Assembly: GCA_902596205.1 (NCBI GenBank)
Contig: CACJSY010000002.1
Coordinates: 1-64,000 of the forward strand
Origin: an uncultured Pelagibacteraceae bacterium
Lineage (GTDB): Bacteria > Pseudomonadota > Alphaproteobacteria > Pelagibacterales > Pelagibacteraceae
Direction of reading: 5' to 3'
Length of the DNA stretch: 64,000 bases
Part shown: positions 1 through 64,000 of the stretch, piece by piece
How positions within the stretch are numbered: the stretch's first letter is position 1
How the letters are laid out: every line of letters starts with the position of its first letter
Notes under the pieces: model-generated
The model's input: the letters and a program-made list of their open reading frames with translations, nothing else
Databases searched by the model: none
Told to the model about the DNA's origin: nothing
Position numbers and translations under genes: made by a program

Positions 1-576
1 TCTTCTCTTGTCTATAATTGCAAGATCAGCTTTAATTCTATTAGCTAAATCTCTTGTTCTTGCTACTCCTCCTACATCTGGTGAGACACAAATTAATTTT
101 TTATTACTTAATTTTTTTTTTATGTATTTAGCAAATAATGGTGCAGTATATAAATTATCGACAGGCATATCAAAGAAACCCTGGATCTGACCAGCATGCA
201 AATCTACAGTAACAACTCTAGTTGCCCCGGCATTAGTAATTAAATTAGCAACCACTTTTGCTGAAATTGAAGTTCTAGGTGCAACTTTCCTATCTTGTCT
301 TGCATAACCAAAATAAGGAATTACTGCAGTAATTGTTTTTGCCGATGACCTTCTTAAAGCATCAATAACTAGCAACAATTCCATCAAATTGTCATTGGCT
401 GGATTAGAAGTAGATTGAATGACGAATACACTATTCCCCCTTATATTTTCATTAATTTCAATATAAATTTCTCCGTCAGCAAATCTTCTTATATTAGTAT
501 TGATTAATTTTAGTTTTAAATTTTTTGCAATGTCTTTGCTTAACTTTAAATTACTTGTTCCAGATAAAATTTTCAT
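1..576 (-). CDS. prs: Ribose-phosphate pyrophosphokinase, 3'-truncated by window edge
   Basis: Makes PRPP from ribose 5-phosphate and ATP in the cytoplasm, feeding purine, pyrimidine, histidine and tryptophan synthesis. I translated the minus strand myself because the ORF has no stop in the window. It starts [17 protein letters not shown] and reads 192 codons to the edge. Family landmarks are visible: [12 protein letters not shown] near residue 31, [10 protein letters not shown] near 88-97 (ATP-binding loop), and [16 protein letters not shown] (PRPP/metal region), followed by the start of the flexible-loop region. It lies downstream of pgeF on the same strand with about 50 nt between them, so it is probably the last gene of the lgt-midA-pgeF run. 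The C-terminal third is outside the window. Confidence 0.95.
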
Positions 577-626
577 GAAATGTACCTACTTATACCTCAT
601 TTCTCCATCTTTTCAAATTAATTAAG

Positions 627-1379
627 TCAAACAATACAAACTGTAGATATACACCTACCGTAATCTTTTTGTTCTAGTTTCCTTGACCTTCTGTAACTAA
701 AAAAAATGCTCTTTTGTGTGAACGTATCTTTATCAATCTGGTCAACTTTGACTTTAAGTTTAAGGAGTTTATCTGTCACGTATTTTCTCAAATTGAAAAA
801 TTTTTTAATTTTACATTTATCAGAGAAATATTTTCTATTTTTTTTTGATTTTCTAACAAATTTCTCATAGAAAATTAAATCTACTTCATAGCTTTTTTTA
901 CCAATACAAGGTCCCACGCAAGCGTAAATTAAATTGTTAGAGCCAATTTTTCGAATTTTATTTATAGTATTTTTAATTATGTCGGAAAAAGCACCTTTCC
1001 ATCCGGCGTGTATACAACCAATAATATTATTTTTAATATCAAATAAAATAATTGGAACGCAATCAGCTGTAACTACTCCAAGTGCGATGCCTTTCATTTT
1101 AGTTACAATAGCATCAGCTTTAATTTTTTTTTTATAATTATTTTTATTAACTTCAATTACTCTGTTACTGTGAGTTTGATGCATTAATATAAGTTTATCA
1201 TTTTTTACACCCATCTTTTTTGCAACAAAATTTAGATTTTTACGAACTTTTTTTTTGTTGTCTTTTGATCCTTTGCCGCAATTAAGGCTTTTATAGATAC
1301 CTTTTGAGTACCCATGTTTCCTTGAAAAGAAACAGTGTTTTATCTTTTTTATTTTCTTAAGTTGTTTGGAGTAGAACAT
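627..1379 (-). CDS. pgeF: PgeF/YfiH (laccase-domain, DUF152) multicopper-like protein
   Basis: A 250-aa member of the YfiH/LACC1 family, once called polyphenol oxidase. Characterised members act on purine nucleosides or edit peptidoglycan precursors. The conserved zinc-site pattern is present: HQTHSN (His about 70), TADCVP (Cys about 107) and HAGWKG (His about 124). It is full length for the family. Its ATG shares one base with the midA stop (TAATG), so translation is probably coupled. The peptidoglycan-editing role would suit a genome segment rich in cell-wall genes, but the sequence does not decide the substrate. Confidence 0.9.
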   Translation of the reverse strand: MFYSKQLKKIKKIKHCFFSRKHGYSKGIYKSLNCGKGSKDNKKKVRKNLNFVAKKMGVKNDKLILMHQTHSNRVIEVNKNNYKKKIKADAIVTKMKGIALGVVTADCVPIILFDIKNNIIGCIHAGWKGAFSDIIKNTINKIRKIGSNNLIYACVGPCIGKKSYEVDLIFYEKFVRKSKKNRKYFSDKCKIKKFFNLRKYVTDKLLKLKVKVDQIDKDTFTQKSIFFSYRRSRKLEQKDYGRCISTVCIV

Positions 1380-2443
1380 TATGAAAAACCTAAAAATTTT
1401 GATTTATTTGATTTATAAGCTAAGATCGCTTTAAATAAATTACCCATAGAATTTGGACTTAATAATCTTTTAATTCTCAAGTAAAGATCTGATTGTTCTC
1501 TAAATTTCATTTTTTTTGCAACAATTTCTGCTCTTTCAAGAATTCCCATACTTTTTAGAAATTGTCTTTGAGTGATTACGTTTTTAATTTTCATTCTGTT
1601 TTTTTGGAAAAATTCGCTAAGTAGTTCAAAATTAACATGAGAAGTAACATCTGCCTTTCCCAAATTATAAAGTGGATTATTTTTTCTATGTTTAATTACT
1701 GACTGTAAAGTGCTTTGATTATTAGGTTTTAAATATCCATAATCTATTAACAAGATACACCCTTTTAATTTTGAAATTTTTTTTGTCATTTTTTTTAATT
1801 CTAAAAAACCTAATTTAGGTAATTCTATAAAATTTAATTTTTTTAAAGATTTGTACGATCTTATTATATTAATATCCCTTTTTTTAGCCTTTTTAAAAAT
1901 TTCAATTAAATTATTTTTTTTATCAAGGGTATAATTTTTTTCATAAAAAGAATTATTAATTTTTTTAAATTGTTTTATTGGCATCGCGTCAAAAAATTCG
2001 TTCCCAAAAAATAAAACTGGACCTGTTTTAATTTCACTAAATTTATCTATCCACTTTACATGTTTGTTATTTATATTTTTTTTTTGTATCTTTTTTAAAA
2101 AATTACTTTCTTCGTATAAAAATATTTTTTTTATTGAATTAAATTTTGGGAATCTCTCAAATGATTTTAAAAGAATTTTAGTTAAAGTACCATCACCAGG
2201 ACCCAATTCAACTATATTGAAATTATTCGGTCTTCCAAATAATTCCCAAGTTGAAATAATCCAGATAGCAATTGCTTCAGAAAACAAAAAAGAAATTTTT
2301 GGAGAGGTTACAAAATCTCCATTTTTTCCAAATGGTAATTTAGATGCATAATATCCGTGTTTATTGTCGTATAAAACACTTTTAAAAAATCTATCAACTG
2401 GAATAACTTTTGATTTCTTAAAAAACTTTAAATCAGATTTCAT
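1379..2443 (-). CDS. midA: MidA/NDUFAF7-type SAM-dependent methyltransferase (DUF185)
   Basis: A 354-aa protein of the DUF185 family. The mitochondrial homologue NDUFAF7 methylates an arginine of a complex I subunit; by homology this protein may assist NADH dehydrogenase assembly. The N-terminus carries the family signature around YDNKHGYYASKLPFG and GDFVTSPKIS. The SAM-binding loop IVELGPGDGTL lies near residues 77-87, and FGNEFFDAMPIKQF follows at about 147-160. It overlaps the lgt stop by 11 nt and is followed directly by pgeF, a grouping common in alphaproteobacteria. Function in bacteria is inferred from the eukaryotic homologue. Confidence 0.88.
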   Translation of the reverse strand: MKSDLKFFKKSKVIPVDRFFKSVLYDNKHGYYASKLPFGKNGDFVTSPKISFLFSEAIAIWIISTWELFGRPNNFNIVELGPGDGTLTKILLKSFERFPKFNSIKKIFLYEESNFLKKIQKKNINNKHVKWIDKFSEIKTGPVLFFGNEFFDAMPIKQFKKINNSFYEKNYTLDKKNNLIEIFKKAKKRDINIIRSYKSLKKLNFIELPKLGFLELKKMTKKISKLKGCILLIDYGYLKPNNQSTLQSVIKHRKNNPLYNLGKADVTSHVNFELLSEFFQKNRMKIKNVITQRQFLKSMGILERAEIVAKKMKFREQSDLYLRIKRLLSPNSMGNLFKAILAYKSNKSKFLGFS

Positions 2444-3227
2444 CTTTTTTTTTTAAAATAATCAAAATTACAAATCCACTCAAAACCATAAAAAAACTTA
2501 GAATTGTCCCCATAGTTAATACGTTAAACAAGTATCCTACTTGAGTATCTGGTTCTCTAAAGAGTTCTGATATTATTCTGAAGACTCCATAAAAAATTAG
2601 AAATAAATAAGAGCATGTTCCCATTTTATATTTCATTTTTAAAATTAAAGTATTCAGAACTAAGAATAAAACTACTCCCTCTAAAGCTGCTTCATAAAGT
2701 TGAGAGGGATGTCTAGGCAACATATCTACTGCAGGAAAAATTACACTCCAAGGAACAGAAGTAACTTTACCAATTAGCTCTCCATTAATAAAATTAGCTA
2801 TTCGACCTAAAAAAATTCCTATTGGTGAAACGCAAGCGATTACATCCAATAAAAAAAAAGTAGGTACATTTTTTTTGATGGAAAATAAATATGTTCCAAC
2901 TATTATTCCAATTAACGCTCCATGAAAAGACATGCCACCTTCCCAAACTTGAAAAATTTCAAAGGGATTAGATAAGTAATATGTTGGATTATAAAAAATT
3001 ACATATCCTAGTCGACCACCTATAATTATAGAAATTATTAAATAAGTAATTAAATCGTCAAAAATACTAAGATTAAATTTAATGGCTGTTTTATTTATAA
3101 CACTTTTAACTATTTTTTTTCCGAGCCACCAACCTATTACAATTCCGAAAATGTATGCTAAAGAATACCATCTGATGATTATAAACCCAAAATTTATCAA
3201 AACAGGGTCTAAATTGTGAGTATACAT
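2433..3227 (-). CDS. lgt: Prolipoprotein diacylglyceryl transferase
   Basis: Inner-membrane enzyme that transfers diacylglycerol from phosphatidylglycerol to the lipobox cysteine of prolipoproteins, the first step of lipoprotein maturation. At 264 aa with about seven hydrophobic segments it is normal for the family. The Lgt signature appears as GRIANFINGELIG, with WEGGMSFHGALIG upstream and RHPSQLYEAALEG downstream. It is the first gene of the lgt-midA-pgeF run. BamD in this same window has a lipobox and is a likely client. Confidence 0.95.
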   Translation of the reverse strand: MYTHNLDPVLINFGFIIIRWYSLAYIFGIVIGWWLGKKIVKSVINKTAIKFNLSIFDDLITYLIISIIIGGRLGYVIFYNPTYYLSNPFEIFQVWEGGMSFHGALIGIIVGTYLFSIKKNVPTFFLLDVIACVSPIGIFLGRIANFINGELIGKVTSVPWSVIFPAVDMLPRHPSQLYEAALEGVVLFLVLNTLILKMKYKMGTCSYLFLIFYGVFRIISELFREPDTQVGYLFNVLTMGTILSFFMVLSGFVILIILKKKDEI

Positions 3228-3278
3228 GTCTACTTATATCACATTTGAAATTAAGATTGCCATCAAATAAGATAGGGT

Positions 3279-3524
3279 ATGAGCAATACTGAAAAAATTT
3301 TAAAATCTTTATCAAATTTAATTGAGAACGGTATTTTGACATCAAATGATATCAAAAAAGAAATTTCAACAGATTTAAAATTTAAAAAAGACAAATTAAT
3401 CAATAAACTTCAACTAGTATCAAGAGAGGAATTTGAGGTTTTAAAAAAAATTGTTCAAAAGCAGGACTTAATTATTAAGAAACTATCAAAAAGCAAAAAA
3501 ATTAGAAAGGCAAAGAAATCCTAA
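3279..3524 (+). CDS. ubiK: UbiK-like accessory factor (BMFP/DUF526)
   Basis: An 81-aa soluble protein of the BMFP family. UbiK binds UbiJ and membranes and helps the late ubiquinone-biosynthesis complex. The C-terminal half is a predicted coiled coil, with LVSREEFEVLKKIVQKQDLI matching the conserved V-R-E-E-F-D-x-x core of the family, then a very basic tail. It is divergent from lgt, with about 50 nt between them holding both promoters, and converges with the sensor kinase, overlapping it by about 23 nt. Family assignment is good; the ubiquinone role is inferred from homologues. Confidence 0.75.
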   Translation: MSNTEKILKSLSNLIENGILTSNDIKKEISTDLKFKKDKLINKLQLVSREEFEVLKKIVQKQDLIIKKLSKSKKIRKAKKS

Positions 3525-4821
3525 CCTGCAATCCATTATAATTACTTTTGCCTAGCTGAATATTACCACCGTGAGAGTTTATTATATCTTCTACAATAGC
3601 TAAACCTAATCCAACACCTGCTTGGTTTAAACTTCTACTTTTGTCGAGTCTGAAAAAAGGCTTAAACACATTTTTATACTGATCCTCTGGTATACCAGGA
3701 CCGTCATCCTCTATTATAATTATAGCTCTGTTGTTTCCTTTTTGAATATTAATATAAACGTTGTTTCCGTAAGTTAAACCATTATGAATAACATTTTCAA
3801 AAGATCTTTGTAATGCTGTGGGCCTGGCATTTAACTCGATTAACTCTTTATTGTCTTTGAAATTTAATTTGTCGTTATTAAATTTATCTTTGATAGATTT
3901 TAAAAGTCTACCTAGGTTCACTTTAATTGTATTTTCTTGTGTTTGGGTTTTTGCGAATTGTAAATAATCATTTAACATTTTCTCCATTTCATCTATGTCT
4001 TTTGACATTTTTTTAGATATCTCTTTTTGTTGTAGCATTGCGAGCTGTAGCTTCAAGCGTGTCAGAGGAGTTCTTAAATCATGGCTTATTCCAGAAAGCA
4101 TTTCTGCTCTTTGATTTAGATGACGATTAATTCTTTTTGCCATTCGATCAAATTCAAAAGCAGCCTTTCTAATTTCTTGAGAGCCTGAAGCTCTAAAATC
4201 ATTTACATAATCACCTTTTCCGAATCTTTCCGCAGCTTTTGCCAATTTTACCAATGGTTTAGTTTGATTTTTTAAGAATATTAAAGCAATCACAATAAGT
4301 ACTAAAGAAGGAAGTGTAGTCCATAAAACAAACAACCTAACCGATGATGCTGAAACCATTTCTTTAGGAACTAAAAATTCAATAACTTCACTTCCAGATT
4401 TGATCTTAATCTCAACAGCATTTTTAAATTTTGAAGTACTAAACCAATAGTTATTGTTTCCAAAAGCAGATTTTAGCTCTCGCCTTAAGGATCTGTCCAT
4501 TGGACTGAATTTTCTTTCACCACTATTATTTGGAAAAGCCTCTTCATTGATCCCAATTTCAAAATTAAAATTATTTTTGTAACTGTCAGTAAAAAAATCT
4601 AAATTTTTTTTATCATTTTGATAAACTTCTTCTATTGCCTTTAATTGTGCGACCAATGATCTTGTGATATTTTTGTTAGATTTTATCCAAACACTGTCAT
4701 AAAAAACAATAGTTATAATTATTTGTAAAATAATTGTTGGAGCGGCGACAATAATTAAAGCTCTATAAAAGAGCCTTTTAGGCAAAATATATTTTATAAA
4801 ATTATTCAATCCAAAGAACAT
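3502..4821 (-). CDS. envZ: EnvZ-like sensor histidine kinase
   Basis: Membrane sensor kinase, partner of the OmpR-like regulator just upstream. It has a transmembrane segment near the N-terminus, a periplasmic sensor of roughly 120 residues, a second transmembrane segment, a HAMP linker, the H-box SGISHDLRTPLTRLKLQL with the phospho-acceptor His, an N-box (NVIHNGLTYG), and G-boxes DDGPGIP and GVGLGLAIVEDI. The ORF track begins at 4875, giving a 74-nt overlap. I prefer the ATG at 4821 because it follows an AGAGG Shine-Dalgarno, cuts the overlap to 20 nt, and removes an N-terminal stretch that does not look like this family. The physiological signal is unknown. Confidence 0.88.
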   Translation of the reverse strand: MFFGLNNFIKYILPKRLFYRALIIVAAPTIILQIIITIVFYDSVWIKSNKNITRSLVAQLKAIEEVYQNDKKNLDFFTDSYKNNFNFEIGINEEAFPNNSGERKFSPMDRSLRRELKSAFGNNNYWFSTSKFKNAVEIKIKSGSEVIEFLVPKEMVSASSVRLFVLWTTLPSLVLIVIALIFLKNQTKPLVKLAKAAERFGKGDYVNDFRASGSQEIRKAAFEFDRMAKRINRHLNQRAEMLSGISHDLRTPLTRLKLQLAMLQQKEISKKMSKDIDEMEKMLNDYLQFAKTQTQENTIKVNLGRLLKSIKDKFNNDKLNFKDNKELIELNARPTALQRSFENVIHNGLTYGNNVYINIQKGNNRAIIIIEDDGPGIPEDQYKNVFKPFFRLDKSRSLNQAGVGLGLAIVEDIINSHGGNIQLGKSNYNGLQVRISLPF

Positions 4822-5476
4822 AGCCTGAGCCTCTAATTGTTTGAAGAAATTTCGGATTTTTTGGATCCAATTCAAGTTTTTGTCTTAATCTAGTAATCAT
4901 AACATCAATTGATCTCTCTTGACTAATACCTGAAATTTTCCCTATTTCTTCTCTAGAATAGGTTGTGCCAGGATTCGCTAGCATTTCAATTAAAACTTTT
5001 TTTTCTGAGTTATTTATTTTTTTAGATGTATTTTTTAAATTTATAGTCATTTTATTTAAATTTACTTCTGCAATTCCGATCTTGTGAATACTTTTTAAAT
5101 CTAATTTATTACCTTTTTTGATAATATTTCTTATGCGTAACAATAACTCCCTAGGTTCAAAAGGTTTACCTAAGTAATCATCAGCTCCAAGTTCTAGACC
5201 TTTAATTCTATTCTCAACCTCTCCTTTTGCAGTTAATAATATTATTGGGACTTTAATTTGACGTTTAATTTCTTTTGTTAAATCATATCCATCTTGTCCT
5301 GGCATCATTACATCAAGAATTATTGTATCAAATTTTATATAATTCAACTTTTCTTTTGCTTGATCAGCATTTTCAGCTGTCGAGACAATATAATGATTTT
5401 CGGAAAGAAAATCCTTTAAAAGATTTCGAATTCTATCGTCATCATCAACTATAAGAATATGATTTTTATTTTCCAT
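4802..5476 (-). CDS. ompR: OmpR-family response regulator
   Basis: A 224-aa regulator with a receiver domain (acidic pocket DDDD at 11-14, phospho-Asp in TIILDVMMPG at about 55, Lys in YLGKPFEP) and a C-terminal winged-helix domain (SREEIGKISG, VMITRLRQKLE, IRGSGYVLW). It controls transcription after phosphorylation by the adjacent kinase. Its start overlaps the MarR gene stop by 11 nt and its stop overlaps the kinase start, so the three genes form one translationally coupled unit. The target genes cannot be read from this window. Confidence 0.93.
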   Translation of the reverse strand: MENKNHILIVDDDDRIRNLLKDFLSENHYIVSTAENADQAKEKLNYIKFDTIILDVMMPGQDGYDLTKEIKRQIKVPIILLTAKGEVENRIKGLELGADDYLGKPFEPRELLLRIRNIIKKGNKLDLKSIHKIGIAEVNLNKMTINLKNTSKKINNSEKKVLIEMLANPGTTYSREEIGKISGISQERSIDVMITRLRQKLELDPKNPKFLQTIRGSGYVLWIE

Positions 5477-5906
5477 CTATTATTTTTTTTAAAACATCCT
5501 TAAATTTAATTACAGAGTCAGAGCTAGAATTTTTTAAAGCATTAAAAATTCTTTTTTTTTGTGTATTATAAACTGTTTCAAAAAAAGTTTTTCCCTCTTT
5601 ATCCAGAAATAAATTTTTTTTCCTAGTATCAGTTTCATCCTGTATCTGTTTAATCATTTTTGATTTTATTAAGTCTCTTAATACTCTATTCAAACTTTGT
5701 TTAGTCACTTTTAATTTAAAAATTAACTCACCCAAGTTTATACCTGGATTTCTTTCAATAAGATTTAATGCTCTTAAATGAGCAGGCCCAAAAAATTTTT
5801 TTGATAAGATTTCTTTAGGATCAGAAAATGTTTCTCTATAAGCGTAATAAAGCAGCTGAATAAACTCTTTAATTTGTTCATCTTTTAGATAAAGTAAATC
5901 TTTCAT
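5466..5906 (-). CDS. MarR-family transcriptional regulator
   Basis: A 146-aa winged-helix regulator. The DNA-binding region is visible as NLGELIFKLKVTKQSLNRVLRDLIKSKMI, followed by the wing QDETDTRKKNLFLDKEGK, which matches the MarR D-x-R-D/K-x-R pattern. It heads the operon with the OmpR-like regulator and kinase and is divergent from ilvE across a 76-nt gap, so it could autoregulate or influence ilvE. The ligand is unknown. The MarR/two-component pairing is somewhat unusual. Confidence 0.88.
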   Translation of the reverse strand: MKDLLYLKDEQIKEFIQLLYYAYRETFSDPKEILSKKFFGPAHLRALNLIERNPGINLGELIFKLKVTKQSLNRVLRDLIKSKMIKQIQDETDTRKKNLFLDKEGKTFFETVYNTQKKRIFNALKNSSSDSVIKFKDVLKKIIDGK

Positions 5907-5982
5907 AATGGTAAGTTATATTGACTTATCCTACTTATGAATATACTTTTTTAAAGAAAAAAAATCTATATATTTACAATTA

Positions 5983-6870
5983 ATGGAAAGTATACCTTAC
6001 GACAAACGATCGGGAAAAATTTGGTTTAACGGCAGAACTGTTGAATGGGCAGATGCTAATATTCATATATTAAATCATGGCTTACATTACGCTAGCTGCG
6101 TGTTTGAAGGTGAAAGAGTATATGATGGAGAAATTTTTAAACTCGAGGAACATACTGAAAGACTTTTTTATTCTGCAAAAAGAATGGGTATAAAAGTTCC
6201 TTACACTCAGTCAGAGATTAATGAAGCATGTAAAAAAATTATAAATATTCAAAAGGTTCAAAATGGATATGTAAGACCAATAATTTGGCGAGGTAGTGAA
6301 ATGATGGCTATTTCAGCTCAAAAAAATAAAATTCATGTTGCTATAGCAACTTGGGAATGGGGATCTTATTTTGATCCAAAATTAAAATTAAATGGAATTA
6401 AACTAAACATTTCAAGCTGGAGAAGACCCGCTCCAAATACAATTCCTTGGGATACTAAAGCAGCAGGTTTGTATATGATATGTACATTGTCAAAACATGA
6501 GGCAGAGGCAGAAGGTTTTACGGACTCCTTAATGCTTGATCATGAAGGGAATATTGCTGAAGCAACAGGGGCAAATATTTTTTTTAAGAATAAGTCTGGA
6601 GAATTGCACACACCAATTCCTGACTCTTTTTTAGATGGAATTACAAGAAGAGAAGTTATTAAAATTGCTGAAGCAAAAGGAATTAAAGTTGTACAGAGAA
6701 AAATCAAACCTGAGGAAATGAAGGACTTTGTGGGATGTTTTTTAACAGGAACTGCAGCTGAAGTGACACCAGTCTCACAAATTTCTAACTATAAGTTTAA
6801 GGTCTGCAATATGATTACAGATCTTAACAATTCATATCAAAATTTAGTAAGAAAAAGATCTGCTGCTTAA
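5983..6870 (+). CDS. ilvE: Branched-chain amino-acid aminotransferase
   Basis: PLP-dependent fold-type IV enzyme that makes leucine, isoleucine and valine from the 2-oxo acids, with glutamate as amino donor. At 295 aa it is typical in length. Visible landmarks are LNHGLHYASCVFEGERVYDG, the PLP-lysine segment PWDTKAAGLYM, and LMLDHEGNIAEATGANIFF followed by FLDGITRREVIKIA. It is divergent from the MarR gene and its end overlaps the convergent methyltransferase by 4 nt, leaving no room for a conventional terminator. Confidence 0.95.
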   Translation: MESIPYDKRSGKIWFNGRTVEWADANIHILNHGLHYASCVFEGERVYDGEIFKLEEHTERLFYSAKRMGIKVPYTQSEINEACKKIINIQKVQNGYVRPIIWRGSEMMAISAQKNKIHVAIATWEWGSYFDPKLKLNGIKLNISSWRRPAPNTIPWDTKAAGLYMICTLSKHEAEAEGFTDSLMLDHEGNIAEATGANIFFKNKSGELHTPIPDSFLDGITRREVIKIAEAKGIKVVQRKIKPEEMKDFVGCFLTGTAAEVTPVSQISNYKFKVCNMITDLNNSYQNLVRKRSAA

Positions 6871-7607
6871 TTTTTCTTTGCTGTAATTAACACCGACCAA
6901 GCAAAATACTTAAATAATTTAATTTTAAATAGTGTCTGGTCAAGTTTAACGAGCATCTGAAAAAACCTAGAATTGCTAGATCTATAGAATGGAAAAAAAA
7001 TAAGTGTTAAAAAACCATAGTACTTTAAAATTACATTTCCAAAGTTTTCTTCAATAATCTCGAAATCTTTAAAAATAAGAGGATGTTCATCTTTAGATCT
7101 AGATCCAGGTGTTAAAGCGCGATACAAATTTATTAGGGGATTGGTACCTAAGGGCTCAATAAATAAAAGTGACCCGCCAGGTTTTAAAATTCTAGCAATT
7201 TCAGTAATACATTTAGAAAATTGTAAGTGATGCAATATGCCTAAACCATAAACTATATCAAATTTATTATCTTCAAATTTTGTCTTTTCACAATTATCAA
7301 CTTTTAATTCTACTTTATAACTTTGATCATGAAATTTTTCTTTAGCTTTTAAGATTGAGACATCAGAAATGTCAATACCAGTAATTTTTTTTGGATTATA
7401 TTCTATTACTTTCTCTATAACTGGTCCTATACCACACCCGTAGTCAAGTATTTCAGAATTTTTAGCTTTTAAATTTAAATAGTTATAAAAATCTTCCCAG
7501 GCATTAGATATGGCCTTATAAAAAATATTTTCAAATCTTCCTTTGGATTGTGACTGAAGTTTATTATGAAACTCCTTCTCTCTTAAGTTTTGTTCAGTTA
7601 ATTTCAT
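6867..7607 (-). CDS. Class I SAM-dependent methyltransferase
   Basis: A protein of about 246 aa with a Rossmann methyltransferase core. Motif I is ILDYGCGIGPVIEKV, the acidic end of strand 2 is TGIDIS, motif IV is FDIVYGLGILHHL, and LKPGGSLLFIEPLG follows. The C-terminal part is rich in aromatic residues and may touch the membrane. The track starts at a TTG at 7610; the ATG at 7607 shares its A with the pgsA stop (TGATG), which favours coupled translation from that start. The substrate is unknown. Methyltransferases of this type next to pgsA may act on lipids or quinones, but that is only a guess. Confidence 0.8.
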   Translation of the reverse strand: MKLTEQNLREKEFHNKLQSQSKGRFENIFYKAISNAWEDFYNYLNLKAKNSEILDYGCGIGPVIEKVIEYNPKKITGIDISDVSILKAKEKFHDQSYKVELKVDNCEKTKFEDNKFDIVYGLGILHHLQFSKCITEIARILKPGGSLLFIEPLGTNPLINLYRALTPGSRSKDEHPLIFKDFEIIEENFGNVILKYYGFLTLIFFPFYRSSNSRFFQMLVKLDQTLFKIKLFKYFAWSVLITAKKN

Positions 7608-8194
7608 CAATTAATTTTTTCGTCTTGATTAATAGCATGATCAATGCCTCTTCTTAAATAATCATATCCAGTATAAAGTGTTAAAAACGCAGAAAGCCAT
7701 AGAAGAATTATGCCTACAGTTTGAGCGTTATAATCTTGAAAATTTATAATCTTATTTCCACTCTCGCCTGTTAACAATATAGCAATAGACAACATTTGAA
7801 TAAATGTTTTTAGCTTTGATAGGCTTGTCACCTGCATGGTAATTTTTCCTTTAGCTAAAAATTCTCTTAATCCTGATATCAATATTTCTCTTGTAAGAAT
7901 TATTATTGCTGCAATTACTTCATAGTTTTTTATTGTTCCGTTCATTACAAGAAGAATTAAAGCGGCTGCTACAAGAATTTTGTCTGCTATTGGATCTAAA
8001 AGCTCTCCTAACTTAGACTCTTCTTTAAACATCCTTGCTAGCAAACCATCTAAGTAATCGGTAAAGCTGGCAAGTGCGAATAAAAAAAATGGAATCAAAT
8101 CGCCAAAAAAACCAGGAATAAAAAAAGTCAAAACAAAAATAGGCACAATAATTATTCGTCCTATTGTAAGTATATTAGGTATTTTAAGCTTCAT
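7607..8194 (-). CDS. pgsA: CDP-diacylglycerol-glycerol-3-phosphate 3-phosphatidyltransferase
   Basis: Inner-membrane enzyme that forms phosphatidylglycerophosphate, precursor of phosphatidylglycerol. The CDP-alcohol phosphotransferase signature D-x2-D-G-x2-A-R-x8-G-x3-D-x3-D is complete in DYLDGLLARMFKEESKLGEL followed by LDPIADKI. At 195 aa with several hydrophobic helices it is normal. It lies 3 nt downstream of uvrC. The pgsA-uvrC neighbourhood is widespread in proteobacteria. Phosphatidylglycerol is also the lipid donor for Lgt. Confidence 0.95.
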   Translation of the reverse strand: MKLKIPNILTIGRIIIVPIFVLTFFIPGFFGDLIPFFLFALASFTDYLDGLLARMFKEESKLGELLDPIADKILVAAALILLVMNGTIKNYEVIAAIIILTREILISGLREFLAKGKITMQVTSLSKLKTFIQMLSIAILLTGESGNKIINFQDYNAQTVGIILLWLSAFLTLYTGYDYLRRGIDHAINQDEKIN

Positions 8195-8197
8195 AAT

Positions 8198-10036
8198 TTA
8201 TTCGTGAAAATAATTATATATTTTGTTTGCTATATTGTCTTCAATTCCTTCTATTGCCTTTAAATCCTCAAGACTAGCAGATTCAACAGCTCTAGCCGAA
8301 CCAAAGTGATTTAATAAAGCTCGTTTTCTTTGTTTTCCAATTCCATCAATTTGATCCAACAAAGATTTGCTCAAATTTTTCTTTCTTTTTGCTCGATGAG
8401 TACTGATTGCGAATCTATGTGCTTCATCCCTTAATCTTTGAATAAAGAATAAAAGTGGATCATTTTTATTTAAAATATATTCTTTATTTTTATGGTAAAT
8501 TTTTTCTTCACCTGCATTTCTTTTTTTTCCTTTTGCTACAGCTAAAATTGGTAGGTCATGTAAACCTAGCTCGTTCAAAACTTCTCTACTTACTGAATAT
8601 TGGCCTTTTCCACCATCTATTAAAATTAAATCTGGGAGTGATAAAGATCCTGATTTTTCTTTTATAGCTTTAGAAAATCTTCTAAATAAAACTTCTTTCA
8701 TCATTCCATAGTCATCGTTTTTTACCTTCTCATCTTTAATATTAAATTTTCTGTATCTCTTCTTAATAAAACCCTCATTACCAAAGCATATTAGAGCTCC
8801 GATGGAGTCAGTTCCTTGAATGTGACTATTATCATAAACTTCAATAAGATCTAAATTGCTATTTAGATTAAATTTGGCAGCAAGAGAATCAATCAAATTA
8901 TTATTAGTATCTGATTGGATTAGCTTTTGCTTTAAAGCTTGTTTCGCATTTTTTTCAGCAAGTTTTGAAATACTCAATTCATTTTTCGCTTTAGCTTTTT
9001 TAATAGCTATTTGCTTGTTCTCTTTTAAGGAAAATGTTTTTTCAAGAAGTTTTTTTTCATTTGTTTCTACATTTGTAATTATCAAAGAGGGTATAGTCTT
9101 ATTTTCATAAAACTGAGGTAAAAAAGATGATAGTATTTCTTCAACTTTGTCGTCAGTATCATGTTTAGGATAAAAGGCTTGATTACCCCAGTTTTGCTTA
9201 GATCTAAAAAAGAAAACTTGAATGCATGTTTTGCCAGTTTCTTTATAAATACTTATAACATCTGCTTCACTTAAATTAGTCTGATTGATTTTTTGGGAAG
9301 TCTGTATTTGAGTCAAAGCTTTAATTCTATCTCTAGCGATTGCAGCTTTTTCATAATCAAGTTCTTTACTGGCTTTCTCCATCTCTTTAGATAAGCTAAT
9401 TTGAATCCTTCTTGACTTTCCAGAAATAAAATCAATTGCGTTGTTGACAGTCGACAAATAGTCTTTTTCCCCAATATGTCCAACACAAGGACCAGAGCAT
9501 CTTTTTATTTGATAAAGAATACATGGACGGTCTCTGTTTTTAAAAACTGTATCGTCACAAACTCTTAAAAGAAAAATTTTTTGTAAAATTTTAATTGTCC
9601 AATTCGCTGACCCTATTGATGCAAACGGGCCGAAATAGTAGCCTGATTTAGATTTTTTACCTCTTAATTTTGTGAGTTGAGGCCATTTATCTTTGTTACC
9701 AATATAGATATATGGAAAAGATTTATCATCTCTCAATAAAATATTGTACCGAGGTTTATGTTTTTTAATTAAGTTTGCTTCAAGCAATAAAGCCTCACTT
9801 TCATTGCTTGTAGTAGTTGTCTCTAGGTTGTGAGTAAGAGACAACATTCTTTCTGTCCTTATTGGCAGGTTTGAGTCTGTTACGTAACTCTTAAGCCTAT
9901 TTGGGATATTTTTTGCTTTACCAATGTAAAGAATTTCACCGGTGGAGCTTAACATTTTATATACCCCAGGATTTTTAGGAATTAGTGGTATTTTATCTTT
10001 AATGACTTTTTTTCCTAGCTCTAAACTGTTAATCAT
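8198..10036 (-). CDS. uvrC: Excinuclease ABC subunit C
   Basis: Nucleotide excision repair endonuclease that cuts on both sides of the lesion in the UvrB-DNA complex. The 612-aa protein shows the N-terminal GIY-YIG domain ([19 protein letters not shown]), a UVR motif near the middle ([20 protein letters not shown]), the C-terminal RNase H-like nuclease ([29 protein letters not shown]) and a helix-hairpin-helix tail ([19 protein letters not shown]). Its start overlaps the folB-like stop in an ATGA. UvrB is encoded three genes upstream on the same strand. Confidence 0.97.
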
Positions 10037-10428
10037 ATTTTAGTCTTTGATACTGCAATACCAACTGATTTGGTTTTTTTTAGGATATCTAGTTTTTCTA
10101 ATTTTAAATCTATTTGTTTAACTAATTTGTTTTTAAATAGTATATTAAAAATATTCTCTGCCAAATCTTCTAATAATTCGTGATGTTTATAATTCACAAG
10201 TTTTTCTATTCTCGTAACAATTTCTTCATAATTTAAAATTGAATTTAAATCCTTATTATTTGGAGATACATATGGATCTGTCAAAATTTCAATATTAAAT
10301 TTTACTCTTTGTTTCTTTTTTTTCTCAAAGCTATGTATTCCAACTGAAATATTTAAAGTAAGATCTTTAATAATTACTTTCCTTTTGTATCTAAATTTGT
10401 CTCTTTTTTTAAATTTAATTATTTTCAT
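10033..10428 (-). CDS. folB: FolB-like dihydroneopterin aldolase
   Basis: A 131-aa protein of the FolB fold that would cleave dihydroneopterin in folate synthesis. The core resembles the family: [22 protein letters not shown] (typical L-x-V-x-x-x-I-G-x-x-x-x-E-R), then [27 protein letters not shown], and [19 protein letters not shown]. An N-terminal basic extension of about 15 residues is unusual. It overlaps both neighbours in ATGA junctions and lies next to a FolM-like SDR, which supports a pterin/folate role. Confidence in exact activity is moderate. Confidence 0.78.
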
Positions 10429-11180
10429 TCTTTTGTATTAATTATATCAGGTGTTTGCCATGCTAGCCTTTGGCCGCCATCAATATTGATTATTTCTCCA
10501 GTTATACTTTTATTTTCAATAAGAAATTTTACCCCATTACAGATATTTTCTAAATCTACTTTTCTTCTTAATATTATAGATTTCCATTGTTTTTTAAAAT
10601 GTCTCTCAGATTGTCTTTTATTTTTTAAAGTAGGACCTGGTGAGACACCATTTACTCTAATATTTGGAGCCAGTTTCATTGCTGAAGTTTTTGTTAAAAT
10701 TGCCAAAGACGATTTACTTAATGTGTATGAGAAAAAAAAAGGAGTTAATTTTTCAACTCTTTGATCAATAATATTTACAATACATCCCTCTTTATTGTTG
10801 AGCAACTTCTTAAAGTTTTGAATTAATATGGCAGGGGCTTTTAAATTAATATTTATATGCTTTGTAAATAACTTTTCAGAGAAATTTTCAAGATTATCAT
10901 TTTCAAAAATAGAGGCATTGTTAATTAGACAATCTAAACCTTTCATCTTTTTATATGCAGTTTTAATTAAACTGTTAGTTTGCTTAAAATTATTTAAATC
11001 CGCTTTTAACAAATAAGTTTCAGCACCAAGTTCCTCAAGTTCTTTTTTTAATCTTAAAGCACTACTTTTAGATTTATTGAAATGAATAACCATTTTTGAA
11101 TCAAAACTTACCAAGCTTTTTGCAATTGCGGCACCTATCCTTGTAGCTCCACCGGTAATTATTATTTTTTTGGCTTCCAT
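10425..11180 (-). CDS. Short-chain dehydrogenase, FolM/pteridine-reductase-like
   Basis: A 251-aa Rossmann oxidoreductase using NAD(P)H. The nucleotide loop is [15 protein letters not shown], with [10 protein letters not shown] after strand 4. The catalytic Tyr-Lys pair lies in [15 protein letters not shown], and the C-terminus has [10 protein letters not shown] and [12 protein letters not shown]. The N-terminal pattern TGGATRIG resembles dihydromonapterin/pteridine reductases (FolM), and the coupled folB-like gene supports a pterin substrate. Other SDR substrates cannot be excluded. Its start overlaps the uvrB stop by 19 nt. Confidence 0.8.
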
Positions 11181-13333
11181 TTTTTAATTGCTTTTTTTGG
11201 TTTTGTACCCGGCATACCCATCGTAGATCTTCCTTTTGGGTAGACCTTACTTTTTAAATTATATTGAGAAATTTTTGGATTTAAAGTTATTTCAAGTTCA
11301 CTAGCTTCCAACTTTCTCATTTCATCTCTTAATTTTGCAGCTTCTTCAAATTCTAAGTTGGATGCAGCTTCTTTCATTTTTCTATTTAATGCTTTTAAAT
11401 GTTTTTTTAAGTTTCCACCAATATTTGAACCCTCACTAATTTTTACATAATCTTTTTCGTAAACTGATTCTAAAATATCGCTTATTTCTTTTTTTACTGA
11501 CTCTGCGGTAATTCCATTTTTTTTGTTGTATTCTAATTGTTTATTTCTCCTTCTTTCAGTTTCCTTTATAGCTTTATCAATACTTTTTGTGACTTTATCA
11601 GCATATAAAATAACTTTACCATCTATATTACGTGCAGCTCTTCCAATAGTTTGTATTAAAGAGGTTTCAGATCTTAAAAAACCTTCTTTATCTGCATCTA
11701 AAATTGCCACTAAAGCGCACTCAGGAATATCTAGCCCTTCTCTCAATAAATTAATTCCAACTAGAATGTCAAATACTCCCATTCTTAAGTCTCTTATAAT
11801 TTCAATTCTTTCAAGAGTATCAATATCGGAGTGCATGTATCTTACTTTAAGACCGTTTTCATGAAGGTATTCAGTAAGATCTTCCGCCATCTTTTTAGTA
11901 AGTGTTGTAGCAAGAACTCTGTATCCTTTTTTTACAATTTCTTTTGCTTCGTGCATAAGATCATCTACCTGAGTTTTAGCAGGCCTTATTTCTACTGGCG
12001 GATCTATTAAACCTGTTGGCCTAATGATTTGGTCAATGTATTTATTAGCAGTTTGTTTGAGTTCCCATGGACCCGGGGTAGCAGACACGAATACAGTTTG
12101 TGTTCTCATTAAATCCCATTCCTCAAACTTTAAAGGTCTATTATCCATACAAGATGGTAGTCTAAATCCATACTCAGCTAATGTACTTTTCCTAGTACGG
12201 TCTCCTTTATACATTCCATTTAATTGTGGAACAGTTACGTGACTTTCATCCACAAATATAATTGCGTTATCTGGAAAATATTCAAATAAAGTAGGTGGAG
12301 GTTCTCCAGCTTTTCTACCAGACAAAAATCTTGAATAATTTTCGATGCCGGCACAAGTTCCAGTTGCTTCAATCATTTCTAAATCAAATTTAGTTCTTTC
12401 CCTTAGTCGCTGTTCTTCTAAAAGCTTATTATCTTCTCTATGTTTTTTTAAAGTTTCAGCTAATTCAGATTTTATTTGTCTTATAGCCTGTTCGATAGTT
12501 GGTTTTGGAGTTATGTAGTGGCTATTAGCGTAAATTTTAATTATAGAGTAATCATTTGTCTTATCACCAGTAAGTGGATCAAATTCTTCAATTTTTTCCA
12601 ATTTATTCAAATTAAAACTTATTCTCCAAGCTCTATCCTCTAAGTGTGATGGAAAGATTTCTAAATTTTCTCCTCTTACCCTAAAAGTACCTCTAAAAAA
12701 ATTTTGATCATTTCTTTTGTACTGTAAATTTATAAAAGCTCTAATTAAATCATCTCGTTCATACTCGTAGTTTTTTTTCAAAGTAATAGTCATTTTTGAG
12801 TATGCCTCTACAGAACCTAGACCATAAATACATGATACGCTTGCTACAATAATTACATCATCTCTCTCCAGTAATGATCTAGTCGCTGAGTGCCTCATAC
12901 GATCTATTTGTTCATTTATTGAAGCTTCTTTTTCTATATAAGTGTCTGATCTAGGCACGTACGCTTCTGGAGTGTAATAATCATAATACGAAACAAAATA
13001 TTCAACAGCGTTGTCCGGAAAAAAACTTTTAAACTCACCGTATAATTGAGCAGCCAAAGTTTTATTTGGAGCTAGAATTAAGGCTGGCCTATTTGCTTTC
13101 TCAATAACTTTTGCCATAGTAAAAGTCTTACCTGAACCTGTGACTCCTAAAAGCACTTGTTCCTGTTTATTATCTTTTAAATTTTTTAGAATTTGTTTAA
13201 TTGCTTCTGGTTGGTCACCGCTAGGTTGAAAATCGCTTTTAATTTTAAATTTAATACCCCCCTCTAACTTCTTAATTTTTTTAGAGTTATTAACTTCTAG
13301 GTCAGCTAATTTTTCTTGATAAGTACTTTGCAT
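11162..13333 (-). CDS. uvrB: Excinuclease ABC subunit B
   Basis: DNA-damage verification helicase of nucleotide excision repair, loaded by UvrA and then recruiting UvrC. The 723-aa protein contains Walker [15 protein letters not shown], the beta-hairpin region [13 protein letters not shown], the DEAD-type box [18 protein letters not shown], the helicase C-terminal motif [13 protein letters not shown], and [12 protein letters not shown]-terminal UVR motif ([16 protein letters not shown]) contacts UvrC. The basic tail rich in [13 protein letters not shown] is longer than usual. It is divergent from aspC with about 38 nt between starts. Confidence 0.97.
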
Positions 13334-13365
13334 TTTATGTTAATAGTATTTATAAATTATTATAA

Positions 13366-15502
<2,137 letters not shown>

Positions 15503-15526
15503 AATGTAAAGGTTATATAATAACTA

Positions 15527-16480
15527 ATGTTAGAATTAAAAGCACTTCTTTTAACGCAAGGTATGCATGGAATGGTTAGTCAAGTTGAAGGATTAGCTAA
15601 AGCTTTAAATTTGTCTTACAAACACCAAAAAATTGAACTAAAACCAATATGGAATTTATTTCCTCCAAAAATCAGTCCGATTTCAGAAAACTTGGTTAAA
15701 AACAGATTTGTATGTGATTGTAAAGTGATAATTTCATGCGGAAGAAAAAGTGTAATACCATCGATTGCTTTAAAAAAAAGATTAGGTGATCAAATTTTCA
15801 ACATACACATTCAAGATCCAAAAGTTTCTTTTAAACATTTTGATTTAATAATAAGCCCTCAACATGATAATTTAAGAGGTGAAAATATAATTAACACTAC
15901 TGGGGCTATTCATTATTTAACTAAGAAAGAAATTAATGATTACTCGAAATATCTCGGAATAGAGAAAGATAAGAGAAAAGAATTAGTAGCATTTATTATT
16001 GGAGGACCAAACAAATATTACAAGTATTCTGAAAAACAAATCCATGATCTTTTCAATAAAGTAAAAACTTTATTTACTCCTGATAAATATAAAATTATTG
16101 TAATTCCATCTTATAGGACACCAGAAAATATTCTAAAAATAGCATTTAATACGTTTAGTTTTAATCACCATGTAGTTAAAACAATAGACAAAAAGGCTTA
16201 TCTCTCAGCCCTGTCAATTTCAAATTATTTGGTGGTGACATGCGACTCTACGTCTATGATTTCAGAAGCGGCTATGACTGGAAAACCAGTTTATATTGCA
16301 ATGATGAAGTCTTTTAAGCCTACTGGAAGGTTTAAAAAATTTTATTCACAACTTAAAGATTTAGGTATAACAAGAGAATTAGGAGATAGAATTGAAAGCT
16401 GGAGTTATAATGCTTTAAATGAGGTAGGAAGAATAGCTCCAATAGTAAAAGCAAAAATGAAAAAAAATGGAATTATTTAA
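15527..16480 (+). CDS. ELM1-family (DUF1022) protein
   Basis: A 317-aa protein resembling the mitochondrial fission ELM1 / GtrOC-like family, a GT-B-type fold found in many alphaproteobacteria and plants. Visible blocks are LLLTQGMHGMVSQVEGLAKAL, VIISCGRKSVIPSIALKK, FNIHIQDPKVSFKHFDLII, and the C-terminal VVTCDSTSMISEAAMTGKPV, which looks like a sugar-nucleotide binding region. Its biochemical role in bacteria is not established; a glycosyltransferase activity is plausible. It overlaps the following oxygenase gene by 14 nt. Confidence 0.72.
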   Translation: MLELKALLLTQGMHGMVSQVEGLAKALNLSYKHQKIELKPIWNLFPPKISPISENLVKNRFVCDCKVIISCGRKSVIPSIALKKRLGDQIFNIHIQDPKVSFKHFDLIISPQHDNLRGENIINTTGAIHYLTKKEINDYSKYLGIEKDKRKELVAFIIGGPNKYYKYSEKQIHDLFNKVKTLFTPDKYKIIVIPSYRTPENILKIAFNTFSFNHHVVKTIDKKAYLSALSISNYLVVTCDSTSMISEAAMTGKPVYIAMMKSFKPTGRFKKFYSQLKDLGITRELGDRIESWSYNALNEVGRIAPIVKAKMKKNGII

Positions 16481-17132
16481 ATCTTTAGAGAGTAAAACAA
16501 AATTATTTAGTGACCCATTCAAACACTTTGAAATTAATCAACCCTTAACGCAAAGTGCAATTGATGAAATTTGTAATGCAGAAATAGCTGATCCTAGAAA
16601 ACAAAATTTAAATTATGATGGAACAAGAGCTCTAGATGGAGGCGAAGGTGCTTTTCGAGCAGGTATAAAAGATGGTGGTAAAGCAAAAAAACTTAGATGC
16701 TATGTTACTAAAGAAAATTCTAATCAATTTCCTAATTTAACAAAATTCATTGAGGAATTAAGATCACCTGAAGTTTATAAAAAGATAGGTTCTTTAATCG
16801 GAAAAGATTTAAGCAATTCTTATGTGAGACTTGAGGTTATTTGCGATAGAGAGGGATTTTGGTTGAAACCTCATTGTGATATTGAAGAGAAATTAATGTC
16901 TTCAATAGTTTTTGTAAATTTACATAATGAATCAGAAAATTTAGGGACAGATTTTTACGATTCAAAACTAAACAAAGTTAAAACTGTACCATACAAACAC
17001 AATTACGGATACTTCTTTACTAGTGGCCCAAATACTTGGCATGGAATGGAAAAAAAAGAAATTAAGAAAGAAAGAAGATGTATACAAATAAACTACGTGA
17101 CTTTTCAAACTGACTGGAAAGTTAAAAGTTAA
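16467..17132 (+). CDS. 2-oxoglutarate/Fe(II)-dependent oxygenase-like protein
   Basis: A 221-aa protein with the jelly-roll oxygenase facial triad: HCD in [12 protein letters not shown] (H-x-D), and the distal His in [12 protein letters not shown], followed by RRCIQINYV, whose Arg would bind 2-oxoglutarate. It belongs with the 2OG-Fe(II) oxygenases of unknown substrate found near sugar or lipid genes. Translationally coupled to the ELM1-family gene, so the two may modify the same glycan or lipid; that is inference. Its end overlaps carB by 4 nt. Confidence 0.7.
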
Positions 17133-20100
17133 ATATCCTGTAAACAAGTAACGTTTATATCTCTGAGTTTTAAAGATTTAATCCCCTCCAAGCATACCTT
17201 GGCTGTTGACATATTAGTGCAATAAGGAACTTTATTTGCCAATGTGGCTCTTCTCAAAGCTACAGCATCACTTAATTGAGTCTCGCTATTTCCCCCTCCA
17301 GTATTGATGACCAAAGCAATTTTTTTAGCATTAAGAACATCAACAATATGAGGGGAACCCTGATTTACCTTATTTATTTTTTTACATTTAATTCCATGCT
17401 TATTAATATAATCAGCAGTGCCGCCAGTGCCGCAAAGTTTGAAATTTAATTTGATTAATTGTTTAGCTAATTGAACCCCTTCTGCTTTGTGACTATTTTT
17501 AAGAGAAATAAAGGCTAAACCATTTTTTGGAAGGGAATTAGAAGCTGCAATTTGACTTTTAGCAAAAGCCATTCCAAAATTTTTATCAAAACCCATAACT
17601 TCGCCTGTTGATTTCATTTCTGGTCCAAGTAAAAGATCGCTGTTTGGAAATTTGTTAAATGGAAAGACTGCCTCTTTTACTGCAAACATATTTTTTGTTT
17701 TACTTTTTAAATTGAACTTTGATAATTTTTCTCCTGCCATTACTCTTGAGGCTATCTTAGCAAGTGGTAAATTTTTTGCTTTTGAAACAAATGGAACAGT
17801 TCTACTGGCTCTTGGATTTACTTCGATCACATAAATTTTATCATTTTTAATAGCATATTGAACATTCATAAAACCTTTAACCTTAAGAGCTAGAGCCAAT
17901 TTTTTTGTTTGATTTTCAATTTCTTTAATCAAAAAAGATTTAATTGATACCGGCGGCAGACTACATGCAGAGTCACCTGAGTGAATTCCAGCTTCTTCAA
18001 TATGTTGCATAATACCAGCTACGAAAACATTTTTTCCATCTGAAATAGCATCAACATCTACCTCCATCGCGTTATCAATAAATTTATCTATTAATATTGG
18101 ATTTTTCTCGGCTACTTTGAATGCTTCTCTCACAAAATTTTTAAGCTGTGATTTTTCATAAACTATTTCCATAGCTCTTCCACCTAATACATATGACGGT
18201 CTTACCATCAGAGGTAATCCAATTTTATCTGCTATCTTTATAGCTTGAGGAAAAGTTTTTGCTATTCCACTTTCAGCCTGATTTAAATCTAATTTATTTA
18301 ATAAATTTCTAAATCTATCTCTGTCTTCTGCTAGATCAATTGACGTATACTGCGTTCCTAGAATTGGAAGTTTATTTTCATGTAAAAATTTTGCAAGTTT
18401 AATGGGAGTTTGACCTCCAAATTGAGTAATGACACCTTTTACATTGCCTTTTGATTTCTCTCTTTTAATAATATTGAAAACGTATTCATCAATTAAAGGT
18501 TCAAAATACAATCTGTCACTAGTGTCATAATCTGTTGATACAGTTTCTGGATTACAATTGACCATGATTGTTTCATATTTAGCCTCTTTAAGAGCAAAAC
18601 TAGCTTGGCAACAGCAATAATCAAACTCTATTCCCTGACCAATTCTGTTAGGACCTCCTCCAAGTATTATTATCTTATTTCTGTTTGATGGGTCAGCCTC
18701 ACACTCTGAATTAGAGGAGAAATTTCTTTGATAAGTAGAATACATATAAGGAGTGAAAGATCTAAATTCTGCTGCACAAGTATCAACTTTTTTATAAACT
18801 GGTAAAACTTTTAAAGCAGCTCTTTTCTTTCTAACCAAAGACTCTGAAAAATTTGTAAGTTCAGATAATTTTTTGTCAGAAAATCCTATTGACTTAATAT
18901 AATTAAATTCATTAAAATTTTTAGGAAGACCTTTTTTCTTTATTTTAATTTCATTTTCTATGATTTCTTTTATTTGATTTAAAAACCAAGGATCAATTTT
19001 TGAAAGTTTATTTATCTCCTTTAAATTTATATTTTTTCTAATAGCCTCACCAACAAGTAAAATCTTGTTTGGTATATTTTCTCTAAGTTTTTTTCTAATT
19101 TGTTTTGTATTCAAATTAAATATCTGGTCCAATCCTGAAAAACCTGTTTCTAAAGAAACCAAGGCCTTTTGAAGAGATTCTTTAAAATTTCTTCCAATAG
19201 CCATCGCTTCTCCTACTGATTTCATCGATGTGCCTAAAACTGCAGCTGAAGAAGAAAATTTTTCAAAAGTAAATCTTGGTATTTTAGTAACCACATAGTC
19301 TATCGTAGGCTCAAAAGATGCGGGTGTCACTTTTGTAATTTCATTTTTTAACTCGTCTAAAGTGTAACCTACAGCTAACTTGGCTGCTACTTTAGCGATT
19401 GGGAAACCTGTGGCTTTGGAAGCTAAAGCAGATGATCTTGAAACTCTAGGGTTCATCTCAATGATAACCATTCTTCCATTTTTTGGATTAATCGCAAATT
19501 GAACATTTGATCCGCCAGTTTCAACACCTATTTTTCTTAAACAAGCTATAGAGGCATTCCTCATCACTTGATACTCTTTGTCAGTTAAAGTTAGTGCTGG
19601 TGCGATAGTAACCGAGTCCCCAGTATGAATACCCATAGGATCTAAATTTTCTATTGAGCAAATGATTATACAATTGTCGTTTTTGTCTCTAACAACCTCC
19701 ATCTCGAATTCTTTCCAACCTTCTAAACACTCTTCTACTAAGACCTGATTAACTGGTGACTCGTGAAGGCCATTTTTTATTATCCTATAAAAATCTTTAT
19801 TATTTTTGGCGATACCACCTCCTAAACCACCTAGGGTAAAAGCCGGTCTTATAATGGCTGGTAATCCGATTTGTTTTAATACTTTTGAAGATTGATTAAA
19901 ATTATTTACTATTTTCGATTTGGGAAGATCTAAACCAATTTCTATCATATTTTTTCTGAACCTTTTTCTATCTTCCGCGTTGGATATCGCTTTCGAATTA
20001 GCACCTATAAGTTCAATTTTATATTTTTTAAGAATTCCTCTTCTTTCTGCCTCCATTGCTAAATTTAATGCTGTTTGACCACCCATGGTTGGCAGAATTG

Positions 20101-20353
20101 CATCAGGCTTTTCTTTGATAAGAATTTTTTCAAGAACCTCTATTGTTATCGGTTCAATATAGGTTTTATCGGCAACATTTGGATCCGTCATAATTGTTGC
20201 TGGGTTTGAATTAATGAGAATTACTTTGAACCCCTCATCTTTTAAGGCTTTGCAAGCTTGAGTGCCTGAATAATCAAATTCACAAGCCTGTCCAATAATA
20301 ATTGGCCCTGCACCTACAACTAAAATTTTTTTAATATCTTTTCTTTTTGGCAT
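17129..20353 (-). CDS. carB: Carbamoyl-phosphate synthase large chain
   Basis: Makes carbamoyl phosphate from bicarbonate, ammonia and two ATP, for arginine and pyrimidine synthesis. At 1074 aa it is full length, with two homologous ATP-grasp halves. The first half starts [20 protein letters not shown] and the second has [30 protein letters not shown] and [11 protein letters not shown] are ATP-binding loops, and the C-terminal MGS-like allosteric domain contains [16 protein letters not shown]. Its start overlaps carA by 23 nt. Confidence 0.98.
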
Positions 20354-21632
20354 TTTTTTTCATACTCTTTATAAATTTATCAAATAAATAGACACTATCT
20401 TGTGGTCCAGGGTTGGACTCTGGATGATATTGGACTGAGAAAACAGGTTTATTTTTTAATTCAATACCCTCAATACTGTTGTCAAATAAAGACTGATGGG
20501 TAACTCTTATATTTTTTGGCAAACCTTTTTTTACTACTTCAAAACCATGATTCTGACTTGTAATTTCAACTTTGCCCTCAATTAAATTTTTGACAGGATG
20601 ATTAGCTCCTCTATGACCCAATCTCATTTTTTCTGTCTTAGCACCAAGCGCTAAAGCGAGCATTTGATGACCTAAACAGATTCCAAATAACGGTAACTTT
20701 TTTTTGATTAAGTCTTGAATGATCGGTATTGCATATTTTCCAGTTGCTGCAGGATCACCAGGTCCATTAGATAAAAATATCCCATTAGGTTTAAGTTTAA
20801 GAATATTACCTGCACTTGTCTTACACGGTACTATTGTAACTTTACAATTAAAATCTGAAAAATATCTCAAGATATTTTTCTTAATTCCATAATCAATTGC
20901 AACTACATGTAATAACTTTTTTTTATTTTTTAAATATCCATTTTCTTTTTTCCAAGTTTTATAATCTTGCCACAAATAATTCCTCTTAGTAGAAACCTGT
21001 TTTGCCAAATCTAAGTTTTTAAGACCACTCCATTTATTGGTTATTTTAACGAGTTTTTTTATGTTTAATTTTTCTTTGTCATAAAACGATATAGTCCCTT
21101 TAGGGGCACCTTTATCTCTAATGAAATTTGTTAAATTTCTAGTATCAATTCCAGTTATTCCAACTATCTTATTTTTTTTCAACCATTGATCTAAATGTCT
21201 TAAGGATCTGTAATTTGATGGATTAGTTATTTCAGTGTTTATTATAACACCTTTAGTCCAAATTTTATCAGATTCATGATCCTCTTTATTTGTTCCTACA
21301 TTGCCTACGTGAGGAAAAGTAAAATTAATGATCTGATCAGCATAAGATGGGTCTGAGATTATTTCTTGATAACCAGTAATTGAGGTATTGAAACATACTT
21401 CTCCTGTTGCGGTTCCTCTGTATCCTAAGCCTATTCCTTTGAAAAATTTTCCGTTTTGTAGAACTAGAATAGCAGTGGGATCGATCTTTTTAAGATTTTT
21501 TTTTGAGTTTATATTTTGATTTATCTTCTTCAAATACAACTCATGAGTTAAAGTAAAAAACTTATAAACATGATTTTGCGCAACATATGAAATAGAATTA
21601 AAATCGTCAAGAAAGTTCTTTTTATTTTGCAT
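20331..21632 (-). CDS. carA: Carbamoyl-phosphate synthase small chain, with N-terminal extension
   Basis: Glutaminase subunit that supplies ammonia to CarB. The class I amidotransferase triad is visible: Cys in [17 protein letters not shown], and His/Glu in [11 protein letters not shown]. The small-subunit N-domain contains [21 protein letters not shown]. Family members usually begin close to the segment [12 protein letters not shown], but here about 50 residues precede it and no in-frame ATG lies between. The ORF is intact, so either the extension is real or a non-ATG start is used. It is divergent from yqeY with only 30 nt between the starts. Confidence 0.95.
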
Positions 21633-21662
21633 ATGAATTGTGATTAAAATAAATATTCCATT

Positions 21663-22118
21663 ATGTCTTTAAGAAAAAAAATAGATGACATGCTTAATGA
21701 AGCTTTGAAAGCCAAAGATAAAAACACTTATCCAACTTTAAGATTAATTGTTTCAGCAATAAAAGATGCTGAGATCGCGGGACGTTCGAAGGGTCAAAAA
21801 GAGATAAAAGACAGTGATATTATCTCGCTACTAAAAAAAATGATAAAGCAAAGAAACGAGTCTTGTGAAGTTTACAAAAAGGCTGGAAGGAACGAGCTAC
21901 TTGAAAGTGAAAAAAAAGAGATTGACGTAATTAGCAAATTTTTACCTAAACAATTAAGTGATGAAGAAACCAAACGAATTTGCCAAGAGGTAATAAAAAC
22001 TACGGGAGCTTCATCGATGAAAGATATGGGTAAAATTATGGGAGCTTTAAAGTCAAAGCATGCAGAAAGTTTAGACTTTTCAAAAGTAAGCGTAATTTTA
22101 AAAGAACTTTTAAGTTAA
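21663..22118 (+). CDS. yqeY: GatB/YqeY domain protein
   Basis: A 151-aa helical protein of the YqeY family, related to the C-terminal tRNA-binding tail of GatB. The start LRKKIDDMLNEALKAKDKN, the middle KQRNESCEVYKKAGRNELLESEK and the end MGKIMGALKSKHAESLDFSKV match the family well. Its role is unknown; the domain may contact tRNA. It lies 4 nt upstream of dnaG, as in many alphaproteobacteria where it sits in the dnaG-rpoD macromolecular synthesis operon. Confidence 0.9.
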   Translation: MSLRKKIDDMLNEALKAKDKNTYPTLRLIVSAIKDAEIAGRSKGQKEIKDSDIISLLKKMIKQRNESCEVYKKAGRNELLESEKKEIDVISKFLPKQLSDEETKRICQEVIKTTGASSMKDMGKIMGALKSKHAESLDFSKVSVILKELLS

Positions 22119-22122
22119 AAAG

Positions 22123-23910
22123 ATGAAATATCCTAAAGATTATCTAAATGAAATTAAGTTAAGATTGAAAGTTTCTCAAGTTGTAGGAAAAACTGTTCAA
22201 CTTAAGAAAAGAGGAAAAGAATTTGTTGGATTGTCACCTTTCAAAAATGAAAAAACTCCTTCATTTACTGTTAATGATGAAAAAGAGTTTTATCATTGTT
22301 TTAGCACTGGTGAACACGGAAACATTTTCGATTTCTTGATGAAAACTAAATCTTTAGGCTTTGGCGAAGCAGTTAGAACTCTAGCTGCGGAAGCAGGAAT
22401 GCAGCCTTATAAATTCTCCAATTTTGATAAAAAAAAAGATTTAAGGTTTCAATCTTATAAAAATATTTTTTACGATTATATGTATTATTTTAATCATCAA
22501 TTGTTTAATTCAACTGATCAAGATGCGTTAGACTACCTTTTAAAACGAGGTTTAAAAAAAGATATTATCAATGACTTTCAACTAGGTTATGTGCCATGGC
22601 AAAATAATTTTTATAATGAATTATTAAAAAAATATTCTGAAGAAGAAATAAATTTGACGGGACTTTATTATAAGAATGATAAAACAGGAAAATATATTGA
22701 TCGATTTAATTCAAGAATAATTTTTCCAATAAAAAATATTACTGGAGATACAATTGCATTTGGCGGGAGAATTATCCGTGAGGGCAAGTTAGCAAAATAT
22801 ATTAATTCCCCAGAAACTGAATTTTATAAAAAAGGAAATATGATTTTTAATTTAGATAAAGCAAAAAACTTAAGAGCAGAGACAGATGAAATTTTAATTG
22901 TAGAGGGTTATATGGATGTTTTAAATGTCTATGCATCTGGTATTAAAAATGTGATAGCCAATTCAGGTACCGCTCTCACAGAAAAACAGATAAGTTTAAT
23001 TTGGAAGTTTTTTTCTAATCCTATTATATGTTTAGATGGTGATGAAAGCGGACAGAAAGCTGCTTTAAGAATTGCCGAAAAACTATTTCCATTAATAACT
23101 GAAAAGAATAAAATTTATTTTACTATAATGCCAGATGGTTCAGATCCAGATGACTATATTAAGAAAAATGGAAAAGAAGGTTTACTTAATTTAATTAATG
23201 AAAAACAAATTATCCAGTCTTTTATTTGGAATTATTATCTTGGTAAAGTTGATTTGAACAATCCTTATGAAATTTCTAAATTTGAAAAAGAAATTAAAAA
23301 ATTGTCTTATTCTATACAAGACGAAACTTTAAAAAAATATGTTCTTGAGGAATTTTTAGAAAAATTAAATAAATTAACACCAATACAATCATCTAGAAAA
23401 AATTACAGATATACTAATTTAAAAAAGACAAAAGATCATCATATACTAAAAGAGACAAAACTTTTGCATCAAAAAAGAAAAGATCTCTCTAAGATTCAAA
23501 TAATCGAATTTTCTATTTTATTTATCATTTTAAATTTTTTTGATATTGCTTCAAAAAAAATTGAAAAGTTATCTGAAATTGAATTTCTTGCAGAGAAAAA
23601 TGAAAGTTTAAAAAATTTAATTATAACATCTTTAACTGATGGAGATAATAAAAATGTTATAAATTCAAAAATTAACACTTCCTACGAAAACATTATAAAA
23701 GAGATAAATGAAAACTCAAATATTCAAATAATTATAAAAAATAAAAATGATCAAGACGTTACAAGTTTGCTAGAAGAATTAATTGAAGATCACAAGGAAC
23801 AAAGTAACTTAAGAAAAATAGAATCTCTTGAACGAAAATTAATTAACAATCTGGATGAAAACTCATATTCAGAGCTAATTAAGCTTAAAAATCGGCTAAA
23901 TAGGGAATAA
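22123..23910 (+). CDS. dnaG: DNA primase with degenerate zinc-binding domain
   Basis: Synthesises RNA primers at the replication fork. The 595-aa ORF contains the N-terminal CHC2-type domain, the TOPRIM core ([45 protein letters not shown]) and a C-terminal helicase-interaction region rich in Lys and Asn. The zinc ligands normally written C-P-F-H...H-C-F-G-C are changed here: [12 protein letters not shown] has Ser38 and Lys41 in place of Cys and His, Cys59 is kept, and Thr62 replaces the last Cys. It therefore probably does not bind zinc. Upstream of rpoD. Confidence 0.96.
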
Positions 23911-23962
23911 AAAAAGTATAGATTTTTTAAACTTAGTCATTATATATATTCCACTACCCATT

Positions 23963-25834
23963 ATGGCTGAAAAACTCATAACAAAATCATTTGAAAGACT
24001 TTTAGACAAAGGCAAACATAGAGGTTTTATCACTTATGAGGAACTTGGAAAATCACTAGGCAAAAGAAATGGTACTAACGAAAATATTGAGCGAGCATTT
24101 TTAATATTAGTAGATGAAAAAATAACTCTTGTAGAAAAGAAATCTCAGTATCAATCAAATAAGAAAAAAGAATCAACGGCTCAAGCTGAAGAAAAAACTT
24201 CTGATAAAAGTGACGATCCAATCAGAATGTATTTAAGAGAGATGGGTGGTGTTGAACTTCTTTCAAGAGAAGGAGAAATAGCTATTGCCAAAAGAATTGA
24301 AGCTGGAAAAGACGTGATGATTAATGCTCTTACACAAAGCCCAATAGTTGGAAAAAAAATATTTGAATGGAAAGATCAGATTGAAAATCAACAAATGTTA
24401 GTTAGAGATATAATTGATATAGACTCCACTTATGAAGATTTTGAGGCACTAGATGATGACGATGATTTAAAAATAAATAAAAAAGCTAAAGCGAAAAAAG
24501 ATAAAGAAAAGGATAGGGAAGACGAGACAGAAAAAAAAGAGGAAAACACTGCTAGCGAAGATGATGAATTTAACGTTTCACTTGCGAAAATGGAGGAAGA
24601 GATAAAACCTAAAATAATTAATATTTTAGACTCATTAAATAAAAATTATTCAAAACTACAAAAATACCAAGTTGAAAAGCTCGAGTGTTTGTTAGCTTCA
24701 AAAGAACTTTCTGTATCTAAAAATAAAAATTTCAAGAAAATTCAGGAGATACTGGTTGATAACTTTAAAAATTTACAATTAGCACCTCACGTTGTTGAAG
24801 ACCTAGTTCAAGCTCATTATAAAGAAAATAAAAAAATAGTTTCTTTAGAAGGTGTTCTTCTAAGACTGGCAATGGATAATAAGATATCACGAGAAGAATT
24901 TTTAAAATATTACCTGGGTAACGAAATAAATCCAAAGTTTGAATCTTTTTTAAAAGAAAACCCATCCTGGAAGGCTTTTTTCAAAAAGTACAAAAAAGAC
25001 TTCACTGAAATTAAAGATAGATTAGTAGAATTTAGTAAAAAAATTGGTCTTTCAGTTGGAGAGTTTAAGAAACTAGTTAGCAGAATTCAAAAAGGTGAAA
25101 GAGAGTCAAGAATTGCTAAAAAAGAAATGGTTGAAGCTAATTTAAGACTAGTTATTTCAATTGCAAAAAAATATACAAATAGAGGTCTCCAATTTTTAGA
25201 TTTAATTCAAGAAGGAAATATAGGTTTAATGAAAGCAGTAGATAAATTTGAATATAGAAGAGGATATAAATTTTCGACCTATGCAACTTGGTGGATTAGA
25301 CAAGCAATAACAAGATCAATTGCAGACCAAGCTAGAACAATTAGAATTCCAGTACATATGATAGAAACAATAAATAAAATTGTAAGAACACAAAGACAAA
25401 TAATGAGTGAATTTGGTAGAGAGCCGACACCTGAAGAGCTAGCAAAAAAATTAGCTATGCCATTAGAAAAAGTGAGAAAAGTTTTAAAAATTGCAAAAGA
25501 ACCTGTTTCTTTGGAAACACCAGTGGGAGATGAAGAGGATAGTAGTTTGGGTGATTTTATCGAGGATAAAAATGCTCTTCAACCATTAGATACCGCTATA
25601 CAATCTAATTTAAGTGAGTCTACAACTAAAATTTTGGCATCACTTACTCCAAGAGAAGAGCGAGTTCTAAGGATGCGTTTTGGAATAGGAATGAATACAG
25701 ATCATACTTTAGAAGAAGTAGGTTTACAATTTTCAGTTACAAGAGAGAGAATTAGACAAATTGAGGCAAAAGCTTTAAGAAAGCTTAAGCATCCTAGTAG
25801 ATCGAAACAACTAAAAAGTTTCTTAGAAAAATAA
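23963..25834 (+). CDS. rpoD: RNA polymerase primary sigma factor
   Basis: Housekeeping sigma-70 of 623 aa. Region 1.2 is visible as [31 protein letters not shown] very acidic non-conserved insert follows, including DDDDDLK and a Lys/Glu-rich run. Regions 2.1-2.4 are in [20 protein letters not shown] and [20 protein letters not shown], region 3 is in [15 protein letters not shown], and region 4.2 is the helix-turn-helix [20 protein letters not shown]. It follows dnaG by 53 nt, completing a yqeY-dnaG-rpoD order. A tRNA gene begins 28 nt after its stop. Confidence 0.98.
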
Positions 25835-25861
25835 TTAATTGTGATATAACAATTATGTTTT

Positions 25862-25938
25862 GGGCCTGTAGCTCAGTTGGTTAGAGCAGTACACTCATAA
25901 TGTATTGGTCCCAGGTTCGAGTCCTGGCGGGCCCACCA
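25862..25938 (+). tRNA. tRNA with CAU anticodon (Met elongator or Ile2)
   Basis: A complete 77-nt cloverleaf with encoded CCA. The acceptor GGGCCTG pairs with CGGGCCC, the D arm is GCTCAGTTGGTTAGAGC, the anticodon loop is CTCATAA (anticodon CAT), and the T arm is CCAGG-TTCGAGT-CCTGG. CAU can read AUG, or AUA if modified to lysidine. The TTGGTC around the variable loop resembles bacterial tRNA-Ile2 more than elongator Met, so I leave the identity open. It lies between rpoD and the convergent mlaC. Confidence 0.95.
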
Positions 25939-25940
25939 AT

Positions 25941-26537
25941 CTATTTGTTAACGAATTCTTGCAATTTGCTGATTAAAATTTTAATGTCGTTATTATTTGA
26001 GCTTAAAATTGACGCGAACTCCTCTTTTTGAGTTCGAGCTAAACTTAAACCTTCAACGATCAAATCTCTAATAAGAGGCTTATCTGGGTTCTTGGTATAA
26101 ATTCTCCAGTCGATTTTAATCTCAGGTCCGCCATCGGTCGGTGTTACTTTAGAGTTTACAATTGTATAGTTAGAGCTCTTTTTATCTTCCCCTAAAACTT
26201 CAAATTCGCTTTCTGAATAATCAGTAAGTCTTGATGTAAGGCTTTTAAGAAAGTATTTCTCAAAAGATTTTTGATAATCAGAAATATCACTTTCGCTGGC
26301 TGATTTTCTTAGTTCTCCAAGTGTATAAAGTCCAAGAGCATTAATATCAACATTTTCTAGCGCGACTTCCTCTACAAAAGCTTCTTTTTGAAGTTTATTT
26401 AAATTTTTATCTGATAATTTAGTTATTGCTTCAATTACTAATTCATTAACAAAATCCTTAGGGTTAGAACTGTAAGAAAATAAAGGGCTTTGAAAAAAGA
26501 AAATTAGCGAAATTAGATAAACACCTATTCTTTTCAT
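25941..26537 (-). CDS. mlaC: MlaC/Ttg2D-like phospholipid-binding periplasmic protein
   Basis: Periplasmic shuttle that carries phospholipids between the outer-membrane MlaA complex and the inner-membrane Mla ABC transporter. The 198-aa protein starts with a signal peptide (MKRIGVYLISLIFFFQSPLF). Family features include NPKDFVNELVIEAITKL, EYQ-like helix YQKSFEKYFLKSLTSRL, and the C-terminal DWRIYTKNPDKPLIRDLIVEGLSLA. It lies 7 nt downstream of mlaA on the same strand, so the two probably form one operon. The ABC components are not in this window. Confidence 0.85.
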   Translation of the reverse strand: MKRIGVYLISLIFFFQSPLFSYSSNPKDFVNELVIEAITKLSDKNLNKLQKEAFVEEVALENVDINALGLYTLGELRKSASESDISDYQKSFEKYFLKSLTSRLTDYSESEFEVLGEDKKSSNYTIVNSKVTPTDGGPEIKIDWRIYTKNPDKPLIRDLIVEGLSLARTQKEEFASILSSNNNDIKILISKLQEFVNK

Positions 26538-26544
26538 CTTAATT

Positions 26545-27288
26545 TTAGTTATCTAAGTTTCCCCATTCGTCTTGATCTTCAATAGAGTTTCTAATTTTAT
26601 TCTCTCTATCTTGAAGATAAACACTTTTAAGAGATGAGTATAAGTCAATTGAGTTTTTTTCTAAACTATCAAAATTTTTACTATTATCTGCCCGAAAATC
26701 TATTGCAGTAGTACCTTTTACTGAAAAATAATCCAAGTCGTTTCCAGAAATTCCAAATAATTCATTTTCTCTAATTGTAACATGAGCAAAAGGGTCAATG
26801 AAAGTATCAGCTACCAAGCCAAAAGAGTCTCTCGCAGTTGAGGGCCCTAGTATAGGAAGGACTAAATAGCAGCCAGGTCCAACACCATATGCCCCTAGTG
26901 TTTGGCCTACATCTTCCTTGTAAGGTTTTAAACCTATCTTTTCAGCAGGATTAAATATTCCTAATATACCTACAGTAGAATTGACTATAAAGCTCCCAGT
27001 CGAGTGACCAACTTGACTTATATTTCCTTGAAGCAAAGAATTAGGAATTGACAATAATACTGCAATATTTGAGGTAAAGTTGCTTGTTCCGTTTTTAATT
27101 GGCTCTGGCAACTTATTATAACCATTTGCTATCGGCTCTAATATCAAATCGTCGAAAGCCATATTAAATTTAAAGATTGATCTACTTACTCCTTCAAAAC
27201 ATTCTTCAGTTGCTTTTGTTTCAATATGAGCCCCTGAGGTTAATATCAAAATAATTAGAGCAATTTTTAAATTTTTAAAGATATGCAT
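26545..27288 (-). CDS. mlaA: MlaA/VacJ-family outer-membrane lipid-asymmetry protein
   Basis: Removes mislocalised phospholipid from the outer leaflet and passes it to MlaC. The 247-aa protein shows the family blocks FNMAFDDLILEPIANGYNKLP, NPAEKIGLKPYKEDVGQTLG and GPGCYLVLPILGPSTARDSFG. The N-terminal hydrophobic segment lacks a lipobox cysteine; the nearest Cys (in TEECFEG) is not in a lipobox context. E. coli MlaA is a lipoprotein, so this copy may be anchored only by its own amphipathic helices. Divergent from the amidase gene. Confidence 0.88.
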   Translation of the reverse strand: MHIFKNLKIALIILILTSGAHIETKATEECFEGVSRSIFKFNMAFDDLILEPIANGYNKLPEPIKNGTSNFTSNIAVLLSIPNSLLQGNISQVGHSTGSFIVNSTVGILGIFNPAEKIGLKPYKEDVGQTLGAYGVGPGCYLVLPILGPSTARDSFGLVADTFIDPFAHVTIRENELFGISGNDLDYFSVKGTTAIDFRADNSKNFDSLEKNSIDLYSSLKSVYLQDRENKIRNSIEDQDEWGNLDN

Positions 27289-27382
27289 ATAGTGGCTATA
27301 TATATAATTTTAACTTATAATCTATACAAAATTTAGCCAAAAATTTGATAAATTTTGATGCAAAAAGCTTACTAATCTATTT

Positions 27383-28090
27383 ATGAAGATAAAATTTGAC
27401 TATTCTCCCAATTTTTCCTCAAAAACGAGACATCGAAAAGATATTAAATTTGTAATCATTCACTATACTGGAATGCAATCAGAAATTGAATCAATTAATA
27501 GACTGAAAAATCCAAAATTTAAGGTCAGTTGTCATTATTTAATAAATAGACAGGGTAAAATTATTCAAATGGTTAAAGATAAGGATATTGCTTGGCATGC
27601 TGGAAAGTCTAGATGGAAAAAATATTTTAACCTTAATAAAAATTCAATAGGTATCGAATTAGTTAATAAGGGTCATAAATATGGATACCAGAGTTATCAA
27701 AAGAGGCAGATTAAAAGTTTGATAAGGTTATGTAAATTACTCCAAAAAAAATACTCTATTAAAAAAGAAAATTTTTTAGGTCATTCAGATATTTCTCCTC
27801 ACAGAAAAATTGATCCCGGAGAAAAATTTCCATGGAAGGAGCTTAGTACTCACAGTTTAGGGAAATGGTATGTAGAAGATTTTAATTATGTTAGAGATAG
27901 TTTTAAAAAAATTGACATTCTCTTTTTCAAAAATCTGAAAAAACTTGGTTATAGATACTTTAATATCGCTAAGAGAAAAACTATAGATAAAAAGGTAATT
28001 AGATCATTTCAACGTCACTACTTGCCAAACAGGGTTACAGGAAAAATTGATAAAAAAACCTTGAAAATTAGCCATTTTTTAACACATTAA
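27383..28090 (+). CDS. AmpD-like N-acetylmuramoyl-L-alanine amidase with peptidoglycan-binding domain
   Basis: A 235-aa zinc amidase (amidase_2 family) that cleaves the lactyl-Ala bond of anhydro-muropeptides or peptidoglycan, used in recycling. Visible motifs are VIIHYTGM (first zinc His, about residue 27), VSCHYLINRQGKI, IAWHAGKS, SIGIELVN and LGHSDISPHRKIDPG (second His and Asp). The last about 60 residues resemble a PG_binding_1 domain (VIRSFQRHYLPNRVTGKID). I see no convincing signal peptide, which favours a cytoplasmic recycling role. It sits just before rnpB and the dcw cluster. Confidence 0.88.
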   Translation: MKIKFDYSPNFSSKTRHRKDIKFVIIHYTGMQSEIESINRLKNPKFKVSCHYLINRQGKIIQMVKDKDIAWHAGKSRWKKYFNLNKNSIGIELVNKGHKYGYQSYQKRQIKSLIRLCKLLQKKYSIKKENFLGHSDISPHRKIDPGEKFPWKELSTHSLGKWYVEDFNYVRDSFKKIDILFFKNLKKLGYRYFNIAKRKTIDKKVIRSFQRHYLPNRVTGKIDKKTLKISHFLTH

Positions 28091-28101
28091 ATTAAAATAT
28101 C

Positions 28102-28130
28102 TTGATAAATCTTGATTTATTAAATAAAAG
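28102..28130 (+). promoter_or_regulatory. Candidate sigma-70 promoter of rnpB
   Basis: TTGATA at 28102-28107 and TAAAAG at 28125-28130 are separated by 17 nt, which would place the start at about 28136, exactly where the P1 helix of RNase P RNA begins. The -10 match is modest in this AT-rich DNA. Confidence 0.4.
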
Positions 28131-28135
28131 ACCTC

Positions 28136-28494
28136 TGCCAGATAATTGGATTGTCGCTATTAGATTTTTAATAGAGGAAAGTCCGGGCTCCGTAAAGACA
28201 CAGTGCCAGTTAATGACTGGCGAAGGTGACTTCAGGGATAGTGCCACAGAAAATAAACCGCCTAATCAAGGCAAGGGTGAAACGGCGAGGTAAGAGCTCA
28301 CCGGTTTTTTGGTAACAAAAAACGCATGGCAAACCCCACTGGGAGCAAGGTTAAATAGAGAAGACAGTGTGTTTAAAGCACTAAAAACAGTCTTTAGTTA
28401 GTCTTCTGGGTTAACCGCTTGAGCTTAAATGTGAATTTAAGCCTAGAGAAATGACATCTTTAATGACAGAACCCGGCTTATAGATTATCTGGCA
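28136..28494 (+). ncRNA. rnpB: RNase P RNA (class A)
   Basis: Catalytic RNA that removes tRNA 5' leaders. Both ends pair perfectly over 11 bp (TGCCAGATAAT at 28136 with ATTATCTGGCA ending at 28494), forming P1. The universal core blocks GAGGAAAGTCCGGGCTCC near the 5' end and ACAGAACCCGGCTTATAGAT near the 3' end are present, together with CAGGGATAGTGCCACAGAAA and AAGGGTGAAACGGCGAGGTAAGAGC-type segments between them. Roughly 359 nt is typical. The track ORF 28102-28293 is only a shadow of this RNA. Confidence 0.97.
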
Positions 28495-28546
28495 ATTTCC
28501 TAATGTTTAATGTTCTACTTTTGTACTTTAAGCTGCCATAAACTTA

Positions 28547-28574
28547 TTGACTAATTAAAAAAAACCCATACTAT
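28547..28574 (+). promoter_or_regulatory. Sigma-70 promoter of the mraZ/dcw cluster
   Basis: TTGACT at 28547-28552 and TACTAT at 28569-28574 are separated by 16 nt. Transcription would start near 28581. The -10 box lies between the first and second CCCAT repeats of the MraZ operator, so operator occupancy would block RNA polymerase. Confidence 0.65.
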
Positions 28575-28589
28575 CCCATTAAATCCCAT
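28565..28589 (+). promoter_or_regulatory. MraZ operator: three CCCAT direct repeats, 10-bp period
   Basis: CCCAT occurs at 28565-28569, 28575-28579 and 28585-28589, each separated by exactly 5 nt. Read on the other strand these are ATGGG repeats. MraZ of other bacteria is known to bind direct repeats containing TGGG with about 10-bp periodicity ahead of its own gene and to repress the dcw cluster. The spacing, position over the -10, and nearby mraZ make this a strong match. Confidence 0.85.
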
Positions 28590-28639
28590 AAAGGAGGGTA
28601 TGTTGATAAATTTAATTATAAAAAGGTTTTTAAATAAAA

Positions 28640-29104
28640 ATGTTTTTGTCGAATTACGTAAACAAAATAGACAAGAAAGGACGTGTTTCTGTGCCGGCAT
28701 CCTTTAGGTCTCATTTAAATTCTATGGGATATAATGGATTTATTAGCTATCCATCATTTAATCATCCTGCTTTGGAAGCTTGTTCTCAAGATAGGATTGA
28801 AAAACTATCAAATACTATCGATACATTAAATCCTTTTGAAGAAAAAAGAGATTTTTTTGCTACATCTATTTTATCAGAAAGTGAAAACTTACAATTTGAT
28901 ACGGAAGGTAGAGTTTCAATCTCTCAAAAATTATTAAGTCATTCAAAAATCAAGGATAATATTCTATTTGTTGGTTTAGGAAAAACATTTCAAATCTGGG
29001 AACCAAAGAATTTCGAAAAATTTAAAATTTTTGCACGAAAAAAAGCTTTTCAAAATAGATCTAATTTAAAATGGGACAATAAACAGAAAGGGGAGTTGAA
29101 ATGA
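28640..29104 (+). CDS. mraZ: Transcriptional regulator MraZ
   Basis: A 154-aa DNA-binding protein with two AbrB-like SpoVT/MraZ swapped-hairpin repeats; it forms a ring and represses the dcw cluster. The first repeat is YVNKIDKKGRVSVPASFRSHL, the second is LQFDTEGRVSISQKLLSHSKI, both matching D-x-K-G-R-V-x-x-P. It is first in the cluster, with an operator upstream of it. Its stop overlaps the ftsZ start in ATGA. There is no good Shine-Dalgarno directly before this ATG; the strong AAGGAGGG lies about 40 nt upstream. Confidence 0.95.
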   Translation: MFLSNYVNKIDKKGRVSVPASFRSHLNSMGYNGFISYPSFNHPALEACSQDRIEKLSNTIDTLNPFEEKRDFFATSILSESENLQFDTEGRVSISQKLLSHSKIKDNILFVGLGKTFQIWEPKNFEKFKIFARKKAFQNRSNLKWDNKQKGELK

Positions 29105-30600
29105 GTATTAATGTTGGTGGTGGAGAACTTAAAGAATTAAAACCTAGAATATTAGTCATTGGAGTTGGCGGAGCTGGAGGAAATGCAATAAACGCTATGA
29201 TCGAAGCTGGGATGCAAGGTGTAGAGTTTGTTGCAGTCAATACTGATGCGCAAGATCTTAAAATGAGTAAAGCAGATGCTAAAATACAAATCGGAATGAA
29301 TTTAACTAAAGGACTAGGAGCAGGTGCTAAACACGATATTGGCCAAGCTGCTGCAGATGAGTCTATTAACGAAATTATTAACTATATTCAGGGAAGCAAT
29401 ATGGTCTTTATCGCATCTGGTATGGGTGGAGGGACTGGCACAGGAGCGTCTCACGTAATCGCAAAAGCTGCTCGAGAGATGAATATTTTAACTGTAGGAG
29501 TAACAACTTTGCCTTTCACTTATGAGGGTCCAAAACGAATGAGAAGAGCTATAGCTGGATTAGACCAATTAAAAAGACATTTAGATACTACAATTGTAGT
29601 ACCAAACCAAAACCTTTTTAAGATTGCTAACGAGGCAACAGGTTTCGAAGAGTCTTTCAGTTTATCAAATGATGTTCTCAAGCAAGGCGTTCAAAGTATT
29701 ACTGACTTAATGGTTCGACCAGGTATGATAAATTTAGATTTTGCAGATGTTGAAACAGTGATGAGCACAAGTGGAAAAGCAATGATGGGAACAGGAGAAG
29801 CTGATGGAGAAAATAGAGCAATGGCTGCTACGGAGCTGGCTTTAAATAATCCACTTATTGATGAATATACCTTACAAGGTGCTAAGGGTTTGCTTGTTAA
29901 TATAACAGGAGGAAGCGATATAAAGCTTTTTGAGGTAGACGCTGCTGTTAACAAAATTAGAGCTGAAGTTGATCCAGAAGCCGAGCTAATTTTTGGTGCG
30001 ATCAAAGATGAAGATATGAATGGCAAAATCAGAGTTTCAATTGTAGCTACTAGTTTAGAGGGCTCCAGCATTAGTCCAGAGCCAAGACCTTTGTTAAATG
30101 TTGTGAATGGTTCCAATATTAAAAATAACAATTTCTCTGAAAATTTATTCTCAAAGAATAATTTAGAAAAAAATGTTATAAATTCTATTGACGGAGCTAC
30201 AGCCTTAAAACTTGATGAAAGTTATGAATTTCAGGAGGAGCAAAAAATTGACTCAATTGGAGAATTTGAAAAAAATATAGAAAATAATAGCTCAGTTGAA
30301 TTAAAAACTGCCGAAGAACAAGACTTAACCTCTATTACTTCAGGAGTTTCAATTGAAAGCGCGTCCTATATTGAAAATAATAATTTAGATGAAGCAACGG
30401 ATAATTCACCAATATCTAAAAATTATAACGATGAAGATACACCACAATTATTTTCAGAAGAAAAAGATGATAAGTCAAATGAAGAAAACTTAGAAACTTT
30501 CGATACTGAAAGGGACAACTCAATTGAGTTATTTGATCAAGATACTAATGAAGAGGAAGATTTTGAAATTCCTGCTTTTTTGAGAAAACAAAAGTTTTAA
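29101..30600 (+). CDS. ftsZ: Cell division protein FtsZ, in an unusual dcw position
   Basis: Tubulin-like GTPase that forms the division ring. The 499-aa ORF has the N-terminal PRILVIGVGGAGGNAINAM, the GTP signature ASGMGGGTGTGAS, the catalytic T7 loop region INLDFADVETVM, and an acidic unstructured linker of about 150 residues. It ends in the conserved C-terminal peptide FEIPAFLRKQ, which binds FtsA and ZipA-like partners. In most alphaproteobacteria ftsZ follows ftsA; here it follows mraZ, and ftsA is followed directly by lpxC. This is the only ftsZ in the window. Confidence 0.97.
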   Translation: MSINVGGGELKELKPRILVIGVGGAGGNAINAMIEAGMQGVEFVAVNTDAQDLKMSKADAKIQIGMNLTKGLGAGAKHDIGQAAADESINEIINYIQGSNMVFIASGMGGGTGTGASHVIAKAAREMNILTVGVTTLPFTYEGPKRMRRAIAGLDQLKRHLDTTIVVPNQNLFKIANEATGFEESFSLSNDVLKQGVQSITDLMVRPGMINLDFADVETVMSTSGKAMMGTGEADGENRAMAATELALNNPLIDEYTLQGAKGLLVNITGGSDIKLFEVDAAVNKIRAEVDPEAELIFGAIKDEDMNGKIRVSIVATSLEGSSISPEPRPLLNVVNGSNIKNNNFSENLFSKNNLEKNVINSIDGATALKLDESYEFQEEQKIDSIGEFEKNIENNSSVELKTAEEQDLTSITSGVSIESASYIENNNLDEATDNSPISKNYNDEDTPQLFSEEKDDKSNEENLETFDTERDNSIELFDQDTNEEEDFEIPAFLRKQKF

Positions 30601-30618
30601 TGGTTCAACTTTGGATAC

Positions 30619-31629
30619 ATGAACAATCAATCTTCATCACTGGAATTCTCCCATTTTCCAGTGATGTTGAATGAAGTAATAAAATTATCTTCAATTTCTG
30701 TCGGAGGAAGATTTATAGATTGTACGTTTGGAGGAGGAGGTTATTCTAAAGAAATCCTTAAATTTCCAAATACTTATGTTCACGCAATAGATAGAGATAA
30801 GAAAGTATTATTTATTGCTAAAAAACTAGAGACAAAATTTCCCTCAAGATTTAAATTTCATCAATCAAAGTTTAGTAAACTAGATACAATTACAAATGAT
30901 TATGTTGATGCAATAATATTTGATTTAGGTTTATCATCTATCCAATTAAATGATCTAGATAGAGGTTTTTCCTTTAAATCTAATAAAAAATTAAACATGA
31001 CCATGGGACTTAACGAAATATCTGCTCTAGATGTAATAAATAATTTAAGCGAAACAGATCTAAAATCAGTAATTAAAATTTTAGGTGAAGAAAGCGAAGC
31101 CTCTAAAATAGCCAAAAACATTGTTAATTATAGAAGTAAAAAAAAAATTAGTAATACTGCTGATTTAGTTCAAATTATTGAAAAAAGTAAAAAAAAAAAT
31201 TTTTCTGGCAAAATAAATCCCTGCACAAAAACTTTTCAAGCTTTGCGAATATTTGTTAATAAGGAAATTACCGAACTAATAAATGGAGTTATTAGCGCTA
31301 CCAAAAAACTTAAACCAGGAGGTAAAATATTAATAATTAGCTTTCATTCAATTGAAGATAAAATAGTAAAATACTTTTTTAGTAATTTTTCAAATAATAA
31401 ATCTAAACCCTCCAGGTACTTTCCTGAGAGTACAGAATTTAAAAGTATTTTATTTGAAGACTATAAAAATAAGGTTTTAAAACCAACAAAAGAAGAAATA
31501 AACAAAAATAGTAGATCTAGATCTGCAAAACTAAGATTTGCAATTAGAAGTAAAAACAAATTTGAATATCCCAAAGATTTAATAAAAAAATTTAAAAGAT
31601 ATTTAGATTTGGAGGCAATTAATGTTTAA
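30619..31629 (+). CDS. rsmH: 16S rRNA (cytosine1402-N4)-methyltransferase
   Basis: RsmH (MraW) methylates C1402 in the P-site of 16S rRNA. The 336-aa protein shows HFPVMLNEVIKL, the SAM loop RFIDCTFGGGGYSKEIL, IIFDLGLSSIQLNDLDRGFSF, TKTFQALRIFVNKE and KILIISFHSIEDKIVK, all family hallmarks. It is 18 nt after ftsZ and overlaps ftsL by 8 nt, as usual in dcw clusters. Confidence 0.97.
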   Translation: MNNQSSSLEFSHFPVMLNEVIKLSSISVGGRFIDCTFGGGGYSKEILKFPNTYVHAIDRDKKVLFIAKKLETKFPSRFKFHQSKFSKLDTITNDYVDAIIFDLGLSSIQLNDLDRGFSFKSNKKLNMTMGLNEISALDVINNLSETDLKSVIKILGEESEASKIAKNIVNYRSKKKISNTADLVQIIEKSKKKNFSGKINPCTKTFQALRIFVNKEITELINGVISATKKLKPGGKILIISFHSIEDKIVKYFFSNFSNNKSKPSRYFPESTEFKSILFEDYKNKVLKPTKEEINKNSRSRSAKLRFAIRSKNKFEYPKDLIKKFKRYLDLEAINV

Positions 31630-31960
31630 AACAAAATTAATAATTTCAATTTCTATTTTCGTAACTTTTCTAATTATAACTTCAGTTATTAAAAATAAGA
31701 CAAGAATTTTAGAAAAAGAAATTACTAATTTGAATTTAAAGATTTTATCAAAAAAAAATGAACTTAATGAGGCTCAACTTGATTTTCATTACTTGTCATC
31801 GCCCGCTGAAATCGAAAAAAAAATTAATTTAATAAATTTAAACAACTACCAACCAATATCCTATTCAAAAATATTTTTTACTATTTCGGATTTCACTGAG
31901 TTACAAAACAAAATATCTACTCTAAAGAATATAAATGAAAAAAAAACAGAAAAAAAATAA
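31622..31960 (+). CDS. ftsL: FtsL-like division protein
   Basis: A 112-aa bitopic membrane protein with one N-terminal transmembrane helix (LIISISIFVTFLIITSVI) and a periplasmic coiled coil (ILEKEITNLNLKILSKKNEL). It belongs to the divisome FtsB-FtsL-FtsQ subcomplex. Sequence conservation in this family is weak; the call rests on topology and on its place between rsmH and ftsI, each overlapping its neighbour. Confidence 0.82.
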   Translation: MFKTKLIISISIFVTFLIITSVIKNKTRILEKEITNLNLKILSKKNELNEAQLDFHYLSSPAEIEKKINLINLNNYQPISYSKIFFTISDFTELQNKISTLKNINEKKTEKK

Positions 31961-33656
31961 AAATTTTAATCAAAGAAGTTTCTATTTTGAGGATTACTTA
32001 GAAACAAATAAAAAAAATAAAATGTTCAAAAAATCGAATAATTTCCAAGACAGAATTTACTTGTTATTCTTTTTCTTTTTTTCTTTAGTATTAATTTTTT
32101 CAATAAAAATTACTTTCATTTCTTTAGACAAAAAAAACATTCGAAATTTAGAGAGACAAAATACAAAATTTTCTCTTTTAAGACGAGATATAGTTGACCG
32201 AAATGGAGTGATTATATCTAGAAATATCAATACTTTTCATGCAGCTATAGATCCAAAGTTATTAAAGGATAAAAAAAAATTTTTAATTAAATTAAGACTA
32301 CACTTTCCTGATTTGCCAATTGATAAAATTCAAAAAAAATTAGAAAAAAATAAATACTTCCGCATTAAAAAAAGAATCGATGAAGTCGAAAAGGAAAAGT
32401 TTTGGTCACTCGGTGAAAAGGCTATCAAATTTGAACCTTTCCAAGCTAGAATGTATACCCATGCAAATTTGTTTAGTCATATAATTGGTCAAGTCGATTA
32501 TGATAATTATGGTGTGTCAGGCGTTGAAAAATATTTTGATAGGGATTTAAAAAATAAAGATCTAATTGATAAACCTTTAAAATTAACTTTAGATAGCAAT
32601 ATTCAGTTTATAATCAATAAAGAATTAAATAATGCTATTGAAACTTTTGATGCAACGGGCGGCGGCGCATTATTAATAGATGTAAATAACGGCGATATAC
32701 TTTCTTTAATTTCATTACCAAATTTTGATATAAATCAAAGATCAACGATCAGTGATAAAAAATATCTTAATAAGATTACTAAAGGAGTATATGAACTTGG
32801 TTCAATATTTAAAACTTTCACTGTTGCTTTAGCACTAGAGCATAAATTAGTCGAAAAAGATACGATCATTCAAAACATCCCAAGAAAAATAAGGTGCTCT
32901 ATTCATGAAATAACAGATATGAAAGAACATCCAAAAAACTTATCAGTTGAGGAAATTTTAGTAAGATCATCAAATGTAGGTTCAGCAATATTAGCTAAAA
33001 AAATTGGAGTAGAAAATTTTAAAAATTTTTTGAAGAAAACAAAAATTACAAAGAATCCTGTTATCGAATTACAAGAAGTTGGTAGCCCCCACCAGATAAA
33101 ATGGAATAAGTGTAAATTAGAAACTATATCTTTTGGTCATGGTATTACAACTACACCTCTGCAAGTCACGGCATTATATGCAGCGATGAGCAATGGGGGA
33201 AAATTAATTGCTCCTAGTTTAATTAAAGATAGAAAAATTGAAAAGCCTAAAAATATTATATCAAGCAATACAAGCTATGAGTTGAGAAATATTTTAAGAA
33301 AAGTTGTTAGTAGCAAATATGGTACAGCAAGCTTAGCTGATAAAGATGGATACTATGTTGGGGGGAAAACAGGTACTGCAGAGGGATATGGGAATAAAAA
33401 AAATAGAATTAATAATTTTATTTCAATTTTTCCTTCGAATGAACCAAACTACGCTTTGTTTGTGATGTTAGAGAATCCAAAAATTAACAAAGATTTGATC
33501 TATAATTATAGAGGCACAAAAACAAAAGCACCTTACAATACCTCTGGTTGGAACGCTGTTTATGTGGCAGGCAAAATAATAGAGAAAATTGGACCAATTT
33601 TAGCCATAAATAACAAAGAGTTTATACAGCAACATGTTGTTGAAAAATTTAATTAA
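31935..33656 (+). CDS. ftsI: Peptidoglycan transpeptidase FtsI (PBP3)
   Basis: Septal cross-linking enzyme of 573 aa with a single N-terminal membrane anchor. The class B PBP dimerisation domain contains LLRRDIVDRNGVIISRN. The transpeptidase motifs are S-x-x-K in ELGSIFKTF, S-x-N in VRSSNVGSA, and K-T-G-T in GGKTGTAEGYG. The anchor is preceded by a Lys/Asn-rich cytoplasmic tail. It overlaps ftsL by 26 nt and murEF by 23 nt. Confidence 0.97.
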   Translation: MKKKQKKNKNFNQRSFYFEDYLETNKKNKMFKKSNNFQDRIYLLFFFFFSLVLIFSIKITFISLDKKNIRNLERQNTKFSLLRRDIVDRNGVIISRNINTFHAAIDPKLLKDKKKFLIKLRLHFPDLPIDKIQKKLEKNKYFRIKKRIDEVEKEKFWSLGEKAIKFEPFQARMYTHANLFSHIIGQVDYDNYGVSGVEKYFDRDLKNKDLIDKPLKLTLDSNIQFIINKELNNAIETFDATGGGALLIDVNNGDILSLISLPNFDINQRSTISDKKYLNKITKGVYELGSIFKTFTVALALEHKLVEKDTIIQNIPRKIRCSIHEITDMKEHPKNLSVEEILVRSSNVGSAILAKKIGVENFKNFLKKTKITKNPVIELQEVGSPHQIKWNKCKLETISFGHGITTTPLQVTALYAAMSNGGKLIAPSLIKDRKIEKPKNIISSNTSYELRNILRKVVSSKYGTASLADKDGYYVGGKTGTAEGYGNKKNRINNFISIFPSNEPNYALFVMLENPKINKDLIYNYRGTKTKAPYNTSGWNAVYVAGKIIEKIGPILAINNKEFIQQHVVEKFN

Positions 33657-36393
33657 CAATATTTCAAAAAATAAAAAAAATATTTTCATTTCTGGGCTTT
33701 CAATAAACAGTAATGAAATAAAAAAAAATTATATTTTCTTTGCAATTAAAGGAAATAAATTAAATGGAGAAAAATTTATTAAAGATGCAATTAAAAAAGG
33801 CGCTGTTGTAATAGTTTGTTCTCCAGGTTACAAACAAAAAAATAAGAAAATCACTTTTATTAGAACTAGGAAAATCAGACATCTTTTAAGTGAGGTAGCC
33901 TCTAAATTTTACAAATTAAAACCTAAAAATATTTTTGCAGTTACTGGTACGAATGGAAAAACATCTGTTGCAGATTTATTTTATCAAATTTTAAGATTGA
34001 GAAATATACCAGTTGCAACTATTGGGACCTTAGGAATAAAATATAACAATAAAATAATAAAAACCAATCTTACTTCGCCTGATACTATTACCCTTCACAA
34101 AAATCTAGATTTCTTAAAAAGAAAAAAAATTGATAATGTTATTATAGAAGCCTCTAGTCATGGATTATCTCAAAAAAGATTACATCATATAAAATTAAAA
34201 GCAGGAATTTTTACAAATTTTAGCCAGGATCACTTGGATTACCACAAGACCATGAAGTCTTATTTAAATGCAAAACTTTTACTATTCAGAGAAATTTTAA
34301 AAGAGAAAACCTCAATTATTTTAGATAGAGACATTGATCAATATTCACTGATTAAGAAAATTGCGAAAAATAAAAAATTAAAAATTTTCGAAATAAGCAA
34401 AGAATTAAAAAAAATAGCAGATTTATATTTAAAAAATTTAATAGATTATAGGATTAAGAATTTAGCCATGGCAATTATAGCTTCTAAGATATGTGGTTTA
34501 AAAGATAAATATATTTATCCTGAAATTAAAAAGTTGAAAGACGTTAATGGAAGACTTGAACTGATAAAAGACTATCCCAACAAAGTTAAAGTATTTATTG
34601 ACTACGCGCATACTCCAGATGCTTTACTTAAAGCGATTACATCTCTTAAAAATAATTACGGAAATAATATCTCTTTAGTTTTTGGATGTGGAGGTGATAG
34701 AGATAAAAAAAAAAGACCTTTAATGGCAAAAATTGCAAATGAACATTGTAACAAAATTTATGTTACAGATGACAATCCAAGAAAAGAAAGTCCAACAAAA
34801 ATAAGAAAGCACCTTTTAAAATATATTTCTAAAAAGAAAGTATTTGATATTGGAAATAGGGAATTAGCTATTAAAAAATCTATTCAAAATGCAGAACCAA
34901 ATGAAACTATACTGATCGCAGGAAAAGGTCATGAGGAAAAACAAATTTATAAAAATAAAATAATAAATATTTCAGATAAAAAAATTGTGAAAAATATAAA
35001 AGTAAAAACAAAAATTTCTAAAAAAAGAGATAACTTTTTACACAATAGATTAATATTAAAGAAAATATTGGGAAAAACAAAGCTTGTAAATTTTAATGGA
35101 CTTTCAATCGACACAAGATCAATAAAAAAAGATAACTTATTTATAGCAATTAAAGGAAAGAAAAATGATGGAAATAAGTTTATAAAAATTGCATTAAAAA
35201 AAAAAGCTGGCTGTGTTATTTCATCTTTAAACCATCATCATAATAAAAAAAAAATAATTAAAGTTAAAGATACAATTGCATTTTTAAATCAGTTTGCATA
35301 CCTCAAACGTGAAAAAACGTCAGCAAAAATAATTGCTATTACTGGTAGTGCAGGAAAAACATCTTTAAAAAATATGATTAGTGATTTGTTAAAAAATTTT
35401 GACCAAACTTATTCATCACCAAAATCTTTCAATAATCATTACGGAGTACCTATTAGTTTATCAAATTTAAATACAAAAGATAAATTTGGTGTCTTTGAAG
35501 TTGGAATGAGTAGGTCGGGCGAAATAAGAAATCTAACAAAATTAATTAATCCTCATATAGGTGTAATTACAAATATTGGTGAAGCTCATTTAGAAAACTT
35601 TAAAAATATTAAAGGAATAGCAGAAGCTAAATCAGAAATAATCCAAAACATTAAACCTGGAGGAACCATTATACTTAATAGGGATGATAAATTTTTTAAT
35701 TTTTTGTTTAAAAAAGCTAAATCGCATAATTTAAAGATTTGTACTTTTGGCAGGCATTATAAATCAGATGTTAGGATTATAAAAATTATTAATAAAATAA
35801 ATTCTTCAAAGCTTTTGGTAAATTGTAATAAACAAATAATAAATTTAGAAATTAAGGATTTGAACATACATAATGTTCTGGCCTCAATTACAATTTTAAA
35901 AGAATTAAAAATTGATTTATCAAAGATAAGCCTAAAATTTAAAAATTTAAGCTCACCAGAGGGAAGAGGGAAAAAGTATTCTATCTCAAGGTATAGGAAG
36001 AAATTTAATTTAATAGATGAAAGTTATAATGCTAATCCATTATCTGTGAAAAATGCCATAAAAAAGCTTAGTTCGATAAAAAAAGTAAATTTTAAAAAAT
36101 ACTTAATACTTGGTGATATGCTTGAATTAGGTTCAAATTCAAAAATGTATCATGAAAAGTTATCTAAAGTTATTAACAATTCCGATATTGATAAAGTATT
36201 CGTTAAGGGAAAAAAAACAATTTTCACCTATAAACATATAAACAAAGAAAAAAGAGGAAATATTTTACAAAGCAACGAAGATATAGATTTAAGTTTGAGA
36301 AGGATGATATCAAATAATGATTATCTAATGATTAAAGGATCTAATGCTACAGGGCTTTATGATTTCAGTAAAAAAATGATAAAAGGAATATAA
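33634..36393 (+). CDS. murEF: MurE-MurF fusion ligase
   Basis: One 919-aa ORF holding two consecutive peptidoglycan ligases. Residues about 1-460 are MurE: P-loop FAVTGTNGKTSVADL near 103-115, and the motif DDNPRKE, whose DNPR indicates meso-diaminopimelate as substrate. Residues about 475-919 are MurF, beginning NFNGLSIDTRSIKKDNLF, with a second P-loop AITGSAGKTSLKNM near 569, and IDESYNANPLSVKNAI. It would add meso-DAP and then D-Ala-D-Ala to UDP-MurNAc peptides. The junction is a short basic linker with no stop or frameshift. Confidence 0.95.
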   Translation: MLLKNLINNISKNKKNIFISGLSINSNEIKKNYIFFAIKGNKLNGEKFIKDAIKKGAVVIVCSPGYKQKNKKITFIRTRKIRHLLSEVASKFYKLKPKNIFAVTGTNGKTSVADLFYQILRLRNIPVATIGTLGIKYNNKIIKTNLTSPDTITLHKNLDFLKRKKIDNVIIEASSHGLSQKRLHHIKLKAGIFTNFSQDHLDYHKTMKSYLNAKLLLFREILKEKTSIILDRDIDQYSLIKKIAKNKKLKIFEISKELKKIADLYLKNLIDYRIKNLAMAIIASKICGLKDKYIYPEIKKLKDVNGRLELIKDYPNKVKVFIDYAHTPDALLKAITSLKNNYGNNISLVFGCGGDRDKKKRPLMAKIANEHCNKIYVTDDNPRKESPTKIRKHLLKYISKKKVFDIGNRELAIKKSIQNAEPNETILIAGKGHEEKQIYKNKIINISDKKIVKNIKVKTKISKKRDNFLHNRLILKKILGKTKLVNFNGLSIDTRSIKKDNLFIAIKGKKNDGNKFIKIALKKKAGCVISSLNHHHNKKKIIKVKDTIAFLNQFAYLKREKTSAKIIAITGSAGKTSLKNMISDLLKNFDQTYSSPKSFNNHYGVPISLSNLNTKDKFGVFEVGMSRSGEIRNLTKLINPHIGVITNIGEAHLENFKNIKGIAEAKSEIIQNIKPGGTIILNRDDKFFNFLFKKAKSHNLKICTFGRHYKSDVRIIKIINKINSSKLLVNCNKQIINLEIKDLNIHNVLASITILKELKIDLSKISLKFKNLSSPEGRGKKYSISRYRKKFNLIDESYNANPLSVKNAIKKLSSIKKVNFKKYLILGDMLELGSNSKMYHEKLSKVINNSDIDKVFVKGKKTIFTYKHINKEKRGNILQSNEDIDLSLRRMISNNDYLMIKGSNATGLYDFSKKMIKGI

Positions 36394-37479
36394 GTGTTAT
36401 TTAATTTATTAACTTCTTTAATTGATCAATATTCGTTTCTAAATGTATTTAAATATCTTACATTTAGAACAGGTCTTTCTGTTGTTACTTCTTTAATAGT
36501 AGTTTTTATTATTGGAGGACCATTAATAAAATTATTTTCAGAAAAAATGATTACTGGGCCAATAAGACAAGATGGACCAATTGATCATATAATAAAAAAA
36601 TCTGGAACACCAACTATGGGTGGAGTGATCATTATAATTGGAATTTTATCTAGTACACTATTATGGGCAGATCTGAATAATATTTACGTTTGGACATTAA
36701 TTTTTGTTTCACTGTCTTTAGGAGCATTAGGATTTTTAGATGATATGCTTAAAATCAAATTTAAAAATTCAAGAGGACTTAAATCTAGTTACAAATTTCT
36801 TGGTCAAATTCTAATCGGTGTTATTACTTTGTTGGCTTTAATTAAGTATTCTAACCATGGATATTTGTATAATTTGTATTTTCCATTTTTTAAAAATTTA
36901 ATATGGGACATGGGTTTGTTTTTCATCCCTTTTGGTTTGTTTGTAATTATCGGGGCTTCTAATGCTGTAAATTTAACAGACGGTTTAGACGGTTTAGCGA
37001 CAGTGCCTGTTATGTTGGTAGCATTATCATTTACATTAATTTCATACGTTGTTGGAAATACAATTTTTTCAGAATATCTGCAGATACAGTATATCCCAGA
37101 TGTAGGTGAATTATCTATTTTTTGTGGATCAGTAGTTGGAGCTTGTTTAGGCTTCCTTTGGTACAATGCGCCTCCAGCAAAAATTTTTATGGGAGATACA
37201 GGATCCTTATCTTTAGGAGGTTCACTCGCTGCTATAGCAATTATTGTAAAACACGAAATCGTTTTGGCTATTATAGGTGGTCTGTTCGTTTTGGAGACTG
37301 TCTCAGTCATAATACAAGTCGCTTCATTCAAATTGACTGGTAAAAGAATCTTCAAGATGGCGCCGATACACCATCATTTTGAAAAAAAGGGATGGGCTGA
37401 GTCAACAATTGTAATTCGATTTTGGATAATCGCTATTATTTTAGCATTAATTGGGCTTGCTACATTAAAGTTAAGGTAA
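36394..37479 (+). CDS. mraY: Phospho-N-acetylmuramoyl-pentapeptide transferase
   Basis: Inner-membrane enzyme that makes lipid I from UDP-MurNAc-pentapeptide and undecaprenyl phosphate. The 361-aa protein has about ten hydrophobic segments with GTPTMGGVIIIIG, LGFLDDMLKIK, AVNLTDGLDGLATVP, FMGDTGSLSLGG and IHHHFEKKGWAESTIV, all typical. The start is GTG, immediately after the murEF stop (TAAGTG). Confidence 0.98.
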   Translation: MLFNLLTSLIDQYSFLNVFKYLTFRTGLSVVTSLIVVFIIGGPLIKLFSEKMITGPIRQDGPIDHIIKKSGTPTMGGVIIIIGILSSTLLWADLNNIYVWTLIFVSLSLGALGFLDDMLKIKFKNSRGLKSSYKFLGQILIGVITLLALIKYSNHGYLYNLYFPFFKNLIWDMGLFFIPFGLFVIIGASNAVNLTDGLDGLATVPVMLVALSFTLISYVVGNTIFSEYLQIQYIPDVGELSIFCGSVVGACLGFLWYNAPPAKIFMGDTGSLSLGGSLAAIAIIVKHEIVLAIIGGLFVLETVSVIIQVASFKLTGKRIFKMAPIHHHFEKKGWAESTIVIRFWIIAIILALIGLATLKLR

Positions 37480-37482
37480 AGC

Positions 37483-38760
37483 ATGCGTCAAATTTTAGAT
37501 CTCAAAGAACTATCGTTCCTTGTTTACGGTCTAGGTATTTCCGGCGTGTCTGCTGTAAAATTTTTTAAAAAAAACAAGATAAAAAATTTTAAAGTTTGGG
37601 ATGATAGTTATAAAAAATTATATCAAAAACATAGAGCAAAAAACTTAAATCAAGTAATGAAACAAGTTGATTATATTGTTTTATCTCCAGGTATAAGTTT
37701 AGTAAAAAATAAACATCTCATCAAATTTAAAAAAAAAATAATAACAGATATTGATCTATTTTTTTTAACTAAAAATAAATGTAAAAGTATTGTGGTTACC
37801 GGCACCAATGGAAAATCGACTACGTGTAAATTATTAGCGCATCTTTTAAAAAAGAATAGTTTCAAGTGCTCTGTAGGAGGCAATATTGGCAACCCAATTT
37901 TAGAAGTTACAAAGTCTAAAAATAGTTATGTGATTATAGAGGCCTCTTCTTTTCAACTCGCTCACTCAAAATTTATTTCCCCAGATTATGCATTTTTTCT
38001 GAATTTAACAAATGATCATTTAGACTGGCACGGTACTATGGTAAATTACTTGAATTCAAAATTAAAAATCTTTCAACTTCAATCAAAAAATCATTTTGCT
38101 TTAATTAATAAGAAAGTTAAAAAATCTTTTATTAGAAAAAAATTTTTGAGTAAAGTAATTACACCCAAAATCAAAAATTATAAGAAAATAAAATATAAAA
38201 TTAAAAATGATTATTTAATATCAAAAATAAATGATGAAAATATGAGTTTTGTCTATTCATTTGCTAAATTAATAAATATTGGAGACAGATCATTTGTCAA
38301 CACAATTAACTCATTTAAAGGTTTATCACATAGATTTGAGGTTTTTTTTAAAAAAAAAAATGTTACTTTTGTGAATGATTCTAAAGCTACCTCATTTAGA
38401 GCTACGGAATTAGCATTGTCTAGTCTAAAAAATATTTACTGGATTTTAGGAGGACTTCCAAAAAAAGATGACAAAATCAAATTATCAAAATTTAAGAACA
38501 ACATTGTAAAATGTTATTTGATAGGAAAGCATATAGATTTTTTTAGAAAACAAATTAAAGGTAAAATAAATTTTTCAGTTGCAAACAATTTAAAAAATTC
38601 AATCATTCAAATTTCAAAAGACATTAAGTTAAAAGATGGAACTGATAGGTCGGTCTTATTTAGTCCAGCCGCTGCATCATTTGATCAATTTAAAAATTTT
38701 GAAAAAAGAGGACAGGAATTTAAAAATTTATGTAAGAAATATGCTGGTAAATTCAACTAA
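37483..38760 (+). CDS. murD: UDP-N-acetylmuramoylalanine-D-glutamate ligase
   Basis: Adds D-glutamate to UDP-MurNAc-L-Ala in the cytoplasm. The 425-aa ligase shows FLVYGLGISGVSAVKFF at the N-terminus, P-loop VVTGTNGKSTTCKLL, EASSFQLAHSKF, LNLTNDHLDWHGTM, and FVNDSKATSFRATELAL in the C-terminal domain. It is 3 nt downstream of mraY. Confidence 0.96.
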   Translation: MRQILDLKELSFLVYGLGISGVSAVKFFKKNKIKNFKVWDDSYKKLYQKHRAKNLNQVMKQVDYIVLSPGISLVKNKHLIKFKKKIITDIDLFFLTKNKCKSIVVTGTNGKSTTCKLLAHLLKKNSFKCSVGGNIGNPILEVTKSKNSYVIIEASSFQLAHSKFISPDYAFFLNLTNDHLDWHGTMVNYLNSKLKIFQLQSKNHFALINKKVKKSFIRKKFLSKVITPKIKNYKKIKYKIKNDYLISKINDENMSFVYSFAKLINIGDRSFVNTINSFKGLSHRFEVFFKKKNVTFVNDSKATSFRATELALSSLKNIYWILGGLPKKDDKIKLSKFKNNIVKCYLIGKHIDFFRKQIKGKINFSVANNLKNSIIQISKDIKLKDGTDRSVLFSPAAASFDQFKNFEKRGQEFKNLCKKYAGKFN

Positions 38761-39868
38761 ATTTTTGATTACAAGTTATTGGAGAAGTATAGATAAAAAA
38801 ATTTTGCTTAGCTTTTTGGTTTTATTTTTCTTAGGATTATTTTTTTCATTTTCCTCAACATCCTCTCTTGCAGGTGAGAGACTTAATAAAGATTATTATT
38901 TCTTTTTTACCAAACATCTTGTTTTTACATTTTTGGCTTTAATAGTGATGATAACGATATCTGCGATTAAAACTCAAATTTTTATTAAACTTGTCACACC
39001 ACTTTTTTTGATATCTTTTTTATTTTTAGCGATGGTTCCTTTATTTGGGGTTGAGATAAAAGGAGCAAAACGTTGGATAGACTTATATTTTTTTAGATTA
39101 CAGCCAATCGAAATATTAAAACCTTTTTTTATTTTAATAACAGTAAAGATATTAACTATGGAAAAGTTTTATAATTCCCAAATTAAATATTTTTTAAGTT
39201 TTATAATTTTATGTTCAGTAATAATTTTATTAATTGATCAACCTGACTTAGGACAATCTATTTTACTTATATGCAGTTGGATTGCCACAGTATTTGTCTC
39301 TGGAGTGAGTTTGATGTATGTAATTGCATTTTTTTCAATATTTTTAATATCTTTTAGTTCTTTGTTATTTTTTTTACCAGAAAAATTTGGTTATATAATT
39401 AATCGACTGATTACTTTTTTTGATCCCAGTCAAGGTGATAAGTTTCAATCTTCCTCTGCACTTGAAGCAATCAAGTTAGGAGGATTAACGGGACAAGGTA
39501 TGGGTGAGGGTATATTAAAAGAGAGTGTTCCTGAAGCACACACAGATTACGTGATCGCAGTAATATCTGAAGAATATGGATCTATAGTTTCAATAATGAT
39601 ATTAATTATTTTTCTTTATATTTCATTTAGAATAATAAAAAATTGTTTTAACCAAGATAACCAATTCTTGAAATTTTCTTTAGGCGGATTAGCAACATTA
39701 TTAATATTCCAGACATTTATCCATGCTGGAGTAAATACCAATTTATTACCAACAACAGGTATGACTTTGCCTTTTTTGAGTTACGGAGGCTCATCCCTTA
39801 TCGGAAGTGCAATTTTAGCAGGATTAGTTTTAAATTATACAAAGGATAAAAGTTATCTTTATGATTAG
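38741..39868 (+). CDS. ftsW: Lipid II polymerase FtsW (SEDS family)
   Basis: Septal peptidoglycan glycosyltransferase, an integral membrane SEDS protein partnered with FtsI. The track starts at 38636, which would overlap murD by 125 nt and add 35 residues unlike FtsW. The ATG at 38741 leaves a 20-nt overlap and gives a protein of about 375 aa with ten hydrophobic helices, so I use it. Family motifs are GAKRWIDLYFFRLQPIEILK, DQPDLGQSILL, PEAHTDYVIAVISEEYG and LPTTGMTLPFLSYGGSSLI. Confidence 0.95.
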   Translation: MLVNSTKFLITSYWRSIDKKILLSFLVLFFLGLFFSFSSTSSLAGERLNKDYYFFFTKHLVFTFLALIVMITISAIKTQIFIKLVTPLFLISFLFLAMVPLFGVEIKGAKRWIDLYFFRLQPIEILKPFFILITVKILTMEKFYNSQIKYFLSFIILCSVIILLIDQPDLGQSILLICSWIATVFVSGVSLMYVIAFFSIFLISFSSLLFFLPEKFGYIINRLITFFDPSQGDKFQSSSALEAIKLGGLTGQGMGEGILKESVPEAHTDYVIAVISEEYGSIVSIMILIIFLYISFRIIKNCFNQDNQFLKFSLGGLATLLIFQTFIHAGVNTNLLPTTGMTLPFLSYGGSSLIGSAILAGLVLNYTKDKSYLYD

Positions 39869-40952
39869 AAAAAAAATATTAATCGCAACAGGAGGAACAG
39901 GAGGCCATGTTTTTCCTGCCTATGCTCTAGCTAATTATTTAAAAGGTAAAAATTATGATTTACAATTAACTACCGATAGTAGAGGGTATTTTTATCTTAA
40001 AAAGCATAAAAGTTTAAATCTAGTTAAATTACCATCATCACCTTTAGAAAAAAAAAACCTTTTCAAACTTCTTTTTTCATTTTTAGTTATAATGTTTTCT
40101 ATAATACGATCTCTTTTATTTCTTTTAAATAATAGGCCTTCAATTATTTTTGGAATGGGAGGATATTCCTCATTCCCAATTTGTATTGCTGCTTCAATTT
40201 TAAGAATTAAATTTATAATTTATGAAAACAACTTAATTATTGGCAAAGCGAATAAATATTTATTACCATTTGCAAAGAAAATTTTAGTTTCATATGAAGA
40301 ACTAGAGGGTATTCCAGAAAAATATAAGAGTAAAGTTATTCAAATAGGCAATATAGTAAGAGAGGAAATTATAAAAACAGGTCAATCTATCAGCACAAAT
40401 AAATTGGATAATTTAAAGATTTTAATTCTAGGTGGAAGCCAAGCAGCAAAAGTTTTTGCCGAGAAACTTCCCCAAATATTAAAAAAACTTAAAAATTCAA
40501 AGATTCCAATTAAAGTATACCAACAATGTCAAAAAGGTCAGAACGGTAAACTTATCGAGTTTTATCAAAATTACAAAGTAGACTGCGAAGTTTTTAATTT
40601 TACCGATAAAATAATTAAATATTATTCAAAATCAAATTTAGTTATCACACGCTCAGGAGCTTCGGTATTAGGAGAGTTAATTAATTTTAAAATTCCATTT
40701 ATCAGCATACCCCTCCCTACTTCTGCAGATAATCATCAGTATAAAAACGCAGAATTTTACTTAAAAAAAGGTTGTGGATTTATTGTAGAAGAAAAAGATA
40801 TTGACCATGAGTTATACAATCTCATTAAGAGAATCTTTTATGAAAAATCGTTAGTAAATAATATTTTATCAAATCAAAGACAATATTCGGACAAAAATAT
40901 TTTTATAAATTTGAAGACATATATAGAAAAAATTATAAATGAAAAAAATTAA
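39861..40952 (+). CDS. murG: UDP-GlcNAc : lipid I GlcNAc transferase
   Basis: Peripheral inner-membrane GT-B enzyme that makes lipid II. The 363-aa protein has the N-terminal loop ATGGTGGHVFPAYALA, FGMGGYSSFPICIAA, IYENNLIIGKANK, and the UDP-GlcNAc site ILGGSQAAKVFAEKLP, with TRSGASVLGELINFKIPFISIP and ADNHQYKNA further on. It overlaps ftsW by 8 nt and murC by 14 nt. Confidence 0.97.
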   Translation: MIRKKILIATGGTGGHVFPAYALANYLKGKNYDLQLTTDSRGYFYLKKHKSLNLVKLPSSPLEKKNLFKLLFSFLVIMFSIIRSLLFLLNNRPSIIFGMGGYSSFPICIAASILRIKFIIYENNLIIGKANKYLLPFAKKILVSYEELEGIPEKYKSKVIQIGNIVREEIIKTGQSISTNKLDNLKILILGGSQAAKVFAEKLPQILKKLKNSKIPIKVYQQCQKGQNGKLIEFYQNYKVDCEVFNFTDKIIKYYSKSNLVITRSGASVLGELINFKIPFISIPLPTSADNHQYKNAEFYLKKGCGFIVEEKDIDHELYNLIKRIFYEKSLVNNILSNQRQYSDKNIFINLKTYIEKIINEKN

Positions 40953-42336
40953 TTTAGGACAAAAAGATATTATCCATTTTGTAGGTATTGGAGGCATAGG
41001 GATGAGTGGCCTCGCACAAATAATGAAAAATATGGGTTTTAAGATTCAAGGAAGTGATCAAAATAGAAATAAAAATACAATTAGCTGTTCAAGATCAGGT
41101 ATTAAAATATTTATTGGACACTTATCAAATAATATTAAAAAAGCTTCTATTGTTGTCAAATCTAGTGCAATAAAAAATAATAATATTGAGCTAAAACAAG
41201 CAAAAAAAATGAAAATACCTATTTATTCTAGAGCAGAAGTTTTAGCCGACGTGGTCTCTTTAAAAAAAAATATCATTATTACAGGTTCACACGGAAAGAC
41301 AACAACTACTTCTTTAGTGTCAAAAATTTTATCAGATCAAAAATTAGATCCGACTATTATAAATGGAGGAGTAATTAATTCATTCAATAGCAATGCAAAG
41401 CTTGGAAAAGGTGATTGGGCAATCTTAGAAGCAGACGAGTCTGACGGAAGTTTTTTAAAATTACCAATAAATTATTCAATCGTTACCAATATAGATTATG
41501 AACATCTAGATTATTATAAGAATTATAGAAATTTAGAAAAATCTTTTTTAGAGTTTATCAATAAAACTCCTCCTACTGGTAGATCAATTATTTGTGTTGA
41601 CAATGCAAACATTAGAAAAATTTTAAACAAAATTAAAAATAAAAATATACTGACTTACGGAGAAAATAAAAAAGCTAATTATATGATAAATAGAATTAAA
41701 TATAACTACGAAAGCACTAGTTTCGACCTAAGTTTTAAAGATAAAAATAAGAAAACAAAGAAAATTAAAAATATTAATGTGAAATTATTAGGAAAGCACA
41801 ATGTATTAAATGCAGCTGCAGCTTTTATAGTCTGTCTAAATCTTGGTGCTGATGTAAAAATAATAAAAAAATCATTAAGAAACTTTTCCGGTGTTCAAAG
41901 AAGAATGACAAAAGTTTTTTCAAAAAATAGTAATGATTTCTATGATGATTATGCTCATCATCCAACTGAAATAAAATCAATTTTAGAGGGTGTGCAAAAC
42001 GTCAACCCTAGTAGAAAGATTATAAGTATTTTTGAACCACACAGATATTCAAGAGTCATGTCATTAAAAAATGAATTTTCAAAATGTTTCTTTAAATCGA
42101 ATTTAGTTATTATATGCCCTTTATACGCGGCGGGTGAAAAGAGAAATTCAAAATTTGACTTGATTCAGTTTGCAAATTTAATTGCTAAAAATTCAAAAAC
42201 CCAGGTATTATGCGTAAAAAATGAATTTGATTTGTGCAATTATTTCAGAAAAAACCTTGTAAGCAATGAAATTATAATTGGTATGGGAGCAGGGGTAATT
42301 TCGAAATGGATGGCAAATATTAAATATTCATTATGA
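40939..42336 (+). CDS. murC: UDP-N-acetylmuramate-L-alanine ligase
   Basis: Adds L-alanine to UDP-MurNAc, starting the stem peptide. The 465-aa protein shows HFVGIGGIGMSGLAQIM, P-loop ITGSHGKTTTTSLVSK, LEADESDGSFLKL, and the C-terminal DDYAHHPTEIKSILEG with FEPHRYSRVMSL. Its length and order match the family. It is coupled with murB by a 4-nt overlap. Confidence 0.97.
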   Translation: MKKINLGQKDIIHFVGIGGIGMSGLAQIMKNMGFKIQGSDQNRNKNTISCSRSGIKIFIGHLSNNIKKASIVVKSSAIKNNNIELKQAKKMKIPIYSRAEVLADVVSLKKNIIITGSHGKTTTTSLVSKILSDQKLDPTIINGGVINSFNSNAKLGKGDWAILEADESDGSFLKLPINYSIVTNIDYEHLDYYKNYRNLEKSFLEFINKTPPTGRSIICVDNANIRKILNKIKNKNILTYGENKKANYMINRIKYNYESTSFDLSFKDKNKKTKKIKNINVKLLGKHNVLNAAAAFIVCLNLGADVKIIKKSLRNFSGVQRRMTKVFSKNSNDFYDDYAHHPTEIKSILEGVQNVNPSRKIISIFEPHRYSRVMSLKNEFSKCFFKSNLVIICPLYAAGEKRNSKFDLIQFANLIAKNSKTQVLCVKNEFDLCNYFRKNLVSNEIIIGMGAGVISKWMANIKYSL

Positions 42337-43238
42337 CTTTAAATAATAATTTTATAAAAAAATATAATAGCAATTTAAGTTCGAATGTTAAATTATCAAA
42401 TTATAGTTGGTTTAATCTTGGTGGTAATGCTAAATACTTCTATAAAGCAAAAGACAAAAATCAACTTAAAGAATTTTTATTAGACTTAAGTAAAAAAAAT
42501 ATCAAGACAACAATTTTAGGAGCTGGTTCGAATACATTATTCAGAGATAATGGTTTTAATGGGGCTGTCATAAAACTTGGTAATAATTTTTCCTATACTA
42601 AAATAGTTGAAAAAAATATAATAGTTGTTGGTGCTGCAACACCTGATCGTTTAGTTGCAAATTATGCAAAAGAGAATGGTTTGGGTAATTTAGAATTTTT
42701 ATCATGCATTCCTGGATCAGTAGGCGGAGCAGTAATAATGAATAGCGGCTGTTACGAAAATGATATATCAAAAGTTTTAGTTTCAATACAGGCTATAGAT
42801 AAAAAAAAACTATCCGAAGTTGAGATAAAAAAAGAAGATATTAAATTTTCTTATCGAGGGACCAACTTATCTGAAGATCTAATTATAATTTCAGCAAAAT
42901 TAAAAGGGTCTATTAGCAAAAAAAAAGATATAGAAAAAAAACAAATCGATCTTATTCAAAAGAAAAAATTATCTCAACCTAGCCAAATTAAAACGTGTGG
43001 GAGTACATTTAAAAATATTAGCAATGAAAAAAAGGCTTGGATGTTAATTAAACAAGCTGGTTGTGAAAACTTTAAAGAGGGAGATGCTGTAATCTCACAG
43101 AAACATTGTAATTTTTTCGTTAATAACGGTAGCGCACAATCTTCAGATATCGAAAATTTGATAAAAAAAGTTAAAAAAAGGGTATTAGAAAAAACCGGAA
43201 TAAATCTTGAATTGGAGATTAAAATCATTGGTGACTGA
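42333..43238 (+). CDS. murB: UDP-N-acetylenolpyruvoylglucosamine reductase
   Basis: FAD/NADPH enzyme that reduces UDP-GlcNAc-enolpyruvate to UDP-MurNAc. The 301-aa type II MurB has SWFNLGGNAKYFY, LGAGSNTLFRDNGF, SCIPGSVGGAVIMNSGCY, KFSYRGTNL and the catalytic-region segment KTCGSTFKN, ending SQKHCNFFVNNGSA. Type II enzymes lack the extra loop found in E. coli MurB. Confidence 0.96.
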   Translation: MTLNNNFIKKYNSNLSSNVKLSNYSWFNLGGNAKYFYKAKDKNQLKEFLLDLSKKNIKTTILGAGSNTLFRDNGFNGAVIKLGNNFSYTKIVEKNIIVVGAATPDRLVANYAKENGLGNLEFLSCIPGSVGGAVIMNSGCYENDISKVLVSIQAIDKKKLSEVEIKKEDIKFSYRGTNLSEDLIIISAKLKGSISKKKDIEKKQIDLIQKKKLSQPSQIKTCGSTFKNISNEKKAWMLIKQAGCENFKEGDAVISQKHCNFFVNNGSAQSSDIENLIKKVKKRVLEKTGINLELEIKIIGD

Positions 43239-44169
43239 TGTAAAATTTAAAAATGTTCTGGTTGTTTTAGGTGGAACGTCAGGAGAAAGAACTATTAGTC
43301 TGGAAAGTGGCAAGGCATGTATTAAAGCTTTAAAAAGAAAAGGTTATAAGGTAACAACTTTTGATCCTAAGAGAAAGAATTTAAATTTAATAAGTAAAAA
43401 AAAAATTGATGTAATTTTTAATGCGCTCCATGGAAAAAATGGAGAGGACGGTGTAGCTCAAAGTTATTTTGAATATTTAAGAATTCCTTACACACATTCA
43501 GGAGTGATTAGCTCTTATAATGCTATGAATAAAGAAATTTCAAAGAAAATATTTATTCGGAATAAAATAAAAACACCAAAATTTCTTTTAATTAAAAAAT
43601 CTAATTATAAGAAAAATAAGATTACCAAAATTATGATTAAGAACAAAATTAATTTTCCAATTGTTTTAAAACCAGTCAATGAAGGATCTAGTTTAGGAGT
43701 TGTGATTTGCAAAAATAAAGCAAAACTCTTTAAATCAGCGAAAGGTTTGTTTAAAAAATACCAGGAGTTAATCGTCGAGGAGTATATCGGAGGACAAGAA
43801 GTTCAAGTAGCAGTAATAAATGGAAATCCAATAGGTGCGATAGAATTAATACCAAAAAGGTTATTTTATGATTATAAAGCTAAATATACAAAAAAGGCTA
43901 AGACAAAACATGTGATGCCTGCGAGATTAACAAGAGACAAATACCAGGAAGTTTTAAAAATTGCAAAAAAGACTCACAGAATTCTTAGTTGCAGAGGTGT
44001 TACAAGATCAGATTTTAAATTTTATAATAATAATTTTTATTTATTAGAACTAAATACACAACCAGGAATGACAAGTTTATCTTTAGTTCCTGAAATCGCC
44101 AATTACAGAGGTTTAAGTTTTGATAACCTAGTAGAAAAAATTTTATTAGACGCCAGCACTAATAGATGA
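43231..44169 (+). CDS. ddl: D-alanine-D-alanine ligase
   Basis: ATP-grasp ligase that makes D-Ala-D-Ala for MurF. It contains VLGGTSGERTISLESGKA, FNALHGKNGEDGVAQSYFE, PVNEGSSLGVVI, and the C-terminal TRSDFKFYNNNFYLLELNTQPGMT split across strands. The track start is a TTG at 43207. I prefer the in-frame GTG at 43231, which overlaps the murB stop by 8 nt and sits about 13 nt after a GGAG. That start is a judgement. Confidence 0.95.
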   Translation: MTDVKFKNVLVVLGGTSGERTISLESGKACIKALKRKGYKVTTFDPKRKNLNLISKKKIDVIFNALHGKNGEDGVAQSYFEYLRIPYTHSGVISSYNAMNKEISKKIFIRNKIKTPKFLLIKKSNYKKNKITKIMIKNKINFPIVLKPVNEGSSLGVVICKNKAKLFKSAKGLFKKYQELIVEEYIGGQEVQVAVINGNPIGAIELIPKRLFYDYKAKYTKKAKTKHVMPARLTRDKYQEVLKIAKKTHRILSCRGVTRSDFKFYNNNFYLLELNTQPGMTSLSLVPEIANYRGLSFDNLVEKILLDASTNR

Positions 44170-44822
44170 AAAAAAGAACATTTATTGCTGTAGCATTATT
44201 GATACTGTTAACCACAATTACTTCACAACAAAAAATAGTAATTTCAAAGTTTAATTTAACTACAATTGAAATCAAAAATAATTCTTTATTAAAAAAAGAA
44301 GATATAAAAAAATTGCTATTACCAATTTATGATAAAAATCTTATATTTTTGAAAAGTGAGGATATCGAGAAAGCTTTAATGCAAAACAGTTTCGTTGAAA
44401 GTTTTATAATTAAAAAAATATATCCAAATACTTTAAAAATTGAAATTTTTGAGAAAAAGCCTATTGCTATTCTATTAAATAATAAGAATAAATTCTATAT
44501 AAGTGAAAAGATCGACTTAATTGAATTTACAAATTTAAAAAATTATCAAAATTTACCCTACGTTTTTGGCAATAAAGAAGAATTTAAAATTTTTTACGAT
44601 GATTTGAATATGATAAATTTTCCAACGGATAAAATAAAGAAATATACTTTATACGAGACAAATAGATGGGATATAGAAACTATTGATAAAAAAATAATAA
44701 AACTACCGAATAAAGATTACATAGAAAGCCTTCAAAGTTATTTAAATCTAAAGAATAAAAGTGAATTTAAAAAATATGATGTATTTGATTTTAGGGTAAA
44801 CAATCAACTTATTTTAAAATAA
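44166..44822 (+). CDS. ftsQ: Cell division protein FtsQ
   Basis: Bitopic divisome protein of 218 aa: a very short cytoplasmic tail, one transmembrane helix (FIAVALLILLTTITS), then a POTRA domain (FNLTTIEIKNNSLLKKEDIK ... YPNTLKIEIFEKKPIAIL) and a beta domain (WDIETIDKKIIKLPNKD). It is shorter than the roughly 280-aa FtsQ of other alphaproteobacteria, lacking the long N-terminal cytoplasmic part. Overlaps ddl by 4 nt. Confidence 0.9.
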   Translation: MKKRTFIAVALLILLTTITSQQKIVISKFNLTTIEIKNNSLLKKEDIKKLLLPIYDKNLIFLKSEDIEKALMQNSFVESFIIKKIYPNTLKIEIFEKKPIAILLNNKNKFYISEKIDLIEFTNLKNYQNLPYVFGNKEEFKIFYDDLNMINFPTDKIKKYTLYETNRWDIETIDKKIIKLPNKDYIESLQSYLNLKNKSEFKKYDVFDFRVNNQLILK

Positions 44823-44823
44823 A

Positions 44824-46017
44824 ATGAAAAAATTCCATTTTAACCTATATTTAGAAATTAATGATTCAAAATATATTTTTTTTGTCGAAAAAAGTGATGG
44901 AGAAAATTATTTTGAAATTGATTATAAATTAGAAGTTCCTTTAGAGGGTATTATTAATAATAGAGTAGCTAACTTTGAAAAATCTTTTAATATAATTAAA
45001 GAAAATATTTATCTTCTTGAAGAAAAATTTAAATGTACTTTTAAAGAATTAATATTGATATTAGAAAATTTAAGTCCTACCTTTTTAAATTTGTCTGGGT
45101 ATAAAAAACTAAATGGCTCACAAATCTCAAAAGAAAATATAATTTATATTTTAAATACGTGTAAATCCATTGTGAATGAGATCGAATCTAACAAAAAAAT
45201 TTTACACATTTTTAATTCAAATTATAATCTTGATAAGCAAAAAGTTGAAAATTTACCTATCGGATTGTTTGGAGATTTTTATGCACATGAATTATCCTTT
45301 ATCCTTATTAATAAGAATGATTATAAAAATTTAAAGAATCTTTTTGCTAATTGTAATTTAAAAATAAAAAAAATTTTGGTAAAGAATTTTGTTAAGGGTG
45401 CAAATATAAGTCAAAATTACAAAATAGAAACTTTCTTTTATTTAAGAATAAGTAAATCTAATTCAAATATTTTTTACTTTGAAAACGACTCTCTTAAGCT
45501 TGAACAAAATTTTTCCTTTGGAACAGACATTATCATTAAAGATATTTCAAAAATAACTTCACTTAAACGGGATACTGTTATAAAAATTTTAAATGAAATT
45601 GAATTTAAGCAGGATATATCAGAAGACGACCTAATTGAAGAGAAGTTTTTTAAAGAAGATAATTATATAAAAATAAAAAAAAAATTGATCTACGAAATAG
45701 CTCTAGCAAGAATTAATGAAATTTTGGAAATTATAGTTTTTAAGAATATTAACTTTAAGAACAATAAGAAATATCTTAATAACCTTTTCTTTGAAGTCAA
45801 CTTTCAATTAGATTTCAAATATTTTGAGGAAATTTTCAAAAAAGTTATTATTGACACTAAAAATTATAAATTAATTTTGTTAAATAACCTCTCTGATAAA
45901 AGCATAGTAAATTCTGCAAATAAAATTGTCCATTTTGGTTGGAAAAAAGAAGCCATACCTGTTTCTCAATTCAGAAAGTCATTAATTGCAAGGTTTTTTG
46001 ATAAAATATTTGGTTAA
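44824..46017 (+). CDS. ftsA: Divergent FtsA lacking canonical ATP-binding motifs
   Basis: Position after ftsQ and several segments identify a divergent FtsA of 397 aa. The SHS2/1C domain is recognisable (NLSPTFLNLSGYKKLNGSQI, KKILHIFNSNYNLD, ENLPIGLFGDFYAHELSFI, about residues 82-162). The C-terminus SQFRKSLIARFFDKIFG looks like the amphipathic membrane-targeting helix. But the phosphate-1 motif usually near the N-terminus is replaced by FNLYLEINDSKYIFF, and the DIGGGTTD-like phosphate-2 motif is replaced by YLRISKSNSNIFYFEND. Nucleotide binding is therefore doubtful. It presumably still tethers FtsZ, whose C-terminal peptide is intact. Confidence 0.85.
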   Translation: MKKFHFNLYLEINDSKYIFFVEKSDGENYFEIDYKLEVPLEGIINNRVANFEKSFNIIKENIYLLEEKFKCTFKELILILENLSPTFLNLSGYKKLNGSQISKENIIYILNTCKSIVNEIESNKKILHIFNSNYNLDKQKVENLPIGLFGDFYAHELSFILINKNDYKNLKNLFANCNLKIKKILVKNFVKGANISQNYKIETFFYLRISKSNSNIFYFENDSLKLEQNFSFGTDIIIKDISKITSLKRDTVIKILNEIEFKQDISEDDLIEEKFFKEDNYIKIKKKLIYEIALARINEILEIIVFKNINFKNNKKYLNNLFFEVNFQLDFKYFEEIFKKVIIDTKNYKLILLNNLSDKSIVNSANKIVHFGWKKEAIPVSQFRKSLIARFFDKIFG

Positions 46018-46075
46018 GACCTGTTTTTTTTAGAAACATTAGTTGTTTTAAATAATCAACCTTACTCAAGTATAA

Positions 46076-47011
46076 ATGCTCCCAATGTTAAATATATATC
46101 AAAAAACTATATCTGAAAGCACAACCTTTAAAGGCGTTGGCTTACATTCTGGAAAAAATTCAACAGTTAAAATAACTCCAGCTAAAGAAAATAACGGTAT
46201 AATTTTTAAAAGAACAGATTTAAATAAAAATAATCTTATAAGTGCAAATTTTACAAACGTATCTTCTACTAAATTATGCACAACTTTAAAAAATGAATAT
46301 GGAGTTAAAGTATCAACAGTTGAGCACTTGCTTGCCGCAATTTATATTGCTGGTATTGATAATGCTATAATTGAAATTGACAATGAAGAAGTACCGATAA
46401 TGGACGGTTCAGCTAAAGATTTTTTAAATACTTTAAAAGATGTAGAACTTATTAATCAGTTTAAAAAAAGAAAATATTTGCAAGTTCTAAAAAAAATAGA
46501 ACTTAAAGATGGGAAAAGATTAATTTCTATTGAACCAAACGAATCCTCTTTAGAAGTAAATTTTCAATTGGATTATAAAAACAAGATTATTGGAAAACAA
46601 CAGAATACCATAAATTTCCAACAAGATAATTTAGATGAGATTATTAATTCTAGAACATTTTGTTTATTCAAAGACATAGAAAAAATAAAAAAACTTGGAC
46701 TTGCAAAGGGTGGATCCTTAGATAATGCAGTTGTAGTTGATGATAATAAAATTCTAAATAAAGAAGGGTTAAGAAACGAAAAGGAATTTGTTAATCATAA
46801 AATTTTAGATCTAGCTGGTGATTTTTTACTTTCTGGACACAGAATACTTGGAAAAGTATTTTGTTATCATGGTGGTCATGAATTAACGAATCTTTTTTTA
46901 CATAAAATTTTTGATGAAAAATCATCTTTCAAAATTTTTGAGTTAGAAGATGTTATTTATTCAAAAGATATCAAATACAAACGTTCACAAAAATTAGCTG
47001 TAAACGCTTAA
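46076..47011 (+). CDS. lpxC: UDP-3-O-acyl-N-acetylglucosamine deacetylase
   Basis: Zinc deacetylase that commits UDP-GlcNAc to lipid A, so the cell makes LPS. The 311-aa protein contains FKGVGLHSGKNS, VSTVEHLLAAIYIAGIDNAI (first zinc His), EVPIMDGSAKDF, VNHKILDLAGDF and CYHGGHELTN. The ATG at 46085 is an alternative start that would drop three residues. It follows ftsA by 58 nt, the spot where ftsZ usually lies. Confidence 0.96.
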   Translation: MLPMLNIYQKTISESTTFKGVGLHSGKNSTVKITPAKENNGIIFKRTDLNKNNLISANFTNVSSTKLCTTLKNEYGVKVSTVEHLLAAIYIAGIDNAIIEIDNEEVPIMDGSAKDFLNTLKDVELINQFKKRKYLQVLKKIELKDGKRLISIEPNESSLEVNFQLDYKNKIIGKQQNTINFQQDNLDEIINSRTFCLFKDIEKIKKLGLAKGGSLDNAVVVDDNKILNKEGLRNEKEFVNHKILDLAGDFLLSGHRILGKVFCYHGGHELTNLFLHKIFDEKSSFKIFELEDVIYSKDIKYKRSQKLAVNA

Positions 47012-47075
47012 AATTTTATTCATATTTAAGTTATAAATTCAAATTTTAATCTGATATTATTAAACATATTATTTT

Positions 47076-51633
<4,558 letters not shown>

Positions 51634-51646
<13 letters not shown>

Positions 51647-53679
51647 TTAAGAATTTTATTTCTTTTATATCGATCCCACCCGGGACTTCTATACTCTTCA
51701 TCAAATTCAATTGAATTATCTTGGTTGAAATCAAAGTCATCATTATCATTTAAATTTATTTCATTTTTTTCAACACTTTCATCCGGTATTTCATTAATAA
51801 ATCTTGATGGTAATGCATCCATCCAGTCACCGTGGTAAGCCCTTTTCATTGCAAATGACAAATATGCTTCTTTTTTGGCCCTAGTGATACCTACGTAAGC
51901 AAGTCGTCTTTCTTCCTCTAAAGCAAAATCTCCCTTTTCCTCCAGAGATTTTTGATGAGGAAATAAGCCTTCCTCCCAACCTGGTAGAAATACAACATTA
52001 AATTCTAAGCCTTTAGCAGCGTGCATTGTCATCAAATTAATTTTAGCACCCTCCCATTCTTGATCAATTGATGTAGCTAAAGCTACATGTTCTAAAAAAC
52101 TCTGCAAGTTGTCATAATCTTGCATTGCCCTTAGTAATTCTTTTAAGTTTTCTAATCTATTTTCATTTTCTAAGTCTTTTTTATTTTTTAACATTGATGA
52201 ATAGCCTGACTCATCTAATATCAATTTTAATAAATCAAAATGTTTCATTTTTAATGAGTCATTTCGCCATTTTTGAATCATTTTAATCAATTGGTTAAGT
52301 GTTGTTTTAATCTTAGGTTTAAAATCTCCTTTTTCTATTAATTTAATTATTGAGTCTTGAAGACATAATTTATTAAGTTTTCCAAAAGTATAAATTTGGT
52401 TTAAGGTACTCTCTCCAACTCCTCTTTTAGGCACGCCTATGACTCTTTCCAAAGCTAGATCATCAAATTTTTGATTAATAATTCTTAGATAAGAAACCGC
52501 ATCCTTTATTTCAGCTCTTTCATAAAATTTTATTCCACCTAAGACACGATATCCAATTCCAACTTGAAGAAATCTCTCTTCAAATTCTCTTGTTTGATAT
52601 ATTGCTCTTACTAAAATTGAAACATCGTTTAAGGAATATTTCTTTTTAAGTTTATGCTCTATTATATCGCTGATACCCTGAGCTTCATCTTTACCAGTCC
52701 TGTAACAATTTAACTTTACTAGTTCACCTTGATTGGCTGAAGACCATAATTTTTTTCCTACTCTGTTTGAATTATTTGAAATTAAGTTCGATGCAGTGTC
52801 CAAAATATTTTTTGTAGATCGATAGTTTTGTTCCAATTTAAATACTTTACAATTTTTGTAAATTTGATCAAAGGTAAGAAAGTTTTTTATTTCAGCACCT
52901 CTCCAGCTATAAATTGATTGATCGTCATCACCGACACAGCAAATATTTTCATTTTCATTTACTAACAGATTTAACCACTTATTTTGAATAAAATTAGTAT
53001 CTTGAAACTCATCAACTAAAATGTATTTAAAATTTTTCTGATATATTTCTCTAATATCTTTGTGTTCTTCAAAAAGTTTAACACAGAACAAAATTAAATC
53101 ACCAAAATCAAACGCGTTTAAATCTTTTGTTTTGTTTTGATATATTTTGTAAACCTTTAATATTGATTTAATAATCGAACCAGATTTTTCAATTTTAACA
53201 TTATTTGGCAGCAAACCTTTATTCTTCCATTGATCAATATGATACATTATTAATTGAGGAGAAAATTTTTTTGCATCCAAATCCTCACCTTTAACGATAT
53301 TTCTAATTAGTTTTTTTTGATCCTCAGTATCAAGAATAGTAAAATTACTTTTATAACCTAAAGCTTCAGCGTGCCTCCTCAAAAATTTTACACTAATCGA
53401 GTGAAACGTTCCTAACCAAGGCACTGCATTAGAACTCCCTTTTACATATTGCATAACCCTGTTTTGCATTTCTTTTGCAGCTTTATTCGTAAAAGTGACA
53501 CACAAAATTTGGTTAGGCCAAGCTTTTTTTTCATTAATTATATGAATAAGTCTAGTAGTCAGAACTCTTGTTTTTCCAGAGCCTGCCCCTGCAACAATTA
53601 AATTAGGACCTTCAGTGCTTAGAACTGCTTCTTTTTGTTCTTTGTTAAGGTTTTCAATTAAATTATCTATGTTATTCAT
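51634..53679 (-). CDS. uvrD: ATP-dependent DNA helicase UvrD/PcrA
   Basis: SF1 3'-to-5' helicase that releases UvrC and the excised oligomer in nucleotide excision repair and also works in mismatch repair. The 681-aa protein shows Q-motif LNKEQKEAV, Walker A VAGAGSGKTRVLTTRL, motif II ILVDEFQDTN, CVGDDDQSIYSWRGAEI, motif IV LEQNYRSTKNIL, motif V INLMTMHAAKGLEF and motif VI EEERRLAYVGITRAK. It ends in a short acidic/basic tail. Confidence 0.96.
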
Positions 53680-53723
53680 AAGAGAGAATTTTCATTTATA
53701 TACTAGTTATAAAAATAAAAAAA

Positions 53724-55124
53724 ATGATAATTAAAATTTTTAAAATAATTCACAATCATTATTCTCCATTTTTTAGATTTATTTTTTTTCTCAGATATCT
53801 AGTCGGAATATTCTTTATTTCTTCCATATTATTTCTAGTGATACCAACTTTTTTTAATTATGAGAAAAGAGTAAAAGTTTTAAATAATTATTTATTAAAA
53901 ACTTATAATTTTAAGATATCACAGTATGAAAAAGTAGAATTTAAAGCTTTTCCATTACCAAAATTAATATTCAAAAATATCAACATAAACTTGAATTCTT
54001 CTTCAATTGAAATGAAAGTAAAAAATTTAAAAATTTATCCAAAGTTATTAAACATTTATAATTATGAAAATTATAGATCAAATAAAATAATATTGAAAGA
54101 TTCATATGGCGAATTAAAATTTAATGATTCAAAAATGTTTATTGAATATTTATTGGGTCAAAAAAATAAATTTTTCTTTGATAATTTAAATATAAATATC
54201 AACGATTTAGACAATTCAGTTATTTCTATAAAAAATATCAATTTTTCTAATTTTGGTTACAAAAAAAATTTAGTTTCAGGAAAAGTTTTTAGTAAAAATT
54301 TTAAAATTAAATTTAATGATAATATTGATAGTATTAATTTTAAATTCCTTAAAACTGGTATAGACACAGATATTTATTTAAAAGATAAAAAAAAGAATTT
54401 TATTAGTGGAGTTATTAAATCGAAGATACTTAAAACAAATGTTAAATTTAATTTTGACTATAATAAAAAATCTTTAAATATAAATAACTTATATTTAAGA
54501 AATAAAAATCTCTCTTTAAACAGTGAAGGTGTTATTTTATTAGATCCGTTTTTAGATGTTCGTTCAAAATTTCAAATTGAGGATATTAACTCAAAAGTAT
54601 TTAATAATATAAATCTTGATAAATTATTAGAAGCAAAAGATAAATTTAAACAATTTAATGGCACAAATGATATAAGTTTTAAGTCAAAAAAATTTAACCA
54701 AAGTTTTATTAATGAATTAAATTTAATAATTGACTTAGCTTATGGAAGGTTAAATTTTAACAAAAAGACTTTAATAGGTAAAAATCTTTTTCAATGCAAA
54801 GGTAGTGTAAACTTGTTAGAAGAATATCCTATATTATTTTTTAATTGCATAATAATTTCAGACGATAGAAAAGAATTTCTTGCGAAATTCAATATCAAAT
54901 CAAAAAAAAAAAATGAGAATTTTAAACTTAACTTTACTGGAAATATAAATGTGTTGAATAAAAAAATTAACTTCACAAAAATATTTATGAATCAAGATTA
55001 TGAGGCATCGGCTGAGGATTTAAAATATTTCAAAACTACTTATGAAAAAATAGTATTTGATAAAAGTTTTGTCGAGATGTTTAATATTGAAAAAATAAAG
55101 AAATTTATCTTAGAAATTTCTTAA
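53724..55124 (+). CDS. AsmA-like membrane-anchored protein
   Basis: A 466-aa protein with one N-terminal transmembrane helix (FFLRYLVGIFFISSILFLVI) and a long periplasmic region of repeated beta-strand character. The segment after the anchor (FKISQYEKVEFKAFPLPKLIFKNI) resembles the AsmA N-domain, where a short fixed motif on sequence and structure is followed by strands. AsmA-like proteins form periplasmic bridges for phospholipid transport to the outer membrane. Similarity here is weak, so the role is inferred from topology. It is Asn- and Lys-rich, as in the rest of the window. It is divergent from uvrD and convergent with fumC, abutting it with no gap. Confidence 0.6.
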   Translation: MIIKIFKIIHNHYSPFFRFIFFLRYLVGIFFISSILFLVIPTFFNYEKRVKVLNNYLLKTYNFKISQYEKVEFKAFPLPKLIFKNININLNSSSIEMKVKNLKIYPKLLNIYNYENYRSNKIILKDSYGELKFNDSKMFIEYLLGQKNKFFFDNLNININDLDNSVISIKNINFSNFGYKKNLVSGKVFSKNFKIKFNDNIDSINFKFLKTGIDTDIYLKDKKKNFISGVIKSKILKTNVKFNFDYNKKSLNINNLYLRNKNLSLNSEGVILLDPFLDVRSKFQIEDINSKVFNNINLDKLLEAKDKFKQFNGTNDISFKSKKFNQSFINELNLIIDLAYGRLNFNKKTLIGKNLFQCKGSVNLLEEYPILFFNCIIISDDRKEFLAKFNIKSKKKNENFKLNFTGNINVLNKKINFTKIFMNQDYEASAEDLKYFKTTYEKIVFDKSFVEMFNIEKIKKFILEIS

Positions 55125-56513
55125 CTACTTGGGTTTAGTCATTTTAAGCGGGTTCATAATTCTATTGTACTCTTTTTCATTTACTAAACCTGCTTTAATA
55201 ACTTCTTGTCTTAAAGTCGTTCCTTTTAAGTGAGCTGTTTTAGCAATATGTGCGGCTTTGTCATATCCGATTTTTGGTGCTAAAGCGGTCACTAACATCA
55301 AAGAATTATCTAATAAATGTTTGATTCTTTTTTTGTCAGCTTTAATTCCTTTTACACAATATAGTGCAAAAGTTTTTGAAGAGTCACTCATAATTTCGAT
55401 AGACTGCAAAATATTATGAATTATTAACGGTTTAAAAACATTTAATTCAAAATGACCATGTGAGCCGGCCATAGTTATTCCGTTGTGATTTCCAATAACT
55501 TTGACACATACCATAGTGACAGCTTCAGATTGAGTTGGGTTTACTTTACCTGGCATAATTGATGATCCAGGTTCGTTTGACGGAAGAATTAGCTCCCCGT
55601 ATCCAGCTCTTGGTCCTGATCCCAAAAATCTTATGTCGTTTGCAATTTTCATTAAACATACTGCTGTAGTGTTAAGGGATCCAGAAAAATTTACAATCTC
55701 ATCATGAGCTGCTAACGCAGCAAATTTATTAATAGCTGGTTTAAAATTTATCCTAGTAATCTTACTTATTTCTTTAATTATTTTTTTATCAAAACCTTTC
55801 CTAGTATTTAGCCCTGTTCCAACAGCAGTACCTCCTTGAGCTAAATAATGAATTTCTTTTAGGGCAGACTCTATTCTCAATATACATTTTTTTAGTTGAG
55901 CGTGATAACCGGAGAATTCTTGACCTAAAGTCATAGGAGTAGCGTCCTGCAAGTGAGTTCTACCTACTTTAACAATACTTTTAAATTCTCTAGATTTTTT
56001 AGCTAGTTCTTTTTCTAATAATCTTAAAGAGGGTAAAAGCTTATTTTTAGCATTTAAGGCTATAGCTATATGCATTGCAGTTGGGAAAACATCATTAGTA
56101 GATTGTGATTTATTTACATGGTCATTAGGATGAACTGGCTTTTTAGATCCCAATTTGCCACCCATCATTTGTATCGCTCTATTCGCTATTACTTCATTAA
56201 CATTCATATTAGTTTGAGTTCCTGAACCAGTTTGCCATACTTTTAAGGGAAAATGGTTATCGTGTTTTCCTTTAATAATCTCATCAGCAGCTTTAATTAT
56301 ATATTTACTAATTTTAGGATCTAAATCTTTATTTTTAGCATTAACTATTGCAGCAGCTTTTTTTATTATTGCAATTGAATGAATTACTTTTGGCCTAACT
56401 AGAAAATCTCCAATATTAAAATACTTATTAGATCTCTCAGTAGAAGCACCCCAATACTTATCACCAGGAACTTTTATTTTTCCGATACTATCAAATTCTA
56501 TTCTGTATTTCAT
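55125..56513 (-). CDS. fumC: Fumarate hydratase class II
   Basis: TCA-cycle enzyme interconverting fumarate and malate. The core has [51 protein letters not shown] and the superfamily signature [15 protein letters not shown]. The ORF track starts at 56537; I prefer the ATG at 56513, which begins [16 protein letters not shown] as in other FumC proteins and leaves about 60 nt for divergent promoters. The resulting protein is about 462 aa. Confidence 0.96.
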
Positions 56514-56573
56514 TTTTGATTCTTTGGTATAATACACCCTTATTTGATAATTATAAAATATAAAGGATTAGAA

Positions 56574-56945
56574 ATGAGCAATTTTGAAAATGTTAGAAAA
56601 TTTATGAAAACTTTTGGCCAAGAAGTGAGAGAAAAACCTGGTTTTCCCAATGATAAAATTACTTCACTAAGATACGATCTTATAACGGAAGAAATTGGAG
56701 AGCTTAAAGTAGCAATGGAAAACAAGGATATTAAAGAGGTAGCTGATGCTCTTACAGATATTCTTTACGTTACATATGGAGCTGGTCATGCATTTGGAAT
56801 TAATTTAGACAAGTGTTTTCAAGAAGTGCAAGACTCAAATATGAGTAAATTAGGATCCGATGGTAAACCTATTTATAATGAAAAGGGGAAAGTGATGAAA
56901 GGTCCAAACTATTTTAAACCTGACCTAGGAAAGTATGTAGCATAA
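56574..56945 (+). CDS. MazG-like nucleotide pyrophosphohydrolase
   Basis: An all-alpha NTP pyrophosphatase-like protein of about 123 aa. The metal-binding E-E-x-x-E and E-x-x-D motifs are in LITEEIGELKVAMENKD and IKEVADALTDILYVTYG. The C-terminal NMSKLGSDGKPIYNEKGKVM recalls HisE/dUTPase-like family members that end in a short K-x-x tail. It could act on a non-canonical nucleotide; substrate unknown. The track start is TTG at 56544; the ATG at 56574 has a good AAAGGA Shine-Dalgarno 7 nt upstream. Confidence 0.82.
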   Translation: MSNFENVRKFMKTFGQEVREKPGFPNDKITSLRYDLITEEIGELKVAMENKDIKEVADALTDILYVTYGAGHAFGINLDKCFQEVQDSNMSKLGSDGKPIYNEKGKVMKGPNYFKPDLGKYVA

Positions 56946-57025
56946 TGAAAGGCAACTATTATTGGATATTACTTGGCATAGCAATCGGAATAATAATTTA
57001 TATGTTAGATAAATATGTAATTTAA
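56945..57025 (+). CDS. 26-aa single-helix membrane peptide (unlisted small ORF)
   Basis: Not in the ORF track because it is too short. The ATG shares its A with the TAA stop of the MazG-like gene (TAATG), so it is probably translated by coupling. The product is 26 residues: a short polar N-terminus with Tyr/Trp, a hydrophobic run (ILLGIAIGIIIYML) long enough for one membrane helix, and a polar DKYVI end. The GT17 gene begins 3 nt after its stop. Coupling, clean spacing and a membrane-helix composition favour a real gene, but there is no homology I recognise. Confidence 0.6.
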   Translation: MKGNYYWILLGIAIGIIIYMLDKYVI

Positions 57026-57028
57026 TTT

Positions 57029-57931
57029 ATGAAGATAATTGATTGTATCACTTATTTTAAAGAGCCGATGCTTTTTGAGATAAGACTTAATATATTAGAA
57101 AAGTTTGTTGATGAATTTTTAGTTTGTGAGGCAAAATATACTCACGCAGGAGAAAAAAAGGATCTTAACTTTAATATTAATAATTTCAAAAATTTTAAAA
57201 AAAAGATTAATTACATTGTAGTTGAAAATGAGCCAAGAGACTTAACAAGCATCAAAAATTTTGCTGGAACAAGTAATTCACTATTAAGAAGCAATGCTCA
57301 AAAGAGAATACTTCATCAACGTGAAGCGATTTTTCGTGAGGTAAAGAAAAAAAATAAAAATGATTGGGTTATTTATAGTGATAGTGACGAGATACCAAAT
57401 TTAGAATTATTTAATTTAAAAGATTGCAAAAAAAAAATTGTATTATTCAATCAGAAACTTTTTTATTATAAATTTAATTTGTCTCTACCTGGCTTTAGTT
57501 GGTTTGGTTCAAAGGCTTGTAGAGTAAGAGATTTGAATTCGATAACTGATCTTCGAAACATCAAGACTAAAAAATATGATTGGTGGAGAGTTGATACGTT
57601 ATTTAAAAATAACAAATTTATTAATTTGGAAATAGTTAATGATGGCGGGTGGCATTTTTCAGAGATAAAAAGCCCAGAGGAAATATTTGAAAAGCATCAA
57701 AATGACGAGCATCATGATGAATTTGAGCTTACAAATATAGGATTAGATGATGTGAGGAAAATGATTAATAATAGATACATCCATTATGATCATAAAGCTG
57801 ATAAAAAAGATTTTAGTTCTAAATGGGGAAAGGATGTAAAGGTAAAGCTTTCTAAAGTAAGCGAGGAAGAGCTGCCGAAATATTTGATACAGAATAAAAA
57901 TAAATATAATATTTGGTTTGACAATTTTTAA
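57029..57931 (+). CDS. GT17-family glycosyltransferase
   Basis: A 300-aa protein resembling family GT17 (beta-1,4-N-acetylglucosaminyltransferase relatives), a family found in eukaryotes and many marine bacteria. The opening MKIIDCITYFKEPMLFEIRL, the D-x-D-like region WVIYSDSDEIPNLELF and the C-terminal DGGWHFSEIKSPEEIFEK match it. It probably transfers a sugar to a surface glycan; acceptor unknown. It is third in an operon with the MazG-like gene and the 26-aa peptide. Its stop overlaps the convergent methyltransferase by 4 nt. Confidence 0.82.
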   Translation: MKIIDCITYFKEPMLFEIRLNILEKFVDEFLVCEAKYTHAGEKKDLNFNINNFKNFKKKINYIVVENEPRDLTSIKNFAGTSNSLLRSNAQKRILHQREAIFREVKKKNKNDWVIYSDSDEIPNLELFNLKDCKKKIVLFNQKLFYYKFNLSLPGFSWFGSKACRVRDLNSITDLRNIKTKKYDWWRVDTLFKNNKFINLEIVNDGGWHFSEIKSPEEIFEKHQNDEHHDEFELTNIGLDDVRKMINNRYIHYDHKADKKDFSSKWGKDVKVKLSKVSEEELPKYLIQNKNKYNIWFDNF

Positions 57932-58863
57932 AATTTTTCTTTTTTTTTTCCTATCATTACAAAAAAACCACCCTCGTAAATCTGTCTTGAGTCGAACATT
58001 AAAAAAAATTCTTTAAGTAATATTTCATATTTACTAAGAATTGGTTTTTTTATTGTAATTTTGTCATTTAAATTGAAGTTGAAAGGTATCGAATTTATAA
58101 ATTCTATATCATTTTCTTTAAACCAATTTATAACCTCATTATAAGTATGCTTAGTTTCATAAGGATTATAATATTGATCTTTGAACCAAGCGTATTTTTT
58201 TCTCTCTGATAGATTTTCTGAAAATCTTTTATCAATAAATTTCATTTTTTCACCAAAAGTTTTTATCAAATATTGCCTTATGTTTTGAACGACTCTTCCA
58301 TATTTGTGGTATAAACCTATTACAATTATTCCATTTGGTTTTAAATGATCTACTAATTTGGCAAAAGCAGATTTAGCGTCGTGTGTGTGATGTAGAACAC
58401 CGTTTGATATAATCACGTCAAAGTAATTTCTCGGGAAACATAAATTAAAAATATTCATTCTGTAAAGTTGAACATTCTTAATATCAGTTTTATCAATAAA
58501 TTTTTTTGCTTCAATTAAACTGCCTTTAGATAAATCAATCGAGTGAATTTTTCTATTATAGCGACTTAGAGCGATTGAAAGTTGTCCAGTTCCACATCCT
58601 GCCTCTAAAATATTAGAATGAAATGGGATTTCATCATCTAGTTTCTTTACAAATATTGATTTTGAAGATTTTTCTAGAAGTGTCCCAAAATCCTCAATAT
58701 CATCGTAGTTTGGAAATTTAACATCATTATAAAATTCTGATTGAGTAGCGGTCAGTGGTTTTTCATCATCAAAATATAAGTTAGGAATGCCAAAGAAATA
58801 TTCTATATTATCTCTATCTAATTTTTGCTTATTAATAGGGTTAACTAAATCATCTAAATTCAT
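57928..58863 (-). CDS. Class I SAM-dependent methyltransferase with C-terminal extension
   Basis: A 311-aa protein with a methyltransferase core (ILEAGCGTGQLSIALSRY, IHSIDLSKGSL, FDVIISNGVLHHTHD, LKPNGIIVIGLYH). A polar N-terminal segment of about 90 residues and a C-terminal half rich in Phe and Tyr surround it. The substrate is unknown; similar proteins occur in cell-surface or lipid gene neighbourhoods. It lies at the boundary of the repeat array: its start codon is 18 nt from the first repeat (58881). Confidence 0.8.
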   Translation of the reverse strand: MNLDDLVNPINKQKLDRDNIEYFFGIPNLYFDDEKPLTATQSEFYNDVKFPNYDDIEDFGTLLEKSSKSIFVKKLDDEIPFHSNILEAGCGTGQLSIALSRYNRKIHSIDLSKGSLIEAKKFIDKTDIKNVQLYRMNIFNLCFPRNYFDVIISNGVLHHTHDAKSAFAKLVDHLKPNGIIVIGLYHKYGRVVQNIRQYLIKTFGEKMKFIDKRFSENLSERKKYAWFKDQYYNPYETKHTYNEVINWFKENDIEFINSIPFNFNLNDKITIKKPILSKYEILLKEFFLMFDSRQIYEGGFFVMIGKKKEKF

Positions 58864-58880
58864 ATAAATATAATAATTTA

Positions 58881-58905
58881 AGGGGCGTTCTGTTGCTGGG
58901 TGCCT
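58881..58905 (+). repeat. ssrA-3'-end-like repeat, copy R1
   Basis: Matches the ssrA 3' end (R7) at about 22 of 25 positions: AGGGGCGTTCTGTTGC then TGGGTGCC. The similarity continues into TTAACCC and TTTAAC-rich sequence that aligns with CCCCGTTACTT beside R7. The imperfect arms GGGGC and TGCC flank a central CTG...C(A/T)GG. It lies 18 nt from the methyltransferase start and marks one end of the array. Confidence 0.8.
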
Positions 58906-58919
58906 TTAACCCTTTAACT

Positions 58920-59096
58920 TTATTTCCAATCTGCTTTCAGTAAACCTGCACCAATTAATCCAAATATAATTGGACTAAATCTTGATAAGCCGTCTGGAAA
59001 AAAAGGAGTTAAATTAACTCCCATATAAGACAAACCAAAATCTGCTATGGCGAACATAACTAAAAGAGTTCCTATGCCTTGCATTATTTTTTTCAT
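58920..59096 (-). CDS. 58-aa two-helix membrane protein (missing from ORF track)
   Basis: Below the 60-aa cut-off of the track. I translated the minus strand: starts MKKIMQGIGTLLVMFAIADF, ends GLIGAGLLKADWK. It has two hydrophobic segments around residues 7-25 and 41-54, with a polar loop containing NLTPFFPDG between them. It is the only gene between repeats R1 and R2, and its stop lies 15 nt past R1. No clear Shine-Dalgarno precedes it. I do not recognise the family; it resembles small hypothetical membrane proteins. Composition is ordinary for the genome. Confidence 0.6.
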   Translation of the reverse strand: MKKIMQGIGTLLVMFAIADFGLSYMGVNLTPFFPDGLSRFSPIIFGLIGAGLLKADWK

Positions 59097-59115
59097 AATT
59101 TTATTTTATCATAAG

Positions 59116-59140
59116 GGGCGTTCTATTGCCAAGTACCCAT
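59116..59140 (+). repeat. ssrA-3'-end-like repeat, copy R2
   Basis: AGGGGCGTTCTATTGCCAAG then TACCC; about four mismatches to R7 over 25 nt. The match stops after the hairpin. It lies 20 nt upstream of the start of the 58-aa gene. Confidence 0.8.
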
Positions 59141-59211
59141 TATTGAATTCTAATACTAGAATACCAATCAGGTTTAGTATGTTTCTTTTCATAATTACTC
59201 ATTAATTTTAG

Positions 59212-59236
59212 AGGGTCGTTCTGTTGTTTGGTGCCC
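59212..59236 (+). repeat. ssrA-3'-end-like repeat, copy R3 (extended)
   Basis: AGGGTCGTTCTGTTGTTTGG then TGCCC. Downstream it continues into CTTGTAACATTATTC and GCCATTCGCA, shared with R4 over roughly 95 nt. It precedes the first of the three paralogous secreted-protein genes. R2 and R3 are only about 96 nt apart with no gene I can support between them. Confidence 0.75.
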
Positions 59237-59352
59237 TCAATCTTGTAACATTATTCTTTATTAAACGCCATTCGCATTTGTAATAATTCTAAAAATCTTA
59301 GTGAGAAATTTGAGTAGATTATGAATGAAATTTTATGTTAGTGTCGTGGCAC

Positions 59353-59934
59353 ATGAACAAACTTATTAAAACACTTTTTTTTACTATTTTTCTTACATCG
59401 CTAGCTCAAGCAGATGATATAACTGATTACGAAATCGAGGGAATGAGAATTGGTGAAAGTGCCTTGGAATATTTTAATAAAAACGAAATTGAAAAAAATA
59501 TTCAAAATTATTATCCCAATAAAGAAGTTCTTCCTGTCTGGCTACCTTTTGACGATAAACTTAATACTTACGACGGTGTTCAATTTCATTATAAAAAAAA
59601 TGACAAAGAATTTAAATTTTTAGCTATATCAGGGGTTATTTGGCACAAAAACGACTACAAAGGTTGTATGAAAAAACTAGAAACTGTGGATCAAAATCTT
59701 AAAGATATTTTTAAGAATGCCTCAAGACAAGTTAGAAAAAATGAACCACATAATGGAGATCCATCTGGCGAAAGCATATTTTCAGGAGTCTACTATGTTT
59801 TAAACACTAAAGATTTTGCAAGTGTTATTTGTTATGATTGGAGTGATAATTTAAAACAATTTGGAGATAATCTAAGAGTATCCTTGAGAACAAAAGAATA
59901 TCAAGATTGGATAAATAATAAAGCTTATAAATAA
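59353..59934 (+). CDS. Secreted two-cysteine protein, paralogue 1
   Basis: A roughly 193-aa protein with a signal peptide (MNKLIKTLFFTIFLTSLAQA) followed by DDITDYEIEGMRIGESALEYF. Two conserved cysteines, in YKGCMKKLETVDQNL and ASVICYDWSDN, probably form a periplasmic disulfide. It is clearly paralogous to the genes at 61502 and 62130. The track start at 59335 adds six residues before the signal peptide; I prefer the ATG at 59353. It lies between repeats R3 and R4. I do not recognise a function; the family seems to be a marine-alphaproteobacterial hypothetical. Confidence 0.75.
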   Translation: MNKLIKTLFFTIFLTSLAQADDITDYEIEGMRIGESALEYFNKNEIEKNIQNYYPNKEVLPVWLPFDDKLNTYDGVQFHYKKNDKEFKFLAISGVIWHKNDYKGCMKKLETVDQNLKDIFKNASRQVRKNEPHNGDPSGESIFSGVYYVLNTKDFASVICYDWSDNLKQFGDNLRVSLRTKEYQDWINNKAYK

Positions 59935-59941
59935 TTTAAAA

Positions 59942-59966
59942 AGGGGCTTTCTGTTGCCAGGTGCCC
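59942..59966 (+). repeat. ssrA-3'-end-like repeat, copy R4 (extended)
   Basis: AGGGGCTTTCTGTTGCCAGG then TGCCC; only two mismatches to R7 in 25 nt. Flanking CAGACTTTGTAACATTATTC aligns with GGACCCCGTTACTTAATTAA next to R7, and with the tail of R3. It follows the stop of paralogue 1 by 7 nt. Confidence 0.82.
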
Positions 59967-60034
59967 CAGACTTTGTAACATTATTCCTTATTATAAGCCA
60001 TTCGCAATAGTTTAAAACCTAAAACTTTAGTGAA

Positions 60035-60055
60035 AATTCCGCCCCAGCTCCGCCC
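60035..60055 (+). repeat. 21-bp GC-rich direct repeat, left copy
   Basis: AATTCCGCCCCAGCTCCGCC(C), matched with two mismatches by 60605-60625 (AATTCCGCCCCTGTTCCGCC(C)). The pair flanks the 173-aa secreted-protein gene. Its GC content stands out from the surrounding AT-rich DNA. Confidence 0.7.
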
Positions 60056-60079
60056 AAACTTATGATAGAAATATGAAAC

Positions 60080-60601
60080 ATGAAACATCTTCTACTGTAT
60101 TTAATTTCTCTATTAGCAATTTGCTTTAGTGTTAATGCTGAAATGGTTCATAGAGAAAGTAAAAATGAATTTAAGGGAACTACTAGTCATTACATAAAAT
60201 CAAAAATGGTAGCACCTAACAAACCTTTATCGTTTCCATATGAAAATACAAAAAGCGCTCTCCATGTTGGTTGCAAACCAAATGATTTTTACTGGGCATA
60301 TGTGGTTTTTAATAAAGTAAATTTAACAGATGGAAACATCGGGGACGGATACACCTCATATACTTTAGAGGTAAAAGCAGGTCAAAATTTCCATAAAGTA
60401 ATGGCAACACAAGATTTTGGAGAAACATTTATTAATTTTGATATGCTACCTAGTGATAGAAAAACAATTACTAAATTAATGAGAGAGAATGATGAAATTT
60501 GGATTGAATTTAATCATTACCAAGATGGCCCAAGATTTTACAAATATGACACGAGAGGTTTTTCTAAGTTATTTCAAACACATTGCAAGATTTCAAATTA
60601 A
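60080..60601 (+). CDS. Secreted hypothetical protein, 173 aa
   Basis: Signal peptide MKHLLLYLISLLAICFSVNA, then a mainly beta-strand domain with two cysteines (ALHVGCKPNDFYWAYVVF and FQTHCKISN at the very end). The block DEIWIEFNHYQDGPRFYKYD recalls small periplasmic proteins of the VasI/invasion-associated kind, where a late strand ends at a C-terminal Cys; this is only a pattern resemblance. It is the only gene between R4 and R5 and is flanked by the 21-bp direct repeats. Function unknown. Confidence 0.7.
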   Translation: MKHLLLYLISLLAICFSVNAEMVHRESKNEFKGTTSHYIKSKMVAPNKPLSFPYENTKSALHVGCKPNDFYWAYVVFNKVNLTDGNIGDGYTSYTLEVKAGQNFHKVMATQDFGETFINFDMLPSDRKTITKLMRENDEIWIEFNHYQDGPRFYKYDTRGFSKLFQTHCKISN

Positions 60602-60604
60602 TTG

Positions 60605-60625
60605 AATTCCGCCCCTGTTCCGCCC
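60605..60625 (+). repeat. 21-bp GC-rich direct repeat, right copy
   Basis: AATTCCGCCCCTGTTCCGCC(C), partner of 60035-60055, beginning 4 nt after the stop of the 173-aa gene and 58 nt before R5. Confidence 0.7.
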
Positions 60626-60682
60626 TGTTAGGTTGCGTAATTTGAATTAATATTATTAATCTAAGAAAATTGTAAAGTTGTT

Positions 60683-60706
60683 AGGGGCGTTCTGTTACCA
60701 GGCACC
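60683..60706 (+). repeat. ssrA-3'-end-like repeat, copy R5
   Basis: AGGGGCGTTCTGTTACCAGG then CACC. The tail GTTAACGCC aligns with GGACCCCGTTAC of R7 less well. The DUF805 stop codon lies 2 nt past its edge, on the minus strand. Confidence 0.8.
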
Positions 60707-60707
60707 G

Positions 60708-61061
60708 TTAACGCCTTAAATTAATTGGCGCACCGTATTTATTCTTTTTACCACCATCAGCTACCCACCAAACTATTAAAACAATAACTCCAATTATTGT
60801 TAGATAAAGAAGTTGCCACCAACCTGATCTGCCAGTGTCATGCAGTCTTCGTGATCCAACAGCCAAAGAGGGGAGTAAAACAACTATATAACCTATCCAA
60901 TAAAATAGTTCTGTATAACCTAAAAGGTAGTCTAAAATCATTCCAACTATTTGAACAATTATACAAAATAATTGAAACCACCAAAATTCAGACTTCCTAG
61001 CCCTACCTTCAAAATTTGCGAACTTATTAAAACAGACTTCAATTGATTTTGTAAAATTCAT
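60708..61061 (-). CDS. DUF805 membrane protein (YhaH/YhaI-like)
   Basis: A 117-aa integral membrane protein with three to four hydrophobic helices. The family signature is clear: FANFEGRARKSEFWWFQLF at the N-terminus and SRRLHDTGRSGWWQLLYL later. DUF805 proteins are of unknown function and are often on mobile or accessory DNA. Its 3' end abuts R5 and it is the only gene between R5 and R6. Confidence 0.88.
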   Translation of the reverse strand: MNFTKSIEVCFNKFANFEGRARKSEFWWFQLFCIIVQIVGMILDYLLGYTELFYWIGYIVVLLPSLAVGSRRLHDTGRSGWWQLLYLTIIGVIVLIVWWVADGGKKNKYGAPINLRR

Positions 61062-61105
61062 TATATCTAACTACACTAATCTATTCTAAATTTAAATCTT
61101 TTTTT

Positions 61106-61131
61106 AGGGGGCGTTCTATTGCCAGGTGCCC
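61106..61131 (+). repeat. ssrA-3'-end-like repeat, copy R6
   Basis: AGGGGGCGTTCTATTGCCAG then GTGCCC; one extra G and one substitution relative to R7. The tail CTTATTAAGGACACCC contains the stop region of the next minus-strand gene. Confidence 0.8.
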
Positions 61132-61154
61132 TTATTAAGGACACCCAACTTTGT

Positions 61155-61394
61155 TTATCTCGAAAATATACTTCCTAAAATGGCTCTAATTAAACCAAAC
61201 GCAAACAGCGCAAGAAAAATGAATAATGGTACAGCAAGCCAAATACCTAACGTACTTAATACGCAAAAATCACTAATAGTGAAATCAAAAGGTACTGGAC
61301 ACTCGTTTACATTAATAACTCTTGCATGTGCATAATTGCCCAAAGAAAAAAAATATATAAGCAAGATCCATTTATTTATTTTATTTTTCATCAT
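61155..61394 (-). CDS. 79-aa signal-peptide-bearing membrane protein
   Basis: Starts with a likely signal peptide (MKNKINKWILLIYFFSLGNY, Ala-His-Ala cleavage region), then a short periplasmic part with two Cys (NVNECPVPFDFTISDFC), a transmembrane helix (LAVPLFIFLALFAFGLI) and a basic end. The start may be the second Met at 61391. It is divergent from paralogue 2, with an inverted repeat between them, and its stop lies 23 nt past R6. Family unknown. Confidence 0.55.
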   Translation of the reverse strand: MMKNKINKWILLIYFFSLGNYAHARVINVNECPVPFDFTISDFCVLSTLGIWLAVPLFIFLALFAFGLIRAILGSIFSR

Positions 61395-61426
61395 GTTTCT
61401 AATATAAGATCTAATAAAAAATTGTC

Positions 61427-61456
61427 TTGTCCAAGTTTCGATATAAATTTGGACAA
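61427..61456. promoter_or_regulatory. 8-bp inverted repeat between divergent genes
   Basis: TTGTCCAA at 61427-61434 and TTGGACAA at 61449-61456 form a perfect inverted repeat with a 14-nt spacer. It lies between the starts of the 79-aa gene and paralogue 2. It could be an operator or an RNA stem; no binder can be named. Confidence 0.35.
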
Positions 61457-61501
61457 TAACTTATGCACATTTCAACAAAATTTATGCTAGATTCGTGGAG
61501 T

Positions 61502-62125
61502 ATGAAAAAACTTTTAGCTACCATCATTCTAAGCTTATACTTCATAACTCCATCGCATGCGGATGATATTAGAGACTTTCAGATTGAAGGAATGAGCCTA
61601 GGAGATAGTTTATTAGATAAAATTAGTGAACAAGAAATTAAAAACATTCAAAATCGTTTCCCTAAAAAAGGGTACATTTATGACTCAAATGAATACTATT
61701 CATTAACTTTTGGAAAAAATTATATTAATTTACCATCTTTAAAATTATCTCAATATGATGATTTTCAAGTTCATCTTAAACGTGATGATGAAAAATATAT
61801 TTTACCTGCTATAAGCGGAATTACTAAAATGAGTTATAAAAATTGTATGGCTGAAATGAAAATTATTGAAAAAGAATTAGATAATTTATTTAAAAACACT
61901 GAGAAAATTAAAAGAGCAACAGTAAAACATCCTTACGACAAAACCGGAGAAAGTATTGCCTCAGACGTGACTTATATCTTTACAGATGGAGCTTCAGCTG
62001 CTTTGGTATGCACTGACTGGACTGATGAAATGATTAAAAAACATAAAGGTATTTATGATCACTTACGATTAAAACTTCTTACAGGAAAATTTAATAAATG
62101 GATGCGAACAAAAGCATATAAATAA
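61502..62125 (+). CDS. Secreted two-cysteine protein, paralogue 2
   Basis: About 207 aa, signal peptide MKKLLATIILSLYFITPSHA then DDIRDFQIEGMSLGDSLLDK. The conserved cysteines are in YKNCMAEMKIIEKEL and ALVCTDWTDE. The track begins at 61463; the ATG at 61502 follows a GTGGAG Shine-Dalgarno and starts the signal peptide properly. The upstream element TTTATGCTAG and TCGTGG is almost the same as upstream of paralogue 1, so the promoter region was duplicated with the gene. It has an insertion after QNRFPKK not present in paralogue 3. Function unknown. Confidence 0.78.
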   Translation: MKKLLATIILSLYFITPSHADDIRDFQIEGMSLGDSLLDKISEQEIKNIQNRFPKKGYIYDSNEYYSLTFGKNYINLPSLKLSQYDDFQVHLKRDDEKYILPAISGITKMSYKNCMAEMKIIEKELDNLFKNTEKIKRATVKHPYDKTGESIASDVTYIFTDGASAALVCTDWTDEMIKKHKGIYDHLRLKLLTGKFNKWMRTKAYK

Positions 62126-62129
62126 ACAT

Positions 62130-62684
62130 ATGAAGCGTTTAATTCTATACCTCTTTCTTATCCTCTTCAGCTTCCAAGTTTCATCCCAGGCAAATGATAT
62201 CAAAGACTTTCAGATAGACGGGATAAGTATAGGAGATAGTTTGTTGGATCATTATAATGAAAAAGAAATTTCTAAAGCTCTAGATGTGTATAGTGACAAA
62301 AAATATACCCAAAAAACACTTTTAGCAAATCAATCTAGTTCTTATGAACAACTTCAATTTGCTTACAAAAGTTCAGACCGAAAAAAAATTATTGTAGGTT
62401 TAGGTGGTGTTATTTTTTTTTCAAATAATATATCTAAATGCAAAAAAGAAATGAAAAAAATTAGCGCGGAAGTAACTAATTTATTTCCTAATACCAATAA
62501 AAAAGAATGGGGAAAATCTAAAATGTCAGGAGGTGATTATTTTCCAATAACGTTTAAATTTGCAGATGGTTCTGCCGCAATGGTCGCTTGTTATGAATGG
62601 AATAAGGAATCGGGGGTTGAAGACAATTTAAAGGTTACTTTATATTCTGCTGAATTTAGTCAGCATTTAAATAAAAATAATTAA
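62130..62684 (+). CDS. Secreted two-cysteine protein, paralogue 3
   Basis: A 184-aa protein: signal peptide MKRLILYLFLILFSFQVSSQ, then NDIKDFQIDGISIGDSLLDH. Cysteines lie in SKCKKEMKKISAEV and AMVACYEWNKE, in the same places as in paralogues 1 and 2. It begins 4 nt after paralogue 2, so the two are cotranscribed. Divergence among the three is large while the N-terminal motif and Cys pair are kept, suggesting an old duplication with selection on the fold. Function unknown. Confidence 0.78.
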   Translation: MKRLILYLFLILFSFQVSSQANDIKDFQIDGISIGDSLLDHYNEKEISKALDVYSDKKYTQKTLLANQSSSYEQLQFAYKSSDRKKIIVGLGGVIFFSNNISKCKKEMKKISAEVTNLFPNTNKKEWGKSKMSGGDYFPITFKFADGSAAMVACYEWNKESGVEDNLKVTLYSAEFSQHLNKNN

Positions 62685-62729
62685 TTTCAAATAATTCCCC
62701 CCGCAAACGCTATTTTTCTTTCTTCAGTG

Positions 62730-62755
62730 TGTCACCAGTGTGACAAGAATATTTT
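62730..62755 (+). terminator. Possible rho-independent terminator after paralogue 3
   Basis: TGTCAC-CAGT-GTGACA forms a perfect 6-bp stem with a 4-nt loop at 62730-62745, followed after AGAATA by a run of seven T. The T-run is offset by about 6 nt, so the match is imperfect. It would end the paralogue 2-3 transcript before it runs into ssrA. Confidence 0.4.
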
Positions 62756-62799
62756 TTTCGTTATATTCGTTAGCAACTACGCTCTATTCAGATTCAGGA

Positions 62800-62824
62800 A
62801 GGGGCGTTCTGTTGCCAGGTGCCC
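62800..62824 (+). repeat. ssrA-3'-end repeat, copy R7 (resident copy)
   Basis: AGGGGCGTTCTGTTGCCAGG then TGCCC. On the minus strand it directly follows the tmRNA coding piece (GTAACGGGGTCC) as GGGGCACCTGGCAACAG...CGCCCC. This folds into a GGGGC/GCCCC stem with a CTG-GCAA-CAG inner hairpin capped by a GNRA-type loop. I interpret it as the 3'-terminal hairpin of the tmRNA gene itself and as the source sequence for R1-R6. Confidence 0.82.
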
Positions 62825-63058
62825 CGGACCCCGTTACTTAATTAACAAAGTTAATTAAGCTGCAAGTGCAAATTTTTGATTTGCATTTATAAATTAGCCC
62901 GTTACGTCGGAACCATCTCGTACGAAAGAATAGCCTTTAGACATCCGTCGATCCTGATTCACCCCCATAAGTTGTAAATGGTGGAGGTGGTGGGTACTGC
63001 CCCCACGTCCGTAATGTTTATTACGAAATTCGTTTATCGTCATAGTTGGAAAACCAAC
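62800..63058 (-). ncRNA. ssrA: Two-piece (permuted) tmRNA
   Basis: Rescues stalled ribosomes. On the minus strand the acceptor piece comes first and ends in GTACCCACCACCTCCACCA (CCA at 62979). A 12-nt excised loop follows, then the coding piece begins GGGGGTGAATCAGGATCGAC at 62966. The acceptor stem pairs GGGGGTG with CACCTCC and contains a G3-U wobble, the alanine identity element. The tag frame reads GCA AAT CAA AAA TTT GCA CTT GCA GCT TAA, giving ANQKFALAA with the usual ALAA degron end. The stop is followed by a CTTAATTAA/TTAATTAAG stem. The permuted order is the alphaproteobacterial form. Piece ends are approximate. Confidence 0.93.
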
Positions 63059-63064
63059 ACTATT

Positions 63065-63092
63065 AATATAAAACTCTTATAGAGAGATTCAA
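63065..63092 (-). promoter_or_regulatory. Candidate ssrA promoter
   Basis: On the minus strand TTGAAT (63087-63092) and TATATT (63065-63070) are separated by 16 nt, placing the start near 63058, where the acceptor piece should begin. Confidence 0.5.
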
Positions 63093-63106
63093 TAAATTAT
63101 TTCAAA

Positions 63107-64000
63107 ATGAAACTTACACCAGAACAAAAGCAAGAAATTGCGGATCAACAAACCCAAAAAAACACAACTAAACGTGTTACATCTCAAGAGTTAGAAAAGA
63201 TTCTTTATGAAGCTTTACCTGTCTTAGATCATGGTTTTGTGAGAGTGGTTGACTATATGGGAGATGATAGTTCAATAGTTCAGTCAGCAAGAGTATCGTA
63301 TGGAAAGGGAACAAAAAAAGTTTCAACTGATGAAGGGTTAATCAAATATTTAATGAGGCATTGGCATTCGACACCTTTTGAAATGTGTGAAATAAAATAT
63401 CATGTAAAACTTCCAATTTTTATTGCACGTCAATGGATAAGACACAGAACTGCAAACGTTAATGAATACTCAGCAAGATACTCAATATTGGATAAAGAAT
63501 TTTATATTCCAAGCAAAGATCAATTATCGGCTCAATCAACTTCAAACAGACAGGGACGAGGAGATTTGATAACTGGAGACCAAGCTGATGAAGTGTTAAA
63601 AATTTTAAAGGATGATGCTACACGAACTTACGGTAATTATGAAAAAATGCTTAATGAGAGATTTGATGGAACGACTATAGACGAAAATAAAGCTGGACTT
63701 GCAAGAGAACTTGCCAGAATGAACTTAACCTTAAACTCTTATACCCAGTGGTATTGGAAAACTGACTTATTAAATTTGCTTAACTTTTTATTTTTAAGAG
63801 CTGACAGTCATGCTCAATATGAAATTCGTGTCTATGCTGAGGTAATGTTAGAAACTGTAAAAAAATGGGTTCCCATTACACACGCTGCATTTCTAGATTA
63901 CAGAGTTGGGGCTGCCCATGTTTCAGCTAAAGGATTAAAAGTAATAAGATCTATGTTAAATGGTAATAAGATTAATTATGAGAATTCTGGTTTAGGCAAA
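63107..64000 (+). CDS. thyX: Flavin-dependent thymidylate synthase, right-truncated
   Basis: Makes dTMP from dUMP using FAD, NADPH and methylene-THF. I translated 298 codons to the window edge. The ThyX signature R-H-R-x7-S-x-R-Y appears as [17 protein letters not shown], preceded by [18 protein letters not shown], and followed by [19 protein letters not shown], which is characteristic of the family. It is divergent from ssrA with about 48 nt between them. No thyA is seen in the window. The last residues are outside. Confidence 0.95.

Follow-up and report, generated by a model that had tools for sequence, protein, structure and literature searches.

An FtsA of SAR11 bacteria that lacks the nucleotide-binding motifs and may tether FtsZ to the membrane without ATP

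The FtsA encoded in a 64,000-nucleotide stretch of DNA from an uncultured Pelagibacteraceae bacterium (contig CACJSY010000002.1; hereafter the window) has lost its phosphate-1, phosphate-2 and adenosine motifs. FtsA is generally viewed as a nucleotide-switched actin, the ATP state of which controls membrane binding, filament form and the activation of division. Judged from its sequence, the window protein is fairly probably a pseudo-actin that would serve as an ATP-independent membrane tether for FtsZ.

Identification of the window FtsA

The open reading frame at 44824-46017, the exact span given by the first-pass annotation, is the FtsA of this genome by descent, as gene order, the SHS2 domain and the predicted FtsA fold indicate. 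The gene and its neighbours are as follows.

44824..46017, + strand: ftsA, 397 aa, an FtsA apparently without an ATP pocket (SHS2_FTSA match, TIGR01174 match below cut-off, AlphaFold2 model, Foldseek)
44166..44822, + strand: ftsQ, directly upstream of ftsA (POTRA_1, 4.7e-13)
46076..47011, + strand: lpxC, directly downstream of ftsA (LpxC, 1.1e-96)

The resulting order, ddl-ftsQ-ftsA-lpxC, is that of E. coli (ddlB-ftsQ-ftsA-ftsZ-lpxC) except for ftsZ. A Pfam search returned SHS2_FTSA (PF02491) at 7.2e-7 and 29.9 bits, above the cut-off of 25.4, so the SHS2 domain has been retained, as had been proposed. The model for the FtsA ATPase domain (PF14450) was not found in the window protein at E<=10, compared with 9.4e-27 for an FtsA from a sister genus. 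TIGR01174, the NCBIfam ftsA model, gave 91.8 bits, about half its cut-off of 175.85. The top sequence matches were solved FtsA structures, with weak E-values, and a profile built from relatives matched E. coli FtsA at 6.7e-68. By descent we class the protein as an FtsA, one in which the ATPase features are missing. A second, intact FtsA was also sought in the window genome, and the remaining TIGR01174 matches were MreB and DnaK; this assembly is 83% complete, and more complete relatives likewise yielded none.

Loss of the nucleotide-binding motifs

Alignment with E. coli FtsA located the segments in which the motifs would lie, together with one charged residue near the Mg site.

44851..44871, + strand: LEINDSK at residues 10-16, where E. 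coli has the phosphate-1 turn LEIGTAK; acid retained, Gly and Thr gone (alignment)
45439..45465, + strand: YLRISKSNS at residues 206-214, in place of the phosphate-2 segment VVDIGGGTM of E. coli (alignment)
45781..45816, + strand: residues 320-331, where the adenosine motif VLTGGAAQ of E. coli is gone (alignment; identity 0.26 in the genus)
45382..45384, + strand: K187, aligned with E. coli A188 close to the Mg site (alignment; A188 position from PMC10213515)

In phosphate-1, E. coli G16 and T17 correspond to N13 and D14. The phosphate-2 sequence VDIGGGT is replaced by LRISKSN, with D210 aligned to R208, G212 to S210, G213 and G214 to K211 and S212, and T215 to N213. The proposal that both phosphate segments had been replaced by unrelated residues thus held for the glycines and the phosphate-2 Asp but not for the phosphate-1 acid, which is kept as E11. 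The adenosine motif, on which the first-pass annotation was silent, is lost as well (G336 to N326, G337 to F327). E11 is the sole remaining motif residue; because E. coli FtsA also has a Glu there (E14), its retention is neutral as evidence. It is kept in 49 of 56 proteins of the genus, and all 13 of the sister genus have Glu. The K187 site is a Lys in 51 of 56 and 13 of 13, respectively, and a Ser, Ala, Thr, Gly or Cys in most other proteins.

Two trivial causes were considered and rejected. Base-composition drift is not the cause of the loss, since the motifs DLGT and D[IL]GGGT are intact in the MreB and DnaK of this genome. Misalignment is contradicted by sister genera that align with all motifs in place and by an alignment-free scan with relaxed motif patterns, which found none in 52 of 55 proteins of the genus. 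The adenosine pattern of that scan misses the canonical TGGAS, and the alignment-based count is preferred.

Distribution of the loss among relatives

FtsA sequences were collected from 31 genomes (the window's own and relatives), 148 of the family, 289 of the class and eight named contigs, with residue-by-residue inspection of a subset. The genus of the window, here g1, includes strain HIMB058 (Candidatus Pelagibacter ubique), and g5 is its sister genus. The full motif set was absent from every FtsA of g1 (56 distinct proteins) and of g5 (13 proteins). All three motif glycines were missing in 49 of the 60 g1 rows, some of which are duplicates; the phosphate-1 and adenosine glycines were each present in 0/60, and the other 11 rows had a Gly at phosphate-2 alone. 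The g5 proteins were nearly as bare (phosphate-1 Gly in 1/13, phosphate-2 Gly in 5/13). Nearly all proteins of g7 to g11 and g13 had intact motifs with small lapses, those of g6 and g12 had the glycines with Glu replacing the phosphate-1 Asp, and all 29 canonical alphaproteobacterial proteins kept the motifs. The SAR11 alignment that had been suggested as a check therefore bore out the loss: it is a trait fixed in the genus and its sister genus rather than a local error. In an rpoB tree g1 and g5 are sisters with a support of 100, and g7 and g9, which keep the motifs, fall outside; a single loss on the shared g1 and g5 stem is thus the simplest account.

Erosion was also seen elsewhere. Proteins of a sister family (f2, L001-L012) have lost the phosphate-1 and phosphate-2 glycines (DIR, DIQKNKT; first Gly in 1/11) and keep the adenosine motif (TGYGAK), apparently through a separate, partial event. 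In family f18 (L116 and L118), a strongly reduced lineage with genomes of about 0.62 Mb, the phosphate and adenosine motifs of FtsA are eroded, which looks like an event apart from the g1 and g5 loss. The FtsZ tail is altered in one of the two f18 members (L186, NNLPDFLKDQDDQ).

Predicted structure of the window FtsA

Structure prediction, another of the suggested checks, gave a confident FtsA-like fold. The AlphaFold2 model of the window protein had a pLDDT of 89.1 and a pTM of 0.85, and that of a motif-bearing control FtsA had values of 87.8 and 0.86. In Foldseek searches the top solved matches of the window model were all FtsA (E 1e-17 to 1e-22), and the first matches of the control were likewise FtsA structures. 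The TM-scores by query against FtsA structures were 0.52-0.65 for the window model and 0.64-0.78 for the control. This lower fit is consistent with a changed domain arrangement in the predicted model, and greater sequence divergence could also explain it.

These models bear on the possibility that the protein, though diverged, still works as an ATP-binding FtsA, with a pocket that holds nucleotide through other residues such as E11 and K187. The predicted fold is compatible with such a pocket, as are the conservation of E11 and the near fixation of a charged residue at position 187. We nevertheless regard this explanation as quite unlikely, given that the three glycine motifs and the phosphate-2 Asp and Thr are gone and that the window model fits FtsA structures worse than the motif-bearing sister does, although divergence may account for part of that difference. 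The former motif segments also vary freely, with K, E, N or Q at a phosphate-2 position and the low identity of the adenosine segment noted above, which is not how a rebuilt pocket would behave if selection maintained it. On the sequence evidence the protein may still bind nucleotide weakly or in an altered way, E11 and the fold being retained.

Selection and conserved regions

The ftsA genes of g1 and g5 are under purifying selection. Within these genera dN/dS was 0.05-0.22, similar to motif-bearing sisters; the reading frames are intact at about 394-403 aa in nearly all g1 genomes, and 41 residues are at least 95% conserved in g1. That ftsA is non-functional and decaying through genome reduction is thus very improbable. 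High sequence divergence and a stop-interrupted locus in another genome (G082, below) would fit decay, but the pseudogene reading is rejected by the dN/dS values and contradicted for g1 by the selection test, the intact reading frames and the conserved residues. Conservation is concentrated in three regions.

45073..45312, + strand: 1C/SHS2 domain, roughly residues 84-163, more conserved in g1 than any other region (Pfam; mean pairwise identity 0.62)
45679..45741, + strand: putative FtsZ-binding helix of 2B (residues 286-306), carrying R296 and E299, which align with E. coli R300 and E303 (alignment, model)
45982..46011, + strand: amphipathic helix at the C terminus, residues 387-396 in the stretch SLIARFFDKIF (model, conservation)

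After 1C, the identities within g1 were 0.57 for the 2B helix and 0.53 for the membrane helix, and the adenosine segment had the lowest value. R296 and E299 were kept in every aligned sequence covering the site, in all groups; their E. coli counterparts are presumably the FtsZ-binding residues of FtsA. The C-terminal amphipathic helix was said to remain, and the model and its conservation across the genus agree. Its hydrophobic moment ranks second of 387 11-mers, but when this tail was shuffled 5000 times an equal moment arose in 516 cases; amphipathicity alone is weak evidence for the predicted membrane helix, and conservation across the genus is better evidence. Just N-terminal to this helix lies GWKKEA[IV]P (window 45937-45960, ftsA residues 372-379), a motif strongly conserved in the clade, to which nothing in E. 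coli FtsA clearly corresponds.

FtsZ and other membrane anchors

The FtsZ of the window was also located.

29101..30600, + strand: ftsZ, between mraZ and mraW (TIGR00065, 375 bits)
30550..30597, + strand: FtsZ C-terminal peptide EEEDFEIPAFLRKQKF (comparison with the E. coli peptide)

The tail of the window FtsZ, FEIPAFLRKQKF, matches E. coli LDIPAFLRKQAD; the E. coli peptide sequence and the FtsZ site in the 2B subdomain of FtsA have been described (PMC9098913). FtsZ tails follow FEIPAFLR[KR]QK[FY], a peptide of the E. coli type. The first-pass annotation placed an FtsZ with its FtsA-binding peptide in the same cluster. The two genes do share one dcw cluster and the peptide is there, but ftsZ lies about 14 kb upstream rather than adjoining ftsA. 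A similar spacing was found across the sampled Pelagibacterales genomes, unlike the usual ftsA-ftsZ pair. Searches that included positive controls found neither a SepF domain (0/27 genomes) nor a ZipA C-terminal domain (0/27 genomes), and a search for FtsN/SPOR gave matches in 4 of 17 genomes.

A shortened FtsA in genus g7

In many genomes of g7, which is probably Pelagibacter sensu stricto, the standard FtsA model detected no FtsA. A clade profile, followed by inspection of reading frames between ftsQ and lpxC, revealed an intact mini-FtsA of 222-236 aa in 32 g7 genomes (8 plus 24 more), flanked by ftsQ and lpxC in all 32. Examples are listed below.

L262:1489-2187: mini-FtsA
L256:1501-2208: mini-FtsA
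L259:1369-2067, - strand: mini-FtsA
L290-L313: mini-FtsA

In the alignment these proteins run from 1A and 1C straight into the last helix and the amphipathic helix, domain 2 being deleted as a whole. Their dN/dS was 0.14-0.34, and the FtsZ tails were kept as [LF]EIPAFLRRQK[NS] in the mini-FtsA genomes tested. Since the interdomain ATP cleft cannot form when domain 2 is missing, the mini-FtsA strengthens the case that the family can do without an FtsA ATP cycle. The window FtsA and the mini-FtsA share the locus, 1A, 1C, the amphipathic helix and the apparent lack of a usable ATP cleft, and differ in that the mini-FtsA lacks domain 2. The FtsZ-binding subdomain is absent from the mini-FtsA, so what selection maintains in FtsA there may be independent of a contact between 2B and FtsZ; this suggests that FtsA in the family may also do something without it.

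The window FtsA itself might then no longer be mainly an FtsZ tether, its core being 1C and the membrane helix that link the division machinery to the membrane, with domain 2 eroding toward deletion. The 32 genomes with just 1A, 1C and the amphipathic helix under selection at the same locus favour this explanation, as does the position of 1C as the most conserved region in g1. We consider it unlikely, though deserving some weight, because the g1 2B helix is conserved, R296 and E299 are kept and the FtsZ C-terminal peptide is retained.

Further observations concern individual genomes. One (G050) encodes a full-length FtsA with most motifs present, and another (G056) a mini-FtsA. In the complete genome G082 the ftsA locus (L265, G082:C1:193772-194455) is interrupted by stops, through real loss or sequencing error, leaving pieces of 75 and 81 aa counted from the first Met.

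A model for division without an FtsA ATP switch

The ATP-independent tether is plausible and fits all of the sequence evidence, including the conserved 2B helix, the purifying selection and the searches in which SepF and ZipA went undetected. We infer from sequence that the window FtsA does not bind ATP and that it binds FtsZ and the membrane. In the proposed model, the three nucleotide-binding motifs would have disappeared in the ancestor of g1 and g5, with selection preserving the overall fold, 1C/SHS2, the 2B helix and the membrane helix. The amphipathic helix would rest on the membrane, 2B would grip FtsZ through its C-terminal peptide, and 1C may touch downstream division proteins or further copies of FtsA. 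Lacking an ATP switch, such a system would depend on the FtsZ GTP cycle and on the weakness of the helix for membrane release, filament turnover and FtsZ dynamics. As a speculation, K187 and E11 might fill the empty Mg/phosphate site, standing in for nucleotide; in E. coli FtsA, E14, S84, A188 and D210 are among those close to the Mg site (A188: PMC10213515).

Work on other FtsA proteins gives a mixed background. FtsA(E14R) and FtsA(S84L) remain lipid-bound without ATP (PMC10213515), and a non-hydrolysable ATP analogue left membrane binding and self-interaction of FtsA unchanged (PMC9098913). The changes that inactivate E. coli FtsA map mostly to the ATP site, and membrane binding and polymerisation of Streptococcus pneumoniae FtsA are ATP-dependent (PMC5832921), so in other bacteria motif loss would be expected to do harm. 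These SAR11 bacteria seem able to do without the ATP step of FtsA.

With FtsA of E. coli, Vibrio maritimus, Thermotoga maritima and Staphylococcus aureus the window protein has in common its descent, ddl-ftsQ-ftsA, SHS2/1C, the predicted two-domain fold, the 2B R/E pair and the amphipathic helix; it differs in the three motifs, the undetected PF14450 and the TIGR01174 score. SepF and ZipA are ATP-free FtsZ anchors to which we propose a likeness in working, although their folds are unrelated. PilM, an FtsA-like protein of type IV pili, gave the next-best structural and profile matches; it differs in that solved PilM structures bind ATP or ADP and in having neither an FtsZ peptide site nor the FtsA gene context.

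On a wider scale, we put at about even the chances that SAR11 bacteria abandoned an actin-type ATP cycle in FtsA in more than one way: the pocket was lost in g1 and g5 and, in part, in the sister family, and domain 2 was deleted in many Pelagibacter strains. Division would then proceed without a nucleotide-switched FtsA, and the indispensable core would be 1C and the membrane helix. These very small and very abundant ocean bacteria offer a natural experiment on minimal FtsA function, for which sister species that keep the motifs are ready-made controls. We found no earlier report in the literature searched, which left out most subscription journals, so that a prior description is possible.

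Additional features of the window

A single 919-aa reading frame at 33634-36393 resembles a MurE-MurF fusion. The window also carries a permuted (two-piece) alphaproteobacterial tmRNA at 62797-63096 on the minus strand and an RNase P RNA at 28138-28496 on the plus strand.
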